From positions 5,381,173 through 5,445,172 of the forward strand of contig NZ_CP031598.1 in NCBI RefSeq assembly GCF_008728195.1: a stretch of DNA of 64,000 nt, read 5' to 3'. The notes under the pieces are model-generated. The model was not told where the DNA came from and searched no databases. It saw only the letters and a program-made list of their open reading frames with translations. Source of the DNA: Roseovarius indicus. GTDB lineage: Bacteria; Pseudomonadota; Alphaproteobacteria; Rhodobacterales; Rhodobacteraceae. Positions within the stretch are counted from its first letter, which is position 1, and every line of letters begins with the position of its first letter. The position numbers and the translations under genes are program-made. Shown piece by piece: positions 1 through 64,000 of this stretch.

Positions 1-1112
1 GTTGTGCCATTGATCTGTCCCGCAAGATACAAGCCCGGAACGGATTTCACGGCTAACGTCGCATCGAGCGCTCGAGGGTCAACGTAGTCATACTCAATCG
101 CATAGCCAGGCTGAAGGATTCGAGCGGCTTCCAGTCCAACAATTGACCGTACATAGTCTTCCTGAACCTCCTCTGGCAACGACGTGGAAATCCCGTTGGG
201 GTAAACCACGTTATCAGACAGGCTTTCCGGCTCGAGAAAGATCTGGTGCGAGGTCTTGTCTGCAAAACGCACGATCTTGTCCTCGATCGAGGGACAATAG
301 CGCGGGCCGACGCCATCGATATGGCCTCCATACATCGCAGACCGGTCAAGATTCTGTCTAATGATCTCGTGTGTCGTTTCATTCGTGTGGGTGATGCCGC
401 ATGACACCTGGCGCGCGGAAATCCCCTCTGACATGAAAGAGAACAGAACCGGCTCTTCATCCCCCGGCTGTTCTTCAAGAACGTCCCAGTTAATCGTTGC
501 TCCGTCCAACCTCGGGGGCGTTCCTGTCTTCAATCTTCCGAGGTTCAATCCGAAAGTGTCAATCCGCTCCGCAAGCTTGACGGATGGCCTATCTCCCATG
601 CGACCACCTGGCCGCGATACGTCCCCGATATGTATCACGCCACGGAGAAACGTACCCGTTGTAAGGATGACGGCGCCGGCCCTGACCTCGCTCCCATCCG
701 CGAGGATGACGCCCGCCACGCAATCACCTTGCATGATGAAATCCGCAGCTTCGCCCTCGATGATATCGAGGTTCGGCTGAGCAGTCATCTCTGCAAGCAT
801 TTCTTCCCGATAGATCTTTCTGTCCGCCTGCGCACGCGGGCCTTGAACAGCCGGGCCTTTCCTGCGGTTGAGAAGACGAAACTGGATGCCGGCCTTATCC
901 GCGACACGCCCCATGACCCCATCCAGCGCGTCGATCTCACGCACGAGATGGCCCTTGCCCAAGCCACCGATCGCGGGGTTGCAAGACATGACCCCAATAC
1001 CGTCTCGGGAAAGAGTGATCAGCGCTGTGCGCACGCCCATTCGTGCAGCTGCATGCGCTGCATCCGCGCCAGCGTGACCGCCGCCAATTACGATGACGTC
1101 AAAATGTTTCAC
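1..1112 (-). CDS. mnmG: MnmG (GidA), tRNA U34 carboxymethylaminomethyl modification enzyme, 3' end missing
   Basis: FAD-dependent enzyme that with MnmE builds the cmnm5 group on wobble uridine 34 of certain tRNAs. About 370 codons lie in the window; the usual length is near 620, so the C-terminal 40% lies beyond base 1. Translation from the GTG at 1112 gives a dinucleotide-binding GGGHAG motif at residues 9-14, then [21 protein letters not shown] and [10 protein letters not shown], all typical of MnmG. The GTG is the only start that keeps the N-terminal FAD motif intact, with AAGGAG about 12 bases upstream. The start codon is embedded in a perfect parS palindrome. mnmE ends 12 bases upstream, so the two partner genes form an operon. 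Family assignment is very secure; only the truncation is due to the window edge. Confidence 0.96.
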
Positions 1113-1120
1113 GTGAAACA
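1105..1120. promoter_or_regulatory. parS: parS centromere site bound by ParB
   Basis: The 16-base perfect palindrome TGTTTCACGTGAAACA is identical to the canonical chromosomal parS consensus shared by Bacillus and alphaproteobacteria such as Caulobacter. It overlaps the GTG start codon of mnmG (1112-1110) and lies about 3.2 kb from the putative oriC. ParB loads here as a CTP-dependent clamp for origin segregation. In relatives rsmG-parA-parB follow mnmG, which would be just left of base 1; that is inference. Confidence 0.9.
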
Positions 1121-1124
1121 CTCC

Positions 1125-2411
1125 TTACTTCCCGAGGCAGAAGCTCGCGAAAATCTCGTCCAGAACATTCTCGATATCGATGCGTCCTACCAGAGAATCA
1201 AGAGCACGGATAGCTGTCCGAAGCTCCTCTGCCGCAAGGTCGGCACAGTCTTCCCCCATGGGCAGCAGCTGCAAGGCAGCCTCAAGAGCAACCATACCGC
1301 GCCCCATGGAATCCTTGTGACGTTGGCGCGTTGCTACACCACTCCCGGTAGCCCGGGCCGCCAAGGTCTCCCTGATACGATCCACGAGACCTGTCACCCC
1401 CTCGCCGGTTTTCCCGGAAATCCCGTTCCCTACGTCTGAATTCAGATCAGACTTGGCGGTCAAAACGATGTCATCGTCCATCGGTTGGATTTCCGGAACT
1501 TGCCCAGGCTCAACCAAAAAGACGCGAAGGTCAGCTTGATCAGCACGGTTCCGCGCTCGATCGATCCCGATGGATTCCACGGCATCTTCAGTTTCGCGAA
1601 GGCCGGCGGTGTCCAACAACGTTACCGGCAATCCGCCAAGATCCATACGTACCTCAATAACATCCCGAGTTGTTCCCGCGTGTTCTGACGTAATCGCAGC
1701 ATCCCGCCCCGCCAGGGCATTGAGCAGCGTCGACTTCCCAACGTTGGGAGCTCCAACGATCGCTACTTCGAACCCGGTGCGAATACGTTCCGCAATACCA
1801 ACTCCATCGATTTCTCTTCGTAGCTCTTCGACCACGTTCATAACCAGCGAACCAACTTCCGGCGACACGTCGACCGGAACCTCTTCATCTGCAAAGTCAA
1901 TCGTGGCCTCGAGAAGCGCAGCCGCACGAATCAAGCTACGCCGCCAAGCCTCGGCCTTTTGACCAAGATCGCCGGACAGCACGCGCATCGCCTGACGCCG
2001 CTGAGCCTCGGTTTCCGCATCGATAAGATCAGCCAAGCCCTCAACCTGAGCAAGGTCCAACATACCGTTCTCAAGGGCTCGTCGGGTAAACTCCCCTGCC
2101 TCAGCTGGCCTCAACCCATCCATGGAGCCCAATTCATCCAGCAATGCCGTGGTAACGGCCGTGCTGCCATGAACCTGGAATTCAGCGGAAACCTCTCCAG
2201 TAAAACTGCGATCCTGCTCGAAAGTAAGGATCAAGGCTTCGTCCAGTCGCCGGCCTTCTCGATCCCGCAGGACACGTAAAGACGCCTGGCGTGCAACCGG
2301 TACATCTCCGCAAAGCGATCGCACGGCATCATGCGCGGCCGGTCCCGACACGCGGATGATCGCGACACCGGCTTTGCCCGGCGCCGTCGAAAGAGCGAAA
2401 ATCGTGTCCAT
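1125..2411 (-). CDS. mnmE: MnmE (TrmE), tRNA modification GTPase
   Basis: Potassium-activated GTPase partner of MnmG in wobble-uridine modification; 428 residues, slightly short of the E. coli protein, as is common in alphaproteobacteria. The N-terminal tetrahydrofolate-binding domain starts MDTIFALST. The embedded G domain shows the P-loop GAPNVGKST, switch [10 protein letters not shown] and a TAKSD in place of the usual NKxD specificity motif. The C-terminus ends FCLGK, carrying the Cys needed for tRNA modification (C425). The ATG at 2411 fits the family N-terminus. rho starts upstream on the same strand (25-base gap) and mnmG follows after 12 bases. Confidence 0.97.
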
Positions 2412-2436
2412 GAGCGCCCTCCGCAGAGGCTCCCGG

Positions 2437-3708
2437 TCAGGTGTTCATCGAGTCGAAGAATTCCGAGTTCGTCTTCGTCTGTTTGAGTTTGCTCAACAGG
2501 AACTCGATCGCATCGGTCGTGCCCATCGGGTTGAGAATGCGGCGCAGAACAAACGTCTTCTGCAGATCTCCCTTGTCAATGAGCAGATCTTCTTTCCGCG
2601 TCCCTGACTTGAGAATGTCAATCGCCGGGAAGACACGCTTGTCAGCAATCTTCCGATCGAGCACGAGTTCCGAGTTACCGGTGCCCTTGAATTCTTCGAA
2701 GATGACTTCGTCCATCCGGCTGCCGGTTTCGATCAGTGCGGTCGACACGATGGTCAGCGACCCGCCTTCCTCGATGTTCCGTGCAGCACCGAAAAAGCGT
2801 TTCGGTCGTTGCAGCGCGTTCGCATCGACGCCACCCGTCAGAACCTTGCCTGACGACGGAACAACGGTATTGTATGCCCTACCAAGTCTTGTGATAGAAT
2901 CGAGAAGAATAACAACATCTCGCTTGTGCTCGACCAGCCGCTTCGCTTTTTCAATGACCATCTCGGCCACGGCAACGTGCCGCGCAGCAGGTTCGTCGAA
3001 GGTCGATGAAATCACCTCACCCTTCACCGAACGCTGCATGTCCGTCACCTCTTCCGGCCGTTCGTCGATAAGCAGGACGATCAGGTAGCACTCCGGATGG
3101 TTACGTTCGATGCTGGCCGCGATGTTCTGAAGGATCACCGTCTTACCCGTCCGCGGCGGTGCCACGATAAGCGAACGCTGACCTTTACCAATCGGCGCAA
3201 CCAGGTCGATGACCCGGGCTGACTTGTCCTTGATCGTCGGGTCCTCGATTTCCATCTTCAGCCGCTCATCCGGATAGAGCGGTGTCAGGTTGTCGAACGC
3301 AATCTTGTGACGCGCGTGTTCCGGATCAGAGAAGTTGATCTGGCTGACATTGGTCAGTGCGAAGTACCGCTCGTTGTCGTCAGGCGCACGGATTTCACCT
3401 TCGACCGTGTCCCCTGTCCGCAACGAGAACTGACGGATCGTATCGGGCGAGACATAGATGTCATCGGGCCCGGGAAGGTAATTCGCTTCCGGCGAACGAA
3501 GGAACCCGAACCCGTCCTGCAAGACCTCTAGCACCCCATCGCCAAAGACCGTCCAACCTTCATCCGCCCGCTCGCGAAGGATCTGGAACATCATTTCGCC
3601 CTTGCGCATCGTCGAGGCGTTCTCGATTTCGAGCTCCTCGGCCATGGCGAGCAGGTCTGCTGCGGTCTGAGCTTTCAGATCCGACAGGTTCAAACGGTCT
3701 TGGGACAT
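2437..3708 (-). CDS. rho: Transcription termination factor Rho
   Basis: Hexameric RNA helicase that terminates transcription and suppresses antisense transcription. 423 residues. N-terminal Rho_N region ([15 protein letters not shown]), RNA-binding cold-shock-like domain ([15 protein letters not shown]), then the RecA-like ATPase core with Walker [22 protein letters not shown] and the Q/R-loop region. The frame stays open for 17 more codons upstream, but ATG 3708 (MSQDRLNL) matches the family N-terminus and has an AAAAGG ribosome site. A good sigma70 promoter lies just after the hemJ stop (see 3799-3827), giving a leader of about 85 bases, which could hold the autoregulatory Rho-sensitive leader known in other bacteria (inference). 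Confidence 0.97.
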
Positions 3709-3798
3709 GGGAAGACACCTTTTGGCTCGGCACGTATCGTGCGCGTCAACCAATTTCATTCATGGAAAACCAGCGTCCCGGACGGGAGCCTGTCGGCG

Positions 3799-3827
3799 GA
3801 TATAAGGAGACACGCCCCTCATGTCAA
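3799..3827 (-). promoter_or_regulatory. Sigma70-type promoter for rho
   Basis: On the minus strand TTGACA (3827-3822) is followed after exactly 17 bases by TATATC (3804-3799). It sits immediately downstream of the hemJ stop codon (3836-3834) and points at rho, so rho can be expressed independently of hemJ. Predicted start near 3792. Confidence 0.65.
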
Positions 3828-3833
3828 CGAAAG

Positions 3834-4274
3834 TCAGAAGCGCACGACCACGGCCAGAACAATCACCACCATCAAAAGCGTCGGTACTTCGTTCATCATC
3901 CGGTACTGCCGCCCGGTCAAAGTGTTCCGGCCTTCCTTGAAGTCTTTCCGTCTTTTCGCAAGCCAATGATGGAACCACGTCATTGCAAGCACACCCGCTG
4001 CCTTGACCCACGGCCAGACGGAACCCCAGTCGACAATGCCAGGCGTGAAGACAAGGCAGAGCCCTAGCACCCACGTGACGACCATCGCCGGGTTCATGAT
4101 GACGCGAAGAAGCTTCTCTTCCATCATCTCGAAGATCGGATCTACACCGTTCTTCTGCTCTACATGGTAAACGAACAGCCTTGGCAGATAGAAAATGCCT
4201 GCCATCCAGGAAATCACGGCCATGATGTGAAATGCCTTGATCCAAGGGTAAGCTATTGCAAGCAGGTCTGTCAT
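3834..4274 (-). CDS. hemJ: HemJ, protoporphyrinogen IX oxidase
   Basis: Membrane-bound oxidase of the penultimate step of protoheme synthesis, used by most alphaproteobacteria in place of HemG or HemY-type oxidases. 146 residues, normal for the family, with about four hydrophobic helices. Diagnostic stretches: KAFHIMAVISWMAG near residues 13-27 with the conserved His, LPRLFVYH, and FHHWLAKRRKDF near 102-113. The ATG at 4274 has AGGAGG about 20 bases upstream, with the self-complementary GGGGCGCCCC in between, so the effective spacing may depend on folding (inference). It is the first leftward gene beside the putative oriC, as in other alphaproteobacterial origins. Confidence 0.93.
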   Translation of the reverse strand: MTDLLAIAYPWIKAFHIMAVISWMAGIFYLPRLFVYHVEQKNGVDPIFEMMEEKLLRVIMNPAMVVTWVLGLCLVFTPGIVDWGSVWPWVKAAGVLAMTWFHHWLAKRRKDFKEGRNTLTGRQYRMMNEVPTLLMVVIVLAVVVRF

Positions 4275-4356
4275 GGGGCGCCCCGGTGTTTCCGTTCCTC
4301 CTAATAATAATAAAAGAAAGAAGAAAGGATGATGTGTTTGTTGGGAGCCCCGGGTC

Positions 4357-4365
4357 TGTGGATTA
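4357..4365 (-). promoter_or_regulatory. DnaA box (TAATCCACA on minus strand)
   Basis: TGTGGATTA on the plus strand, one mismatch to the consensus TGTGGATAA, inside the AT-rich origin region. Confidence 0.6.
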
Positions 4366-4501
4366 CGCAGTTCTCAACAGAAATATGAACATTCTTTGGG
4401 GATGTGGGCAAAGTTGTAGAAAAATCAGGAAAGATATCTAAAATAGTTGGATAAATACAGATAATTCAAAGTGTTACTCTAGTAATGATGAAGCTCGGCC
4501 T

Positions 4502-4510
4502 TGTGGATAG
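4502..4510 (-). promoter_or_regulatory. DnaA box (CTATCCACA on minus strand)
   Basis: TGTGGATAG on the plus strand, one mismatch to TGTGGATAA, at the maf-side edge of the AT-rich block. Confidence 0.6.
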
Positions 4511-4648
4511 AATTTTGGTCAACGCCTTGGTAATCGAACTCCTCCCCCGATGCAGTTTATCCTTCCCCACAACCTGATAACCGTCGAAGATTTTCCCGGG
4601 ACCAATGGGAAATCTTGCACCCCGATCGATGGCATGGAAATGTCCGGC

Positions 4649-4676
4649 TTCAGTCCACGATCAGACCAACAATAAT
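4649..4676 (+). promoter_or_regulatory. Possible maf promoter giving a near-leaderless mRNA
   Basis: A -10 like AATAAT (4671-4676) with a weak -35 TTCAGT (4649-4654) at 16-base spacing. Transcription would start around 4683-4686, only 7-10 bases before the maf ATG, which fits the absence of any Shine-Dalgarno there. The -35 is poor, so this is tentative. Confidence 0.35.
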
Positions 4677-4684
4677 CCCTCGGT

Positions 4685-4693
4685 TTATCCACA
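4685..4693 (+). promoter_or_regulatory. Perfect DnaA box overlapping the maf start codon
   Basis: TTATCCACA, an exact match to the strongest DnaA-box consensus. Its last base is the A of the maf ATG, so DnaA bound here would occupy the predicted transcription and translation start of the maf operon. Confidence 0.8.
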
Positions 4694-5292
4694 TGGTTCA
4701 GAAACTTGTGCTCGCCTCTGGCTCGGAAATCCGGCAGCAATTGCTCCGCAACGCTGGCGTGACCTTCGACGTTCAACCGGCCCGGGTGGATGAGGTGTCT
4801 CTCCGCGAGGCCATGCAAGCCGAGGCAGCCCCGCCGCGCGACATCGCCGACGCGCTGGCCGAGATGAAGGCGCGCAAGGTTGCCATGCGCGATACAGGTG
4901 CACTGGTTCTAGGCTGTGATCAGGTTCTGGCGCATCGCGGCGATATTCTGGGAAAACCCGAAACTCCGGAGGAGGCAAAAAACCAACTTCTCCAACTGCG
5001 CGGTGACACGCATCAACTTTTGTCTGCCGCAGTGATCTATGAAGATGGTGCGCCGGTCTGGCGGCATGTCGGTGTCGTGCGGCTGACGATGAAGGCGTTT
5101 TCCGACGAATACCTCGAGACGTATCTGCAACGCAACTGGGACAGCATCCGTCATTCCGTAGGCGGCTATAAGCTTGAAGAAGAGGGTGTTAGACTGTTTT
5201 CTCAGGTGCAGGGCGATTACTTCTGCGTCCTCGGCCTGCCGTTGTTGGAACTCTTGGCCTTCTTGGGACTACGTGGGGTTATAGAAACATGA
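4693..5292 (+). CDS. maf: Maf-family nucleoside triphosphate pyrophosphatase
   Basis: House-cleaning enzyme that hydrolyses non-canonical or modified NTPs. 199 residues. The family signature [14 protein letters not shown] at residues 5-18 and the catalytic GCDQVL near residue 75 are clear, followed by a KxEEEG-like [10 protein letters not shown]. The frame is open upstream to 4615, but ATG 4693 gives the standard N-terminus MVQKLVLAS. No ribosome site precedes it; a DnaA box ends on the start codon. It opens an operon: its stop overlaps the aroE start as ATGA. Of the two Maf classes (dTTP/UTP or m7GTP specific) I cannot decide from sequence alone. Confidence 0.93.
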
Positions 5293-6122
5293 GCAATACA
5301 AGGATCCCACTTGCCGCGGTTATCGGGTCGCCGGTGGCGCACTCCAAGTCGCCCCAGCTTCACAACCATTGGCTCAAGGTCAACGGCCTGCCCGGCTTCT
5401 ATATCCCGATGGAGGTAGATACCGAAGACCTCGAAACCGTTCTTCGAACGCTTCCCAAGATGGGGTTCGTGGGGGTCAACATCACGATCCCCCACAAGGA
5501 AAAAGTGCTGGAGATCGCTGATCTGATCACCGATCGGGCCACACTGATAGGCGCTGCGAACACGTTGATCTTCCGGCAAGACGGCAAGATTCACGCCGAC
5601 AATACCGATGGCTACGGCTTCATCAACAATATCCGGCAAAACGCCCCCAAGTGGGAACCGTCATCCGGCCCGGCCGCCATTCTCGGCGCAGGTGGCGCCG
5701 CGCGCGCAGTTGTTGCCTCCCTGCTCGACGCAGGCGTGCCAGAGATCCTGATTTCCAACCGTACCAAGGTACGGGCCGAAGCGCTCCGGGCGGATTTCGG
5801 CAAGCGACTGACCGTGGTTGACTGGGTTCAAGCCGGCAACATGCTTGATGATGCCGTGACCGTGGTGAACACGACGTCGTTGGGCATGATCGGAAAACCG
5901 CCCTTGCGCGTGCCTCTCGACGGTCTGCGACCTGGCGCCGTTGTCAACGATCTCGTCTATGCTCCGCTCAAGACCCAATTCCTTGCCGAGGCAGAGGAGA
6001 TGGGCTGTCATATCGTCGATGGGCTGGGAATGTTGCTGCATCAGGCCGTTCCGGCATTCGAGCGCTGGTTCGGCGTGCGTCCCGAGGTCGACAGCGCAAC
6101 ACGGGCCGCGGCGCTTCGATGA
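5289..6122 (+). CDS. aroE: Shikimate dehydrogenase (NADP+)
   Basis: Reduces 3-dehydroshikimate to shikimate in aromatic amino acid synthesis. 277 residues, usual size. Substrate-binding SKSPQLHN at 19-26, catalytic Lys in NITIPHKEK (K70) and Asp in NTDGYGF (D107), then the Rossmann GAGGAARA motif. Overlaps maf by four bases at its start and coaE by four at its end, so the operon is translationally coupled. Confidence 0.96.
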
Positions 6123-6712
6123 TCTTTCTGCTGGGCCTGACAGGATCCATCGGCATGGGCAAATCGACGACGGCGAGGCTTTTCGCCGAAGAAGGCTGTG
6201 CTGTCTGGGATGCCGACGCCGCAGTTCACCGCCTTTACAGTAAAGGCGGGGCGGCCGTCGAACCCTTTGCCAAGGCGTTCCCCGAAGCCATCGAAGACGG
6301 CGTAGTGTCTCGCCCGCGTCTCAAGGATATTATCGGCAAAGACCCAGGCGCCCTCGCCCAGATAGAGGCGATTGTACATCCGTTGGTAGGCCAGGATCGT
6401 GAGAACTTTCTCCGGACAGCCGACACCGATATCGCTGTACTCGACATCCCCCTCCTTTTCGAAACCGGGGGCGAGAAATCCATGGATGCAACCGTTTGCG
6501 TCACCACCCCGCCGGGTGTACAGCGCGCACGTGTCCTCGAACGCGGCACCATGACCGAAGCGCAGTTCGAGGCCATCCTCGCCAAGCAGATGCCCGACGA
6601 GGAAAAGCGCCGCCGCGCCGATTTCATCATCGTCACCGACACGGTTGAGCATGCCCGCGAACAGGTTCAGGATGTGGTGAAACAAATCAGGAGCAGACTG
6701 GCCAATGCGTGA
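6119..6712 (+). CDS. coaE: Dephospho-CoA kinase
   Basis: Last step of coenzyme A synthesis, phosphorylating the 3'-hydroxyl of dephospho-CoA. 197 residues. P-loop [12 protein letters not shown] at residues 6-17, then [12 protein letters not shown] (CoA-binding Asp) and [11 protein letters not shown], all family hallmarks. Starts at the ATGA overlap with aroE and overlaps dnaQ by eight bases. Confidence 0.96.
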
Positions 6713-7403
6713 GATCGTCCTCGACACCGAAACCACCGGCTTCAAGCCCGAGGAAGGCGACCGTATCGTCGAGATCGGGGCTGTCGAGCTGTACAATCAC
6801 ATGCCGACTGGCCGCACCTATCACCAATACATCAATCCCGAACGGTCGATGCCGCAGGAAGCGTTCGAAGTGCATGGGCTTGGCGATGATTTCCTGCGCG
6901 ACAAACCGGTCTTTGCCCGGATCGCACAGGATTTTGTGACTTTCGTGGCCGATGCGAAGCTGGTGATCCATAACGCCGCCTTTGACATGAAGTTCATCAA
7001 TGCCGAGCTTGGCTGGGTCAACCTGCCTTCGATTCCATGGGAACAGGCAATCGATACTCTGGATATCGCGCGCAAGAAGTTCCCGGGATCGCCGGCCAGC
7101 CTCGATGCGCTGTGCCGCCGGTTCGGCATAGACAATTCGTCGCGCACCCTGCACGGCGCCCTGCTCGACTCCGAGATCCTGGCCGAGGTTTATCTGGAGC
7201 TCATTGGCGGCCGCCAACCGGACCTGGGAATGACAACGGGTCAGTCTTCATCCGCCAGCGCTCAGGTGGAAGCTGACAGTTCATGGCGCCCTCAACCGCG
7301 CCCGAACGCCCTGCCCTCGCGGTTGAGCGAAGACGAAGCCGCCGCCCACGCGGCCTTTGTCGAGGCGATGGGCGACGGCGCGATGTGGAACAAAACCGGT
7401 TAA
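6705..7403 (+). CDS. dnaQ: DNA polymerase III epsilon subunit, 3'-5' proofreading exonuclease
   Basis: DEDDh exonuclease that proofreads for the replicative polymerase. 232 residues. Exo I LDTETTG (D7, E9), Exo [11 protein letters not shown], Exo III with the catalytic His-Asp in [15 protein letters not shown]. The C-terminal tail after residue 185, Ser/Ala/Pro-rich then a helix, would contact the polymerase alpha subunit. Its TAA stop overlaps the convergent secB stop in a shared TTAA at 7400-7403. Presence beside oriC in the maf-aroE-coaE-dnaQ order matches other alphaproteobacteria. Confidence 0.96.
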
Positions 7404-7912
7404 GCGTCAGGCGTCTCGGGCTGGCCCGAGGCCGATTGCCGGCGGGCAATCTCGTTCCGGTACAGTTGAACCCAGTCGATGTTCTCAAGGTTCAGCGGCG
7501 GGAAGCCCCCGTCGCGGGTCACGTCGCTGACGATCCGGCGCAGGAACGGGAACATCATCCGCGGGCATTCGATCAAAAGGAACGGGTGCAGCTGGTCATC
7601 CGGCACACCCTCGATGTGAAAGACACCGGCATATTCAAGTTCGAGCAGGAAAAGCTGCTGCTCGGTTCCCTTGTTCTTGGAGCTTACACGCAGTTTGGTC
7701 GTGACTTCGTAGGTGTCGGGATTCTGACGCTTCTTTGCGTCAAGGTTTACCGAAACCTCTATATCCGGCGTCACTTCGCCGCCTGTGCCCTGCTGTGCGA
7801 GGATGTTTTCGAAGGACATGTCCCGCACGAACTGGGTCACGATGTTCATCTTGACCTGCGGCGGCTGTTGGGGCTGTTGCGGCTGCGCGCCGCCGTTTTC
7901 CTGTTCGGCCAT
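7400..7912 (-). CDS. secB: SecB, protein-export chaperone
   Basis: Tetrameric cytosolic chaperone that keeps preproteins unfolded and delivers them to SecA. 170 residues. Core motifs [18 protein letters not shown] and [30 protein letters not shown] (given in part) define the family; the Gln/Pro-rich N-terminus is usual in alphaproteobacteria. A TTG four codons upstream is open, but ATG 7912 has a good GGAGAG at proper spacing. Convergent with dnaQ, sharing the stop region. fxsA lies 60 bases upstream on the same strand. Confidence 0.95.
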
Positions 7913-7972
7913 GGAGCTCTCCAAAAAGCGGACTTAAATCGAGAGTTGCCTTAGCAGGAAGGCAAACGGGCC

Positions 7973-8467
7973 TCAATGCCTAGTCCAGCCTGACGGCCCC
8001 TGGTTCGGACGGTCGCCGAGATCGAGGTCTTCATATTCGCCCTCGATGATGTCCGGTCCTTGAGGATGCCGATGCGGAGGTTGTCGCCCGGGGCCTTCAG
8101 GACCCATGTCAAACCGTTGAACATGAACGCGCTTGCGCAGGTAATTGAAGGCCGCGTGGCGTACAGGCGGCATCAGCAGGGCAAAGCCGACGGCATCGGT
8201 GAAAAAGCCCGGCGTCAAAAGCAGCGCACCGGCGATCAGGATCATCGCGCCATGGGCAAGCGGTTCGGACGGGTCATCCAGCCGCGAAAAAGAAGAGCGC
8301 AACTGCCCCATCGCCATGGCACCCTGGGTGCGGACCAGCCATGTACCGATGACCGCCGTCAGCACCACGATCCCCAGCGTCGGCCACAATCCGATCGCGC
8401 CGCCCACCTGAATGAACAGGGCAATCTCGATCAGCGGAACCGTAAGGAACGCAAGGAACAACCACAT
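7973..8467 (-). CDS. fxsA: FxsA-family membrane protein
   Basis: Small inner-membrane protein; the E. coli homologue suppresses F-exclusion of phage T7 when overproduced, but the cellular role is unclear. 164 residues with ATG at 8467, preceded by GAGG at seven bases; the frame is open to 8524 but lacks a better site. Hydrophobic segments at about 1-45 and 70-105, with VPLIEIALFIQVGG and LIAGALLLTPGFFTDAVGFALL typical of the family. The C-terminal third is polar and Gly/Pro/acid-rich. Divergent from timA with a 111-base intergenic region. Confidence 0.88.
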   Translation of the reverse strand: MWLFLAFLTVPLIEIALFIQVGGAIGLWPTLGIVVLTAVIGTWLVRTQGAMAMGQLRSSFSRLDDPSEPLAHGAMILIAGALLLTPGFFTDAVGFALLMPPVRHAAFNYLRKRVHVQRFDMGPEGPGRQPPHRHPQGPDIIEGEYEDLDLGDRPNQGPSGWTRH

Positions 8468-8578
8468 TGTAAAAACCTCGTCTTGCAGCCCACCCTGTAC
8501 GGTGGACTTGCCTGCATCTGTCACCTACATAGGTTTGCAAACCATGTGTTACCATGCCCCGCATGTGAAGAGGTGCCT

Positions 8579-9244
8579 ATGAATTCCCCGCTACTGCAGC
8601 TTTTGGTGTTGGCAGGTATTGCCATATTCCTGATCCTGCGCCTGAAAAGCGTCCTTGGCACGCGGGACGGGTTCGAAGGTCCGCCGCGTCGCGGTGCGTC
8701 CGAGCCTGCCAAGAGTGACCGACGACAGGAATTCGAGGTGATCGAAGGCGGGCCGGATCACGACATCACCGACCATGTCCCGGAAGATTCCGAAGCTGCT
8801 GCCGCGCTTGCCGACATGAAGCGTATCGAGCCGTCGTTTACCGTGACCGACTTCCTTCAAGGCGCCCGCGGCGCCTATGAATGGATCCTGATGGCCTTCG
8901 AGAACGGCAACCTGGATCAAGTTGCGCCGTTCCTCGCCGAAGACGTCTACGAGGCTTTTGCTCAGGTCGTGGATTCGCGTCAGGAACAGGGCCTGACGGT
9001 CGAAGCCGAATTCGTGGGCGTGCGCGGAACGACCCTGGCGGACGCCCGGTTCGACAACACTTCCAACCGAGCCGAAGTGACCGTCAAGTTCATCGGCGAG
9101 CTCATTTCCGTCGTAAAAGATCAGAATGGCGAGATCATCGAGGGCAAGCCGGGCCAATCCAAACGCCAGAAAGACACCTGGACGTTTGAGCGGGTCATGG
9201 GGTCGGGCGATCCCAACTGGCGGCTTGTTGCGACGGGCGAATGA
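8579..9244 (+). CDS. timA: Tim44-like domain protein (TimA), membrane anchored
   Basis: Bacterial relative of the mitochondrial import-motor subunit Tim44; role in bacteria unresolved, perhaps membrane-associated protein handling. 221 residues. N-terminal membrane anchor at 3-20 (LLQLLVLAGIAIFLILRL), acidic linker, then the Tim44 fold from about residue 80 (DFLQGARGAYEWILMAF, VAPFLAEDVYEAF). The frame is open 173 codons upstream, but that is antisense to fxsA; ATG 8579 has AGAGG at good spacing. Stop overlaps the mltA start as ATGA. The timA-mltA-smr order beside secB/fxsA is common in this group. Confidence 0.88.
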   Translation: MNSPLLQLLVLAGIAIFLILRLKSVLGTRDGFEGPPRRGASEPAKSDRRQEFEVIEGGPDHDITDHVPEDSEAAAALADMKRIEPSFTVTDFLQGARGAYEWILMAFENGNLDQVAPFLAEDVYEAFAQVVDSRQEQGLTVEAEFVGVRGTTLADARFDNTSNRAEVTVKFIGELISVVKDQNGEIIEGKPGQSKRQKDTWTFERVMGSGDPNWRLVATGE

Positions 9245-10278
9245 TCCGGCACTTGTGGGCGGCGATATGCCTCTGGATGCTGGCGGCTGCGACCGCCGCA
9301 TCTGAGGACGTCACCCACAAGATCCTTGAATTCGATGATCTGGAAGGCTGGAACTTCGATACCCACGAGCGGGCACTCGAAGCGTTTCTTGTCACCTGCC
9401 CCGACCTGCGTGACCCGGATTGGAGCTCGCTTTGTGCCCTGGCCCAGCAGAACCCCGACGCAAAGACGTTCTTCGAGCTCTTCTTCCGCCCTATGCTGAT
9501 CGAGAATGACAGCAAGGCCCTTTTCACCGGCTATTTCGAACCCGAACTCGATGGCGCGCTGTCTCCCAGCGCCCGGTATCGCTATCCGCTCTATCGCGAA
9601 CCGGAGGTCGCAAAGGTTGCGAACCCGTGGCTCACCCGTCGAGAGATCGAAACTGGCGATTACATGAACGGAAAGGGGTACGAGATCGCTTGGGTTGATG
9701 ATCCGGTGGAGCTTTTCTTCCTTCAGATCCAGGGATCGGGCCGCATACGTCTGCCAAGCGGCCGGCGCATTCGCGTGGGGTATGGAGGCTCGAATGGTCA
9801 CCCGTACCGTTCCATCGGTGTCGAACTTGTCCGCCGGGGGATATACAAGCCGCACCAGGTTTCGGCCGAGGTCATTAAGAACTGGGTCAAGCGCAATCCG
9901 CAGGAAGGGCGCGAGCTTTTGTTTCACAACCCCTCCTACGTGTTCTTTCGCCGTGTCGACCAGGTACCGCCCGAGGCCGGCCCACTTGGCGCGATGAACC
10001 GGTCTGTCACGGCCAAGCGAACCATCGCCGTCGATCCGGCCTATACCCCGCTCGGTGCACCTGTCTGGGTCGAAAAAAAAGGCGCAGATCCCTTTAACCG
10101 GCTGATGATCGCACAGGATACCGGATCGGCCATCAAGGGGCCGCAGCGGGCCGACGTCTTTTTCGGTACCGGTGATGCGGCTGGCAAGGCGGCCGGTATG
10201 CTGAAGGATCCCGGCCGGATGGTCGTGCTGCTGCCGATCCAGCGTGCCTTTGCCACGGCAACGGAGCCGTATCAGTGA
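9241..10278 (+). CDS. mltA: Membrane-bound lytic murein transglycosylase A
   Basis: Cleaves peptidoglycan glycan strands to 1,6-anhydro products. 345 residues with a signal peptide at 1-20 (MIRHLWAAICLWMLAAATA) and no lipobox, so periplasmic rather than a lipoprotein. MltA domain at about 60-260 with LFTGYFEPELDG and QIQGSGRIRLPSG. The C-terminal 3D domain shows AVDPAYTPLGAPVWV and DTGSAIKGPQRADVFFG, carrying the catalytic Asp. Overlaps timA and smr by four bases each. Confidence 0.94.
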   Translation: MIRHLWAAICLWMLAAATAASEDVTHKILEFDDLEGWNFDTHERALEAFLVTCPDLRDPDWSSLCALAQQNPDAKTFFELFFRPMLIENDSKALFTGYFEPELDGALSPSARYRYPLYREPEVAKVANPWLTRREIETGDYMNGKGYEIAWVDDPVELFFLQIQGSGRIRLPSGRRIRVGYGGSNGHPYRSIGVELVRRGIYKPHQVSAEVIKNWVKRNPQEGRELLFHNPSYVFFRRVDQVPPEAGPLGAMNRSVTAKRTIAVDPAYTPLGAPVWVEKKGADPFNRLMIAQDTGSAIKGPQRADVFFGTGDAAGKAAGMLKDPGRMVVLLPIQRAFATATEPYQ

Positions 10279-10871
10279 GCCGGCGCAAATTGCGGCCGGA
10301 CGAGCTGGAGCTCTGGAGCAGGGTGGCCAGGACAACGGAGCGAATGCACCCGTCGAAGCCGTCAAAGTCCAAGAATGACTTGCCGTTTCGCAGTGAGAAG
10401 AAGGCCGCCGAACCCCCGGCCCGCGAGCCGATCGAGCGGTTCGAGATCGGTCAGAAGGCCAATGGCAAACCTGCGCGCCACGATGTTCTTCCCGGCATGC
10501 CGGAACAGATCGCGGCGGCCCCGGTCAAGATGGACAGGAAGGCCTATGATCGCCTGAAACGCGGCAAGCTCAAGCCCGAGGCCCGGATCGATCTGCACGG
10601 CATGACACTCGACCAGGCCAGGCCGGCGCTTCATTCGTTCATCATGAAATCCTTCTCGCGTGACCGGCGGCTTGTTCTGGTGATCACGGGCAAGGGCCGG
10701 GAGTCACCGGATGATGGCCCCATCCCCCGGCGACCCGGGGTGTTGCGCCACACCGTGCCCCATTGGCTGCAGACGCCGCCCCTGTCCCAGATGGTGCTGC
10801 AGATTTCCGAGGCGCATGTGCGCCACGGGGGTGGCGGGGCCTATTACGTCTACCTGCGCCGAAAGAGGTAG
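10275..10871 (+). CDS. Smr-domain protein (MutS2 C-terminal type endonuclease)
   Basis: 198 residues. The first 90 are basic and low in structure; the Smr domain starts near residue 98 with the signature RIDLHGMTLDQA, then LVLVITGKGRES and ISEAHVRHGGGGAYYVYLRRK. Stand-alone Smr proteins are candidate nucleases acting on branched DNA or on stalled-ribosome mRNA; the precise role here is unknown. Coupled to mltA by an ATGA overlap. Confidence 0.9.
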   Translation: MSRRKLRPDELELWSRVARTTERMHPSKPSKSKNDLPFRSEKKAAEPPAREPIERFEIGQKANGKPARHDVLPGMPEQIAAAPVKMDRKAYDRLKRGKLKPEARIDLHGMTLDQARPALHSFIMKSFSRDRRLVLVITGKGRESPDDGPIPRRPGVLRHTVPHWLQTPPLSQMVLQISEAHVRHGGGGAYYVYLRRKR

Positions 10872-10968
10872 CTGGAAGACCCGCCGGTCGCCATATTTCC
10901 GCCCAAGAGAAGCCCAAGCTCACTGTTATCAGCGGCGAACGTTGATTTCGTCAAAGAGCTTGGAAAAG

Positions 10969-11898
10969 ATGATTGCATCCCGCCGTTCCCACCGAACAAG
11001 CGACATCGATATCTGCATACCGGTCTACAAGACCGATCCGACGCCGCTCATTCTTCAGCTTGCACAGCAGAACGGGGCCGAACGTGCCGCGCTTCGGATC
11101 TACGATGATGGCTCGGGCGATCCGGCCTTGATCCGCAGCATCAAGGATGCGCTCGCCCGGTTTCCGGGGCGCACCACGCTGATCGAAGGCTTCGAGAACA
11201 GGGGCCGGTCGGTGGCCCGGAACAGCCTGCTTGCGGTGGCCGAAGGCGACTGGCTCTTGTTGATGGACTGCGACATGAGGTTGCCGGGGCCCGGGTTTCT
11301 CGATGCGTATCGTGCGGCGGCGAAAGAACAAAGCGGGCCGTGTTGCATCGTGGGCGGGTTCCAGATCGATCCGCAGGCTGTCACCAGCGCCACGCGGTTG
11401 CATGCGCTCCAGTCCATGGTATCGGACTGTCTGCCCGCGCAGGTGCGGTCGGCTGATCCGGGGCGGTACGTGTTCACCTCGAACATCTTCATGCATCGCG
11501 CCATTGCCGAGAGCGTGCGTTTTGACGAGGGGTTCAATGGCTGGGGATGGGAAGATGTCGACTGGGGCCTGCGTATCGTGAACCGGTATCCGGTTCAGCA
11601 CATCGACAACCCGGCCGTTCATATCGGGCTGGATACGACTCCGTCGATCCTGCGCAAGTACATGGAGTCGGTACAGAATTTCCTTCGTATGCTGGAAAGC
11701 CACCCGGATGCCGTGGCGCGGATGCCGATCTATCGCTGGGCGTGCCAGTTCTCGCGGCTGCCGGGATGCGGGGTTCTTGTCTTCGTGGCGCGGGGGTGTG
11801 CGAACGCGCAGGTGGTGCCGCCGCGGGTGCGTCTTCTGGCGTTGAAAGTGTACCGGGCGGGGCTTTACGGGAGCGAATTGCACCGTGCCGGACACTGA
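10969..11898 (+). CDS. Family 2 glycosyltransferase
   Basis: Predicted cytoplasmic inverting sugar transferase. 309 residues from ATG 10969; the frame continues upstream into smr, but there it is a shadow. GT-A fold features: IDICIPVYKTD near residue 13, IYDDGSGD, RGRSVARNSLL, the metal-binding DxD as MDCDMR, and the acceptor-side GWGWEDVDWGLRI, typical of galactosyltransferase-like C-terminal domains. The donor sugar and product cannot be told. Overlaps the next gene by 14 bases, suggesting they act on one glycan. Confidence 0.85.
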   Translation: MIASRRSHRTSDIDICIPVYKTDPTPLILQLAQQNGAERAALRIYDDGSGDPALIRSIKDALARFPGRTTLIEGFENRGRSVARNSLLAVAEGDWLLLMDCDMRLPGPGFLDAYRAAAKEQSGPCCIVGGFQIDPQAVTSATRLHALQSMVSDCLPAQVRSADPGRYVFTSNIFMHRAIAESVRFDEGFNGWGWEDVDWGLRIVNRYPVQHIDNPAVHIGLDTTPSILRKYMESVQNFLRMLESHPDAVARMPIYRWACQFSRLPGCGVLVFVARGCANAQVVPPRVRLLALKVYRAGLYGSELHRAGH

Positions 11899-12673
11899 CG
11901 TTTATCAGCCGTCGCGGGGCCTGCTGCAGCGGGTGGCGCGGCGGTGGGCGGCGGGGCGTGCGGTGGCGCCTTTGGGCTTGGAAACAAGGGGTTTCGTGCT
12001 GTCCGTCTGCTTTGACGATGCGCCGGTTTCGGCGGTCACGCAAGGGGCCGAGATCGTTGGCGACGCCAGGGCCACGTATTACATTGCGACCGGGTTGCTT
12101 GGCGGTGATGGCGTGAGCGGACGGGTTGCCGACGCCGCCGATATTCGGCGGCTTGCGGAGGCCGGGCACGAGGTTGCGCTGCATGGGCACGGGCATGAAG
12201 ACATGAGCCGGATGAGCGCCGCGGACGTGCTCAAGGATATCGCGCGGAACCGCGAAGAGTTGTCGCAGATCATCGGGAAGGAGCCCGCCGGGCACTTTGC
12301 CTATCCCTTTGGAGCGACCAGCCTTGCGATCAAGAAAACCCTTGCGGACAAGGTGCTTACGGCGCGCGGGGTCCTGCCCGGGATCAACGGAAAACAGAGC
12401 GATCGGGTGCAGTTGGCGGCGTTTGACCTGCGGCCGGATGCGGCGCGGATTGCGCGGGCGGAGGCGGCGATGGGCCGGGCGGCGAAAGCGGGGGGATGGG
12501 TGATCTTGTTCACGCATGACGTGGCCGCGGAGCCCAGCGATTACGGGGTCACGCCGGAGGTGCTGGCCGGGCTTCTGGGGCGTGCCAGGGCGCTCGGGGC
12601 CGAAATTCTGCCGGTGGGGGCCGCCTGGGAGCGGATGTTAACGGAGCGTGCGGGGGTGCGGACCGGGGTTTGA
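11885..12673 (+). CDS. NodB-like polysaccharide deacetylase family protein
   Basis: Predicted metal-dependent carbohydrate deacetylase. 262 residues from a GTG start that overlaps the glycosyltransferase. Motif 1 reads SVCFDDAP (metal Asp), motif 2 reads LHGHGHEDM, where the usual HSxxH becomes HGHGH with two possible ligands, motif 3 is AYPFGA, and LFTHDV is motif 5. No signal peptide or membrane anchor is visible, so it may act in the cytoplasm on a lipid-linked precursor (inference). Followed by an intergenic region with 11-base tandem repeats. Confidence 0.83.
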   Translation: MPDTDVYQPSRGLLQRVARRWAAGRAVAPLGLETRGFVLSVCFDDAPVSAVTQGAEIVGDARATYYIATGLLGGDGVSGRVADAADIRRLAEAGHEVALHGHGHEDMSRMSAADVLKDIARNREELSQIIGKEPAGHFAYPFGATSLAIKKTLADKVLTARGVLPGINGKQSDRVQLAAFDLRPDAARIARAEAAMGRAAKAGGWVILFTHDVAAEPSDYGVTPEVLAGLLGRARALGAEILPVGAAWERMLTERAGVRTGV

Positions 12674-12904
12674 CGCCCGAGGCCGCGAATCGGGAGTTAA
12701 TGCCTGCATTTCAAGGGAAATGGGACGTCGGTATCGCGTCGGTATTACGTCGGTATCACGTCGGTGTTTTTGCCGGCATAAGCCCGGTTAACGCATCGCG
12801 CGCCGTGCAACCGGGCCGTTTGCGCGCAACAGGGCGACCGAGAAGCCGCCACGGGATACGAATTATGAAGGGGTACCGGGGCTAGGTCGCCGCGCGCGTC
12901 GCGG
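12674..12904. other. Intergenic region with tandem repeats, no gene seen
   Basis: Lies between the convergent deacetylase and DUF882 genes. A short open frame (12670-12885) has a TTG start, no ribosome site and no recognisable sequence, so I do not call it. The only structure is the four-copy 11-base repeat at 12725-12768 and a lone TTAACG half-site at 12786. Confidence 0.6.
12725..12768. repeat. Four tandem 11-base repeats (ACGTCGGTATC-like)
   Basis: Copies start at 12725, 12736, 12747 and 12758: ACGTCGGTATC, GCGTCGGTATT, ACGTCGGTATC, ACGTCGGTGTT. The core CGTCGGT is identical in all four and the period is exactly 11 bases, about one helical turn, so all copies face the same side of the DNA. 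Confidence 0.9.
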
Positions 12905-13615
12905 TCATCCGGTCCAGTTTCGGGCCGGGCCGCTGTCGATATGCACGAAGTTTGCGTAGGTTCCGACGCCGCCCGTCAGTGTTTCCCGGGCCAATGCGCC
13001 CAGGTCGGAGGCAGAGATGCCCGGCAGGGCAAAGTCGATGGCCTTTGCCTTGATATGAAGCGAGTTGCGCGCGGCGCGCGCGCCTCGGCGTCGCAGCAGG
13101 TCGTTGGTTTGGCGGGTGCGGTAGCCCGAGGTGATCTGAACCTCGCCCTGCCAGCCATGGCGCATGGCGTCCGCGACAAGCCGTGCCAGACCGCTGATGA
13201 TGGTCGGGTCGACCGGCTTGATGATGTTCTGCCGCCAATCGCGCAAAAAGTGGTTCAGACGGGCCGGGTTTTCGGCAACGAAACTGCCGTCCTGGTCGTT
13301 GAACCGCATTGTCAGGCGTTCGTCGGTATTCACACTGTGCAGGGAAAGCGTCAGGTCGTCGCCATGGCGGGGCCGGACGGAGGGTTTGGCAGGCTGCCGC
13401 AGATCACCGGCGGAAGCATCGAGGTCGATCAGGGGTTCGGTTGCGCCGTCGAAGAGCGGTTTGCTTTCGGAGGAAAACACGAAGGCCTGCGCCGTGCCGG
13501 GGCAGAGCATGGCAAGACCGGCTCGCAGGACATCCCGCCGGGAGGGCAAGGGCGATGTGAGGACCGCCCTGTTGCAGGAGCTGTAGCTGAAACGCGTTCC
13601 GCTTGACCGTTGCAC
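12905..13615 (-). CDS. DUF882 (YcbK-like, peptidase M15 fold) protein with Tat signal
   Basis: Predicted exported zinc peptidase-like protein acting on peptidoglycan. About 236 residues. SRRDVLRAGLAML near residues 26-38 is a twin-arginine-type signal followed by an AQA cleavage-like site. The catalytic region at the C-terminus shows ITSGYRTRQTNDLLR, NSLHIKAKAIDFALPG and FVHIDSGPARNW, giving the His, Asp and His zinc ligands of the M15/DUF882 fold. The start is uncertain: GTG 13615 (used here) or TTG 13618, with no clear ribosome site; a later TTG just before the twin Arg would also fit. Confidence 0.82.
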   Translation of the reverse strand: MQRSSGTRFSYSSCNRAVLTSPLPSRRDVLRAGLAMLCPGTAQAFVFSSESKPLFDGATEPLIDLDASAGDLRQPAKPSVRPRHGDDLTLSLHSVNTDERLTMRFNDQDGSFVAENPARLNHFLRDWRQNIIKPVDPTIISGLARLVADAMRHGWQGEVQITSGYRTRQTNDLLRRRGARAARNSLHIKAKAIDFALPGISASDLGALARETLTGGVGTYANFVHIDSGPARNWTG

Positions 13616-13735
13616 CAATCAAAAACCCGTGGCCTAGCCGTCTTTCTGACGGCATGGGGCACGGATAGATGCAAATGGTGGAGGAATGCTGAAGACCGGC
13701 CTCGTGCCGGCCGGGCATCATGCCGGGCCGAAAGC

Positions 13736-14356
13736 CTAGGACGGGCGGGGTTTTTCCATCACGAGGAAGGTCATCATGCCCAGCGGCGGGATGGTCTTGC
13801 GGTCGGTAATGGAGAGGTCATCGCGCAGGACGGTGTCGAGGTGGAAATCGGAATGCCAGCCGAGCACGTTGGCGAAGGGTGCCGAGATGCGTTCGAGGAA
13901 GGCGAGGAAGCCTTTCTCGCGCACGAAATGGTTGGTGATGATGATCCGGCCGCCCGGGGCGCAGACGCGGGCGATCTCGGCCATGCAGCGCTCGGGTTCG
14001 GGGACGACGGAGAGCACGTGCATCGCCGCGACCGTCTCGAACGCGTTGTCGGGGAAGTCGAGGGTGCGGGCATCCATCTGGCGGAGCTCTTTGACATGCG
14101 ACAGGCCGCGGGCTTCGACCTTGTTGCGGGCCTTTTCGAGCATCTCGTCGGAATAGTCGATGCCGGTGACGCGGCAGGCCGGGTCGTAATGCGGCAGGGC
14201 GAGGCCGGTGCCGACGCCCACTTCGAGCACGGTGCCCGGTTTCTCGTTGATCCGTTTGACGGCGCGGCGACGGCCGGCATTGGTGACCGCGCCAAAGGTG
14301 GCGTCATAGACGGGGGCCCAGCGGGCGTAGGAGTTTTCGACGGCGTTCAGTTCCAT
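13736..14356 (-). CDS. pmtA: Phosphatidylethanolamine N-methyltransferase
   Basis: Soluble, Rhodobacter-type PmtA that methylates phosphatidylethanolamine three times with S-adenosylmethionine to give phosphatidylcholine. 206 residues. N-terminal NSYARWAPVYDATFG is the family signature; SAM-binding VLEVGVGTGLALPHY at about 43-57, then GIDYSDEMLEKAR and APGGRIIITNHF. It follows pssA directly (stop and start adjacent), completing a psd-pssA-pmtA operon. The ahcY product elsewhere in this window would clear the S-adenosylhomocysteine formed. Confidence 0.92.
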   Translation of the reverse strand: MELNAVENSYARWAPVYDATFGAVTNAGRRRAVKRINEKPGTVLEVGVGTGLALPHYDPACRVTGIDYSDEMLEKARNKVEARGLSHVKELRQMDARTLDFPDNAFETVAAMHVLSVVPEPERCMAEIARVCAPGGRIIITNHFVREKGFLAFLERISAPFANVLGWHSDFHLDTVLRDDLSITDRKTIPPLGMMTFLVMEKPRPS

Positions 14357-15112
14357 TCAGCGCTTCCTTGTCAGGTGCCTGCGGGATGCGGCGAGCGCGG
14401 CCCAGAGGACGGTGGCGAGGTAGATCGCGCACAGGACGATCATGGTGACCCACTTGAAGATGAAGAACGCGCCGATCAGCAGAATTGATCCGGCGGCGAT
14501 CAGGACGGCATTGCCGCGGGCGACGTTCAAACCCTTGAGCGAGAGCGTTGGCACGCGGCTGACCATGAGCCCGGCGATAAGCAGCAGGTAGACGCAGATC
14601 GCGAGGTCCGGCAGGATCGGGCGGTCGGTGAAGGCGAAGGCCACGAACATCGGCACCATGGCGAGGGTGGCGCCGGCCGGGGCCGGGATGCCGACGAAGC
14701 CGTTGCCGTCATTCGGCAGGGTGCCGGCGCGGTTGCCCACGTTGAACCGCGCCAGGCGGACGACGCAGCAGAGCGCGAAGATCAGCACCACGATCCATGA
14801 CAGGACGCGCATTTCCTGCAGCGCCCAGAAATAGACGACGAGCGGCGGGGCGACGCCGAAATTGAGGAAATCGGCCAGCGAGTCGAGCTCTGCGCCGAGT
14901 TCGCCATCGCTGCCGATCATGCGGGCGACGCGGCCGTCGAGCCCGTCGAGCACCACGGCGACCAGCACGAGAAGGACGGCGGGCCCGTAATGCTCTTCGA
15001 ACCCGAGGCGGATGGCAGTGAGGCCCGCGCATATCGCGGCCAGCGTCATCAGGTTGGGCAGCATCCTGACGAACAGATTATCTCGTAATTGTTTTCCGTG
15101 CCTTTGTGGCAT
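14357..15112 (-). CDS. pssA: CDP-diacylglycerol-serine O-phosphatidyltransferase
   Basis: Integral membrane enzyme making phosphatidylserine from CDP-diacylglycerol and serine. 251 residues with about seven hydrophobic helices. The CDP-alcohol phosphotransferase motif is complete: DGLDGRVARMIGSDGELG followed by AELDSLAD (metal-binding Asps) at about 56-82. It ends next to the pmtA start and begins 12 bases after the psd stop. Confidence 0.94.
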   Translation of the reverse strand: MPQRHGKQLRDNLFVRMLPNLMTLAAICAGLTAIRLGFEEHYGPAVLLVLVAVVLDGLDGRVARMIGSDGELGAELDSLADFLNFGVAPPLVVYFWALQEMRVLSWIVVLIFALCCVVRLARFNVGNRAGTLPNDGNGFVGIPAPAGATLAMVPMFVAFAFTDRPILPDLAICVYLLLIAGLMVSRVPTLSLKGLNVARGNAVLIAAGSILLIGAFFIFKWVTMIVLCAIYLATVLWAALAASRRHLTRKR

Positions 15113-15124
15113 CCGTTTCGACTG

Positions 15125-15799
15125 TCAGCTTTCGATTGGCGCGCCGGTCTCTGCGATGACGGTCTCTCCGGCGATCATGGTCTGCCCCGGTTTCACGAGG
15201 AGCTTTGCCCCCTCGGGCAGGTAAACGTCGAGCCGGGACCCGAAGCGTATCAGCCCGAAGCGTTCCCCACCGTTTAACCGATCGCCTTCCGAGATGAAAC
15301 TCACAATTCGCCGGGCCACGAGGCCGGCGATCTGGACGGTGACGAGGTCGCGGCCGTCTTCCATGCGGATGATGAGGCCGTTGCGCTCGTTGTCGGAGGA
15401 GGCCTTGTCGAGGGAGGCGTTGAAGAATTTGCCGGGCCGGTAGGCGATGCGGGTGACGGTGCCGGCGACCGGGGCGCGGTTCACGTGGCAGTTGAAGACC
15501 GACATGAAGACGCTGACCCGGGTGAGGGGCGTTTCGGGCAGGCCGAGTTCCTCCGGGGGGATGGCCGGTTCGATCAGCGAGACGATGCCATCGGCCGGGC
15601 TGAGGATGGCGTCGGGCCGGTCGGGGGGCGTGCGTTCGGGATCGCGGAAGAAGTAGTAGCACCAGATGGTGAGGCCCACGCCGAGCCAGCCGAGCACATC
15701 CCAGATGAGGAAGAGCACCAGGGTGATGGCCGCGAAGATCGCCACGAAGCGGCGGCCTTCGGGATGCATTGGCTTGATGAAGGTGGACATCATGTTCAT
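15125..15799 (-). CDS. psd: Phosphatidylserine decarboxylase (short, pyruvoyl type)
   Basis: Converts phosphatidylserine to phosphatidylethanolamine. 224 residues, the short alphaproteobacterial form. N-terminal hydrophobic segments at about 18-50, [26 protein letters not shown], and the self-cleavage site in [13 protein letters not shown], where the Ser after Gly becomes the pyruvoyl group of the alpha chain. First gene of psd-pssA-pmtA; hslU ends 38 bases upstream on the same strand. Confidence 0.94.
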
Positions 15800-15837
15800 G
15801 GCCGGACCTTCCGGTTATGGGCGCGAAAAGGCACCGG

Positions 15838-17145
15838 TCAGAGCACGTAGCGCGACAGGTCGGCGGAGCGTGCGAGTTCGCCGAGGTTGGTTTCGACGAA
15901 GTCGGCGTCGATTGTGATTGTCTCGCCGGCGCGGTCGGGGGCGGTGTAGCTGAGCTCCTCGAAGACGCGTTCCATGACGGTGTAGAGGCGGCGGGCGCCG
16001 ATGTTTTCGACCGACTGGTTCACCTCGGCCGCGATGCGGGCGAGGGCGGCGATGCCGTCTTCGGTGAAGGAGACGGTGACATCCTCGGTGCCCATGAGGG
16101 CGGTGTACTGGCGGGTCAGCGCATTGTCGGTTTCGGTGAGGATGCGGACGAAATCCTCCTCGGTCAGCGCGCGGAGTTCGACCCGGATCGGCAGCCGGCC
16201 CTGCAGTTCCGGCAGCAGGTCGGAGGGCTTGGCGATGTGGAAGGCGCCCGAGGCGATGAAGAGGATATGGTCGGTTTTCACCGCGCCATGCTTGGTGGAG
16301 ACGGTCGTGCCTTCGATCAGCGGGAGCAGGTCGCGCTGGACGCCCTCGCGGGAGACGTCGCCGCCGCGGGTGTCGGACTTGGCGCAGACCTTGTCGATCT
16401 CGTCGAGGAAGACGATGCCGTTCTGCTCGACCGCTTCGACGGCGGTGCGGTTGACGGTTTCGTCGTCGAGCAGCTTGTCGGCCTCCTCGCCGATCAGGAT
16501 CTCGTAGCTTTCGGCCACGGTCATCCGCTTGCGGGTGGTGCGGCCGCCGAAGGCCTTCCCGAAGATGTCGCCGAGGTTCATCATGCCCATCTGGCTCCCG
16601 GGCTGGCCGGGGATGTCCATCATGCCCATCGGGTTGGAATTGTCGGCGATGTCGAGCTCGATCATGGTGTCGTCAAGCTCGCCGTTCTTGAGCTTCTTGC
16701 GGAACATCTCGCGGGTGGATTCACGGGCGTCGTCGCCGGCGATGGCCGAGATCACGCGTTCCTCGGCATTGGCGTGGGCCTTGGTTTTCACGTCCTCGCG
16801 CATCCATTCGCGGGTCTGGTTGATGGCGGCGTCGACGAGATCGCGAATGATCTGTTCGACATCGCGGCCGACATAGCCCACCTCGGTGAACTTGGTGGCC
16901 TCGACCTTGATGAAGGGCGCGCGGGCGAGTTTGGCCAGGCGGCGGGAGATTTCCGTTTTGCCGACACCGGTCGGGCCGATCATCAGGATGTTCTTCGGGT
17001 ACACCTCCTCGCGCAGGTCATCGGAGAGCTGCTTGCGGCGCCAGCGGTTGCGCAGGGCCACGGCTGTGGCGCGCTTGGCGTCTTTCTGGCCGATGATGAA
17101 ACGGTCCAGCTCGGACACGATTTCGCGCGGGGTGAGGTCTGTCAT
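15838..17145 (-). CDS. hslU: HslU, ATPase subunit of the HslUV protease
   Basis: AAA+ unfoldase that feeds proteins to HslV. 435 residues. [20 protein letters not shown] at the N-terminus, Walker [11 protein letters not shown] at about 57-66, pore loop GYVGRDVE, the I domain at about 110-230 with a Gly/Met-rich [10 protein letters not shown] stretch, Walker B VFLDEIDK, and [13 protein letters not shown] [15 protein letters not shown] (sensor 2). In most relatives hslV and hslU are adjacent; here brnTA and a membrane protein gene lie between. A weak heat-shock-like promoter may lie at about 17175-17200 (CTTGGA, 17 bases, GTATGT), so hslU may have its own start. Confidence 0.96.
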
Positions 17146-17213
17146 CTGTGGCTCCGGCTTTGGCTTTCAGGTCACATACGTATCCTGACGGCAAAGTCCA
17201 AGGGGGGTTGCGA

Positions 17214-17240
17214 TTTGTATCTACATAATGTAGATACAAA
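17214..17240. promoter_or_regulatory. 27-base perfect palindrome, candidate operator
   Basis: Left arm TTTGTATCTACAT (17214-17226), single central A (17227), right arm ATGTAGATACAAA (17228-17240): 13 bases pair without a mismatch. It is AT-rich in a GC-rich surrounding, 68 bases upstream of the hslU start and 126 bases upstream of the brnT start, so it could control either gene. Its symmetry suits a ribbon-helix-helix repressor such as BrnA. Confidence 0.75.
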
Positions 17241-17366
17241 AGCGAGTTTACGCCTGTTTAAGCCCTTTCCCTTAGCAAGGATACGGAGCTGTTCCGCCAT
17301 CGGTCATTGAGGATTCTCCCATGTGACGCGCGTATCGGGGCAGTGAGCCGGCCAAGGGACTCCTCG

Positions 17367-17660
17367 ATGTTCGAATGGGACGAGGACAAGCGAAAGCTCA
17401 CGTTGGAAAAGCATGGTCTGGACTTTCTCGATGCGGCGGAAGTCTTTGCGGAGGATCACCTGGTTCTCAGAGCTCGAAGCGAGATCGAGCAGCGCCGGAT
17501 CGCAATTGGCCCGATTAACGGCATGTTCATTGCCGTTGTCTTCACGATGAGGGGCGATACGATCCGGATCATCACAGCGCGGAGGGCGCGACGAAATGAG
17601 CGGGAAGCATATGACGCGCATGTCGCTCGACGAGATGCGGAAAACGAAAAGCCGGACTGA
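17367..17660 (+). CDS. brnT: BrnT-family type II toxin (ribonuclease)
   Basis: 97 residues from ATG 17367, preceded by AAGGGA. The family pattern is complete: MFEWDEDKRKLTLEKHGLDF at the start, AAEVFAEDH, then RRIAIGPINGMFIAVVFTMRG, DTIRIITARRARRNEREAY. BrnT toxins are RelE-fold ribonucleases that stop growth and are neutralised by BrnA. Overlaps brnA, as usual for this pair. On the opposite strand to its hslU and hslV neighbours. Confidence 0.92.
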   Translation: MFEWDEDKRKLTLEKHGLDFLDAAEVFAEDHLVLRARSEIEQRRIAIGPINGMFIAVVFTMRGDTIRIITARRARRNEREAYDAHVARRDAENEKPD

Positions 17661-17880
17661 CTGGGACCGCGTGACATCGGCCCCGGATCATGAGGGCGAT
17701 CAGGAAATTGATGTTGATTGGGCCAAGGCCGAGCTGGTCGAGCCGTCGCCCAAGAAACTGATTTCGCTTCGGATCGACGAGGATATCGTCGAATTTTTCC
17801 GGAGCCAGGGCAAAGGATATCAGACCCGGATGAACGCGGTTCTGCGCGCCTACAAGGACGCGGTCGAGAAGAAGGGCTAG
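17596..17880 (+). CDS. brnA: BrnA-family antitoxin
   Basis: Up to 94 residues; ATG 17596 is used, but ATG 17611 or 17620 would also work. Overlaps brnT by about 65 bases. N-terminal half MSLDEMRKTKSRTDWDRV is the toxin-binding region; the C-terminal half KKLISLRIDEDIVEFFRSQG and GYQTRMNAVLRAY is a ribbon-helix-helix DNA-binding domain, so the BrnTA complex should repress its own promoter. Ends four bases before the convergent membrane-protein gene. Confidence 0.9.
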   Translation: MSGKHMTRMSLDEMRKTKSRTDWDRVTSAPDHEGDQEIDVDWAKAELVEPSPKKLISLRIDEDIVEFFRSQGKGYQTRMNAVLRAYKDAVEKKG

Positions 17881-17884
17881 CGCT

Positions 17885-18946
17885 TTACGCCGTGGGAGGC
17901 AGCCGGTCGAGCGGCAGGAAGGGCATGAGCCGCAGGAGGCGGGCCCGGATCTTTTCCCAGAAGGCGCCGAGGATCAGCAGGACGATGCCGAGCGAGAGCA
18001 CGGTCGTGGGGGCGCCATCGCCGCCCAGCACGGTGAAGGCCAGCGCCACGGAATAGCCGATCGCCGCCAGCAGGAAGGAGCGGCGGTCGATCACGATGGC
18101 GACGAGGGCGAAGAAGGCGAGCACCGCCATGAGCAGCAGGTTCGACCCGGCGGTGCCGCTGTCGAGCAGGCTGAGCGCGATGGTGTTCACCAGCGCGGGC
18201 GCCGCGACGACGTGCAGCCAGAAGCCGTTGGCCGACCGGCGCGTCACACGGTGCGGGTCGCTCATGTCGAACCACATGGCGACGAGGAAGACGGCGAAGC
18301 CCAATGCCAGCGTGATGAAGGCGAAGGGGCCGCCGGCGGAGAGAAGGAACAGGTCGTCGATGCTGTCGGGCGTACCGGCGGAGGTGGCGGCGAGGAGCAT
18401 GGCCACCGCGAACAACCCGATGGCGATCATCGCCATGGCAAAGGGCACCCGGAAGCGGAACCAGAAGACGAAAAGCGCCAGCGTGGCGAGGAAGGTGGGC
18501 AGGGGCAGGCTCGAATAATCCTCCTGCGCGAGCATGAAGATTTCCGAGAAGGCGGCCGCCAATCCGCTGACCGCATTGCCGAAGAACAGGATAGAGAGGG
18601 CGATGGCGGGCGCGACCATGCGGCGGCGGCGAATGAAGTATTCCGACAGCAGCCAGAGCACGCCTGCACCGACCGCGGCCATGGTGATGACCTGTGTGCG
18701 GTAATTGACGATCTCGGTCAGCATGGTGGCCGCGTTCACCGCGACCCAGCCCGAGGCGAGGATGATGAGGCCGACGACGATGAAGATCTCGTTGAAGCCC
18801 TTGAAGAGCTCGAAGGGTTCATCGCCCGGGGCGAGATCTTCGCGCGCGCCCCGGCGGCTGTCGGCGAGGCTGGCCAGCGACGCGGCCTGCGCTTCAGAGA
18901 CGATTCCAGCCGAAACGCCGGCGCGAAGATCGTCGCGGCCGATCAT
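17885..18946 (-). CDS. Polytopic membrane protein of unknown function, DUF2157-like
   Basis: 353 residues. A short soluble N-terminus ([21 protein letters not shown]) is followed from about residue 50 by some ten hydrophobic helices, with RIRARLL-like basic residues at the C-terminus. The N-terminal helical region resembles DUF2157 proteins, but I am not sure of the family. Its ATG overlaps the hslV stop (ATGA), so it is translated with the protease subunit; a function in heat or membrane stress is possible but only inferred. Confidence 0.75.
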
Positions 18947-19497
18947 TTGCCGATGGTTTCCACGGTCAGGTTACCGTTGGTGTAAACGCAGATATCGGAG
19001 GCGATGGCCATCGCCGCGCGGGCGACATCCTCGGCGGATTTATCGCTGTCCATCATGCCGCGGGCGGCGGCGAGGGCAAAATTGCCGCCCGATCCGATGG
19101 CCGCGATATCATGTTCCGGTTCCAGCACGTCGCCGGCGCCGGTGATGACGTAAAGTTGTGTGCCGTCGGTGACGATGAGCATTGCCTCGAGTTTCTGCAG
19201 GTACTTGTCGGTGCGCCAGTCTTTCGCCAGCTCGACGCTGGCGCGCTGAAGCTGGCCGGGCGTGGCCTCGAGCTTGGCTTCCAGCCGTTCCAGAAGCGAG
19301 AAGGCATCGGCGGTCGAGCCCGCGAAGCCCGCGACCACGTCATAGCCGCCCGGGCTGAGCTTGCGGACCTTGCGGGCGGTGCCCTTGATGACGGTCTGGC
19401 CGAGGCTGACCTGCCCGTCGCCGGCGACGACGACATGGCCGCCTTTCCTGACGGCGATGATCGTGGTGCCGTGCCAGCCGGGGAATTCTTTGGTCAT
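18943..19497 (-). CDS. hslV: HslV, peptidase subunit of the HslUV protease
   Basis: Proteasome-like threonine peptidase. 184 residues with a ten-residue propeptide before the catalytic Thr in [12 protein letters not shown] (T11 becomes the new N-terminus), as in other alphaproteobacteria. Then [23 protein letters not shown] and [13 protein letters not shown]. Ribosome site GGAGG. A heat-shock type promoter lies immediately upstream. It starts an operon with the membrane-protein gene; hslU is separated by brnTA. Confidence 0.96.
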
Positions 19498-19525
19498 GGG
19501 GGCCTCCGCTCTTGTGCTTGGGGGT

Positions 19526-19554
19526 ATATGGAAGGGGTGGGCGCAGGGTGCAAG
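19526..19554 (-). promoter_or_regulatory. Sigma32 (RpoH)-type heat-shock promoter of hslV
   Basis: Minus strand CTTGCA (19554-19549), 17 bases, CCATAT (19531-19526). This matches the alphaproteobacterial RpoH pattern (CTTG, 17, CYATNT) well. It points at hslV, whose ATG lies 29 bases further on, with GGAGG between. Confidence 0.7.
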
Positions 19555-19560
19555 GGCGGA

Positions 19561-20709
19561 TCAGCCCAGCAGATCGCGCGCCACCTGTTCGAAAATCCGC
19601 ACGGCGGGGGCGATCAGGTCGTCGGGGAAGTCATAGTCGGGGTTGTGCAGCGCGGCATGGTTTTCGCCGGCGCCGAGCAGGAACATCGCGGACTTCGCGG
19701 CATGGCCGAAGCGGCCGAAATCCTCGGAGGCGCGCCAGGGCTGGCCGGAGGTGTCGTGGGGGATTTTCAGGGTGTCGAGGGCGTTGCGGAGGAGGGCTGT
19801 GGCCTCGGGGTCGTTCTCGGAATGGAGGAAGACATCCTCGAAGGTGTGGCTGGCGGTCAGGCAGTGATGGCTGGCGCTGTGGTTGATGAGGGTGAGCGCG
19901 TCGTTCACCAGGTCATCCATGCCGTCATCGGTCAGCGTGCGCAGGGTGGCGTAAAGCGTGGCCTCGCCCGGGGCGATGCCGAAGGCAGGCTCGCCCATGC
20001 GCAGGTGGGTGACGGTGACGAGCTTGAAATCGGGGTCGGGCAGGGTGCATTGGCTGAGGTTGGTCAGGGCGGGCATGAGGGAGGAGACGGCGGCCATGGG
20101 CGAGGTGCCGCTTTCGGGGTTGGAGGCATGGGCCGCCTTGCCGGAGAGGGTCAGGTGCAGGCCGCGGGAGGCGCAGTTGACGGGGCCTTCCGTCAGACCG
20201 ATGGCGCCGAGTGGCAGGCCGGGCATGTTGTGGAGGGAGAAGGCGTAATCGGGAGCGATCTGCGCGAACTGCGGGTCGGCGATGACCTCGGCCGCGCCGG
20301 CGCCGGTTTCCTCGGCCGGCTGGAAGAGCAGAACCGCGCGGCCTTTCGTGGGCCGCTGGCGGGAGAGGCGGCGGGCAAGGCCGGTGACGATGGCCATGTG
20401 CCCGTCATGCCCGCAAAGGTGCCCCTTGCCGTCAGTTTCCGAGCGGTAGTCCGGCGTTCCGGTCTCGTGGATCGGCAGCGCGTCGAGTTCGCAGCGGAAG
20501 AGCACGGTGGGCCCCGGTTCGGCACCCTCGTAGACCGCCGCGATGCCGTGGCCGCCGAGGCCGGTGATCAGGTCGTCCGGCCGAAAGGGCGACAGGGCGA
20601 ACAGGATGCGCTTGGCCGTGCCCGCCTCTTCGCCTGACAGTTCGGGTGTGCGGTGCAGGTCGCGCCGCAGGGTGATCAGCTCGGCGATATCGGAATTGGT
20701 CAGGGTCAT
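19561..20709 (-). CDS. M20-family amidohydrolase (hippurate hydrolase / aminoacylase-like)
   Basis: 382 residues from ATG 20709 (the open frame upstream has no support). Starts IAELITLRRDLHRTPELSGEE, the usual start of HipO-type M20D enzymes; metal ligands in HLCGHDGHMA and FQPAEETGAGA (catalytic Glu-Glu), lid domain around residues 185-290, and a last His in the C-terminal GENHAALHNPDYDF. Likely releases an acyl or amino group from N-acyl amino acids; the substrate is unknown. Lies between trxA and hslV on the same strand. Confidence 0.88.
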   Translation of the reverse strand: MTLTNSDIAELITLRRDLHRTPELSGEEAGTAKRILFALSPFRPDDLITGLGGHGIAAVYEGAEPGPTVLFRCELDALPIHETGTPDYRSETDGKGHLCGHDGHMAIVTGLARRLSRQRPTKGRAVLLFQPAEETGAGAAEVIADPQFAQIAPDYAFSLHNMPGLPLGAIGLTEGPVNCASRGLHLTLSGKAAHASNPESGTSPMAAVSSLMPALTNLSQCTLPDPDFKLVTVTHLRMGEPAFGIAPGEATLYATLRTLTDDGMDDLVNDALTLINHSASHHCLTASHTFEDVFLHSENDPEATALLRNALDTLKIPHDTSGQPWRASEDFGRFGHAAKSAMFLLGAGENHAALHNPDYDFPDDLIAPAVRIFEQVARDLLG

Positions 20710-20786
20710 GGGGTGTAAAGAACCACTCCCGCCGACAAAAGGAAAGCCGCCCCCGTGCTTCTTCTGGCCGGAAATATCCCGGGGAG

Positions 20787-20813
20787 CGTTGAAACCCTGC
20801 AAGGGTTTCGACG
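20787..20813. repeat. Inverted repeat, part of an intergenic repeat-like element
   Basis: CGTTGAAACCCT, three-base centre, AGGGTTTCGACG: 12-base arms with one mismatch. It is flanked by CCCGGGGA and GTGGGGCGGAGCCCC (a second small hairpin), lying between the trxA terminator and the M20 gene. I recall similar intergenic blocks in Roseobacter genomes, but could not search for copies. Confidence 0.6.
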
Positions 20814-20827
20814 TGGGGCGGAGCCCC

Positions 20828-20860
20828 AGAAAGAAAACGGGCCGCCACAAGGCGACCCGT
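20828..20860 (-). terminator. Rho-independent terminator after trxA
   Basis: On the minus strand ACGGGTCGCC (20860-20851), loop TTGT, GGCGGCCCGT (20846-20837; one G-T pair), then TTTTCTTTC. Lies 26 bases after the trxA stop. Confidence 0.85.
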
Positions 20861-20885
20861 CTCGATCCGGTCCCGTAAGGGCAGA

Positions 20886-21206
20886 TCAGATGCTGTCTTC
20901 GATCCAGCTTTGCAGCGCGGCCTTGGGGGCGGCGCCGGCGCGGTTGGAGATGACTTCGCCGTTCTTGAAGATGAACAGCGCGGGGATGCCGCGGATGCCC
21001 AGTTGGGTGGCGGTGTTGGGGTTCGAGTCGACGTCGACCTTGGCGATCTTCACCTTGTCGCCCATCTCGGCCGAGATTTCCTCGAGCGCGGGGCCGATCT
21101 GTTTACAGGGGCCGCACCATTCGGCCCAGAAATCCACCACGACGGGGATATCGGAGTTCTTCACTTCGGCGTCGAAGGTATCGTCAGTCACGGCAACGGT
21201 GGCCAT
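20886..21206 (-). CDS. trxA: Thioredoxin 1
   Basis: 106 residues. Active site [13 protein letters not shown] with redox Cys31 and Cys34, buried Asp in VVVDFWAEW, and cis-Pro in [11 protein letters not shown]. General protein disulfide reductase. Last gene of the leftward run addB-addA-trxA, followed by a strong terminator; 63 bases separate it from addA. Confidence 0.97.
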
Positions 21207-21269
21207 TTCGGTTCTCCCGGGAATGAGGTGAGTGTTGGCACCGCAAACTATGGAGCGGGGCGCGGGACG

Positions 21270-24200
21270 TCAAGGTATATGGGTGTTGCGGAGGGCCTGC
21301 GTCACAAGATCGTGTGGCAGGGGCATGAGTTGGGCGGTTTGCGTCCAGAGGAGCGCGGTACGGATGTCGCGGTCGGGGTAGAGCTGCTGAAGGGCGTGGG
21401 CATAGGCGCCCATTTGGCGGAGCAGCCCGTCGGGGCAGGTTTCGGGGGTTTCCGGCACGATGGCGTTTGTCTTGTAGTCGATGGCGGTCACGTGGGTCGG
21501 CGTGACGATCAGCCGGTCGATGATGCCGTGGATGCGGGCGCCGTTCAGGGCGTCGAGCTGGGCGGTTATCGGGACTTCGACGAGCGCGTCGGGGGTGAAG
21601 ATGTCGGCCAGCGCGGGTGCGGTCAGCACGGACCCGGCGGCCTTGGTCAGCGCGGCGAGGTCGTCGCCGGTGGCGGCGTCTTCGCCTTGTGAAAGTACGC
21701 GGGCCGAGAGCTCGGGCCAGTTGTCTTCCGGCGTGCCGGCGAGGGTTTCGAGCAGGAGGTGGATCTGGCGGCCGCGGCGCTTGGCGGTGTCTTCGTCAAG
21801 CCCGGCTTCGCCCGGGAGCGCCTTGGCGCCGCCGAGATCGGTGGAAGGGCTGAGCGGCGCCGGCGCGACCTGGGGTTCGGGCGCAATTTGCGCGAAAAAG
21901 GGTGGAACAGAGACTGGTTCCGCCTCGTCCTGCGCCTCTGTTTCAGTGGCCGCGGCGGGCCAGTCGCCGACCTGGTGGCGCAGGCCCTGCCCCTGATCGG
22001 TGATCAGCGGCACGGCATCGGTCTTTTCCAGCCCGGTGCGCACCTTGTCGTGCCAGCTGAGCCCGTCGGAGCCGAGATTGCCCGCCGCGGCGACGATGAG
22101 CCATTGCTCGGCGCGGGTCATGGCGACGTAGAGAAGGCGGTCGCGCTCGGCCTGTTGGGCGAGCTTTGCCTCGTCATCGGCTTGGCGCTGAGCCTGCGGG
22201 GCGTCCTCGGCACCCATGCGCCAGACCAGCGTGCCGCCGGTGGCCGCCGTCTGGTCGCGCAGGCGGAGTTGCCACTGGTTGGTGTCGGGCAGGATCACCA
22301 CCGGGGATTCGAGCCCCTTGGCGCCGTGAACGGTCATCACCCGGATGCGGTTGCCGGCATTGTCCATCTGGCGCTTGATCTCGAGGTCGTCGGTTTCCAT
22401 CCAGACGAGGAAGCCGGTGAGGCTGTCGACGGCGTTGCGTTCATAGGCGAGGGCCTGGCTCAGCAGTGCGTCGATGCCGTCTTCGGCCTCCTGCCCGAGG
22501 CGGGCGAGGAGTTTGCGGCGGCCGTCGTGGCGGATGAGGATGCGTTCGATGATCTCGTAGGGTCGGAGGTAGTCGGCCTGTCGCCGGAGATCGCCGAGGA
22601 TGGCCATGGTTTCGGGGAAATCATCGGCCCGGTTGCGAAGCTCGGCCCAGAGGTATTTTTCGACCCTGTCATGGGCCAGCTCGTAAAGTTGCGCCTCGGA
22701 CCAGCCGAAGAGCGGCGAGCGCAGGGCGGTGGCCAGCGCAAGGTCATCCTCGGGCGTGGCGAGAAAGGAAAGGAGCGCGCCGAGGTCTTTTACCGCCAGT
22801 TCGGCGCCGACCTTGAGCCGGTCGGCCCCGGCGACGGGAAGGCCACGCGCCTTGCATTCGCGGATGACGTCGTGGAACAGGGCCGACCTGCGGCGGACGA
22901 GGATGAGGATGTCGCCCGCTTCGATGGGCCGGGCTTTGTCGCCCGTCTGGTCGGGGAGCGGCGTGCCGATCATGCTCTCGATGGTCTGCGCGAGGGTCTT
23001 GGCCAGCACGCGGGCCGGATCGTCGGGCGCCTTGACGTCGACCGGGTCGTACCAGTCGGGGTCTTCGGGCTTCTCGGGCGCTTCGATCAGCGGCCAGAGA
23101 TCGACGCGGCCGGGCATGTCCTGCTTGAAGGCCTTGTGCCTAGAGTCGTCACTGAACCCGCTGGATTCGTGATGTTCGAAGGTGGCATCGACAATGTCGA
23201 GAATGGCGCGGGAGGAGCGGAAGGAGAATTCCATCTCCATGTCCTGCAGCGGGGTTTCATTGTTCGAGAGACGCGCCGCGAATTCGGATTTCATCCGGTC
23301 GAATTCACGCGGGTCGGCGCCCTGGAAGGAATAGATCGACTGTTTCTTGTCGCCGACCACGAAGATGGTGCGCGGCGCGTCGGGGCGGGTGCCCTGGCCG
23401 CTGGTGAATTCCTGGGCGAGGCGTTCGATGACCTGCCATTGGACGGGCGAGGTATCCTGGGCCTCGTCGACGAGGATATGGTCGAGCCCGCCGTCGAGCT
23501 TGAAGAGCACCCAGTCGGCGACCTTGCGATCGGTGATCAGGTCGCGGGCCTTGAGGATCAGGTCATCGAAATCGAGCCAGCCGCGTAGGAGCTTGGCCTC
23601 TTCATAGGCCGGGAGGAAGACACGGGCGAAGGCGTGGAGGGCGGCGGTGCGTTCTTTCGCCTGAAGGGCGATGCGCTGGGCGCGGGCGGTTTCGACGCGG
23701 GCCATGAGGGATTCGAGTGCGAGCATTAGTGCGGCGTTCGACTCGCGGCAGGCCTTGGTGGGAAAAGAGCCTATCTTGGCCGAAAACGCTTTCTTGCCGG
23801 ATTTGAAGAGAAAGACGTCCTCCATCACTGCGAGAGCGTCAAAGCCGGGGTCGGTAATGCTGGCGAGTTTGCCGCCCGCCGTCTCATCGCTGGAACTGCT
23901 CGCAGCCAAAGCCGGGCACAGGGACTGGAGCAGGTCCATCTCTCCGCCCAGAAAGACGCTGGCGGCGATGGTCTCGCGGGTCGTGCCGGGGGTGAGGTCG
24001 AAGAGGTTGTCGAGCCAGCCGGTTGAGGCGGGTTCGGCGAAGGTGGCGCGGTGCCGGACGATTTCCTGGGTCAGCTCGTCGAGCGTTTCACCGGTGTGGT
24101 GCCGGGCGAGGGTGTAGAGCTTGTCGGCATGGGGGCCGCCGGCCAGGGCCTCGACGATTTCGGCGCGCAGGAGGGTGGCGGCGCGGTCTTCCATCTCGGT

Positions 24201-24635
24201 GAACTGGGGCGTGACGCCGGCCTCGAGCGGGAAACGGCGGAGGAGGGCGGAGCAGAAGGAGTGGATCGTCTGGATCTTGAGGCCGCCGGGGGTTTCGATG
24301 GCGCGGGCGAAGAGACGGCGGGCGTGGTTGAGCGTGTCTTCCGTGATCACAAGCTCGTGGCCGAGGTTCTGGAGCTTGGCGGTCAGCGCGTCATCGGGGA
24401 GCATGGCCCATTCGCCGAGCGTATCGAAAAGCCGGTTCTGCATCTCGGAGGCGGCGGCCTTGGTGTAGGTGAGGCAGAGGATGTGCTGGGGGTCGACCTG
24501 ATCGAGCAGCAGGCGGGCGACGCGGTCGGTGAGCACCTTGGTCTTGCCCGAGCCCGCGTTGGCGGAGAGCCAGGTGGAGCGGTCGGGCATGGCGGCCTTG
24601 ATCTGGCGCTGGGTGGCTTCGTTGTGGCCGATCAT
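21270..24635 (-). CDS. addA: AddA, double-strand-break repair helicase-nuclease subunit
   Basis: 1121 residues, the alphaproteobacterial AddA type. UvrD-like helicase: Walker A SANAGSGKTKVL near residue 24, TYTKAAASEM, Walker B DEAQDTSPVQWQVIERL, VGDKKQSIYSFQGADP, and late motifs VMTVHGAKGLESPVVIL and LLYVAMTRAEQW. The C-terminal RecB-like nuclease shows AIDYKTNAIVP. Processes broken ends to Chi for RecA loading. ATG 24635 overlaps the addB stop (ATGA); the open frame to 24677 lies inside addB. Confidence 0.95.
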   Translation of the reverse strand: MIGHNEATQRQIKAAMPDRSTWLSANAGSGKTKVLTDRVARLLLDQVDPQHILCLTYTKAAASEMQNRLFDTLGEWAMLPDDALTAKLQNLGHELVITEDTLNHARRLFARAIETPGGLKIQTIHSFCSALLRRFPLEAGVTPQFTEMEDRAATLLRAEIVEALAGGPHADKLYTLARHHTGETLDELTQEIVRHRATFAEPASTGWLDNLFDLTPGTTRETIAASVFLGGEMDLLQSLCPALAASSSSDETAGGKLASITDPGFDALAVMEDVFLFKSGKKAFSAKIGSFPTKACRESNAALMLALESLMARVETARAQRIALQAKERTAALHAFARVFLPAYEEAKLLRGWLDFDDLILKARDLITDRKVADWVLFKLDGGLDHILVDEAQDTSPVQWQVIERLAQEFTSGQGTRPDAPRTIFVVGDKKQSIYSFQGADPREFDRMKSEFAARLSNNETPLQDMEMEFSFRSSRAILDIVDATFEHHESSGFSDDSRHKAFKQDMPGRVDLWPLIEAPEKPEDPDWYDPVDVKAPDDPARVLAKTLAQTIESMIGTPLPDQTGDKARPIEAGDILILVRRRSALFHDVIRECKARGLPVAGADRLKVGAELAVKDLGALLSFLATPEDDLALATALRSPLFGWSEAQLYELAHDRVEKYLWAELRNRADDFPETMAILGDLRRQADYLRPYEIIERILIRHDGRRKLLARLGQEAEDGIDALLSQALAYERNAVDSLTGFLVWMETDDLEIKRQMDNAGNRIRVMTVHGAKGLESPVVILPDTNQWQLRLRDQTAATGGTLVWRMGAEDAPQAQRQADDEAKLAQQAERDRLLYVAMTRAEQWLIVAAAGNLGSDGLSWHDKVRTGLEKTDAVPLITDQGQGLRHQVGDWPAAATETEAQDEAEPVSVPPFFAQIAPEPQVAPAPLSPSTDLGGAKALPGEAGLDEDTAKRRGRQIHLLLETLAGTPEDNWPELSARVLSQGEDAATGDDLAALTKAAGSVLTAPALADIFTPDALVEVPITAQLDALNGARIHGIIDRLIVTPTHVTAIDYKTNAIVPETPETCPDGLLRQMGAYAHALQQLYPDRDIRTALLWTQTAQLMPLPHDLVTQALRNTHIP

Positions 24636-27571
24636 TGGCCCACCTCGCTTGGGTCGGGGTCGTCGGTGATGTCCCATTCGCCGAAGCGGGCGAGCTGGTC
24701 GTAATCGCCGCTGTCGGTGGTGCGCTCGAGGGCGCGGCGGGAGGTGAAGCCGAGGTCTGGGGACATGTAACTGGCGATCAGGGTGCGGAATTCATCCCAG
24801 ACCTTTTCGGGCGGTTCAGTGTCTAGTGGCGCCGGTTCCTCGGGTTTGCCGCTGCCGAGGCTGATGAAGACGGCGCGGGCGACTTTTGCGGGCGCGATCT
24901 GGCCGAAGCCGGACATGGTGGCGATGGCGGCCGAGAGGAGGAGCTGCTTGTCGAAATGGGTCTGCTGGTCTTTCGAGGGGGCCTTGCCGGTCTTGTAGTC
25001 GTAGAGGTGGAGGTTGCCGGCGGGGTCGATATCGATGCGGTCGGCCTTGGCGGTGAGGCGGAAGTTGAGCTCGGGCAGCTCGGCGGCGCCAGTGGCTTCG
25101 AGCGCGGCGGGTTGGGCGAGCTGGCGACGGGCGTGCTCGCCCTCGATGAAGGTGTCGGCGGCGCGTTCGAGTTTGGCTTGCCACATGGCGCGGGTGTCGG
25201 CCCAGGGGACGGCGTCGGCCAGAACGGTGGCAGTTTCGGCGATGAGACGCTCGCGGGTGATCTGTTCGGGGGCGTCGCGGGTGGCGTCGATGAAGCGTTC
25301 GAGGGCCTCGTGGATGACGGTGCCGCGGAGGAGGGCGTCGGGCACGCGCATCAGCGGATCGAGCGGTTTGAGCCGGAGGACGTGGCGGGCGTAGATGGAA
25401 TAGGGGTCGCGGATCAGTCTCTGAATCTGCGTAACAGAGAGCTGTTTGGGGCGCGCGGCGGTGGGGGGCTTGGGGGAAGGCCGGGTTTCGGCGGGGGTGG
25501 TGCCCGGGTCTTCGAAGGCTTTGGCGAGGTCGAGCCAGTGCTGGCCGCGCTGGCGCATTTGCTCAAGCGCTGCCTTGCCACCCTGATCGGGGAGGCCGGA
25601 AAGGAGGTTCTGCAGGCGGTTGAGCCAGCGGGAGGGCACGGTTTCGGTGTCGTCGGAGCGGATCGAGCGGGTGATCCAGACCTCGGGGGCGAGGAGGGCC
25701 TGTTGGAAGTCGTGCGCGGCGAGGCCGATGCGGCGTTCGGGGAGGAGCAGGCCGGCCTCGGCGCGCATGTCGCGGTTGAGCCAGGGGTCGGGGCTGGGGC
25801 TTTCGGGCCAGCTGCCTTCGTTGAGGCCAGCGAGGATGAGAAGGTCGGCGCCCTGAACGCGGGCCTCCAGCGTGCCCCAGATCTTGATGAGGGGGTGGGC
25901 CTTGATCGTCTTGCGCACGTCGCCGCGAGAGAGGATGGCGTGGAAGAGGGCGGCATAGTCGCGGGCGTTGACGGCGCCGCCGTGTTGGGCGTTTTCGGCA
26001 AAGTCAGAGACTGTTTTAAGGGCTTGCTGGCCGTCATCGTCGGCCCAGAGCTTGCCGCTGCCGTCGCCGTCGGCGCCGCGCGCGATGTGCTCGGCCAAAG
26101 CGATGTGGCTTGTGGTGCGGTCTTCCAGCGAGACCTCGCCGGGGAGTTCCTTTTCGGTGAAACAGGCGATGAGCCACTCGACCCAGGATTCGGCATGGGG
26201 GTCTTTGGAGGCGGCGGCCCAGGCGTGGAGGTCTTGCGCGGTCGGGTAGGGCGGGCCGTGGCGGCGGATGTGGAGTTCGAGTTCGCGGGTGAGGCGGAGA
26301 TGGGGGCCGCGATCGGCGCCGGTGTGGGTGAGCGGGTGCTTGAGGAGGGTGAGCAGCGCCTCGGCCGAGAGGGGGAGGTGGAACAGCTCGGCGACGTGGC
26401 GGAGGAAGCGGCCGACCGGGGCGAGATGGAGCGGCATGCCGGCGCTGTCATCGGGGACGATGCCCCAACGGGTAAGGGCCGCGGTGACCTGGCGGCTGAG
26501 CGTCCGGTCGGGGGTGATGAGCGCGGCGGAGGTGCCTTTTTCGGCGGCGTCGCGGAGGCGGAGGGCAATGGTGAGCGCCTCGGTGCGGGTCGAGGGCGCC
26601 TCGAGGAGGGTGACCTGCGACATGGCAGGCTCTATTCCGGGCAGTTTCGGGCCGTCGCGGCGCCATTGGTCGGTGATTGGTGCGGGCCGGAGGGCGAGGG
26701 AAACGAGACGGTTGCGCTCGGGGCTGGCGGGGGTGTCGTCGGACCATGTGGGGATGTCCGACGGGGAGAGGTCGAGCGCCTGGAGGAAGGCGGCGAAGCG
26801 GTATTGCGGGTGATCTTCGGAATGCTTGGGGTTGTCGAAGCGTTGCCAGACGTCTTCGGGCATGTCGCGGTCGAAGCCGGGGAGGATGACCGCGCCCTGG
26901 GGCAGGCGGGCGACGGTTTGCATCAGGAGCTGCGTGGCGCCGCGCGAGCCGGTGGAGCCGGCGACGATGATGGGGTGTTGGGGCGGATTTTCCGCCCAGA
27001 TTTGCGCAAGGGTTTCGACGACGAGGCGCTGGCGGGTTTCGACGTCGGGGAGGGCGGTGGCATCTTCGAAATAGTGTCTGACAATGCCCAAAAAGGCCTG
27101 AATTCGGGCCCAGTGGCCGGATTGGTCGGTGACGTCGAGCTGGCTGATCCGGTCGGGCGAGACGCCCTCGCCATGCATTTCGTCCATCAACCCGGCGAGG
27201 CTGTCGGCGAGGTCGTAGAGGGCGCTGCGCGGGGCGAGGTCGGGCTGGGCGTCGAGGAGTCTGGAGACGAGTTGCAGGAGTTCGAGCCGGCGACGGAGGG
27301 GCGAGACCGGGTCGGGGATGTCGGCCATCAAGGCGTGTTCGCCGAGATCGGTGACGAGGCCGATACGGGGGAGGAGGCAGGCGGGGCCTTCGTCGTAGAT
27401 GGAGCGGATACGGCGGGCCATGCGGCGGGTGTTGACGAGAAGGTGGGCGCGGGCAAGGGCCTCGGGCGGTTGACCGTTTGTGCGGGTGGAGAGGCCGCGG
27501 ACGAGGGCTGCGGGGAAATCGACCCCGAGCGGGACGGCGAAGACGCGGGGGCGGTCGGACGGCTCAAACAT
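24632..27571 (-). CDS. addB: AddB, double-strand-break repair subunit
   Basis: 979 residues, partner of AddA. N-terminal inactive helicase-like region starting RVFAVPLGVDFPAALVRGL, IIVAGSTGSRGATQLLM, LLILAGLNEGSWPESPSPDPWLNRD mid-protein, and a C-terminal PD-(D/E)XK nuclease with LHLYDYKTGKAPSKDQQ. ATG 27571 chosen over the open frame to 27625. Overlaps murU by eight bases and addA by four. The opposite strand carries a 913-codon open frame that I regard as a composition artefact. Confidence 0.94.
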   Translation of the reverse strand: MFEPSDRPRVFAVPLGVDFPAALVRGLSTRTNGQPPEALARAHLLVNTRRMARRIRSIYDEGPACLLPRIGLVTDLGEHALMADIPDPVSPLRRRLELLQLVSRLLDAQPDLAPRSALYDLADSLAGLMDEMHGEGVSPDRISQLDVTDQSGHWARIQAFLGIVRHYFEDATALPDVETRQRLVVETLAQIWAENPPQHPIIVAGSTGSRGATQLLMQTVARLPQGAVILPGFDRDMPEDVWQRFDNPKHSEDHPQYRFAAFLQALDLSPSDIPTWSDDTPASPERNRLVSLALRPAPITDQWRRDGPKLPGIEPAMSQVTLLEAPSTRTEALTIALRLRDAAEKGTSAALITPDRTLSRQVTAALTRWGIVPDDSAGMPLHLAPVGRFLRHVAELFHLPLSAEALLTLLKHPLTHTGADRGPHLRLTRELELHIRRHGPPYPTAQDLHAWAAASKDPHAESWVEWLIACFTEKELPGEVSLEDRTTSHIALAEHIARGADGDGSGKLWADDDGQQALKTVSDFAENAQHGGAVNARDYAALFHAILSRGDVRKTIKAHPLIKIWGTLEARVQGADLLILAGLNEGSWPESPSPDPWLNRDMRAEAGLLLPERRIGLAAHDFQQALLAPEVWITRSIRSDDTETVPSRWLNRLQNLLSGLPDQGGKAALEQMRQRGQHWLDLAKAFEDPGTTPAETRPSPKPPTAARPKQLSVTQIQRLIRDPYSIYARHVLRLKPLDPLMRVPDALLRGTVIHEALERFIDATRDAPEQITRERLIAETATVLADAVPWADTRAMWQAKLERAADTFIEGEHARRQLAQPAALEATGAAELPELNFRLTAKADRIDIDPAGNLHLYDYKTGKAPSKDQQTHFDKQLLLSAAIATMSGFGQIAPAKVARAVFISLGSGKPEEPAPLDTEPPEKVWDEFRTLIASYMSPDLGFTSRRALERTTDSGDYDQLARFGEWDITDDPDPSEVGQ

Positions 27572-28256
27572 GGGTGTAGTCAAGCATGTCCTCGGCGAGT
27601 TCGATACCCTCGGGGCGGCCGACATCGCACCATTTTCCGGGATAGGTGGTGGCGAAGAGACGGTTGTTTGCGAGCATGTCGTCCCAGAGGCGGTTGAGGG
27701 AGAAATAGGTTTCGGGGATGGCGGCGAGGCCGTCGGTTTTCAGGATCTGGAGGCCGGAATAGATGGCGCCGGGGCCGCGGCTTGCGTGACCGGTTTCGGC
27801 GATCTCGAAATCGCCCTTGCCGGTGTGGCCGATGGCGTTATCGGGCGGGATGCAGAGGAGGAGGCCGTCCATCTGATCCGGGTTCCAGTTTTGGGCGAGG
27901 TGGGTCAGGGGGTTGGGGCCGGACCAGACGGCATCGGAATTCATGGTGTAGACGGGGCCATTGCCCAGAAGCGGCAGGGCGTGGCGGAGGCCGCCGCCGG
28001 TTTCGAGGATCTCGGGCTGTTCCTCGGAGAAGAGGATATCGGTATCGGAGAGGTGGGCGCGGAGGTGTTCGGGTTTGTAGTGCAGGTTCACGACGACGCG
28101 GGTCAGAGCCGCATCGCGCACCAGGTCGAGGGCGTGGTCGATGAGCGGTTTGCCGGCGACGGGGATCATCGGCTTGGGCTGATCGGCGGTCAGGGCGCCC
28201 ATGCGGGTGCCGAAGCCCGCCGCGAAGATCATGACAGGGAGGGGATCGTCGCGCAT
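27564..28256 (-). CDS. murU: N-acetylmuramate alpha-1-phosphate uridylyltransferase (MurU-like)
   Basis: 230 residues. Nucleotidyltransferase signature MIFAAGFGTRMGALTADQPK with PMIPVAGKPLIDH, and metal Asp in MNSDAVW. In peptidoglycan recycling MurU makes UDP-MurNAc from MurNAc-1-phosphate, bypassing fosfomycin-sensitive MurA. The neighbour upstream is the AmgK-type sugar kinase that would supply its substrate, and they overlap by 28 bases, which supports the MurU reading over a generic sugar nucleotidyltransferase. Confidence 0.85.
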   Translation of the reverse strand: MRDDPLPVMIFAAGFGTRMGALTADQPKPMIPVAGKPLIDHALDLVRDAALTRVVVNLHYKPEHLRAHLSDTDILFSEEQPEILETGGGLRHALPLLGNGPVYTMNSDAVWSGPNPLTHLAQNWNPDQMDGLLLCIPPDNAIGHTGKGDFEIAETGHASRGPGAIYSGLQILKTDGLAAIPETYFSLNRLWDDMLANNRLFATTYPGKWCDVGRPEGIELAEDMLDYTHV

Positions 28257-29248
28257 TTGTCTTTCAGCCTTTGGAGGATGTCGGGGCTTGGGGCGGGGAG
28301 CGTGTCGAGCGCCGGGCGGACGGGGGCGAGGGCCGGATGGGCGAGGTCGCGCTGGAGGAGGTTCCAGACGCGGGGGATCATGTCGACATACCATGCCTTG
28401 CCGTCGCGGACGCAGAGCCGGGCGAAGACGCCGAGGATGCGGAGGTTTCGTTGCGCGCCGAGGAGGTGGTAGGCGGTGCGGAAGCTGTCGTCATCCTGGC
28501 GGGTGGCCTCGATATAGCGGGCGATCATGGCGGTTTCGGTGGCTTCGGGCACGTCGCGGCGGGCGTCTTGGAGGAGCGAGACGAGATCGTAGGCGCGGTG
28601 GCCGATCATGGCATCCTGGAAGTCGAGCAGGCCGACGCGGGCGGTGCCGGAGCGATTAGGGAGCCAGAGGAGGTTTTCGGCGTGGTAGTCGCGCTGGATG
28701 AGGACAGTTTCCGTGGTGTTGTCGGCGAGGAGTCGGTGGAAGCAGTCGTGGAACTGCTGGCGGGAGTCGGAGGGCTTTTCGCCGGTAGCGGCGAAGGCGT
28801 ACCAGTCAAAGGCGAGGGCCGCGAGGTCGGTCATCCGGGGCGGGTCGTAGGGGTCGAGACCTGCGGGCGGGTCGTTCTCGTGCAGCTCGGCAAGAAGGTC
28901 GGTTGCGGTGGAATAGAGACTGTTTTCGAGCTCGGGCTCCGTTTCGAGGACGCGGGCGAATAGGGCGTCGCCCAGGTCTTCGAGGAGGAGGAGGCCGGTG
29001 GCGTCATCCTCGGCGAGAACCTTTGGCGCTGAGAGGCCGAGGCTAGTGAGGTATTGGGCGATATGGACGAAGGGGCGGATATCCTCGCCCTTCTCGGGGG
29101 GTGCATCCATCAGGACGGCGTTGCCGCTGTCGGAGGCGAGGCGGAAGTAGCGGCGGTTGGAGGCGTCGCCGGCGAGGAGGGACACCTCGGCGGCGGACCA
29201 GCCGGAACGGTCGATGAAGGCGTCGATCAGGTCGGTGCGGTCAGACAT
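28229..29248 (-). CDS. amgK: AmgK-like anomeric sugar kinase (N-acetylmuramate / N-acetylglucosamine kinase)
   Basis: 339 residues of the aminoglycoside phosphotransferase fold. Nucleotide loop LAGDASNRRYFRL, hinge LLLLEDLGDALF, catalytic loop LIQRDYHAENLLWL (Asp and Asn), and metal motif GLLDFQDAMIGHRAYDLVSLLQD. Phosphorylates recycled MurNAc at the anomeric carbon for MurU. ATG 29248 overlaps tsaE by eight bases. The open frame to 29665 is antisense-like coding in tsaE and is rejected. Confidence 0.86.
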   Translation of the reverse strand: MSDRTDLIDAFIDRSGWSAAEVSLLAGDASNRRYFRLASDSGNAVLMDAPPEKGEDIRPFVHIAQYLTSLGLSAPKVLAEDDATGLLLLEDLGDALFARVLETEPELENSLYSTATDLLAELHENDPPAGLDPYDPPRMTDLAALAFDWYAFAATGEKPSDSRQQFHDCFHRLLADNTTETVLIQRDYHAENLLWLPNRSGTARVGLLDFQDAMIGHRAYDLVSLLQDARRDVPEATETAMIARYIEATRQDDDSFRTAYHLLGAQRNLRILGVFARLCVRDGKAWYVDMIPRVWNLLQRDLAHPALAPVRPALDTLPAPSPDILQRLKDKCATIPSLS

Positions 29249-29717
29249 GGTGGAGGCTTTCGGTTTTCGCGGTCCATTTGTCGTCGGTCCAGGTGAAGGC
29301 GAGGGTTCGCACGTCTTCGGGCCCCGGCGCGGTGAAGGTGATGGACAGCGCGTGGGCGGGGGTGAGCGGGCCGAGACGGTCGGGCCATTCGATGAGGCAG
29401 ATGGCGTCGGTGAAGGCGGCATCGAGGCCGAGTTCCTCGATCTCGGTGACATCGGTGAGGCGGTAGAGATCGGCGTGCCAGATCTCGCCGGGTTTGGCGT
29501 GATAGGTCTGGACGAGGGTGTAGGTGGGCGACGGCACGTCTTCGGGCTGGTCCAGCAGGGAGAGGATGGCGCAGCGGGTGAAATGGGTTTTTCCGGCGCC
29601 GACATCGCCCGACAGGAGGATGGTGTCGCCGGGCGCGAGGTTTTGCGCCAGCGTGCGCGCGACACGGTCGGTCGCGTCGGGGCTGTCGCAGGTGAGGGTG
29701 AAGGGCGCGCCGGGCAT
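29241..29717 (-). CDS. tsaE: TsaE, ATPase of the t6A tRNA-modification complex
   Basis: 158 residues. Walker A SGDVGAGKTHFTRC, switch-like PSPTYTLVQTY, and WHADLYRLTD with the acidic metal site. Supports TsaD-TsaB in threonylcarbamoylation of A37 in ANN-decoding tRNAs. tsaD itself is at 46.2 kb in this window. Head of the tsaE-amgK-murU-addB-addA overlapping series; the PAS protein ends 40 bases upstream. Confidence 0.93.
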   Translation of the reverse strand: MPGAPFTLTCDSPDATDRVARTLAQNLAPGDTILLSGDVGAGKTHFTRCAILSLLDQPEDVPSPTYTLVQTYHAKPGEIWHADLYRLTDVTEIEELGLDAAFTDAICLIEWPDRLGPLTPAHALSITFTAPGPEDVRTLAFTWTDDKWTAKTESLHHV

Positions 29718-29757
29718 GGGGGGAAATTACACGCGCCGCCGCCACCTGCAACAGGGA

Positions 29758-31224
29758 TCAGTCGGGGGTGAGGTTCAGCATGGTGAAGCCGCCCGGCAGG
29801 GGCTCGGTTCTGACATGGACGCGGCCTGTCGTGTCGTCGCCCGCCCGCCCTTCGATCGGGCTGCGCCCGGAGCCGGCGAGGATGTCGGCCCAGAGGTCGT
29901 CATTCGGAAAGCGGCTGCGGGCGGTGCGCACGATCTCGTCGAGGGAGGTTTCGGCAAAGCTGTCATCGGGGGGGATGCCGAGACGCTCGCGGAAGGTGTC
30001 GTTGCAGAGGATGAGGATATCGTTCGGGCCGATGACGGCAATGGCGGTGTCGAGCCGGTCGAGCACCGCCTGCCGGATTTCCAGCTGGCTTTTGGTGCGG
30101 CGGCTGAAGGAAATCTCGTCGGTGATGTCCTCGATCAGGAAGGCGATGGCGCCGTCGGGATGCGGGCGGCCGGTGACGCGGTAGGTGAGGCCGTTGGGCA
30201 ATGTCCAGGCCTCGGCATAGTGCCCGTCGGAGGCGGTTTCGATCATCTCGTTGATCTGGGCGCGCCAGGTTGCGTAGTTCTTCGGTTCCGGCAGGACCTG
30301 CCGGTCGCGCAGGCGGTCGAAGAAGTCGAGCAGGCCGGGGCGGCTGCTGAGGAATTCGACGGGAAGCCCGGTGAGGTCGACCAGCGCGGGGTTGAAGAGG
30401 ACCAGGCGCTGGCCGCGATCGAATACGGCGAGCCCGGTGGCAAGGTCGGCGAAAGTCTTTGTCAGGGTTTGGATGAAGCTGCTGCGCATCGCGTCGGTGT
30501 TGATCAGCTCGGTAACATCGGTGGCGTAGAGAATGTGCCTGTCACCGGCATCGATCGAGGTGAGGTCGACATGGCGCTGGCGGCCGCCTTGCGGATCGGT
30601 CAGCACGACCGGATGACCGGCGGCCTCGTTCGGCGAGGCGACGGCGGCGAGGATCTCGCCCTCGTCCTTTTCGGAGAATTCCTGAAAGATGGCGTTGCGC
30701 CAGGTGATCTTGCCCTCGTGGTCGAGGATGCAGATGGCGATCGGGGCGTTTTCGGATGCCATGCGGTGCAGGCGCTTGAAGGCAAGGCGCGCCTTTGCGT
30801 CGTGCCATTCGGCGGGCATGGGCAGCGCGCGTTCGATCAGGGTGACGCGGTGGCCGTGACGCAGCACCGAAATGGTGACCTGCGCCTCGTCATGCGGGTC
30901 GCGTGCCGGGAAGGTGACCACCTCGCCGGCCTGCATGGCGGGCAGGTCGTCGGGCAGGTCGATGAAACGGTGGCCGAGCCACTCTTTCAGCTGGGGCCAG
31001 CCGGAGATGCCGAACAGCGGGTCGTTGGCCGTGCCCGGACGGGTGATGTCGTGATCGACGAGGAGCCCCTCGCGGAAGAGGAAATAGTTGGAGGACTGGC
31101 GCGATGGACGACCAGCGATATGTGACTTGTCGAGGGGCCATCGCGCGAGCGCCCAGACGACGATACCAGCCATCAACCCCGAAAGGGCGATGGCGACCGG
31201 CATCCCGATTACGATGCCCTGCAT
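29758..31224 (-). CDS. Membrane-anchored multi-PAS protein without kinase domain (DivL-like candidate)
   Basis: 488 residues. One membrane helix at about 8-28, then three PAS-like segments at roughly 150-225, 245-345 and 375-480 (NAPIAICILDHEGKITWRN; ATGLAVFDRGQRLVLFNPAL; DTAIAVIGPNDILILCNDTF). No HisKA box or HATPase motifs (N, G1, G2) follow: it ends after the last PAS. Ribosome site GGAGG. It lies just downstream of regB on the same strand and has a CtrA-type box 43 bases before its start. A PAS-only DivL acting on the CtrA pathway is known in Rhodobacter capsulatus; equating this gene with it is inference. Confidence 0.75.
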   Translation of the reverse strand: MQGIVIGMPVAIALSGLMAGIVVWALARWPLDKSHIAGRPSRQSSNYFLFREGLLVDHDITRPGTANDPLFGISGWPQLKEWLGHRFIDLPDDLPAMQAGEVVTFPARDPHDEAQVTISVLRHGHRVTLIERALPMPAEWHDAKARLAFKRLHRMASENAPIAICILDHEGKITWRNAIFQEFSEKDEGEILAAVASPNEAAGHPVVLTDPQGGRQRHVDLTSIDAGDRHILYATDVTELINTDAMRSSFIQTLTKTFADLATGLAVFDRGQRLVLFNPALVDLTGLPVEFLSSRPGLLDFFDRLRDRQVLPEPKNYATWRAQINEMIETASDGHYAEAWTLPNGLTYRVTGRPHPDGAIAFLIEDITDEISFSRRTKSQLEIRQAVLDRLDTAIAVIGPNDILILCNDTFRERLGIPPDDSFAETSLDEIVRTARSRFPNDDLWADILAGSGRSPIEGRAGDDTTGRVHVRTEPLPGGFTMLNLTPD

Positions 31225-31266
31225 CCCCTACCTCCTGCCTTCCCAGGGAAGCATTGCGCAGGAAAG

Positions 31267-31281
31267 TTAACGTATTGTTAA
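31267..31281. promoter_or_regulatory. CtrA-binding site (TTAA-N7-TTAA)
   Basis: TTAACGTATTGTTAA, an exact match to the alphaproteobacterial CtrA consensus TTAA-N7-TTAA, symmetrical so readable on both strands. It sits in the 80-base gap between the regB stop and the PAS-protein start. Confidence 0.7.
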
Positions 31282-31304
31282 TTTTCGGAAAGTGATGGGG
31301 ACAA

Positions 31305-32699
31305 TCACGCCTTGATCGGCTGGTTCTCTCCGAGCGGCGCGCGGCTTTCGGGGGTATCGGCGGCAATCACCCTGCGGGGCCAGCGGACTTCGACGAAGGC
31401 GCCGGTGCGCTGGGCGCGGTCGAGGTTGTTGCGGAAGGATTCCGTGCCGTTGGCGAAGCTGAGATCTGCGCCGGAGCGTTCCAGCAGGGTCTTGGCGATG
31501 AAGAGGCCCAGCCCCATGCCCTCGTATTCCGGGCGGCGCGGGTCGCGGCCGCCGCCGCGCCGGCGCATCAGGGGGTCGCCGATGCGGCCCAGCAGGTGCG
31601 TCGGGTAACCGCGCCCGTCATCCATGATGCGCACGGTGATCTCGTCATCCGACCACAGGCTTTCGACCCAGACATTGGCACGGGCGAAATCGACCGCGTT
31701 CTGCACGAGGTTGCGCAGGCCGTGGATGACCTCGGGCCGGCGGTAGATCTCGGGCTGGAAGGCGGTGCTGTCTTCGGCGGGCCCGTGTTCGAAATGCATG
31801 AGCTTGCCGCGGTCGATATGGGGGTCGGCGGCTTCCTCGACCACGGCCGAGAGGGGGGCCTTGCGCAGGTGCAGGTCATCCTTGCCGGCCCGGCCCATCG
31901 ACTTGAGGATATCGCGGCAGCGGTCGGCCTGTTCGCGGATCAGGAGGGCATCCTCGCGCAGGTCGTCGTTGTCGGCGAGCTCCTCGGCCAGTTCGGAGCT
32001 GGTGAGCTTGATGGTGGCAAGCGGGGTGCCGAGCTCATGCGCGGCCGCGGCCACGACGCCGCCGAGGTCGGTGAGCTTCTGCTCGCGGGCGAGTGCCATC
32101 TGGGTGGCTTGCAGCGCCTCGTCCATGGCGCGCATTTCCGAGACGATCCAGCGGGAATAGACCCCCAGGAAGATCACCGCGATGACGATGGCGACCCAGT
32201 TGCCGAAGAGGAAGATCTGGGGCACGCGAAGGAGGAACCCCTCGGCCGTGCGCAGTGGCAGGTGAAACGGGATCAGCACGGTAACGATCAGGATCGCCAT
32301 GACCCCGAGAAACACGGTGGAGCGTGACGACAGCGCCGAGGCCGAGACGGTGACGGGCCCGACGATCAGGATCGAGAACGGGTTGTGCAGCCCGCCGGTG
32401 AGATAGAGCATCAGCGCCAGTTGCAGCATGTCGAAGAGCACGACCAGGCGGGTTGCGGATTCGGTAAGGCGCTTGTTCTCGGGAAAGACGAAGCCGGCGA
32501 TCAGGTTGGTGATGACAGCCGCGCCGATGGCGACGTAGCAGAGCCCGACCTCGAGCTCGAGATTGTAGAGGCGCTGGGCGACGATGAGCGCCGAGATCTG
32601 CCCCATGATCGCCCACCAGCGCAGGAACACCAGCGTGCGCAGCCGGATCCAGTTGTCGCTGTCGCGCGTGTCGGCCGGAGCCGTTCGATGTTCCGCCAT
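31305..32699 (-). CDS. regB: RegB/PrrB, redox-responsive sensor histidine kinase
   Basis: Sensor of the global redox two-component system. 464 residues. Six membrane helices in the first 190 residues, with the quinone-binding GGLHNPF (102-108). H-box AAAAHELGTPLATIKL (His221), redox-active Cys in EQADRCRDIL (Cys261), N-box LRNLVQNAVDF, and G-boxes MDDGRGYP and YEGMGLGLFIAKTLL. Phosphorylates RegA under reducing conditions in relatives. Divergent from senC-regA, the classical arrangement. Confidence 0.95.
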   Translation of the reverse strand: MAEHRTAPADTRDSDNWIRLRTLVFLRWWAIMGQISALIVAQRLYNLELEVGLCYVAIGAAVITNLIAGFVFPENKRLTESATRLVVLFDMLQLALMLYLTGGLHNPFSILIVGPVTVSASALSSRSTVFLGVMAILIVTVLIPFHLPLRTAEGFLLRVPQIFLFGNWVAIVIAVIFLGVYSRWIVSEMRAMDEALQATQMALAREQKLTDLGGVVAAAAHELGTPLATIKLTSSELAEELADNDDLREDALLIREQADRCRDILKSMGRAGKDDLHLRKAPLSAVVEEAADPHIDRGKLMHFEHGPAEDSTAFQPEIYRRPEVIHGLRNLVQNAVDFARANVWVESLWSDDEITVRIMDDGRGYPTHLLGRIGDPLMRRRGGGRDPRRPEYEGMGLGLFIAKTLLERSGADLSFANGTESFRNNLDRAQRTGAFVEVRWPRRVIAADTPESRAPLGENQPIKA

Positions 32700-32785
32700 T
32701 CGTGACCCGGTGGACGTTGCAGTTTTCGCCCGTGATGTTAGATGTGCGGCATCCTGAAAAGAAGCCCGGAATTGAAAGGGACCCC

Positions 32786-33409
32786 ATGCAACGGATCATC
32801 GCCATCGGTTCGGCCGTCGTGCTTGTCGCCATGCTTGGCCTCTTTTACTGGCTGGCGATGGCCGGCGACCCGGATGACCAGTTCGCCCAGTGCCGGGCCG
32901 GCAACGTAGCAGGGGGCGCCGGTGCCATCGGCGGGCCCTTCGAGCTGGTGAGCGAGACCGGCGAGACGGTGACCGACAAAGAGGTGATCGACCAGCCGGC
33001 GCTGATCTATTTCGGCTATACGTTCTGCCCCGATGTTTGCCCGATCGACGTGGCACGGAACGCGCAGGCCGTTGAAATCCTTGAAGAACGGGGCGAGATG
33101 GTGAAGCCGGTCTTCATCTCTGTCGACCCCAAGCGGGACACGCCCGAGGTGGTGGACGATTTCACCGCCAACCTGCATCCGCGGATGCTGGGCCTGACGG
33201 GATCGCCCGAGCAGGTGAAGGCGGCGAGCCAGTCGTACCGCACCTATTACAACGCCCAGGACAGCGGCGATGACGAGTATTACCTTGTCGATCACTCGAC
33301 CATGACCTACCTCGTCTTTCCCGAGACCGGGTTTGCCGATTTCTTCCGCCGGGATGCCTCGGCCGGGGAAATGGCGGACCGGGTCCAGTGTTTTCTGGAC
33401 GCCCGCTAA
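32786..33409 (+). CDS. senC: SenC/PrrC (SCO1-family) copper chaperone
   Basis: 207 residues from ATG 32786; the frame is open to 32702 but overlaps the regB promoter side. One membrane anchor at about 6-27 and a periplasmic thioredoxin-like domain with the copper motif TFCPDVCP (Cys81, Cys85) and His170 in YYLVDHST. Assembles the CuA/CuB centres of cytochrome oxidase and affects RegB signalling in Rhodobacter. Divergent from regB, upstream of regA. Confidence 0.94.
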   Translation: MQRIIAIGSAVVLVAMLGLFYWLAMAGDPDDQFAQCRAGNVAGGAGAIGGPFELVSETGETVTDKEVIDQPALIYFGYTFCPDVCPIDVARNAQAVEILEERGEMVKPVFISVDPKRDTPEVVDDFTANLHPRMLGLTGSPEQVKAASQSYRTYYNAQDSGDDEYYLVDHSTMTYLVFPETGFADFFRRDASAGEMADRVQCFLDAR

Positions 33410-33424
33410 GGTTGCTGCGATTGT

Positions 33425-33453
33425 TTGACGCATGCGGTGGTGCACGATAGACA
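33425..33453 (+). promoter_or_regulatory. Possible promoter of regA
   Basis: TTGACG (33425-33430), 17 bases, TAGACA (33448-33453) in the 81-base senC-regA gap, with GGGAGG before the start codon. The -10 is weak. Confidence 0.35.
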
Positions 33454-33490
33454 TGATCGGCGCTCCGGGCGCGTTCACGGGAGGGAATGA

Positions 33491-34042
33491 ATGGCCGAAA
33501 ACCAGCGCGACATTGGCGAGGACAAGACCCTGTTGCTTGTCGATGACGACGAGCCGTTCCTGAGACGTCTCGCCAAGGCGATGGAGAAGCGCGGCTTCGA
33601 AGTGGAGACCGCCGGGTCGGTCGCCGCGGGGCAGGCCATCGCGACGGCACGGCCACCGGCCTATGCGGTCTGTGACCTGCGGCTGGAGGATGGCAACGGG
33701 CTCGACGTGGTGGAAACCATCCGGGAAAAGCGGCCCGATGCGCGGATCGTGGTGCTGACGGGGTATGGCGCGATTGCCACCGCCGTGGCGGCGGTGAAGA
33801 TCGGGGCGACGGATTACCTGTCGAAGCCGGCGGATGCGACGGATATCACCAATGCGCTTCTGGCGACGGAGGACGAGCTGCCGCCGCCGCCCGAGAACCC
33901 GATGAGTGCCGACCGGGTGCGGTGGGAGCATATCCAGCGGGTCTACGAACTGTGCGACCGGAACGTGAGCGAGACGGCGCGGCGGCTCAACATGCACCGG
34001 CGGACATTGCAGCGGATCCTGGCGAAGCGGTCGCCGCGCTGA
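33491..34042 (+). CDS. regA: RegA/PrrA, redox response regulator
   Basis: 183 residues. Receiver domain with DDD acid pocket (residues 18-20), phospho-acceptor Asp62 in CDLRLEDGNG, Thr in VLTGYG, and Lys in LSKPAD; a poly-Pro linker (PPPPEN); C-terminal Fis-type helix-turn-helix NVSETARRLNMHRRTLQRIL. In Rhodobacter it controls photosynthesis, respiration, CO2 and N2 fixation genes according to redox state. Nearly invariant across the group; very secure. Confidence 0.97.
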   Translation: MAENQRDIGEDKTLLLVDDDEPFLRRLAKAMEKRGFEVETAGSVAAGQAIATARPPAYAVCDLRLEDGNGLDVVETIREKRPDARIVVLTGYGAIATAVAAVKIGATDYLSKPADATDITNALLATEDELPPPPENPMSADRVRWEHIQRVYELCDRNVSETARRLNMHRRTLQRILAKRSPR

Positions 34043-34085
34043 GGCGTCGGAATTCGAGTATTTCTGGAAAGATGAAAGCCGGGGA

Positions 34086-34679
34086 TCAGCCCATCTCGGT
34101 CAATAGCTCTTCGTGGCGGGCCGTGTAGGCGGCGCGGGTTTCGGTGGGCGGGCGCAGGTGGATGTGCAGGCCGTCGATGGTGGCCGGATCGGGCTTGCCG
34201 AAGAAGCGGTTGGCCTCGGGCTCGGAGAAGCCGGCGATCTGGGTGGCTTCCATCCAGGCACTGATCTTGTCGGCCTTCTTGATCTGCTTCTTGACGGTGA
34301 CCGGGATCGTGGCGGGCAGGCCGAAGCGCAGGTGGACGGCGGCGGCGAGGCGTTTGTCGAGCTCGTCGTAATCGGGGCCGACGGCAGCCTTCACCGGCGA
34401 GATCATGTCGCCGATGACGTATTCGGGGGCGTCGTGGAGGAGCGCGGCAAGGCGCCACTTGGCGGGTGCTTTCGGGTTCAGACGGGCATAGAGCCGCTCG
34501 ACCAGAAGGGAATGTTCGGCCACGGAATAGGCGAAATCGCCCAGGGTCTGGCCATTCCAGCGGGCGACGAAGCTGAGCCCGTGGGCGATGTCTTCGATTT
34601 CGACATCAACCGGGGTCGGATCGAGCAGGTCGAGCCGGCGGCCCGAGAGCATCTTTTGCCAGGCGCGGGGTTTGGCCAC
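34086..34679 (-). CDS. HD-domain phosphohydrolase (YfbR-like)
   Basis: 197 residues. The start is GTG 34679, which has GGAGG six bases upstream; earlier in-frame starts (34721, 34796) have none. Metal-binding residues His in SVAEHSLLVE, HD in ALLHDAPEYVIGDMISPVK, and a later KKADKISAWMEATQ. The E. coli relative YfbR is a 5'-deoxynucleotidase; the substrate here is not known. Convergent with regA, divergent from ahcY. Confidence 0.82.
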   Translation of the reverse strand: MAKPRAWQKMLSGRRLDLLDPTPVDVEIEDIAHGLSFVARWNGQTLGDFAYSVAEHSLLVERLYARLNPKAPAKWRLAALLHDAPEYVIGDMISPVKAAVGPDYDELDKRLAAAVHLRFGLPATIPVTVKKQIKKADKISAWMEATQIAGFSEPEANRFFGKPDPATIDGLHIHLRPPTETRAAYTARHEELLTEMG

Positions 34680-34849
34680 GGGCCACCTCCGGAAAGAAAC
34701 GAGTAAAGCGCGGGCACTCATAGACCCGGTAGGCGGCTTTTGCAAAGGCCATGGCCCGGGGTCAGGGGGCGCGGGGCTTTGACGTATTGCCTGCACGGGG
34801 GGGCGGTGCTATCTGCCTTGCGAGTTTTGGATTGCAAGGAGCCACCATC

Positions 34850-36244
34850 ATGGCAAAGGACTTTCTGGTCAAGGATATTGGTCTCGCCGGGTTCGGGCGT
34901 ATGGAACTGGACATTGCGGAGACGGAGATGCCGGGGCTGATGGCCCTGCGCGAGGAATACGGCGAGGCGAAACCTCTCAAAGGCGCACGGATTGCCGGGT
35001 CGCTGCACATGACCATTCAGACCGCCTGCCTGATCGAGACGCTGGTGGCGCTGGGCGCGGATGTGCGCTGGGCGAGCTGCAATATCTTCTCGACTCAGGA
35101 CCACGCGGCGGCCGTGATCGCCGAGAGCGGGACGCCGGTTTTCGCCGTGAAGGGCGAGACGCTGGAAGAATACTGGGACTACGCTGACCGCATCTTCCAA
35201 TTCGAAGAGGGCGGCGCGAACATGATCCTCGACGATGGCGGCGATGCCACGCTTTACATCCTGATGGGGGCCCGGGTCGAGGAGGGCGAGACCGACCTGA
35301 TCGAGAACCCGCAGAGCGAGGAAGAGGAATTCCTGTTCGCGCAGATCAAGAAGCGGATGAAGGAAAGCCCCGGCTGGTTCGTCAAGCAGCGGCACATGAT
35401 CAAGGGTGTCTCCGAGGAGACCACGACCGGTGTGCACCGTCTCTACAAGATGATGGAGAAGGGCCACCTGCCGTTCCCGGCGATCAACGTGAACGACTCT
35501 GTGACGAAGTCGAAGTTCGACAACAAGTATGGCTGTAAAGAGAGCCTTGTCGACGGCATCCGCCGGGCGACCGACACGATGATGGCCGGCAAGGTCGCGG
35601 TCGTGTGCGGGTATGGCGACGTGGGCAAGGGCTCGGCCGCCTCGCTGTCGGGCGCGGGCGCCCGGGTGAAGGTGACGGAAGTCGACCCGATCTGCGCGCT
35701 TCAGGCGGCGATGGATGGCTACGAGGTGGTGACGCTGGAAGACGTGGTCACATCGGCCGATATCTTCATCACCACGACCGGCAACAAGGACGTGATCCGC
35801 ATCGAGCATATGCGCGAGATGAAGGACATGGCGATCGTCGGCAACATCGGCCACTTCGACAACGAGATCCAGGTGGCGAGCCTGAAGAACCACAAATGGA
35901 CCAACATCAAGGACCAGGTGGACATGATCGAGATGCCTTCGGGCGCGCGGATCATCCTTCTGTCGGAAGGCCGCCTGCTGAACCTCGGCAATGCCACGGG
36001 GCACCCGAGCTTCGTGATGTCGGCGAGCTTCACCAACCAGGTTCTGGCGCAGATCGAGCTTTGGACGAAGGGCGATCAGTATGACAACAACGTCTACATC
36101 CTGCCCAAGCATCTCGACGAGAAGGTCGCGCGCCTGCACCTCGAGCGGATCGGCGTCAAGCTGACCCAGCTGCGCGACGACCAGGCCGACTATATCGGTG
36201 TGCCGCAGGACGGCCCTTACAAGCCCGAGCACTACCGCTACTGA
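34850..36244 (+). CDS. ahcY: S-adenosylhomocysteine hydrolase
   Basis: Splits S-adenosylhomocysteine, the product of SAM methyltransferases, into adenosine and homocysteine. 464 residues, normal size. [26 protein letters not shown], the NAD-binding [30 protein letters not shown], and the C-terminal [15 protein letters not shown] with KPEHYRY end. ATG 34850 with AAGGAG. Monocistronic, ended by a strong terminator. Linkage of ahcY to regA is known in Rhodobacter, there with hvrA between. Confidence 0.97.
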
Positions 36245-36267
36245 TCACCGGCCTTGGCCGAAACGGA

Positions 36268-36300
36268 ACGCGCTGCCGGACACGGCGGCGCGTTTTTGTT
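36268..36300 (+). terminator. Rho-independent terminator after ahcY
   Basis: ACGCGCTGCCG (36268-36278), loop GACA, CGGCGGCGCGT (36283-36293, one G-T pair), then TTTTTGTTT. Confidence 0.9.
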
Positions 36301-36714
36301 TGGGACGGATTCAGATTTCAGGCGGCAGGTTGGAATACTGCGCCCGTATTGCTTGACAGCGTGCCTTCAGACCGGGCCAGGCAGGGTTGTTCGGGGGTTT
36401 CCGGCGCTGTTTTTGGGGGCTGATTTGAGATTTCCCTGAAAATAGTCTGTTTTTTCAACTGGTTGAGAAAACAAGCGCGTCTTGTTCGCTTTTCTTCGAA
36501 AGGTTGTAGGGACTAACGCCTCTCGAGGCTGGTCGTCGGCGGTTTCCGCCCGTTGGAGCCCCAAAAAAGTGGATTCAAGCGGGAACCTGCCTGCGCGAAG
36601 CTGGTCAAATGGCGCACAATCGCCTGAAAATCGCCAATTCGGGCGGCGGATATAGGCCCGGGGAAAAGCCCTCCTATCTCGAATTTCACGTTGTGTGAGA
36701 AAAGGAGGCACATC
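36301..36714. other. Non-coding region with several small hairpins
   Basis: No open frame here looks like a gene. Potential hairpins: TTTTTTCAAC / GTTGAGAAAA at 36450-36471 (one mismatch) and ACAAG / CTTGT at 36471-36485, then AT-rich tracts. It is the leader side of the PRC-barrel gene, which has AAAGGAGG before its start. A small RNA or structured leader is possible but unproven. Confidence 0.4.
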
Positions 36715-37590
36715 ATGACCCTGAGTAAGTTTCTGACATCGGCCGCCGTGGCCGCCCTTCTGACCGGTGCGGCATCGGCCCAAGACACGACCACTGAATC
36801 CGGTACCGGCACTGCCACCGGCACCGAGCAATCGACCGGCATGAGCGATACCGGCACCGGTACCGGCATGACCGACACCAGCGGCACCTATGCCGAAGGC
36901 GAAGCCGCCGCCGAAGCGCCGAAATCCATCGAGGAAATGACTGTCGGCCAGGTTATCGGCCGCTCGGTCGTCGACCCCGAAGGCAATACGATCGGCGAGA
37001 TCGACTATGTGATCGAGCAGCCTGAAGGCGTTGCCGGCGTGATCGGTATCGGCGGTTTCCTTGGGCTTGGCGAATACACCGTCGCCATCCAGATGGACGA
37101 GTTCGAATACTCGCCGGAAGAGACGACGCTGATGCTCGACACCGACAAGGAGACGCTGAAAGAGCGCCCCGAGTTCGATGAATCGAACGCCGAGAGCCTG
37201 CCGGACGATACGCAGATGGCAAGCCTGATGTCGGGCGATGACGCCGCTGACGACAGCGCGTCGGACATGAGCGGTTCGGATGACGGCGCTGCCGCATCGA
37301 CCGACATGGAAGACGGTGCCGACACCGAAGCCGAAGATGGCGCCGCAGCCGATACGGATGCTGCGTCGGAGGAAGACGCCGCTGCCGATACGGACGCTGC
37401 GACGGAAGAAGACGCCGCCGCGACCGAGGCTGAAGAAGGCGACGCCATGGAAGAAGAAGGCGCAAGCGCCGAAGATCCTGCGGCCGATGCCGAGGAAGAA
37501 GCTGCTGCCGACACGGAAACCGAGCAATCGGACGAGTCGACCGCCGCTGACGAAAGCGTCGAAGAAGAGACGGACGCCGATCAATCGTAA
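36715..37590 (+). CDS. Secreted PRC-barrel protein with long acidic tail
   Basis: 291 residues. Signal peptide at 1-22 (KFLTSAAVAALLTGAASA). A Thr/Gly/Ser-rich stretch with GTGTATGTE-like repeats to about 55, then one PRC-barrel domain at about 70-150 (VGQVIGRSVVDPEGNTIGEID; GLGEYTVAIQMDEF). From about 175 to the end it is almost only Asp, Glu, Ala, Ser and Thr with imperfect repeats such as DAASEEDAAADTDAATEED. The very acidic tail may bind cations or polymers in the periplasm (inference). Strong ribosome site AAAAGGAGG; own terminator. Confidence 0.85.
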   Translation: MTLSKFLTSAAVAALLTGAASAQDTTTESGTGTATGTEQSTGMSDTGTGTGMTDTSGTYAEGEAAAEAPKSIEEMTVGQVIGRSVVDPEGNTIGEIDYVIEQPEGVAGVIGIGGFLGLGEYTVAIQMDEFEYSPEETTLMLDTDKETLKERPEFDESNAESLPDDTQMASLMSGDDAADDSASDMSGSDDGAAASTDMEDGADTEAEDGAAADTDAASEEDAAADTDAATEEDAAATEAEEGDAMEEEGASAEDPAADAEEEAAADTETEQSDESTAADESVEEETDADQS

Positions 37591-37614
37591 CGGCCTGTCC
37601 TAGAGACTGATGCA

Positions 37615-37650
37615 AGGGCGCCGGGGCCATGCCGCGGCGCCCTTTCCTTT
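37615..37650 (+). terminator. Rho-independent terminator after the PRC-barrel gene
   Basis: AGGGCGCCG (37615-37623) and CGGCGCCCT (37635-37643) pair perfectly around an 11-base loop that itself folds (GGC CAT GCC), followed by TTCCTTT. Confidence 0.8.
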
Positions 37651-37718
37651 GCGCGGGTGCTTGACGGAGGGTTTTGCCTGTCGTCTGATCACGGCAGTGA
37701 TTTTGCGGCGTGGGCCTT

Positions 37719-38261
37719 ATGTTGAAACATGTGCTTTTCCCCATCCTTGCCCTTGTCGGTGTGCTTGGCGCCGTGCCGGCGCTGGCCAATCCGACGATCA
37801 AGGAGAACTGGGAGACCTACCCGGTTGACGGGACGACGGCGGATGACATCCTCGTGCAGATGCAGCAGCGGGGGCCCGAGGGGTACTGGGCCTATGCAAG
37901 GTGGTACGTGCGGTGGAGCGCGGATTGCCAGGTGCGGTTGAGGATCAACTATACAATGCCGCGGCACGTGAACCCGGCGCTTCTGGACGAGAAGCTTCGG
38001 CTGAGCTGGGAGAAGATGCTGAAGGCGCTGGGCAAGCACGAGGAACAGCACGGTGCGCATGGGGTGAATGCGGCCAGGGAGCTTGTGGAGAAGGAGTGCC
38101 GGAACGGCAATGCCATCGTCGACAGGTGGGCCGAGCAGGACAAGATCTATGATCGCGAGACCGATCACGGGCGGTTCGAGGGGGTTGTCTTTCCGCATCC
38201 CGAGGCGGTGGAGGGGGCCAAGGTGTCGGGCGGCGGTCTGACGGATGCGGCGAGGCAGTAG
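37719..38261 (+). CDS. DUF922 secreted protein, putative zinc protease
   Basis: 180 residues from ATG 37719 (GTG 37710 also possible; no clear ribosome site). Signal peptide MLKHVLFPILALVGVLGAVPALA. The DUF922 core holds a metalloprotease-like HEEQHGAHGVNAARE (HExxH) near residue 112, preceded by RWYVRWSADCQVRLRINYTMPRH-type sequence (given in part). Activity in this family is predicted, not established. Confidence 0.78.
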   Translation: MLKHVLFPILALVGVLGAVPALANPTIKENWETYPVDGTTADDILVQMQQRGPEGYWAYARWYVRWSADCQVRLRINYTMPRHVNPALLDEKLRLSWEKMLKALGKHEEQHGAHGVNAARELVEKECRNGNAIVDRWAEQDKIYDRETDHGRFEGVVFPHPEAVEGAKVSGGGLTDAARQ

Positions 38262-38303
38262 CCGGGGCAGGCCAAGTGGGCCAAAGCGTGGGCAATTTTC
38301 CCT

Positions 38304-38331
38304 TTGTACGGGTCCGAACACTCGCTATCGT
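38304..38331 (+). promoter_or_regulatory. Possible promoter of the DUF2853 gene
   Basis: TTGTAC (38304-38309), 16 bases, TATCGT (38326-38331). The leader then holds a hairpin ACCGGC / GCCGGT (38374-38391) just before the GGGAGA ribosome site, which could affect translation. Confidence 0.4.
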
Positions 38332-38409
38332 CAAAGGCAGCCAATCAGGGCTGTCAGAAAATAACCTCAGAAAACCGGCGGGGATGCCGGTACATTCGGG
38401 AGAAAGACT

Positions 38410-38751
38410 ATGGGACGTCGTGACGATCTGATCGAAACCTATGCCGAGGACCTTCGCAGCAAATGCGGGATGCAGCCGGATATGGACCTGCTGACCAAGG
38501 TGACCATCGGCTGTGGCCCCGCGATCTATGATGCCGACGCTTCGACGGTGGCTGCCGGGCAGGAGCATGAGCTGGAAACCGTGAAGGACAATTTCCTGAT
38601 CAAGAAGCTGGGGCTGACGGACGGGCCGCAGCTGATGGAAGCGATCAACCAGGTGATCGAGACCTATGGCAAGTCGGAGCGGAACAAGTACCGTGCGGTC
38701 GTTTACTACATGCTGACCAAGCATTTCGGCAAAGAGTCGGTTTACGGCTGA
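38410..38751 (+). CDS. DUF2853 family protein
   Basis: 113 residues, cytoplasmic, helical and acidic. MGRRDDLIETYAEDLRSKCG, LLTKVTIGCGPAIYDADAS and YYMLTKHFGKESVYG match the DUF2853 family of small alphaproteobacterial and Bacteroidetes proteins; no function is known. Ribosome site GGGAGA; own promoter candidate and a strong terminator. Confidence 0.85.
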   Translation: MGRRDDLIETYAEDLRSKCGMQPDMDLLTKVTIGCGPAIYDADASTVAAGQEHELETVKDNFLIKKLGLTDGPQLMEAINQVIETYGKSERNKYRAVVYYMLTKHFGKESVYG

Positions 38752-38775
38752 TCCGGTCGTTGGCCGAGGACCGTG

Positions 38776-38804
38776 AAAGCCCGCTCGGCCGAGCGGGCTT
38801 TTTA
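38776..38804 (+). terminator. Rho-independent terminator after the DUF2853 gene
   Basis: AGCCCGCT (38778-38785), CGGCCG, AGCGGGCT (38792-38799), flanked by AAA and TTTTT, so it could work in both directions. Confidence 0.9.
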
Positions 38805-38841
38805 GTCTTGGTGTAACGGGAGGTGCGGCTAGCTATGAGGG

Positions 38842-39093
38842 ATGAGCCCGCCGAGAGACCGGATCGCCGAGGAAATCCTGCGCCAGTGCCACGCGCGTGG
38901 GCGGGGAAAGACGATTTGCCCGTCGGAGGTGGCCCGGGCCCTGGCGGATGAGTGGCGCGCGCTGATGCCGGAGGTGCGGGACGTGGCCAGGGGGCTGGCG
39001 GAGGAGGGGCGGATCGCGGTTTACCGGAAGGGCGAGGTTGTGAGCGACCACGACACCGGGGGTGTGATCCGGCTTGGCCTGCCGCCCGGCTAG
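38842..39093 (+). CDS. DUF3253 family small protein
   Basis: 83 residues. [34 protein letters not shown] and VYRKGEVV (given in part) match DUF3253, a winged-helix-like fold of unknown function. ATG 38842 has GAGGG very close upstream, suboptimal spacing. Its TAG stop overlaps the stop of the convergent 46-residue DUF2256 gene in a shared CTAG. Confidence 0.8.
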
Positions 39094-39230
39094 GCCTTGT
39101 TGCGGCGGCAGCGATCGGAGCAATAGCGGACTTCGTCCCAGACCCGGGCCCATTTGCGGCGCCAGGTGAACGGGCGGCCACAGGTGGCACAGATCTTGGT
39201 CGGCAGGTCGGATTTTCGGCGGTGTTTCAT
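39090..39230 (-). CDS. DUF2256 small zinc-ribbon protein
   Basis: 46 residues, very basic. Translation begins [20 protein letters not shown] and continues [26 protein letters not shown]. Four Cys in CxxC and CxxxC pairs (C14, C17, C37, C41) form a zinc-ribbon or treble-clef-like knuckle, as in DUF2256. Function unknown. Convergent and end-overlapping with the DUF3253 gene. Confidence 0.88.
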
Positions 39231-39276
39231 GCCCGATGTCGCTGTCTGGACACGGCAGATTTAGTGCCGGGCGGGA

Positions 39277-39852
39277 TTATTGCCAGCGGCCGCAGACGCC
39301 TTCCGAGATGAGAAGCTGGCCGATGTCGCGGCCGTCGGCCATCTTGCAGGTGCCGACCTCGCGGTCATGGGAGCGTTTTCCGGTCAGGTTGCAGGCGAGG
39401 GGCCCGGCCGAGGCCAGCCGCAGCATCACGCGCGTGGCGCGTTCGCCTTCCGAGGTGCCCTTTTCCGCGCAGTCGAGATTGGCGATGCGCACCGGCACGC
39501 CGGCAATCTCGACGGTGTCGCCATCGCGGACATGGGTGACCTGCCCGGCAAGGCGTTTGCCGTTCAGGGCGAGCCCTTCTTCACGGGAGACGGGCCGGAT
39601 GCCTGCCAGGGCATCCCCGCCGCGCAGGGCGTTGCCGGAGGGTTGGTTGGCAACGGTGTGCACCGAGGTCGCGCCCTGCCGTGGCTCGTACCACGCGGAA
39701 AGGTAGGGGACCGTCACCAATGCCAGCCCGACCAGTATGGCCGAACGGACCGACGAGATGATGCGCCCCAATACGGAACTTGGGCTGGGCCGGAGCAGAA
39801 ACAACATGCCGTCAAGGTAGGTAACCTCTTCGGCAGAAATATGGCCCGGCAT
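39277..39852 (-). CDS. Thermonuclease (staphylococcal nuclease)-like protein, membrane anchored
   Basis: 191 residues. Hydrophobic segment at about 31-50 (ISSVRSAILVGLALVTVPYL) anchors it with the domain outside. The SNase domain is at the C-terminus: VTHVRDGDTVEIAG with metal Asp, VPVRIANLDCAEKGTSEGE with the Arg and Glu corresponding to nuclease R35/E43, and SHDREVGTC with the second Arg. It is shorter than secreted nucleases. ATG 39852 has no good ribosome site; ATG 39807 is an alternative. Confidence 0.75.
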   Translation of the reverse strand: MPGHISAEEVTYLDGMLFLLRPSPSSVLGRIISSVRSAILVGLALVTVPYLSAWYEPRQGATSVHTVANQPSGNALRGGDALAGIRPVSREEGLALNGKRLAGQVTHVRDGDTVEIAGVPVRIANLDCAEKGTSEGERATRVMLRLASAGPLACNLTGKRSHDREVGTCKMADGRDIGQLLISEGVCGRWQ

Positions 39853-39980
39853 GGGCGATTCTTTTGCAGGGAAGGGCGTGGCGCTGGTGCGCCGGCCGGG
39901 GTTTCATGACAGGGATCTGCAGCGCGGTGTCGTGACGCGGGGTCGAGACATGCAAGGGCGCGTCTGTAGGCATGGGCAGT

Positions 39981-41003
39981 CTACGTCACGGCAAGGAGAG
40001 CGATATCTTTCTTAAACTGTTCGTCGAATTCCGGCACAGGCAAGACGGAGCGCCTGGCCACACGCGTACGGGCGCGGCGGTCGTCGGTGTGGCGAGCGTA
40101 GCCGACGAATTCGAACTTCGCCCCCGGCTCTCCGGTTACTGTAAGGCGAGATGACCGGAACCTCGTCGGCAATATGACCGTCATCAGTTCCCGACCTTCG
40201 GCTTTGTCCGGACCTTTCAGCGAAATGACCTGTTCATGGTCAGTGGACAAGACAGAATCCGTCATCTCGGAGTTGAAGGCGATTCCCACAACGTCGAAGC
40301 TATCCATCAAGCCGATGCTTTCGCCGACGCCGAGACATGCGATTTTTTCTGTCGCAAAGCCGTTTTGCCGTTCGATCAACCCGGCCTCCGGTTCTGGAAA
40401 GCAGAATTCGATTCTATCGAAGGCCAGCGCGTGGTCGCTGGTCGCCACGCGGTCGGAGTGGAAGGATCTGCGGATGGCGTCGGCCAGGCGGCTACCGACC
40501 AACCGGCTTATCGGGCGCTTGATATGAGCCACGCCGTCAAAGAATGATCTTTTGTACACCGTGACGGGCGCGCGTTCGACCGCGTCCTCAACCATTTCAT
40601 ACATGTCGACGAATACGACGCCGAGCTCACGACAATAGGCCTTGATGGCGTCATGAACCACGCGCTCGCGATTGAGGAAATTCTGTCTCGGGAACGACAG
40701 CACGATCGGCACGACACCGTGTTCCGCCGCCGCGTCCAGGGCGCTGCAAAGGTTATTCTTCACATCTTCGATCGTCGTCTGTCCGAGCAACACGAAATTC
40801 TCTTCGTTGTTCAGTACGTCGATCACCAGAAAATCGGTCTGGCTCAGGTCGATCTTGCCGAGGGCGTAGGGCAACACCGTGCTGCTGCTTGCCCCTCTGG
40901 AATGGTTCACCACGTCGAAATCGGGAGAGTTCGACAGAACCCAAGCATAGCATCTGGCCATGACAGAGTTGGACGTGCCAGCGATGGCAATGGATGGACG
41001 CAA
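39981..41003 (-). CDS. SGNH-hydrolase-like protein, unknown substrate
   Basis: 340 residues from a TTG start with GGAG upstream; later ATGs would remove the first motif. N-terminal SIAIAGTSNSVMARCY resembles SGNH block I (GxSNS with catalytic-type Ser), then TDFLVIDVLNNEENF (block III-like Asn), PIVLSFPRQNFLNRE, and DGVAHIKRPISRLVG (block V-like Asp and His). The last 140 residues look like a beta-rich domain. No signal peptide. Base composition is less GC-rich than its neighbours. The family match is weak, so the call is tentative. Confidence 0.55.
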   Translation of the reverse strand: MRPSIAIAGTSNSVMARCYAWVLSNSPDFDVVNHSRGASSSTVLPYALGKIDLSQTDFLVIDVLNNEENFVLLGQTTIEDVKNNLCSALDAAAEHGVVPIVLSFPRQNFLNRERVVHDAIKAYCRELGVVFVDMYEMVEDAVERAPVTVYKRSFFDGVAHIKRPISRLVGSRLADAIRRSFHSDRVATSDHALAFDRIEFCFPEPEAGLIERQNGFATEKIACLGVGESIGLMDSFDVVGIAFNSEMTDSVLSTDHEQVISLKGPDKAEGRELMTVILPTRFRSSRLTVTGEPGAKFEFVGYARHTDDRRARTRVARRSVLPVPEFDEQFKKDIALLAVT

Positions 41004-41205
41004 GAGTTCAAGCTCCGGAACAGGAAATCTGGCAGTTTTTTGGGGGTTATCGTGGCTCGTACCCGTTGATCAACGCATTCGGAAAGAACTTGTTCCATAG
41101 ATTCTGCGCAGGAATTCCAGTTTCGGCGGTGATGTCATTTGCGAGGCGATTGCACGCTGGCTTCGACTTGAAGCATTAAGCGGCATCGGGCCCGGCTGGC
41201 AGGGA

Positions 41206-42165
41206 TCAGGCCGCGTAACCGAGGGACCGAAGCAAGTTTCGCATTCTGGCGTTGCCCGCACGGTTCCAGTGTGTGTCGCATGGCTGGTAGTCCGAGAGTT
41301 CAAAACAATCGCCTTCGTGGACTTCGGACCGCGGAAGTTGCTCGACGACCTGCGACTTGAAGAATTCCCAGCCACTGAGATGGTTTTGTCTCAGGTCCCG
41401 CAGGGCCGGGTGTTGGAGGTGCGAGAACGCGAGCTCTTCCTTGGTGGGAAGTCGAACCACGAGCACGTTCTCGAACGCGCTGAGCATGTCGACGAGCCCC
41501 TTCGTGGCAGGACGGTATGTCTGCTCAACGAAGCCTTGGTCAAAAAGGGAGTATTTGGCATTGAGCAGGTACAATTGCCCGAGTACCTCGGCAATCATCA
41601 GGTTCTTGTTTTTGCCTTTCGACATCGTCCCAATGATTTTTGCCCCCTTTTCAAATGCCTGAGCCAAATCCAGGGACCACCTGAATTCCGTGAAGGCGTC
41701 GACGTCTTTGCCGCGCAAGGTACTGAACTTAACTTCGTGACCCCAGATGTTCGGATGGTACAGAAAGATGGCAGTTCGACGTGGGCCGGTATGCAGTTCC
41801 TCTAGCAGGTTCTGCATTTCTGCGATTCCGACAGGCAGGCCGAGATTCAGCGCGCCGTCTTCGAAATCCAGCTCGTCGTACCAGTTGTCTCCGTTGTCGA
41901 CAGTCATACCCATCGCAAAGGACGTGCCGAAAATGACTGTGCCGGCGTCCGGTTTGTCCGGGCCGCGCAGACCGAAGCCGTTCGAAGAAAAGCTGAACCC
42001 CATATCCGCAGCTGGACGTGAGACGTTGGGTTTGATCCGGATCCCGGACAACGGGTCGTTCTGGAGAAGCGCCAGCCACTTTCGTGCCTGGAGGGGGAAG
42101 GCAAGGTTCACGTTGGTCAGGAAAACGGTTTCAAGCACACGATCATCGGGTCGTTCGATTATCAT
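41206..42165 (-). CDS. SGNH-hydrolase-like protein with AlgX/AlgJ-type HWN motif
   Basis: 319 residues. GTVIFGTSFAMGMTVDNGDNW at about 74-94 resembles SGNH block I (here GTSF), ALNLGLPVGIAEMQN, FLYHPNIWGHE, and near the C-terminus QPCDTHWNRAGNARMRNLL, the D-x-HWN signature of AlgX, AlgJ and related O-acetyltransferases of polysaccharides. No signal peptide was seen and the ribosome site is weak. With the gene downstream it forms a two-gene unit next to tRNA-Thr, with less GC-rich DNA than around it. Confidence 0.62.
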   Translation of the reverse strand: MIIERPDDRVLETVFLTNVNLAFPLQARKWLALLQNDPLSGIRIKPNVSRPAADMGFSFSSNGFGLRGPDKPDAGTVIFGTSFAMGMTVDNGDNWYDELDFEDGALNLGLPVGIAEMQNLLEELHTGPRRTAIFLYHPNIWGHEVKFSTLRGKDVDAFTEFRWSLDLAQAFEKGAKIIGTMSKGKNKNLMIAEVLGQLYLLNAKYSLFDQGFVEQTYRPATKGLVDMLSAFENVLVVRLPTKEELAFSHLQHPALRDLRQNHLSGWEFFKSQVVEQLPRSEVHEGDCFELSDYQPCDTHWNRAGNARMRNLLRSLGYAA

Positions 42166-42257
42166 GACTGCGGCATGTCCTGATCAGGATTTGAAACCTG
42201 CGGACGGTCAGGTCCGCCCACATGCGAACAGACGAAGCCCGACGCTAGTGCAGTAAG

Positions 42258-42333
42258 TGGTGCCGCTGATAGGACTCGAACCTACGACCCCATCATTACG
42301 AATGACGTGCTCTACCAGCTGAGCTACAGCGGC
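42258..42333 (-). tRNA. tRNA-Thr (anticodon CGT)
   Basis: 76 bases with the CCA end encoded. Acceptor stem GCCGCTG pairs with CAGCGGC, D arm GCTCAGCTGGTAGAGC, anticodon stem CGTCA/TGATG with loop TTCGTAA so the anticodon is CGT (reads ACG), and T arm with GTTCGAGTC. Discriminator A then CCA. A full canonical cloverleaf. Confidence 0.97.
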
Positions 42334-42378
42334 CCCGTGACGCGGGGCTATAGCACCGGGACGGGGGCGGGGGAAGCC

Positions 42379-43905
42379 CTAATTTGCGGCTTTCCGCTCC
42401 TCTTCCGGGGCCGGGTCTTCGACGATTTCCGCGTCGGCGATTACCGGGTCGGGCCGGGTTTCGCCGGTGGCATCGGCCGGGCCATCGCCCGTGGCTTCGG
42501 TGGGCTGATCGTCGCGCGACTTGTCTTCAAGCGAGCCGACGATGAGGGGCAACATCTCGACGCCGGTCGAACTGGTGACCGTGGCGGCCGGAGGTGATTT
42601 CCACGACAGGGTGTCGAAGGACTGGCAGTTTTCGCAGGCCGGCACCCAGTGGGCGTGGATGTGGTGGCAGTTGTCGCAGACCCATTGCGGGCCGCGCGGC
42701 GCCGCGAGCGCACGGGTCAACCAGCCCTTGACCACGGCGTCGGAGGCGCCTTCGCCGCGTTCGATGGCGGCCATGATGGTGAGGGTGCGGGCATCCGGGT
42801 CATCCTCGGCGAGGGTGCCGAGCGCGCGGCGGGCGGCCGGGAAATCCTCGTTCGCGATGTGCAGCTCGGCCTCGACCAGCTTGGTTTCGCGGTGCTCGGG
42901 GTGGATCTTGAGCAGCTTGGCAAAGCGCTTGAGCCGCTCCTTGGGGCTTTCGCCCGGTTCGATCTCGGCGAAGGCGGCGGCGAGGTCGGGGTGGGGCTGT
43001 GCATCCCATGCCTTGCGCAGGACGCGGACGGCATAGCGCTTGGAATCGGCGCGGATATAGCTGCGCGCGGCCATGACGGCGGCGGGGATCAGGTCGGGCG
43101 AGAGGCGGTTGGCCTCGATTGCCTGTTCCTTGGCCTCGATATCCTTGCCTTCGTCGAGGATGTCCTGGGCCTCGGAGAGGGCCAGCACCGCGTCGCGGCG
43201 GCGGTGCACGTCGCGGGGCATGTTGCCGTGCTTCAGCTTGGCGCGAAGGGTTTCGCGGGCGCCGGACCAGTCGTGTTTCTGGGCCTGAAGCTTGAGGAGC
43301 GTATCCTGCACCTCTTCGTGGCGGGGTTTGAGGGCGAAGGCGGTCTGGGCCAGTTTGAGGGCGGTGTCTGTGTCGCCGTCGGAGAGCTTCTGGCGCATGA
43401 TGCCGCGGACGCCGACGAAGCGGGTCTTCTCGTTGGTCAGAAGGCGTTTGTAGACCTCTTCGGCCTTGCGGCGGTCGCCGGACATTTCGGCGGCCTGGGC
43501 GGTGATGAGGTTGGTCAGCGCCGGTTTGCGGAGGTAGCGTTCGGCGCGGTTGGCCTTGGCCATCGCGACGTTGCCCTCGCCCGACGCGAGCGCCATCAGC
43601 CCTTCGGAGAGCGCGCGGTAGCCTTTTTCCTGCCGGTTCTTGTCGAAATAGCGGGAAATGGCTGTTTCATCGCCATTGATGAAGCGCAGGACGGCGATGA
43701 CCAGCGCGGCCAGCTTGAGCAGCACCCAGATGGCGATGACCAGAAGGATCAGCGCGATCACGGCGGTGAGCGGAGTGAGGTTGTATTCCTGCCCGGCCAT
43801 GACGACACGCACGCCGCCATCGAGTTCGAGCAGGTAGATCGCCGCAAAGCTCGCCGCTGCGACAAGGGCGATGAACACCGCGATCTTTATGATGGACCAT
43901 AGCAT
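42379..43905 (-). CDS. hemY: HemY-type TPR membrane protein with C-terminal zinc ribbon
   Basis: 508 residues. Two membrane helices at about 5-27 and 43-70 (HemY N-terminal pattern), then TPR-like helices at about 110-370, and a C-terminal CDNCHHIHAHWVPACENC with four Cys like the rubredoxin-like metal site of LapB/YciM. Ends in an acidic Pro/Glu tail. The enterobacterial HemY name is historical; it is not a protoporphyrinogen oxidase (hemJ does that here). Operon hemD-mic60-hemY. Confidence 0.88.
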   Translation of the reverse strand: MLWSIIKIAVFIALVAAASFAAIYLLELDGGVRVVMAGQEYNLTPLTAVIALILLVIAIWVLLKLAALVIAVLRFINGDETAISRYFDKNRQEKGYRALSEGLMALASGEGNVAMAKANRAERYLRKPALTNLITAQAAEMSGDRRKAEEVYKRLLTNEKTRFVGVRGIMRQKLSDGDTDTALKLAQTAFALKPRHEEVQDTLLKLQAQKHDWSGARETLRAKLKHGNMPRDVHRRRDAVLALSEAQDILDEGKDIEAKEQAIEANRLSPDLIPAAVMAARSYIRADSKRYAVRVLRKAWDAQPHPDLAAAFAEIEPGESPKERLKRFAKLLKIHPEHRETKLVEAELHIANEDFPAARRALGTLAEDDPDARTLTIMAAIERGEGASDAVVKGWLTRALAAPRGPQWVCDNCHHIHAHWVPACENCQSFDTLSWKSPPAATVTSSTGVEMLPLIVGSLEDKSRDDQPTEATGDGPADATGETRPDPVIADAEIVEDPAPEEERKAAN

Positions 43906-43924
43906 GGCACGCGCCCTTTCGGTT

Positions 43925-45367
43925 TCAGTTCAATTCTTCGCTGAGTTGCTGGGCCGCCGCGACGGCCTCGAGCCGGCGGGTGGCCTGAGCGGCCCAGTCG
44001 GAAAGCTCGGCGCGGGCCACGTCAGGCAGCGCCTCGATCTCGGCCAGCGCATCGGTGAGGCGGCCCTGTTGGGTGGCGGCCTCGGCGCGGGAGAGGATGG
44101 CATCGGGGTCGTCGCCCTCGCGCGGCTCGAGCGAGCGGGCGCCGAGCTGGGTGCGGATGAAGGCGGAGAGGCCGCCGGTTTCGCCGGCTTCGGCGGCGGC
44201 GTCACGGGCGGCGGCCAGCGCCGCGCGGGCGGCTTCGGGGAAGCTCTCCTGAAGCTCTGCCAGGGTCGGGACACCGCTATCAGCGGTGCTGGAGAGCACT
44301 TCCGGCACCTCGATGCCGGTTTCCTGCAGGTCGGCCATCGCGTCGGCATAGCCGCCGCCGGCGTCGAGCGCGGTCTGGATGCGGGCGAGGGCGGCGCGCT
44401 GCATGGTGGCCTGGGCCGTGGTTTCGGCTTCGGTTTCCATTTGCTGGGCGCGGGTGACCATTTCCTCGATCTCGGCGCGCTGTTCGGCCATCGCATCCTG
44501 AAGTTTCTGCAGCTCCGCCTCGTAGGCGGCGGTTGCGGCCTCGGAGGCGCCTTCGGTGAGGGGGCGCGATTCGAGCTCGTCGACGCGGGAGGAGAGGGCG
44601 GCGAGGTCGTCCTGCGTTTGCGAAAGCTGGTCGGAGAGTGACGTCAGCGTTTCCTGCAGGTCGGTCTGGCCCTGTTCGAGGGTGGAGAGGTCGGGCGCCT
44701 CTGACCCGGCGCCGAGCTGTTCCGTCAGGGTGTCGAGACGGTCGGATTGCGATTGCAGCTTTTCGTCGGTCTCGGTGCGCAGGGCATCGAGGCCGGTGGT
44801 ATCGGCAGGCTGGGTGAAGAGGAAATAGGCCACGCCGAAACCGATGGCGCCGGCGGCGACGCCGCCAAGGAGCGTCGGGAAGAAGCCGCCCTTGTGGACG
44901 ACTGTCGGTTCGGTACGGGCGGGGGCCGGGGTTGGCTCCGGCCTGGGCTCGGGGTCGGGCTCCGGCTTGGTGTCTTCGCCGGTCGCGATGGTATCGGTGG
45001 AATCGGCGCTTTCCGGCGTGGTGTCGCCCCACGGGCGGGGCTGGTCGGAGGCGGTGTCGTCACCGGTGGCCGTGGGGTCGGCATCGTTGGAGGCGTCCGG
45101 TTCGGAGGTATCCGGTTCGGTGGCATCCGCCGTGGGCGTGTCTTCCGGTTTGTCAGACTCAGCCGTCTCGGCGCTTTCGGGCGTGTCGGAGCCGTCTACG
45201 GATGCAGACAGCGCCGCCGAGCCCTCGGCGGTTTCGGAAGGAGTTCCGGATGCATCCGCGCCGTCCTCCGCGGCCTTGGCCGCGTCGGTTTCGGTCTTGT
45301 CGGTTGCATCCTTGTCGGATGTCTTGCGTTTCGAAGTCGTGGTCTTGGACGTTGTCTTTCTCGCCAC
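43925..45367 (-). CDS. Bacterial Mic60/mitofilin-family inner-membrane protein (COG4223)
   Basis: 480 residues from GTG 45367, which has AGGGG at eight bases; GTG 45376 sits directly on that site. The first 155 residues are disordered, rich in Ser, Thr, Asp, Glu, Pro. One membrane helix at about 162-185 (FFPTLLGGVAAGAIGFGVAYFLF), then a coiled coil at about 190-320 and a C-terminal mitofilin-like domain ending EAVAAAQQLSEELN. Mic60 in alphaproteobacteria shapes intracytoplasmic membranes and, as here, sits between hemD and hemY. Confidence 0.86.
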   Translation of the reverse strand: MARKTTSKTTTSKRKTSDKDATDKTETDAAKAAEDGADASGTPSETAEGSAALSASVDGSDTPESAETAESDKPEDTPTADATEPDTSEPDASNDADPTATGDDTASDQPRPWGDTTPESADSTDTIATGEDTKPEPDPEPRPEPTPAPARTEPTVVHKGGFFPTLLGGVAAGAIGFGVAYFLFTQPADTTGLDALRTETDEKLQSQSDRLDTLTEQLGAGSEAPDLSTLEQGQTDLQETLTSLSDQLSQTQDDLAALSSRVDELESRPLTEGASEAATAAYEAELQKLQDAMAEQRAEIEEMVTRAQQMETEAETTAQATMQRAALARIQTALDAGGGYADAMADLQETGIEVPEVLSSTADSGVPTLAELQESFPEAARAALAAARDAAAEAGETGGLSAFIRTQLGARSLEPREGDDPDAILSRAEAATQQGRLTDALAEIEALPDVARAELSDWAAQATRRLEAVAAAQQLSEELN

Positions 45368-45415
45368 CTGTGTCACCCCTGTCGATTTCGCCGGCGCGCT
45401 CGTCTTTATCTGACC

Positions 45416-46144
45416 TTACTTGGCTGTATTTCCACTCTCAACCCGGTTGGGGCCTGACGCAAGGTCTTCGATGAGGTCGAGCATGGCCTCGGCGGTGGGG
45501 GTTTCGGCGATATGGATGGAAGCGGCACGGCCGGCGGGAACGGTTTCGGCGGTGTTGCGGCTGATGGCGGCGATGTGCAGGGGCGCGGGGCCCGGTGCGG
45601 CCTCGAGGAAAAGGCGGGCGCTGCGGGGCGAGAAGAGCGGGATCACAAGGGGGTTACGGCCTTCCAGAAGGGAGAGGGCCGTCGGGTCGAGAGCCTGGGG
45701 GAGCTGGCGATAGACGACCCTTTCTTCAGTCTCTATGCCGGCCTCAGAGAGGATTTTTGCCAGATCCGAGGCCACGTGTTCGCCGCGCAGATAGAGCAGG
45801 TTTCCGCTTGGCCGGTCGGCGAGGAGGCGCCGGGCGAGATGCTCGGCGGTGCCGCCGGTGTCGATGGCGGTGAGCCCGGCCCTTTTCGCGGCCTCCGTGG
45901 TGGCGGGGCCGACGCAGTAGCATGTCTGGCCACGGGCTCGGCCGGTGAGCGCCGGGAGGGCCTGGGCGGAAGTCAGAATGAGCGTGTCGCCTGCGGCGAT
46001 GTTATCCAGGCTGACGGGCAGATGTTCGATACGCAGGATGGGGGAAATGACGATGCGAGCGTCCCCGCCCAGCCGATTGCGCAGTTTCTCGGCGAATCCG
46101 CTGGCGGCCGGTTCGGGCCGGGTGATCAGAATCGTGGTGGCCAT
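45416..46144 (-). CDS. hemD: Uroporphyrinogen-III synthase
   Basis: 242 residues from ATG 46144. Closes hydroxymethylbilane with inversion of ring [20 protein letters not shown] at the start, [39 protein letters not shown] and [15 protein letters not shown] fit the loosely conserved two-domain family. First gene of hemD-mic60-hemY and divergent from tsaD. Confidence 0.9.
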
Positions 46145-46216
46145 ACCTTGCCCGGAGTTGTTTGCGCCCCATACTGGTGTTACCTGCCGATGGATCAACG
46201 CGCAACGGGCGGGCCG

Positions 46217-47314
46217 ATGGGTGCACCTCTGACAGTATTGGGGCTGGAAAGCAGCTGTGACGATACGGCGGCCGCGGTTGTGCGCGTGGACGGGACCGGT
46301 GAGGCGGAGATTCTGTCATCGGTGGTGTTCGGACAGGCCGAGTTGCATTCGGCCTTTGGCGGGGTTGTGCCGGAGATTGCGGCACGGGCCCATGCGGAGA
46401 AGCTTGATATTTGCGTTGAAGAGGCTCTGAAACGGGCTGATTTGCGGCTTTCGGGCGTTGATGCCATTGCCGTGACCGCCGGGCCGGGGCTGATTGGCGG
46501 TGTGTTGTCTGGCGTGATGTGCGCCAAGGGGCTGGCCGCGGGGGCCGGGCTTCCGCTGGTGGGAGTGAACCACCTGGCGGGGCACGCGCTGACGCCGCGG
46601 CTGACGGACCGGGTGGAGTATCCGTACCTGATGCTGCTGGTGTCGGGCGGGCATTGCCAATTGCTGATCGTGCGGGGCGCGCAGGATTTCTCGCGGCTGG
46701 GCGGGACGATCGACGATGCGCCGGGGGAGGCGTTCGACAAGGTGGCAAGGCTGTTGGGATTGCCGCAGCCGGGCGGGCCTTCGGTGGAGCGGGAAGCGGC
46801 CAAGGGCGATGTCGGGCGGTTCCGGTTTCCTCGGCCGCTGCTGGATCGGCCGGGGTGTGACATGTCGTTCTCGGGGCTGAAAACCGCTGTGCTTCGGGCG
46901 CGGGACCAGATCGTGGCTGACAAAGGCGGGCTGACGCGGGCCGACCGGGCGGATCTGTGCGCCGGTTTCCAGGCAGCCGTGGCGGATGTTCTGGCCGAGA
47001 AGACCCGGCGTGCACTGGCGGTTTATGCGGAAGAGGCCGGGGCGGTTCCGGTGCTGGCCGTGGCGGGTGGCGTTGCGGCGAACGCCGCCATTCGGGGCAA
47101 GTTAGAGACTGTTTCCGCCGAGTTCGAAACAAAATTCGTCGCTCCGCCGTTGAGATTGTGCACGGATAACGCGGCTATGATTGCCTATGCGGGCGCAGAA
47201 CTGTTTGCCGCCGGTATCCGGGATGACATGACGTTGGCCGCGCGGCCGCGCTGGCCGCTGGATGGCGCGAGCCCGGCGATGCTGGGGAGCGGCAAGAAGG
47301 GAGCGAAGGCATGA
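46217..47314 (+). CDS. tsaD: TsaD (Gcp), catalytic subunit for t6A37 tRNA modification
   Basis: 365 residues from ATG 46217; ATG 46190 (nine codons longer) is possible and neither has a strong ribosome site. [21 protein letters not shown] and [13 protein letters not shown] (iron/zinc His), [30 protein letters not shown], and the [12 protein letters not shown] motif are all present. Transfers threonylcarbamoyl to A37. Overlaps gpsA by four bases; tsaE is at 29.2 kb. Confidence 0.96.
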
Positions 47315-48273
47315 TCCGGGTGATGGGAGCCGGCGCATTCGGCACGGCGCTGGCGGTGTCGCTGGCGAAGACCGGGCCGGTGACGCTTTGGTGCCGGGAT
47401 GCCGAGCATGCGCGGGAGATGCGCAAGACGCGGGAGAATGCGCGCCGTTTGCCGGGTGTGACCTTGCCCGAGGCGATTTCGATTGCGACGGGGGATCTGC
47501 CGCCGACGGATGTGGATGCGACGCTGTTGTCGGTGCCGACGCAGAAGCTCAGGGCGTTTTGCGAGGAGAACCAGCGGCTGCTGGGCTCGGGTGGGCCACT
47601 GGTGGCGTGTTGCAAGGGGATCGAGCTTTCGACCGGCAGGCGGCCGACGCAGGTGATCGAGGATGTGCTGCCGGGGGCGATTTGCGCGATTCTGACCGGG
47701 CCGTCATTTGCCGACGACATTGCGAAGGGTCTGCCGACCGCGCTGACGCTGGCCTGCGAGGGCGAGGCGACGGGCGCGGCGCTTCAGGAAAGGCTGACGA
47801 CGCCGAATTTGCGGCTTTACCGGAGTACGGACGTGATCGGGGCCGAGCTGGGCGGGGCGTTGAAGAACGTGATCGCCATCGGGTGCGGGGCCGCCATGGG
47901 CGCCGGGCTGGGCGAGAGTGCCAGGGCCGCGTTGCTGACACGGGCGTTTGCCGAGATGAAACGAGCCGCCGTGGAGATGGGGGCGGAAAGAGAGACGCTT
48001 TCCGGACTGTCGGGGTTTGGTGACCTGGTGCTCACCTGTACGTCGGGCCAATCGCGGAATTACCGGTTCGGCGTGAGCCTTGGGCAGGGCAAGGAATTCG
48101 AGCCCGGGGTGACTGTCGAAGGGGCCGCGACGGCGGAAGCGGTGTGCAACCACGCCGAGAAGGCCGGGCTGGACCTGCCGGTGATACGGGCGATCACGAT
48201 GCTGGTCACCGGGCAATTGCGGGTGGATCAGGCTATGGATATGCTGTTGTCGAGACCTTTGAAGGAAGAATGA
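47311..48273 (+). CDS. gpsA: Glycerol-3-phosphate dehydrogenase (NAD(P)+)
   Basis: Makes sn-glycerol-3-phosphate for phospholipid synthesis. 320 residues. NAD-binding [48 protein letters not shown] (catalytic Lys region), [33 protein letters not shown]. Four-base overlap with tsaD; YciI gene follows directly. Confidence 0.96.
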
Positions 48274-48543
48274 ATGCTGATTGCCCTGATTGCCCGCGAC
48301 AAGCCCGGTGCGCTCGAAATACGGACCGAGAACCGCGAGAAACACCTCGCCTATCTGAAAGAGACCGGCGTGGTGAGCCAGGCCGGGCCGCTGCTGGGGG
48401 ATGACGGGAACATGTGCGGTTCGCTGGTGATTCTCGATGTCGAGGACATGGCGGCGGCAGAGGCGTGGGCCGAGAACGACCCCTATGCCAAGGCCGGGCT
48501 GTTCGAGACGGTCGAGCTGATCCCGTGGAAGAAGGTGATCTGA
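48274..48543 (+). CDS. YciI-family small protein
   Basis: 89 residues. MLIALIARDKPGALEIR, HLAYLKETG (conserved His of the dimeric ferredoxin-like fold), ILDVEDMAAAEAWAENDPYAKAGLFE. Belongs to the YciI/YCII family; possible dehalogenase-like fold but function unknown. Follows gpsA with no gap and precedes the EVE gene by three bases. Confidence 0.9.
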   Translation: MLIALIARDKPGALEIRTENREKHLAYLKETGVVSQAGPLLGDDGNMCGSLVILDVEDMAAAEAWAENDPYAKAGLFETVELIPWKKVI

Positions 48544-48546
48544 GCG

Positions 48547-48966
48547 ATGCGCTATTGGCTGTTCAAGTCCGAACCCTCGACCTGGAGCTGGGATGACCAG
48601 GTGGCCAAGGGGGAGACGGGCGAGGAATGGGATGGCGTGCGCAACTACCAGGCGCGGAACTTCATGCGCGAGATGGCGGTGGGCGACCGGGGGTTCTTTT
48701 ACCATAGCCAGACGGAAAAGGCGGTGGTGGGGATCGTCGAGGTGATGGCCGAGGCGCACCCGGACAGCACGACCGATGACGAGCGCTGGGAGTGCGTGGA
48801 TATCAAGGCAGTCAAACCGGTGGAGCGGCCGGTCACGCTGGACATGATCAAGGAGGATCCGCGGCTGGCGGAGATGGTGCTGGTGAAGAACTCGCGCCTG
48901 TCGGTGCAGCCGGTGACGGCGGAGGAGTGGAAGATCGTGTGTGACCTGGCTGGGGTTTCGGCCTGA
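48547..48966 (+). CDS. EVE-domain protein (thymocyte nuclear protein 1-like)
   Basis: 139 residues. MRYWLFKSEPSTWSWDD, GVRNYQARNFMREMAVGDRGFFYHS and VGIVEV define the EVE fold, related to PUA/YTH domains, which bind modified bases in DNA or RNA. The aromatic cage residues (Trp, Tyr, Phe) are present. The exact ligand is unknown. Third gene after gpsA in the operon. Confidence 0.92.
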   Translation: MRYWLFKSEPSTWSWDDQVAKGETGEEWDGVRNYQARNFMREMAVGDRGFFYHSQTEKAVVGIVEVMAEAHPDSTTDDERWECVDIKAVKPVERPVTLDMIKEDPRLAEMVLVKNSRLSVQPVTAEEWKIVCDLAGVSA

Positions 48967-48993
48967 CGTGATGCCATTTCCGGGGAGGATCGG

Positions 48994-49389
48994 ATGGGAT
49001 ATCTTGGCGTGCTCGTGGCGGCGGTGGCCGCCTATGCCTTTGGGGCGGTGTGGTACATGATCCTGGCCAAGCCGTGGATCAGGGCAGCGGGGATCGAGAC
49101 GGATAGCAGCGGCAAGCCGCTGAATGCGTCGAACCCGGTGCCGTATATCGTGGCCTTCGGGTCGGCGGTTCTGGTCGCAGGAATGATGCGGCACATCTTC
49201 GCGTTGAGCGGCATCGACACGGTGGACAAGGGTTTGGTTTCCGGGCTGGGGATCGGGCTTTTCCTGGCCAGCCCTTGGCTTTTGACCTGCTACAGTTTCG
49301 GCGGCCGCCCGTTCCGCCTGACGCTGATCGATGGCGGATATGCGACGATCGGCAGTGCGATCATCGGCGTGGTTCTGACGCTGTTCTGA
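48994..49389 (+). CDS. DUF1761 membrane protein
   Basis: 131 residues, four predicted helices. GYLGVLVAAVAAYAFGAVWY and a later FLASPWLLTCYSFGGRPFRLTLIDGGY (in part) fit DUF1761. GGGGAGG ribosome site. Function unknown. A large hairpin follows but without a T-tract. Confidence 0.85.
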   Translation: MGYLGVLVAAVAAYAFGAVWYMILAKPWIRAAGIETDSSGKPLNASNPVPYIVAFGSAVLVAGMMRHIFALSGIDTVDKGLVSGLGIGLFLASPWLLTCYSFGGRPFRLTLIDGGYATIGSAIIGVVLTLF

Positions 49390-49406
49390 AAGGTCTCGGA
49401 GACTTT

Positions 49407-49443
49407 ACGGAGGGTACCGGCCGGATTGCGCAGTACCCTCCGT
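49407..49443. repeat. Perfect 11-base inverted repeat, large hairpin
   Basis: ACGGAGGGTAC (49407-49417) and GTACCCTCCGT (49433-49443) pair exactly around a 15-base loop. No run of T follows on either side, so it is not a classical intrinsic terminator; it may still protect the 3' end of the upstream mRNA. Confidence 0.75.
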
Positions 49444-49624
49444 CACCCCAGTGCTCCCACTGCACCAAACGTGTCTCTGGAAAGGTTGCGGCCATCCTGG
49501 CCTGTGTCGTGACCATAGGGTATTCCGCCCCGCCCGGCAAATGGCAAGTACCTAGAATCCGTCTCAAATCGGCGGGTGTTCCGGGGAGCGCCGGGCCAAA
49601 GGTTAATGGCCAAAACTTTATCCG

Positions 49625-49639
49625 TTAAGCCGCCGGTAA
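49625..49639. promoter_or_regulatory. Degenerate CtrA-like site
   Basis: TTAA-GCCGCCG-GTAA: one mismatch to TTAA-N7-TTAA, 48 bases before the motB fragment start. Confidence 0.35.
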
Positions 49640-49687
49640 GGTGCGGTCGGCTATGCCTGTCCTCGGGTGAGAAAAAAGGTGGTGGAG

Positions 49688-49954
49688 ATGAGTGCGTCGG
49701 GTGACAACGCCGCGCCAGTCATCATCAAACGGAAAAAGATCGTCAAGGGCGACGGGCACCATGGTGGGGCCTGGAAGGTGGCGATAGCATTTTCCTTTAG
49801 CCTTTGGCGCTTTGCGCCAGTGAAACGTCCCGCCCCCGTCGGGAGACGGCCTCAAGCTGTCGTTCTGACATGTGCGACAGGATTGTCGGCCCGTCGCGCC
49901 ACCCTCACTGGAATGCACGGCAAGCATGGCGCCGAGGTGCTAATGGAGTGCTAA
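49688..49954 (+). pseudogene. motB: 5' fragment of motB (flagellar stator), truncated
   Basis: A good ribosome site (GGTGGTGGAG) and ATG 49688 start 32 residues, MSASGDNAAPVIIKRKKIVK followed by GDGHHGGAWKVA, that match the cytoplasmic N-terminus of MotB. Normal MotB then continues YADFVTAMMAFF into its membrane helix, but here after 49783 the frame reads IAFSFSLWRF and unrelated sequence to a stop at 49954. The plug, peptidoglycan-binding OmpA-like domain and the rest (about 250 residues) are missing. Likely a deletion scar of the flagellar cluster: flgN, flgJ, fliK and flgD follow at once. Confidence 0.75.
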
Positions 49955-49994
49955 GTGTCCAACGGCATGTTCTGCGGATTTGACACAAATCCCC

Positions 49995-50354
49995 TCAGGC
50001 CCGTTTCTCGACCTGTCGAGTCACCGCCCCCTCGATCGTGTGGCGCCGCCCGCTTTCGTCATAGGTGTCGAAGGAATGACGCAGTTGCCGGAGCGCGGCC
50101 ATGCGACCCGCCACCTGCCGAATACCCTGAAGCGCACCGTCCAGCAGCGTCTGATTTCGCCTGACCTTGCCGCGAATCTCGTCGAGATCGGGTTGATGTT
50201 CCGGCTCGACCGTGTTGAGCGCATCAATCAGGACGGTCTTGCGGTCAAGCAACACCGCCATCTGGTCGAGGTCGCCCGTCAGCAGGGCGCTGCGCTCCTG
50301 TTCGAGCAGGTCGTCGAGCGCCTGAAGTATCTCTTTTGCCGTTTCAGGTTCCAT
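49995..50354 (-). CDS. FlgN-like flagellar chaperone
   Basis: 119 residues, helical: EPETAKEILQALDDLLEQERSALLTGDLDQM and LLDRKTVLIDALNTV (in part) resemble FlgN, the export chaperone of hook-junction proteins FlgK/FlgL. Similarity is of pattern more than of strict motif. Overlaps flgJ by 11 bases. It has no visible substrates left in the window. Confidence 0.7.
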   Translation of the reverse strand: MEPETAKEILQALDDLLEQERSALLTGDLDQMAVLLDRKTVLIDALNTVEPEHQPDLDEIRGKVRRNQTLLDGALQGIRQVAGRMAALRQLRHSFDTYDESGRRHTIEGAVTRQVEKRA

Positions 50355-50637
50355 CCTTTGCCTCCATCATCGATTTGAAGAACTGTTCAGCCATCCCGAG
50401 CCCTCCTGCCGCGACCATGCGCCGGGCGATGGCATCGCGGTGGAAAGATGCGAAGTGATCTTCGCCTGCCCCCCCCGAGAACGAATTGACCTGCGATCCG
50501 AATCCGGCGGATTTGAGCATTTCCGAAAGGAAGCTGGCCTCGAGCGCCACCGCCGCGGCGCGCGCTCGAGCCTCTTGCAGGGGCAGATCGCTTTTGACCC
50601 AGGGCTGTGCCGGGGAAAGTGGTGAAATTTCCGTCAC
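50344..50637 (-). CDS. flgJ: Rod-binding (FlgJ N-terminal) flagellar protein
   Basis: 97 residues from GTG 50637 with GGAG upstream. ALEASFLSEMLKSAGFG, HFASFHRDAIARRMVAAGGLGMAEQF match the rod-binding domain of FlgJ; the muramidase domain is absent, as usual in alphaproteobacteria. Caps the growing flagellar rod. Divergent from fliK. Confidence 0.88.
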   Translation of the reverse strand: MTEISPLSPAQPWVKSDLPLQEARARAAAVALEASFLSEMLKSAGFGSQVNSFSGGAGEDHFASFHRDAIARRMVAAGGLGMAEQFFKSMMEAKDGT

Positions 50638-50686
50638 TCGATCGACTCCAATTCAATGCAACTCGGAGCATGTTTGCGGATAAGCG

Positions 50687-50701
50687 GTAAACATTCGGTA
50701 A
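50687..50701. promoter_or_regulatory. Degenerate CtrA-like site between flgJ and fliK
   Basis: GTAA-ACATTCG-GTAA: the TTAA-N7-TTAA spacing with T to G at the first base of each half. Between divergent flagellar genes, where CtrA control is common in this group. Confidence 0.35.
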
Positions 50702-50752
50702 CCGGCTCCTGCCATGATCCCCGGATCGCGGAAGAAATCCCGGAGCAAGCGA

Positions 50753-53308
50753 ATGTTGTCCTTTCTCTCTGGTTCAAGTCCCACCACCCCCCGTCCGGAG
50801 GGCGCCGGGGCCGTGGTTCAGGATAATGGCGGCATGGTCACGGGCCAGGCGACAAAGGACTTTCGCGACGTTCTTGCCGATCTGCCGCCCCATCGAGATT
50901 TGGGTCGCGTCCTGTCGAAAGCGACCCCGGATCAGGAGGTGATGCCCGAACCCGAATCGGAGGTGACCGCGGACGAACTGGAGGCGTTTGAAGGCCAGGG
51001 ATCCGACGAATTGGTCGATGCTACCGCTATGCAGGGCGGACTTCTTGATCTGGAGGAAGAAGCAGCCGTCGAAGAACGTGGGGCCGGAGCCTGGGCGTTT
51101 TCGCAGGGTCGCCCCGATCGCCTGCCGGCCGGATTCGCCGGCTGGGTGCCGTCTGTTCCAACGGATATCGAAAACGCGCCGCGTGATGTGGCGCTTCCCG
51201 AAAGGCCCGTACCTGCGGCAGATGCCGATACGCCATGGAACATGAACCCGGAAGACCGTTTGCCTGACCCGATGACGACCGCGCAGCCGGACGAAATGAA
51301 CGCGCCGGTAGGGGTTGTTCTGGATGACCTTGTCCGAGCCAAACTTTCGGCTGAGGCGGCTGAGGGAGATAGCGACCAGAGGACCCGAGACGCTGAAAAG
51401 CTGACGGCTGACGATGTCTTCCCCCATCAAGGCATTTCGATTCCTCCTTCAATGGCGCTGCGTCAGGACGGTGGCGCCGTGACGACAAGGGTACATTCGG
51501 GACTCTTGGCTCCCAAGCCCGAAAGGGCGCTTGCCGCATCCTATCGATCCGATGCATCACCGTTCCCGGGTATGATCGAAGGCGAACCAGCTGAGATACT
51601 CCGGACTGACAGAGCATTAGGCTCTATTCCGGCCAGGTCGCGAGAAATCGGGCTGGAGCATCGCTTTGAGGGGTCACCCCGCCTGTCGGTCAGGGAATCG
51701 CCCGCCGCCGGGCCGCCGCCGGACGCAGGGCCAGGGTTGGCCAGAACGTCGATGGCCGTCTCTGACGTGACCGCCATGACCGCGGCCTCGAAACAGCCTG
51801 GCATGCCAGCGCTCGTGGCCGCGCAGACCGATCCGGGCGTGGGTCGCTCTGCAACGCCCAAGGGTACTGACGGCTTGAGGCAGGCGATCAAGGCGGGCGA
51901 CCTGGACGGACAAGGCGCTCGCCAGACGGCGGTGCTTTATACCGATGCCGAACCTTCCGCTCCAAGGGATTCCGAACGCGCGATCCGCACCTCTGTTCCG
52001 ACAGCGGGCTCGGCCCATGGCGTTGGCAAGGAACTGGCCTCCTTCGGCACGGCCGCTGCATTCCCGGTTTGCGAGGCAGTGGCCAGCCCGGGGACAGGTC
52101 AGATTAACTCCGACAGGGAGATAACAGAGGCCCGCCCGCGCCCTGATCAACCTGCGTCCAGATTGGCACCAGCCCCTGACCAGCTTGCCAGGATTCCGGT
52201 CACGCGCCAACAATCCTCGGCACGGACAACGGTTCCGGGTGTTCTGCAGACGGAATGGTCGGATGGGCTCACGCGCACTAGTAGAGAGTCTGTTGCAGCC
52301 GGATCGGCAGAAAAAAACTGGTTTGCCGCACCGAAATCGGATGTCACGGCGGCCTCCATTTCGGTGCCGCAAACAGCGCGGTCAGAGAGTTCTGCCAGCT
52401 CTTCCCTCATACCAGCTGTTGCGCCAGGCCACGACGGTCCGATGACACGTGAGGCCCAGGGGACTGTGACGCCAACGCCTTTGGGAAAAATCGAGCCAGG
52501 GTTGCCCTCCCAAGCCCGCAAGGCGCGAGAGGTTGCGGCGCTGGTTGGTACGGCCGAACGGCTGGTGTTCGCGAAGCCCTCTGCCGACGTTCCAATTGGG
52601 CCAGGCGATGCGATGCCTTCGCCGGATGAAAGGCGGCAACCGATGCGTCCTGACGCGGAGGTGCGGCGTCGACTACCGGATCGGGTGGAAGCGCAGACAT
52701 CCCTTCCCGGCCGCGTCGGTCCTGCCTTGCAGGCGAGTGTGCCGATGCCCGCCGGTGGCGGTATGGTTGTAACGCCGGCCGCGGCCGACAGCAGAATCGC
52801 CGAATTGACGGCCGACAGCGTTCCCCCAGCTCACGTCGAGGCGGCGGCGCAGGTGCGATCCGGCCCGGTGACCCCGATGCAAGCGGCTACCCCTCTTGGT
52901 CAATCCACGCCTCCGCAGGTGCTTCAGGTGTCGGCGGCAATACAGGCCAGCACCGAGCGAAGCTTCGACATTCATCTCAGTCCCGTCGAGCTTGGGAAGG
53001 TTCGGATCACGCTGAGCCCTTCGGACAGCGGGATTACGGTCAGTATTCTGGCGGACAGACCGGAGACGCTCGACCTTTTGCGCCGGCACTCCGATCTCTT
53101 GGCGCAGGACTTTCGGGACCTGGGTTACGACAGCGCCGCGTTTTCCTTTGGCGGTGACCCCGAAGGTGAACGCGGCGGAGACCGTGACCGGATGACACCC
53201 GATCGGTCCGCCCATGCGGATGAGATCGATCTGGTCCAGGAACAGGAACAATCACCCGGCCCCACCAAACCGATGATCGGTGCAGGCCGGATGGACCTCC
53301 GGATATAG
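50753..53308 (+). CDS. fliK: FliK, flagellar hook-length control protein
   Basis: 851 residues from ATG 50753 (GGAG at eight bases; 50714 has no site). Long, poorly conserved, Pro/Ala/Ser-rich molecular ruler up to residue 720. The C-terminal domain is diagnostic: IHLSPVELGKVRITLSPSDS, then ILADRPETLDLLRRHSDLLAQDFRDLGYDSAAFSFG (in part), ending with an acidic tail. Measures hook length and switches the export apparatus. Precedes flgD by 12 bases. The frame is intact although motB nearby is broken. Confidence 0.9.
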   Translation: MLSFLSGSSPTTPRPEGAGAVVQDNGGMVTGQATKDFRDVLADLPPHRDLGRVLSKATPDQEVMPEPESEVTADELEAFEGQGSDELVDATAMQGGLLDLEEEAAVEERGAGAWAFSQGRPDRLPAGFAGWVPSVPTDIENAPRDVALPERPVPAADADTPWNMNPEDRLPDPMTTAQPDEMNAPVGVVLDDLVRAKLSAEAAEGDSDQRTRDAEKLTADDVFPHQGISIPPSMALRQDGGAVTTRVHSGLLAPKPERALAASYRSDASPFPGMIEGEPAEILRTDRALGSIPARSREIGLEHRFEGSPRLSVRESPAAGPPPDAGPGLARTSMAVSDVTAMTAASKQPGMPALVAAQTDPGVGRSATPKGTDGLRQAIKAGDLDGQGARQTAVLYTDAEPSAPRDSERAIRTSVPTAGSAHGVGKELASFGTAAAFPVCEAVASPGTGQINSDREITEARPRPDQPASRLAPAPDQLARIPVTRQQSSARTTVPGVLQTEWSDGLTRTSRESVAAGSAEKNWFAAPKSDVTAASISVPQTARSESSASSSLIPAVAPGHDGPMTREAQGTVTPTPLGKIEPGLPSQARKAREVAALVGTAERLVFAKPSADVPIGPGDAMPSPDERRQPMRPDAEVRRRLPDRVEAQTSLPGRVGPALQASVPMPAGGGMVVTPAAADSRIAELTADSVPPAHVEAAAQVRSGPVTPMQAATPLGQSTPPQVLQVSAAIQASTERSFDIHLSPVELGKVRITLSPSDSGITVSILADRPETLDLLRRHSDLLAQDFRDLGYDSAAFSFGGDPEGERGGDRDRMTPDRSAHADEIDLVQEQEQSPGPTKPMIGAGRMDLRI

Positions 53309-53320
53309 AAAGGACATATC

Positions 53321-54004
53321 GTGGAAATCCCGTCGCAACCTAGGACACCGGGCGCACAGGGTGGTTTTGCCGCCGCCAGTCCGCCGCGTTCCGGCAACGC
53401 CATGATCAGCTCGGATTTCGAGACATTCCTGAAGATGCTCACCGCCCAGATGGAGAACCAGGACCCGCTGAACCCGGTGGATTCGACCGAATTCGCCACC
53501 CAACTCGCCACGTTCTCCAGTGTCGAGCAGCAGGTGCGCACGAATGAACTGCTTACGGCGCTTGGGGCACAGATGGGCGCTTTGAGCGTGTCTCAGCTGG
53601 CCGGGTGGGTCGGCATGACCGCACGGGCCGACATGCCGGTGCATTTCGATGGCCGGCCGGTGACAATCACGGCGCGGCCCGACGACTTGGCCGACGAGGC
53701 CCGCCTGGTGGTGCGTGATCGAAATGGCGCGGAACTGCAGCGATTTCCCATAGACCCGGTTAGGCAGGAATTGGCGTGGGCCGGGGAGACGGCGGCAGGG
53801 GCGTCCTTGCCGGCCGGAACCTATGCGCTGTCGGTCGACTCCTACGCCGATGGAGAGTTGATCGCGTCGACGCCGGTCTTCGTGCACGCGCGAATCGTGG
53901 AAGCCCGCAACGAAAATGGCCGGCCGATCCTGGTCATGGACAGCGGTCAGGAAGTGGAAACCGGCGATATCGTGGGCCTTCAACAGGCATTTGACGGGAC
54001 ATGA
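53321..54004 (+). CDS. flgD: FlgD, flagellar hook-assembly scaffold
   Basis: 227 residues from GTG 53321 with AAAGGA. ISSDFETFLKMLTAQMENQD-PLNPVDSTEFATQLATFSSVEQQ is the FlgD N-terminal signature (hook cap export), then a Tudor/Fn3-like beta domain to the C-terminus. Normal length. Its usual partner flgE is not nearby. Confidence 0.93.
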   Translation: MEIPSQPRTPGAQGGFAAASPPRSGNAMISSDFETFLKMLTAQMENQDPLNPVDSTEFATQLATFSSVEQQVRTNELLTALGAQMGALSVSQLAGWVGMTARADMPVHFDGRPVTITARPDDLADEARLVVRDRNGAELQRFPIDPVRQELAWAGETAAGASLPAGTYALSVDSYADGELIASTPVFVHARIVEARNENGRPILVMDSGQEVETGDIVGLQQAFDGT

Positions 54005-54180
54005 CGCGCAAAAATGCACCAATATTGCCGTGAAGCAGGGATTTTGGCGTGGCATTTGTGCATGACCCCGCCGATACGCTCAGATTGGTCTTTATCGGCA
54101 GCTGGACTTGTATTATCTAGGTCCTGAACGTAAGTTTCACCAACGAGGTCGAAAGCCTCGACAGAAGTTTGGAGATGGCT

Positions 54181-54426
54181 ATGACGAAATTCATGACCCT
54201 GATCGCAGGTGCAGCACTCGCTGGCGCGACCGCGATGCCCGCCTTTGCAAATGATCCGTTCGTTTCGACGCAAGACGGTGAAGACAACACGATCAACAGC
54301 GAAGCCGCAATCGCCGGTGGCGCCGCAGCTGCTGCTACGGCAGTTATCGTTCTGAACGATGACAGCTCGTCGTCCTCGAGCTCGAGCTCGAACGCTGGCG
54401 CCGTGTTCAGCCTGGGCGCGAACTAA
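54181..54426 (+). CDS. Small secreted Ser-rich protein (YjbE/GfcA-like)
   Basis: 81 residues from ATG 54181 (GGAG at six bases; earlier ATG/TTG in frame have poor sites). Signal peptide TKFMTLIAGAALAGATAMPAFA, an Ala-rich helix with AIAGGAAAAATAVIVL, then nine Ser in a row. Size, signal and low-complexity tail match YjbE/GfcA, the first protein of the yjbEFGH/gfc exopolysaccharide operon; here it is convergent with yjbF-yjbH rather than upstream of them. Confidence 0.7.
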   Translation: MTKFMTLIAGAALAGATAMPAFANDPFVSTQDGEDNTINSEAAIAGGAAAAATAVIVLNDDSSSSSSSSSNAGAVFSLGAN

Positions 54427-54459
54427 GCCCCGCTCACGCACAGCGCGATCACAGTATTT

Positions 54460-54497
54460 AGAAAGCGGGCCTAAATTCAGGTCCGCTTTCTTCGTTT
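54460..54497. terminator. Terminator between the small secreted gene and yjbF
   Basis: AGAAAGCGGGCCT (54460-54472), loop AAATTC, AGGTCCGCTTTCT (54479-54491; one G-T pair), then TCGTTTGTT. Serves the plus-strand gene and, by symmetry, perhaps the convergent yjb genes. Confidence 0.8.
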
Positions 54498-54529
54498 GTT
54501 CAATTGGTGAGGGTTTCCGATAGCGTCTG

Positions 54530-55219
54530 CTATCTCAGAAGCTGGAACGTGGCGAATCCCAGGGTCGGCCCGACCCACTGGCGTGATTGCAGGATTCGGC
54601 CGCTGTTGCTGACCAGAAACAGATCGACGAACTGCCGGTCCTGGGCAACGCAGCTTGAGAACATTTGCAGGGCGGGCTCGCTTACCTGCCCATATTCCAC
54701 GAACTTGTCGTAGCCGCGTGTCACGACGCAGCTGGTCTTGGCTTCGACCACCTGGTGGTTGCCGTCGAGGTATCTTTGCGCATAGAGCGCGGTGCCTTCC
54801 TCGCGCCGACGCACCAGGGCGAGAACGCCATCGACATCGGCCGACATGAGATCGGGCGGGACAGAGCGGGTTGCAGTAATGATGCCGTTTTTCGTCGTGA
54901 CTGTGCGCCGGTCATTCGTTCCCCAGGCCGCCCAGGTGCTGTAGGCGCCGTTCGTTTCAATGATCCGCAACACTGCCTGAGCTTTCACCGACGGAAGCTG
55001 GATCGCCGCAAGCGCTTCGTCGGGGCCAGTGCTGGCCAGAGCCTTGCGGGCGGTACGCGACAGCTTTGCCGGGTCGATCTTGAGCTTGGGCGGGTTGAAG
55101 GCATCCTTCACCAGTTTCCCGGCAGAAATTACCGTCAGGTCCGATTTGCTGCTGGTACAGGCCGAAAGCCCCATCGTTGCCACGAGGGCGAGGCCGATCA
55201 TGAGCCGGGAAATGGTCAT
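54530..55219 (-). CDS. yjbF: YjbF/GfcB-family outer-membrane lipoprotein
   Basis: 229 residues with a lipoprotein signal MTISRLMIGLALVATMGLSACTSS (lipobox LSAC), then AYSTWAAWGTNDRRTVTTKNGIITATRSVPPDLM-type sequence (in part), typical of the YjbF/GfcB family, involved in polysaccharide secretion. Starts at the ATGA overlap with yjbH. Confidence 0.86.
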   Translation of the reverse strand: MTISRLMIGLALVATMGLSACTSSKSDLTVISAGKLVKDAFNPPKLKIDPAKLSRTARKALASTGPDEALAAIQLPSVKAQAVLRIIETNGAYSTWAAWGTNDRRTVTTKNGIITATRSVPPDLMSADVDGVLALVRRREEGTALYAQRYLDGNHQVVEAKTSCVVTRGYDKFVEYGQVSEPALQMFSSCVAQDRQFVDLFLVSNSGRILQSRQWVGPTLGFATFQLLR

Positions 55220-57354
55220 CTCCAGAATTTCCCCCAGCTTTCGGCCACGCTTGGCCGGTGCGCATCGTTGACGACGCCGTAGAGACGGCCATCGACGCCC
55301 AGCCGCTGGCCACCGTCACGCTGAAGCGGGCGGATCGTGTCGCTGAAGGTTTGACGTGTCGGTTGACCGATAAGCCAGGTCACCGGGATCGAGAAGAAGA
55401 TGCCCTTGTCGAAGGAGCCCTCGCCGAAGGTTGCCGCCGATACGTTGGTCTTGGTTGCGAAGGCGCCAAAGCGCCAACCGTTCGAGAAGCTGCGGGCGAC
55501 TTCCAGCGTCGCACCCCAGTCGCCGGCGAGGTAGCGGCCGGCATGGACAGTGGCGTCGAAGCCGTTCTGGAAATCGTAATAGGCCGAGACGTGGCCATTC
55601 CAGCGGGGGATGACGCCGCCTGGTGTCTGACGTGTCCGCAGGCCGAAGAGCTGGTCATAATCCCGCGGGTGCACGAAATTGACCTCGGCGCCCAAGGCAA
55701 GGCGGCTGTCGACCGGCTTCCAGAGAACCTCGCCCGAGACGCCGGCATACATCATTTCCAGGTAGCCTGCAGTGATCCGGCTATACACGTTGGGCCCGTG
55801 GCGGGAGTACTTCGCGATTGTCAGCTGGTCGATGGTCGGCCCGACCTTCGGATTGTAGAGGGCCGAATTCGACCGGACATGCGGCATGATCGAGTTGCTG
55901 CGGCGGGTGACCTTGTCGAGGTTGCCCAGAATCTTGACCGAGGTCGATCCGCTCACGATCCAGCCTTTGCCGAGATGCCAGTCGGCCCGAGCGCGCAGCC
56001 GCAGGTCGGCCCGGAACGGCTTGTCCGGGTCGAACGTGTAGGTCCGCATGAACGGCGCGATCTTCCACTCGAGCTTGGGGTACAAACCGGGAAGCGGGCC
56101 CGGCACGTCGCCGAATTGAAGGCTGTCGGTGATGACGGCCGCCGACAGGGCTTCGCGGGCAGGCGCGTTCTCCAGCCGCTCGAGGTCGCTGCGGCGGAAC
56201 GTCGTGGTGCTAAGCGGCATGCCGTTGCGGGTGACCGTGATGTGGAACATCTCGACCGAGGCAGGCATCGTGCGGCTGAGCACCCGGAACGTGCGGCCAA
56301 GCGCCTGGGCGTCGGCGACATAGATGTCGTTTTCGATCAGCGCGTGAGCGGTGCGTTCGGTGATATCAAGGCCGACAAGATCGATCTGTTCCTGCGCGAG
56401 GAGGGTCGTGAAGTCGTTGTATGTTCTCTCCTGCACCGCCTTGTCGACTGTCCAGCCTAGGTCGTTGATGGAGGCGGGGTCGCGTACGGCGACGGGAAGC
56501 GGCGCCTTTTCGGCGCTGGGTGTGGCCGGCTTCCTGACGTTCAGCGACAGCGACACGCTTGCGCCGATCTCCGAGCCGGCGAGCGTGTAGAGACGCATGT
56601 TCACACCCTCGGCCGGACGATAGGAGACGCCGAAGTTCCACGGGGATTTGTGGTTGAAGCTGATGCCGGCCGCAGGGTTGCGCGTTTGCTGTTCTTCGAA
56701 CTCGTAAGCGTCCGAGGAGTATTCGGCCGACACGCTGATCTTGTCGGTGATGTCGTAGGACAGGCCGCCGAAAAAGGCCATCCGGCCGCTGAAATAGTCG
56801 GAGAAGCGGAAGTTGCCGCCCGTGCCGACGCCGGCGAAACTGAAGGGAGCACGATTGCGCCAGCTGGCGAAGCTGTTGTAGCTGCCAAGCCGGCCCCAGC
56901 CGATACCGCCGGTCACACGGAGGCGGTTGTTGATCTGCTTGGTGGCGACAATGTACTCGCTCGACAGAACCCCGGTGCCGAGAAAATCCTGAAGGCCGAC
57001 AGCAATGGCCGGCAGGTAGTCGGTTTCCTCAAGCAGGCGGATACGCACGTCGAAGCTGCGGTCATAGTAGATCTTGAACGCCGGCGAGAGACCATCGACC
57101 CCCGAATACCGGAAGCTGCCCGTCAGCCAGGGCAGGATCTGGAAGGTCGCGGTGTTCTTGGTATAGCCGGGAAAGTGCGACACCGTGATCGAGAATTCGG
57201 CATCCGGCGCCATCTCGGCGGTCGGCATGTCGATCAGGCCGCTGGGCACACCGTAGTTGTTGGTTTGCGTCGTTGTCAGGCTGTCCGACAGTGCGGCGCC
57301 GGGCACAAGAAAAGCCGCAAACATGGTCGCAGAAATAAGGTGTTTCCGGATCAC
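55216..57354 (-). CDS. yjbH: YjbH/GfcD-family outer-membrane beta-barrel protein
   Basis: 712 residues from GTG 57354 with GGGGAAG upstream; the frame is open to 57423 but that part has no signal. Signal peptide SATMFAAFLVPGAALS near 10-25. NNYGVPSGLIDMPTAEMAPDAEFS and aromatic beta-strand patterns through the rest, ending in YGVVNDAHRPSVAESWGKFWR (in part). Twin barrel proteins of this family support export of exopolysaccharide. Operon with yjbF. Confidence 0.86.
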   Translation of the reverse strand: MIRKHLISATMFAAFLVPGAALSDSLTTTQTNNYGVPSGLIDMPTAEMAPDAEFSITVSHFPGYTKNTATFQILPWLTGSFRYSGVDGLSPAFKIYYDRSFDVRIRLLEETDYLPAIAVGLQDFLGTGVLSSEYIVATKQINNRLRVTGGIGWGRLGSYNSFASWRNRAPFSFAGVGTGGNFRFSDYFSGRMAFFGGLSYDITDKISVSAEYSSDAYEFEEQQTRNPAAGISFNHKSPWNFGVSYRPAEGVNMRLYTLAGSEIGASVSLSLNVRKPATPSAEKAPLPVAVRDPASINDLGWTVDKAVQERTYNDFTTLLAQEQIDLVGLDITERTAHALIENDIYVADAQALGRTFRVLSRTMPASVEMFHITVTRNGMPLSTTTFRRSDLERLENAPAREALSAAVITDSLQFGDVPGPLPGLYPKLEWKIAPFMRTYTFDPDKPFRADLRLRARADWHLGKGWIVSGSTSVKILGNLDKVTRRSNSIMPHVRSNSALYNPKVGPTIDQLTIAKYSRHGPNVYSRITAGYLEMMYAGVSGEVLWKPVDSRLALGAEVNFVHPRDYDQLFGLRTRQTPGGVIPRWNGHVSAYYDFQNGFDATVHAGRYLAGDWGATLEVARSFSNGWRFGAFATKTNVSAATFGEGSFDKGIFFSIPVTWLIGQPTRQTFSDTIRPLQRDGGQRLGVDGRLYGVVNDAHRPSVAESWGKFWR

Positions 57355-57487
57355 GCGCAGCTTCCCCAACAAGATATCGTGTTCGCTCTGAGCCACTCTA
57401 ACGAAACGTGCTGCCGGCAACAACGAAACAATGGCGGTTTTTCTGCCTGTGGCGAAAGGTTGCGAGCAAATGCGGCGACGGTGTCAC

Positions 57488-59020
57488 TCAAAGCAGTTCC
57501 ACGGCAAGGAGAACGGCAATCGCACCTGCTGCGAAACCGGTTGCGGCCCATGCGAGGTAGAGCAGACGCGAGGGGCGTTCCGGCGGTTTTGCCGTCTGCG
57601 ATTGGCGGACAAGCGCGGCTTCGACGATTTGTGGCAGACGCGGGCCGTATCGGCCGAGCACGGCCACCGTGCGTGACAGATCCCGCAACGCTGCGCGGGG
57701 GCCGACATTCTTGCGGATGTAATCCTCGACCACGGGCCGGGCGACCTGCCAGATGTTGATCTGTGGGTTGAGCGAGCGTGCGACGCCCTCGACCACGACC
57801 ATCGTGCGCTGCAGCAGAATCAGCTCTGTCCTGGTTTCCATGCCGAAACGTTCGGTCACCTCGAAGAGATAGCTGAGCAAACCACCCATCGAGATCTTGC
57901 TGGCGTCCATCCCGAAGATCGGCTCGCCCACCGCGCGCAGGGCGCGGGCGAACTCGGTGACGTCGCGGTCGGCCGGCACGTAACCTGCTTCGAAGTGCAC
58001 CTCGGCAACGCGCTGATAGTCGCGGCGGATGAAACCGTAGAGGATCTCGGCATAGACCTTGCGGGTATACTCGTCGATGTGGCCCATGATACCGAAATCA
58101 TAGGCGATGATATCGCCGTTCGGGGCGACCTTGAGGTTGCCCTGGTGCATGTCGCCGTGAAAATAGCCGTCGCGCAGGGCGTGGTTCAGGAACAGCTGCA
58201 GCACCCGCTCGCCCAGAACGACACGGTCATGACCCGCCGCATCGAGCGCGGCGTTGTCGCCGAGAGGCACGCCCATGGCCCAGCCCATCGTCATCACCCG
58301 GCGGCTCGACAGGTCCCACTTGATGTCGGGCAGTTCGAAGCCGGGGTCACCGGCGGTGTTGGCCTTGAATTCCGACGCGGAGGAGGATTCGAGCCGGAGG
58401 TCCAGCTCGCCAAGCACCACACCCTCGAAATGGGCGATCACCTCTGTGGGGCGAAGGCGGCGAGAGGCCGGAGAAAGAAACTCGATCATGTGGGCGGCGA
58501 AATAGAAGGCGTCGATATCCTTGCGGAAGGCCTTTTCGATCTTCGGGCGGAGGACCTTTACGGCGACTTCTTCCCCGGTGTTGTTGAGCCGTGCCTTGTG
58601 GACCTGCGCGATCGATGCGGCGGCGACCGGTTCGCTGAACTCCATGAAGATTTCATCGACCGGGCGGCCCAGCTCCCGTTCGACGCTCTGCTTGGCGACG
58701 GACACCGGAAAGGGCGGCAGCTTGTCCTGGAGAATGCGCAACTCGTTGGCGAGGTCTTCGCCAACGATATCGGGCCGGGTGGAGAATACCTGCCCGAACT
58801 TGATATATGCGGGGCCCAGCGCCGTCAGGGCGCGCAGGGCGGGCGGCATCGAGGGGTCACCCCGGTAGCCGAGCCATTGAAAGGGCCAGGCGAGAAAGCG
58901 CATCGTGGCCCGCACCAGCGGCGGCGCATCCATCGCATCCATGATCAGGCCCATGGCGCCGGCGCGCTCCAGCGTGGCGCCCGTCCGGATCAGGCGCAGA
59001 AGGTTATGCGGCCCCCGCAT
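57488..59020 (-). CDS. ubiB: UbiB, ubiquinone biosynthesis ABC1-family protein
   Basis: 510 residues. ABC1/ADCK atypical kinase-like fold: LGPAYIKFGQVFSTRPDIVG (KxGQ motif), AAASIAQVHKA (Ala-rich loop), VAVKVLRP, ELDLRLESSSASEF, GYFHGDMHQGNLKV, and AYDFGIMGHI. Two C-terminal membrane helices (YLAWAATGFAAGAIAVLLAV). Needed for hydroxylation stages of ubiquinone synthesis. Downstream of ubiE with three bases between. Confidence 0.95.
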   Translation of the reverse strand: MRGPHNLLRLIRTGATLERAGAMGLIMDAMDAPPLVRATMRFLAWPFQWLGYRGDPSMPPALRALTALGPAYIKFGQVFSTRPDIVGEDLANELRILQDKLPPFPVSVAKQSVERELGRPVDEIFMEFSEPVAAASIAQVHKARLNNTGEEVAVKVLRPKIEKAFRKDIDAFYFAAHMIEFLSPASRRLRPTEVIAHFEGVVLGELDLRLESSSASEFKANTAGDPGFELPDIKWDLSSRRVMTMGWAMGVPLGDNAALDAAGHDRVVLGERVLQLFLNHALRDGYFHGDMHQGNLKVAPNGDIIAYDFGIMGHIDEYTRKVYAEILYGFIRRDYQRVAEVHFEAGYVPADRDVTEFARALRAVGEPIFGMDASKISMGGLLSYLFEVTERFGMETRTELILLQRTMVVVEGVARSLNPQINIWQVARPVVEDYIRKNVGPRAALRDLSRTVAVLGRYGPRLPQIVEAALVRQSQTAKPPERPSRLLYLAWAATGFAAGAIAVLLAVELL

Positions 59021-59023
59021 CGG

Positions 59024-59767
59024 CTAGATCTTCCAGCCCGAATGCAGACAGGCAACGCCCATCGTCAGGTTGCGGTACTTGGCGTTCTCGAACCCGGCGT
59101 TGCGGACCATTTGCAGGAAAGTCTCCTGATCCGGGAAGCGACGGATCGATTCGACGAGATACTGATAGCTGTCGCGATCATTGGCGATGGCCTGCCCCAT
59201 GCGCGGGATGATGTTGAAGGAATAGAGATCATAGACCTTTTGCATCAGGTCATTGGGGATCTGGCTGAACTCCAGCACCATCAGCCGCCCGCCGGGCTTG
59301 AGCACGCGGAAGGCCTCGTTCAGGGCGTCCTGCGGGCGGGTGACGTTTCTTATGCCGAAGCTGATCGTGTATACGTCGAACGTGTTTTCGGCGAAGGGCA
59401 GCGCCATCGCGTCGCCCACCACCCAGTCAAGGCTGTCGCCAAGACTTTCCGCCTCGGCCCGTTTGCGGCCCTCCACCAGCATCGGTTCGGTCAGGTCCAG
59501 CACGGTGGCATGGCCGTGGCCTGCACGCTTGAGGAAACGGAAGGAGATGTCGCCGGTACCCCCCGCCACGTCGAGCAGGCGTTGGCCGGGCCGCGGCGCC
59601 AGCCAGTCCATCATCGCGTCTTTCCAGACCCTGTGGATGCCAAAGCTCATCGCGTCGTTCATCACGTCGTATTTCGACGCGACCGAGCCGAAGACGCCCC
59701 GCACGCGGCCGGCCTTCTCGTCCTCGGGGATGTCCTGAAACCCGAAATGGGTGGTTTTCTCGGTCAT
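59024..59767 (-). CDS. ubiE: UbiE, C-methyltransferase of ubiquinone/menaquinone synthesis
   Basis: 247 residues from ATG 59767. [20 protein letters not shown] start, [23 protein letters not shown]-binding [40 protein letters not shown], and [14 protein letters not shown] end: full family pattern. Divergent from mutM (97-base gap). Confidence 0.97.
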
Positions 59768-59864
59768 CTTGGTTTTCCGGCCCTTGCCGTTTGAGGTCAC
59801 CGACCTTCTTATAGGGCGCCCGGGGTCGGTTACAATGCGCCCTGTTGGTGTGGAAGGGGGAATA

Positions 59865-60716
59865 ATGCCCGAATTGCCAGAGGTTGAGACCGTTCGCCGC
59901 GGCCTTTTGCCCGCGATGGAAGGGGCGGTGATCGCTCGGGCCGATGTGAACAGGCCCGATCTGCGCTGGCCGTTTCCAGAGCGGATGGCCGAGCGGCTGT
60001 CGGGGCAGCGGGTTCTGAACCTGCGCAGGCGGTCGAAATACATCCTGGCTGACCTGTCGTCGGACGAGACCTTGCTGATTCACTTGGGCATGTCGGGGCG
60101 CATCCTGATTTCGGGCGATCCGTTGGGGCAGTTCGTGCATGACCATCCGGCGCCGGAGAAGCATGACCACGTGGTGTTTCACATGGAGAACGGCGCGCGG
60201 ATCACCTTCAACGACCCGCGCCGGTTCGGCGCGATGGACCTGATCGCCACGCCGATTGCCGACCAGCATCCGCTATTGCAGAAACTGGGGCCTGAGCCCT
60301 TGGGCAACGCCTTTCACGAGGCGCACCTCGTGGCGGCGCTGAAGGGGCGGAACACGCCGATCAAGTCGGCGCTTCTGGACCAGCGAATCGTGGCCGGTTT
60401 GGGCAATATCTATGTCTGCGAGGCACTTTACCGGGCCCGGATCTCCCCCAAACGCCGGGCCGGGGCGATATCTGCGGCGCGGATTGCAGGGCTGGTGCCG
60501 ATCATTCGCGACGTGCTGACGGATGCCATCGCCGCCGGCGGCTCCTCCCTTCGCGATTACCGGCGGGCGGATGGTGAACTCGGTTATTTTCAACACAGTT
60601 TCGACGTTTACGACCGCGAAGGGCAGGCCTGCCGAACGCCGGGTTGCGAAGGGCAAGTGCGCCGTATCGTACAATCCGGTAGGTCGTCCTTCTATTGCGC
60701 CCGCTGTCAAAGATAG
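59865..60716 (+). CDS. mutM: Formamidopyrimidine-DNA glycosylase (Fpg)
   Basis: Removes 8-oxoguanine and ring-opened purines. 283 residues. Mature Pro2 nucleophile in [48 protein letters not shown] with helix-two-turn-helix, and a C-terminal zinc finger [13 protein letters not shown] with FYCARCQ. ATG 59865 after GGAAGGGGGAATA; upstream open frame (59751) is shadow. Confidence 0.97.
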
Positions 60717-60780
60717 GTTGAACCGACGCGCCAAATTGATAAGGAATCGTCTTTGACCGAAACAAGCGAAAGCAGATTTC

Positions 60781-61557
60781 ATGGCCTATGAGACGATCAT
60801 CGTCGAAGTAGAAGACCACGTCGCCCTAGTCACCCTCAATCGCCCGGATGCCCTCAATGCCTTGAACGACCAGCTTCTGAAGGAGCTGTCGACGGCGCTG
60901 CGGGAATGCCAGAAGAACGACAAGGTGCGCTGTATCGTTCTCACCGGGTCGGACAAGGCCTTCGCGGCCGGGGCCGACATCAAGATGATGAGCGAGAAAT
61001 CCTTCGTCGACGTGTTCTCCGAAGACCTCTTCGGCCCGGAACCGGACATGATCCAGAGCGTTCGCAAGCCGATCATCGCGGCCGTCGGTGGCTATGCGCT
61101 GGGCGGCGGATGCGAGCTTGCGATGATGTGCGATTTCATCATCGCGGCAGACACCGCCAAGTTCGGCCAGCCCGAAATCAACCTCGGCGTCATGGCGGGC
61201 CTTGGCGGGTCTCAGCGGCTGACGCGGTTCATCGGCAAGTCGAAGGCGATGGACATGAACCTGACTGGCCGCTTCATGGATGCCGAAGAGGCTGAGCGCT
61301 CGGGGCTGGTGTCGCGTGTCGTGCCGGCCAAGAAGCTGAAGGACGAGGCGCTAGCGGCGGCGACCAAGATCGCCGAGAAATCGCAGATCGCGGTGATGGC
61401 GGTGAAGGAGTCGGTGAACCGCTCCTACGAGGTGCCGCTGCGCGAAGGGCTTCTGTTCGAGCGCCGGGTCTTCCATTCGCTGTTCGCGACCGAGGACCAG
61501 AAGGAAGGCATGTCGGCCTTCATGGAAAAGCGCGAGGCGCAGTTCCGCGACAAATGA
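60781..61557 (+). CDS. Enoyl-CoA hydratase/isomerase (crotonase) family protein
   Basis: 258 residues. [19 protein letters not shown], oxyanion residues in [11 protein letters not shown] and [15 protein letters not shown], catalytic Glu pair in ELAMM and [21 protein letters not shown]. Hydrates trans-2-enoyl-CoA in beta-oxidation or related pathways; the chain-length preference cannot be told. Between mutM and an SHMT-like gene, with a shared terminator. Confidence 0.93.
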
Positions 61558-61566
61558 TGTTACGGA

Positions 61567-61592
61567 GCCGGGGGCCGAGGCCCCCGGTTTCG
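61567..61592. terminator. Bidirectional terminator between enoyl-CoA hydratase and SHMT-like gene
   Basis: CCGGGGGCC (61569-61577), GA, GGCCCCCGG (61580-61588) then TTTCG. Very stable stem at the convergent gene ends. The U-tract is short. Confidence 0.6.
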
Positions 61593-62906
61593 TCAGACGA
61601 TATAGTGCAGGTGATCAAAGCGCTCGCGCAGGGCGCGCGTTCGGGGCGCGACGGCCTCGGGTTCGCCTGTCAGGCCTTCGAAGATCAGCGCAGCCAACTC
61701 GGCTGCATGTTCCGGCCCAACACCCCATCGCACCAGTTCCGGCGTACCGATCCGCAGCCCGTTCATGTCACCATCCACCTCGGGCAGCGGCAGGCCGATG
61801 CCGCAGGCGAGAAAGCCGGCGCGCCGCAGAGTCTTTGACGCGGCCTGCCCGCCGCCGAACTCGGCTGCCTCGATGGCGAACTGGTGCGAGCGGGTGAACC
61901 CGCGCCCCTTTGCGAAAACCGTCAGGCCCGCCGTATCGAGCGCCTCGGCGAGGGCGCGGGCGGTTTCGATCATCGCCGTTGCATAGGCCGCGCCATGTTC
62001 CCGCCAGTCGAGCATGGTGACCGCAAGGGCCGCCGACTTGGCCGCGTCGAAATTTGCCGTCATGCCGGGGAAGGCGATGGCGTCAAGCCGTTCGGCCAAA
62101 TCGGCCTCGTTGGTGACGATCAGCCCGCCGGCGGGGCCGCCGAGGCTTTTGTATGTGCTCATGGTCATCAGGTGCGCGCCCTCGGCAAGCGGGTTCTTCC
62201 ATGCCTTGCCGGCGATGATCCCGCATTGGTGGGCCGCGTCGAACATCAGTTTGGCGCCTACGTCATCGGCAATGGCACGCACTTCCGCGACCGGGTGTTC
62301 GAACAGGTTCAGGCTGCCGCCAACGGTGATGAGCCTCGGCCGTTCCTGCCGCGCCAGATCGTGCAGGGCGGCCACATCGAGCGTGTAGCCGTCGGCATCG
62401 ACAGGGGCGGGAACGGTCTTCAGACCAAAGAGCCCGGCGCATCCGGCCCCGTGGTGCGTGACATGCCCGCCGATGGTTGCGGGAGGGGCGATGATGGTGT
62501 CGCCCGGTTCGCAGGTGGCCATGAACGCATAAAGGTTGGCGAGCGCTCCGGAGGGCACGCGGATCTCGGCGAAATGCGCATCGAAGATCTCGGCGCACAG
62601 CTCGGCGGCGATGACTTCGATCTCCTCTATGGCTTCCAGGCCCATCTCGTACTTGTCGCCGGGATAGCCCAACGACGGGCGCGACCCGATGCCGGAAGAC
62701 AGCAGCGCCTCTGCCCGCGGGTTCATCACGTTGGTCGCGGGGTTGAGGTTGAAGCATTCACGTTCGTGGATATCGCGGTTCTTTCCGGCGAGGCTTTCCA
62801 AGCGGTCGAGCAGCGCCGCGGCGCCCTCCTTGGCGACCTGTGCCGCGATGTCCTGAAAGCGTGCTTCGCATGTCTCGGGAACCCATGCCCGTCTGGCCAG
62901 ATTCAT
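61593..62906 (-). CDS. Serine-hydroxymethyltransferase-family PLP enzyme, paralogue of GlyA
   Basis: 437 residues. PLP fold type I with HVTHHGAG (aromatic stacking), FDAAHQCGIIA (Asp-Ala-His), and PLP Lys253 in MTMSTYKSLGGPAGGLIV, where the GlyA motif would be TTTTHKTLRGPRGG. Tyr at the substrate site is in GYPGDKYE. Not the standard GlyA: substrate may be another beta-hydroxy amino acid or alpha-methylserine, unknown. Divergent from rpsT across 334 bases. Confidence 0.75.
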   Translation of the reverse strand: MNLARRAWVPETCEARFQDIAAQVAKEGAAALLDRLESLAGKNRDIHERECFNLNPATNVMNPRAEALLSSGIGSRPSLGYPGDKYEMGLEAIEEIEVIAAELCAEIFDAHFAEIRVPSGALANLYAFMATCEPGDTIIAPPATIGGHVTHHGAGCAGLFGLKTVPAPVDADGYTLDVAALHDLARQERPRLITVGGSLNLFEHPVAEVRAIADDVGAKLMFDAAHQCGIIAGKAWKNPLAEGAHLMTMSTYKSLGGPAGGLIVTNEADLAERLDAIAFPGMTANFDAAKSAALAVTMLDWREHGAAYATAMIETARALAEALDTAGLTVFAKGRGFTRSHQFAIEAAEFGGGQAASKTLRRAGFLACGIGLPLPEVDGDMNGLRIGTPELVRWGVGPEHAAELAALIFEGLTGEPEAVAPRTRALRERFDHLHYIV

Positions 62907-63240
62907 GCCATCTCTCCTTTGGTTTCCGGCGGATCATGGCGGCGCCCCGGGCAGGCGGCAAGTGTGTTCCGGTGAGTCGCGCGTTTGTGTCCATTGCGTA
63001 ACAGGTTCATGAAATTCAACCTGCGCGGGTCGGGATCAACAGCGCGATCCGAGGCATCGGGAATCGGCCCGGGCGGTCGGAACTTAGCGGTTTGCAATCT
63101 GGCCAATCTGCGGTATACGCCCGCGTCATACATGCGCGTGCGGCCCGCTCTGGCCAGAATCATCCCGGTTATGACCTGCCGGTTCGGGTTTGCCCACGTG
63201 CTATCGAAACACTGAAAACCCGAATAAAGGTCTGAAAAAC
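62907..63240. other. Intergenic region between the SHMT-like gene and rpsT
   Basis: No gene seen; the open frame at 62985-63215 has no ribosome site or recognisable product. Holds a probable rpsT promoter (63092-63119) and the upstream region of the divergent SHMT-like gene, whose start has GGAGAG. Confidence 0.6.
63092..63119 (+). promoter_or_regulatory. Promoter of rpsT
   Basis: TTGCAA (63092-63097), 16 bases, TATACG (63114-63119), followed by a GC-rich discriminator CGCCCGCG, as in stringently controlled ribosomal promoters. Leader about 115 bases. Confidence 0.5.
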
Positions 63241-63504
63241 ATGGCTAACACACCGCAGTCCAAGAAACGCGCCCGCCAGAACACGAGCCGCCTGGCCGTC
63301 AACAAGGCACGCCGCTCGCGTATCCGCACCTATCTCCGCAAAGTCGAAGAAGCGATTGCTTCGGGCGACAAGGATGCCGCAATGGCCGCCCTGCGCGCCG
63401 CTCAACCCGAGCTGATGCGCGGCGTCAGCAAAGGCGTCTTTCACAAGAACACAGCTTCGCGGAAAATGTCGCGACTGTCGTCGCGCGTGAAGGCGCTTGG
63501 CTAA
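63241..63504 (+). CDS. rpsT: 30S ribosomal protein S20
   Basis: 87 residues, very basic. [39 protein letters not shown] and [18 protein letters not shown] are the S20 family pattern; binds 16S rRNA at the bottom of the body. Open frame upstream to 63190 is non-coding. A strong terminator follows. In Rhodobacterales dnaA usually comes next, beyond base 64000. Confidence 0.97.
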
Positions 63505-64000
63505 GCCCGCGACCCTAAGCCGTTGACTCTTAAGGCGCCCCGAAAGGTGGGCGCCTTTTGTATTTTTGGCCCTCCGGGAATGTGACAGATTCTTTTCGGC
63601 CAAAGGGAGTGTCAAGCGCGAAGATAAGTTGCCGCCGCTGTGAGGCTGTTGCTAATTTTGCAGGGCGATTCCGCTAGGGGGGATAGGCTGCCACTGCTGC
63701 ACTGCAAGGCTGAACTGCTAAAGCCGTCGGTGCAAAACTGTCGTTTCTGACGACTGGCCAAACCCAAGAGTGCGTGTGCGCGACATGATCTGAACGACCC
63801 GCGTATGGGGGTCATAGAGCGACGTTCAGTTTATCATGTAAACGCGGCACCTGACAGGTCCGAAGATGGGCATTTCCGCCCGTTGCTCCGTGCGACGGGA
63901 CAGGAAAAGTGTTTTCATCGGGTCCCCGGCGAGATCGTCGACGGCGTGCAGAGCGGTGCGCCGGCGAAGTGCAAAAGCAAAAGTCGCGGAATGGGGACAG
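63505..64000 (+). other. Non-coding region after rpsT, possible dnaA leader
   Basis: No coding sequence recognised. After the rpsT terminator it contains CTGAACG (63790-63796) pairing with CGTTCAG (63823-63829), inside which GACCC pairs with GGGTC (63796-63800 and 63809-63813), and the palindrome GTTTA-TCATG-TAAAC at 63829-63843. No good DnaA box was seen. dnaA is expected to begin beyond the window (inference from synteny). Confidence 0.45.
63532..63560 (+). terminator. Rho-independent terminator after rpsT
   Basis: AAGGCGCCC (63532-63540), loop CGAAAGGT, GGGCGCCTT (63549-63557), then TTG and TATTTTTG. Confidence 0.9.

Follow-up and report, generated by a model that had tools for sequence, protein, structure and literature searches.

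A parS site overlapping the predicted start codon of mnmG in Roseovarius indicus and across the sampled Rhodobacteraceae

Results

In this study, we analysed a stretch of 64,000 nucleotides of Roseovarius indicus DNA (the window), in which mnmE and mnmG follow each other on the minus strand. mnmE (1125..2411; NF003661, E 9.6e-159) ends with a TAA stop (1127-1125) that adjoins the Shine-Dalgarno (SD) sequence GGAG (1121..1124, minus strand). About 12 nt past mnmE begins the 5' part of mnmG (1..1112, minus strand; TIGR00136, E 2.8e-248), and the gene continues outside the window to C1:5380422, C1 being a 5.4-Mb contig that begins with dnaA (C1:16-1362). A perfect 16-bp parS, TGTTTCACGTGAAACA, which has no strand, occupies 1105..1120, and the GTG at its centre (1110..1112, minus strand) is in frame with mnmG. 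The junction reads GGGAAG TAA GGAG TGTTTCAC GTG AAA CAT TTT GAC GTC ATC GTA ATT GGC on the minus strand, which gives the order mnmE stop, SD and parS with its central, in-frame GTG. A sequence-only reading of this DNA had described a perfect parS overlapping a GTG start of mnmG, and this description is confirmed by the exact 16-mer and by the frame.

The 16-mer was the sole match in the window at up to 3 mismatches (shuffled windows contained 0.13 matches on average). At up to 2 mismatches the whole genome (6.17 Mb, 5 contigs) contained only one parS besides the mnmG-start site, located in rsmG, and no site for a control pattern, parS read backwards. Base composition predicts about 0.0003-0.0007 perfect parS per genome. 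A chance occurrence is ruled out by the window shuffles, the genome-wide count and this expectation. The second parS (C1:5380387-5380402) is located 1.9 kb from the mnmG-start site and is read as GVSRET, including the residues VSRET. The end of C1 is about 63 and 65 kb away from the two sites (62.9 kb from the mnmG-start site), which are thus near the replication origin if, as we infer, the chromosome is circular. Several weak matches to the DnaA model, short and equal-scoring, were seen on C1, C2 and C4; they resemble copies of one mobile-element ATPase.

MnmG, MnmE, RsmG and Rho pass their NCBIfam cut-offs, and ParB passes the ParB domain model TIGR00180. The ParA-like ORF passes none of the models compared and was named from resemblance and position. 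parA and parB are encoded downstream of both parS on the same strand, about 2.4-4.2 kb from the mnmG-start site. ParB aligns over residues 6-245 with PDB chain 6t1f (E 5e-84), which we take to be Caulobacter ParB. In this alignment, positions 173, 179, 184 and 201, which discriminate between parS and the Noc site, are occupied by R, S, T and G. ParB proteins of the parS type conserve R173 and G201, according to the available part of PMC7383237. The Noc model TIGR04285 scored best for this ParB (233 bits), yet remained under its cut-off of 315. That the palindrome is a Noc binding site (NBS) is ruled out, since the Noc-type residues Q173, K179, K184 and R201 are absent from ParB. In Rhodobacter sphaeroides, ParB1-YFP serves as a marker for the origin of chromosome 1, as stated in the accessible portion of PMC6315104.

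A protein search detected mnmG in 101/101 genomes from the order, all labelled as belonging to the family of the window and representing 54 genera, and all of these loci were read. The nearest relative of the window's MnmG was that of Roseovarius halotolerans (88% identity, among 103 named loci among the matches listed), and the 12 best matches were all labelled Rhodobacterales. The sequence-only reading had suggested comparing mnmG 5' ends in related genomes; parS was kept there in all 101 family genomes with at most 2 mismatches (92 perfect, 8 with one mismatch and 1 with two). All sites were in one frame and began 35 (43 loci), 38 (8) or 41 nt (50) before the codons for the anchor pattern GG[GA]HAG, which missed none of the 181 loci to which it was applied. 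Across the 100 loci with at most one mismatch, 15 of the 16 parS columns had an entropy of no more than 0.08 bit, and column 1 had 0.38. Among 39 flanking columns of the same loci, 37 had 0.6-1.9 bit, one had 0.47 and one, located in the conserved motif, 0.08. Codon 2 of mnmG was AAA in 99/101 loci, whereas AAA makes up 44% (948 of 2162) of the Lys codons elsewhere in the mnmG sequence that was read. Codon 3 was CAT in 84 loci, CAA in 12, CAC in 4 and CAG in 1; its last base, which lies outside parS, is thus free.

At a threshold of one mismatch, exactly two parS were found in 86 of the 101 genomes, three in 14 and none in one (G006). In 10 of the three-site genomes the extra site was separated from the pair by 80 bp to about 5 kb; G039 and G066 have it at a distance of about 71 and 130 kb, and in G085 and G030 it is on another contig. 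The rsmG-side site was present with up to 2 mismatches in 100/100 loci that reach rsmG (94 perfect), and the 101st genome (G029) has a perfect second site. In 96 of these 100 loci it is read GTT-TCA-CGT-GAA-ACA, codons that account for 29, 13, 20, 51 and 20% of their synonyms in mnmG, and all 100 have the frame of this site open across 30 codons. The 101 family genomes are kin and not independent, and no probability was attached to these counts. Judged by these columns and codons, it is the DNA letters, rather than the protein, that are conserved at the mnmG start.

Both parS are altered in G006, where they share a GAAGC right half. Its mnmG start carries GGTTTCACGTGAAGCA (locus L099, G006:C18), and its rsmG carries a new palindrome, TGCTTCACGTGAAGCA, which turns V and T of VSRET into A. 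The ParB of this genome has ALDK where four genus mates have ALNK and 13 of the 20 ParBs examined have GKSR. The altered position is among the parS contacts given in the part of PMC7383237 that was available. Site and ParB may have changed together in this genome.

At E 1e-60, a class-wide search recovered mnmG in 123 of 152 genomes. Two of these belong to the family, and 80 of the other 121, mostly the better-scoring ones, were read. Putative starts were assigned by a rule of thumb (the nearest in-frame ATG, else GTG or TTG); this yielded ATG in 75 of the 80 outsiders. Under this nearest-ATG rule, none of the 80 starts on the parS GTG. Their parS (up to 2 mismatches) lies upstream of the putative start in 57/80, 47 of these being shown to lie past the mnmE stop. 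The count depends on the reach of the search (38/80 at 120 nt, 58/80 at 280 nt with one overlapping site included), and in 22/80 parS was absent within 280 nt at up to 2 mismatches. The phases relative to mnmG were 20, 15 and 23. In one outsider (L140) the putative ATG takes its A from the final base of parS, which is another way of overlapping centromere and start, and in six (L126, L138, L139, L149, L169 and L170) mnmG and the parS GTG share an open frame, so that this GTG could be the start. The distance from the mnmE stop to GG[GA]HAG had a median of 44 nt in the family (stop found in 101/101), versus 115 nt outside (59/80).

The rsmG-side site was found with up to 2 mismatches in 69/80 outsiders and therefore probably predates the family. 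As most outsiders have their parS ahead of the putative start, the likely history is that the spacer of the family became shorter by about 70 nt and that the GTG within parS was taken over as start codon, the direction of change being the one we infer from the distribution among these genomes. One family locus (L067, genome G008) has a perfect parS on the mnmG start and, at a distance of 80 bp, another perfect one in the spacer, 7 nt past the mnmE stop. As it has both a spacer site and a start site, capture of a second parS copy, instead of spacer loss, is possible.

We also scanned named genomes for parS sites no more than 20 nt away from the mnmG motif. At least 118 stretches were recovered; among the matches listed, 116 were in frame and 2 out of frame, and 93 were labelled Rhodobacterales. 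Two Cereibacter species also have parS arranged in this way. A gap of this size favours in-frame matches, and for this reason the excess is not taken as evidence. In-frame cases elsewhere, among the matches listed, came from Zetaproteobacteria, Magnetospirillum-like bacteria, Methylocystis, Bauldia and contigs labelled Marinimicrobia. A FastTree phylogeny was calculated from 120 MnmG, comprising 23 of the 25 listed loci not labelled Rhodobacterales, 17 of the 101 family loci and all 80 others. On this tree, in which 57 of 117 inner branches are weak, the in-frame state requires 10 changes, at least 7 of them on well-supported branches, and 6 of the 23 loci fall within the family clade. The non-family rows from the scan were selected for the in-frame state, which concerns frame and not start use, and most are metagenome bins or single-cell genomes. 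The mnmG of a contig labelled Woesearchaeota (L297) groups with those labelled Marinimicrobia, and the contig is probably mis-binned.

Discussion

Two in-frame GTG codons could start mnmG in the window, and with either choice the start codon overlaps parS. The mechanical ORF begins at the upstream GTG (1121-1119, minus strand), whose first G also belongs to the SD and whose TG is part of parS. A start at this upstream xTG would give a protein beginning MFHVKH, with parS covering codons 1-6 just within the gene and the start overlapping only the parS edge. An ATG, GTG, TTG or CTG occupies the position in 94 of the 101 relatives, and a zetaproteobacterial locus (L256), which looks like an ATG start at the parS edge, has GAGGAG 5 nt before ATG-TTT-CAC. 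We nevertheless regard a start at the upstream codon as decidedly unlikely. In the window the SD overlaps that codon and stands 8 nt before the central GTG; the last SD-like 4-mer before the central GTG likewise ends 8 nt (75 loci) or 9 nt (9 loci) away in 84 of the 101 family loci, with 2 more at 6 nt, 1 at 10 nt and none within 22 nt in 14. Seven relatives have a codon without start function at the upstream position (GCG in 3, GGG in 2, ACG and AGG in 1 each). In five (L060, L081, L093, L095 and L099) no upstream in-frame ATG, GTG, TTG or CTG is found before a stop, and in the window no in-frame ATG, GTG or TTG lies between the central GTG and the GGGHAG motif. Frame, SD spacing and the relatives that have no other upstream start thus favour the central GTG as the better candidate; because 96 of the 101 relatives do have another upstream in-frame start, the assignment rests on SD spacing. 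The further proposal of the sequence-only reading, that one sequence serves both ParB loading and translation initiation, is strongly supported by the conservation in 101/101 genomes together with this evidence for the start, while ParB loading and use of the GTG remain predictions from sequence.

In the mRNA, the palindrome is predicted to fold into a 6-bp hairpin (-3.9 kcal/mol), the parS arms forming the stem and the loop containing G and U of the start codon. The stem predicted for this genome runs on through the SD, which pairs with UUUU after parS (1101..1124, minus strand), and an extension of at least 4 pairs was found in 21 of the 101 family loci. The palindrome might then also mask the SD as a hairpin and so tie the translation of mnmG to the departure of ribosomes from mnmE. 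The short distance between the genes would suit this, as the mnmE stop lies 8-14 nt before the GTG in 88/101 family loci, and the SD region is predicted to be less accessible in the family than outside (mean unpaired 0.28 vs 0.45). However, the start codon itself is predicted to be more open in the family (0.60 vs 0.47), and canonical pairing of the four SD positions with the bases that follow parS was seen in 80, 69, 62 and 70 of 101 loci, against shuffled means of 83.0, 71.1, 67.5 and 69.6. A masking role is unlikely on this balance, and a selected RNA element that extends parS into the SD is unsupported, since there was no covariation and SD pairing was at or below that with shuffled partners. 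The predicted hairpin is regarded as a by-product of parS, perhaps opened by ribosomes finishing mnmE. That translation or the protein, and not ParB, is what preserves the 16 letters is hardly credible. The SD, spacer and start necessarily adjoin or overlap parS, but the identical 16-mer is retained in rsmG in a different frame, synonymous positions are fixed where adjoining residues vary, and outside the family parS precedes the start in all three phases.

ParB bound or sliding at the site could in addition repress transcription of mnmG or of downstream rsmG-parAB in a feedback loop. Both parS lie upstream of parAB, and for Pseudomonas aeruginosa the accessible text of PMC5521831 reports that native ParB represses genes beside the intergenic parS3 and parS4, and that ParB excess reduces mRNA near all four parS. 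Native ParB, however, left genes by the intragenic parS1 and parS2 unaltered (same source, same portion). Such repression therefore appears very unlikely to us, and the suggestion of the sequence-only reading that ParB hinders mnmG transcription is made less likely by these intragenic-site data, which, in the part of the source at hand, lean against a strong effect. We would likewise give only an outside chance to the idea that the overlap is more than tolerated, with MnmG output tuned by DNA-bound ParB or by the hairpin that parS forms in the mRNA. If it were true, tRNA modification, together with rsmG-parAB, would be tied to the state of the centromere, and there would be a reason why several lineages have an in-frame parS at the mnmG start.

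Taken together, we consider it highly probable that the site is one of two parS and doubles as the translation start of mnmG, and that a shrinking spacer led to capture of the GTG, whose letters have since been held by selection on parS. ParB, encoded downstream in the same cluster, would bind the palindrome as duplex DNA, and, by its kinship to well-studied ParB proteins, would load as a CTP clamp and slide outwards to form an origin-proximal partition complex. In the mRNA the same letters would provide the spacer between SD and start, the GTG start and most of codons 2-3. In the ancestral state, parS would have lain in the mnmE-mnmG spacer ahead of an ordinary ATG start; in the ancestor of the family the spacer would have shrunk and the GTG at the parS centre would have become the start. 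Thereafter, selection on parS would have forced MnmG to keep a GTG start, the Lys codon AAA and a codon for His or Gln.

That parS can lie within genes is already known. The accessible part of PMC5815017 describes Caulobacter parS sites within essential or costly genes, and in Caulobacter crescentus and in P. aeruginosa, with parS1 and parS2 in recF, parS near the origin is likewise found inside coding DNA (PMC5815017 and PMC5521831, as far as their available sections go). In contrast to these species, the family studied here has parS on the start codon in every sampled member and only two parS in 86/101 genomes. Other alphaproteobacteria carry parS at the same genes, in the mnmE-mnmG spacer and in rsmG; the rsmG-side site is common to both groups, whereas the site at mnmG precedes the putative start in most of those outside the family and falls on the start within it. 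Among the publications listed by the literature search, none dealt with parS on a start codon, and no accessible one combined parS, rsmG and ParB. The family-wide coincidence of parS and start codon is broader than first stated, and is not a new kind of system.

Across the family, a single sequence appears to be under two unrelated constraints, with the centromere dictating the start codon and the N-terminal residues of a conserved enzyme. The constraint from parS would explain the KH or KQ N-terminus of the family's MnmG, and the locus illustrates how a centromere in a spacer may be absorbed into a gene. It also offers a natural test of whether, at a single site, gene expression and the loading of ParB get in each other's way. 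Most genomes of the family carry two sites, each part of a reading frame, which would make the family a small natural centromere for experiments.
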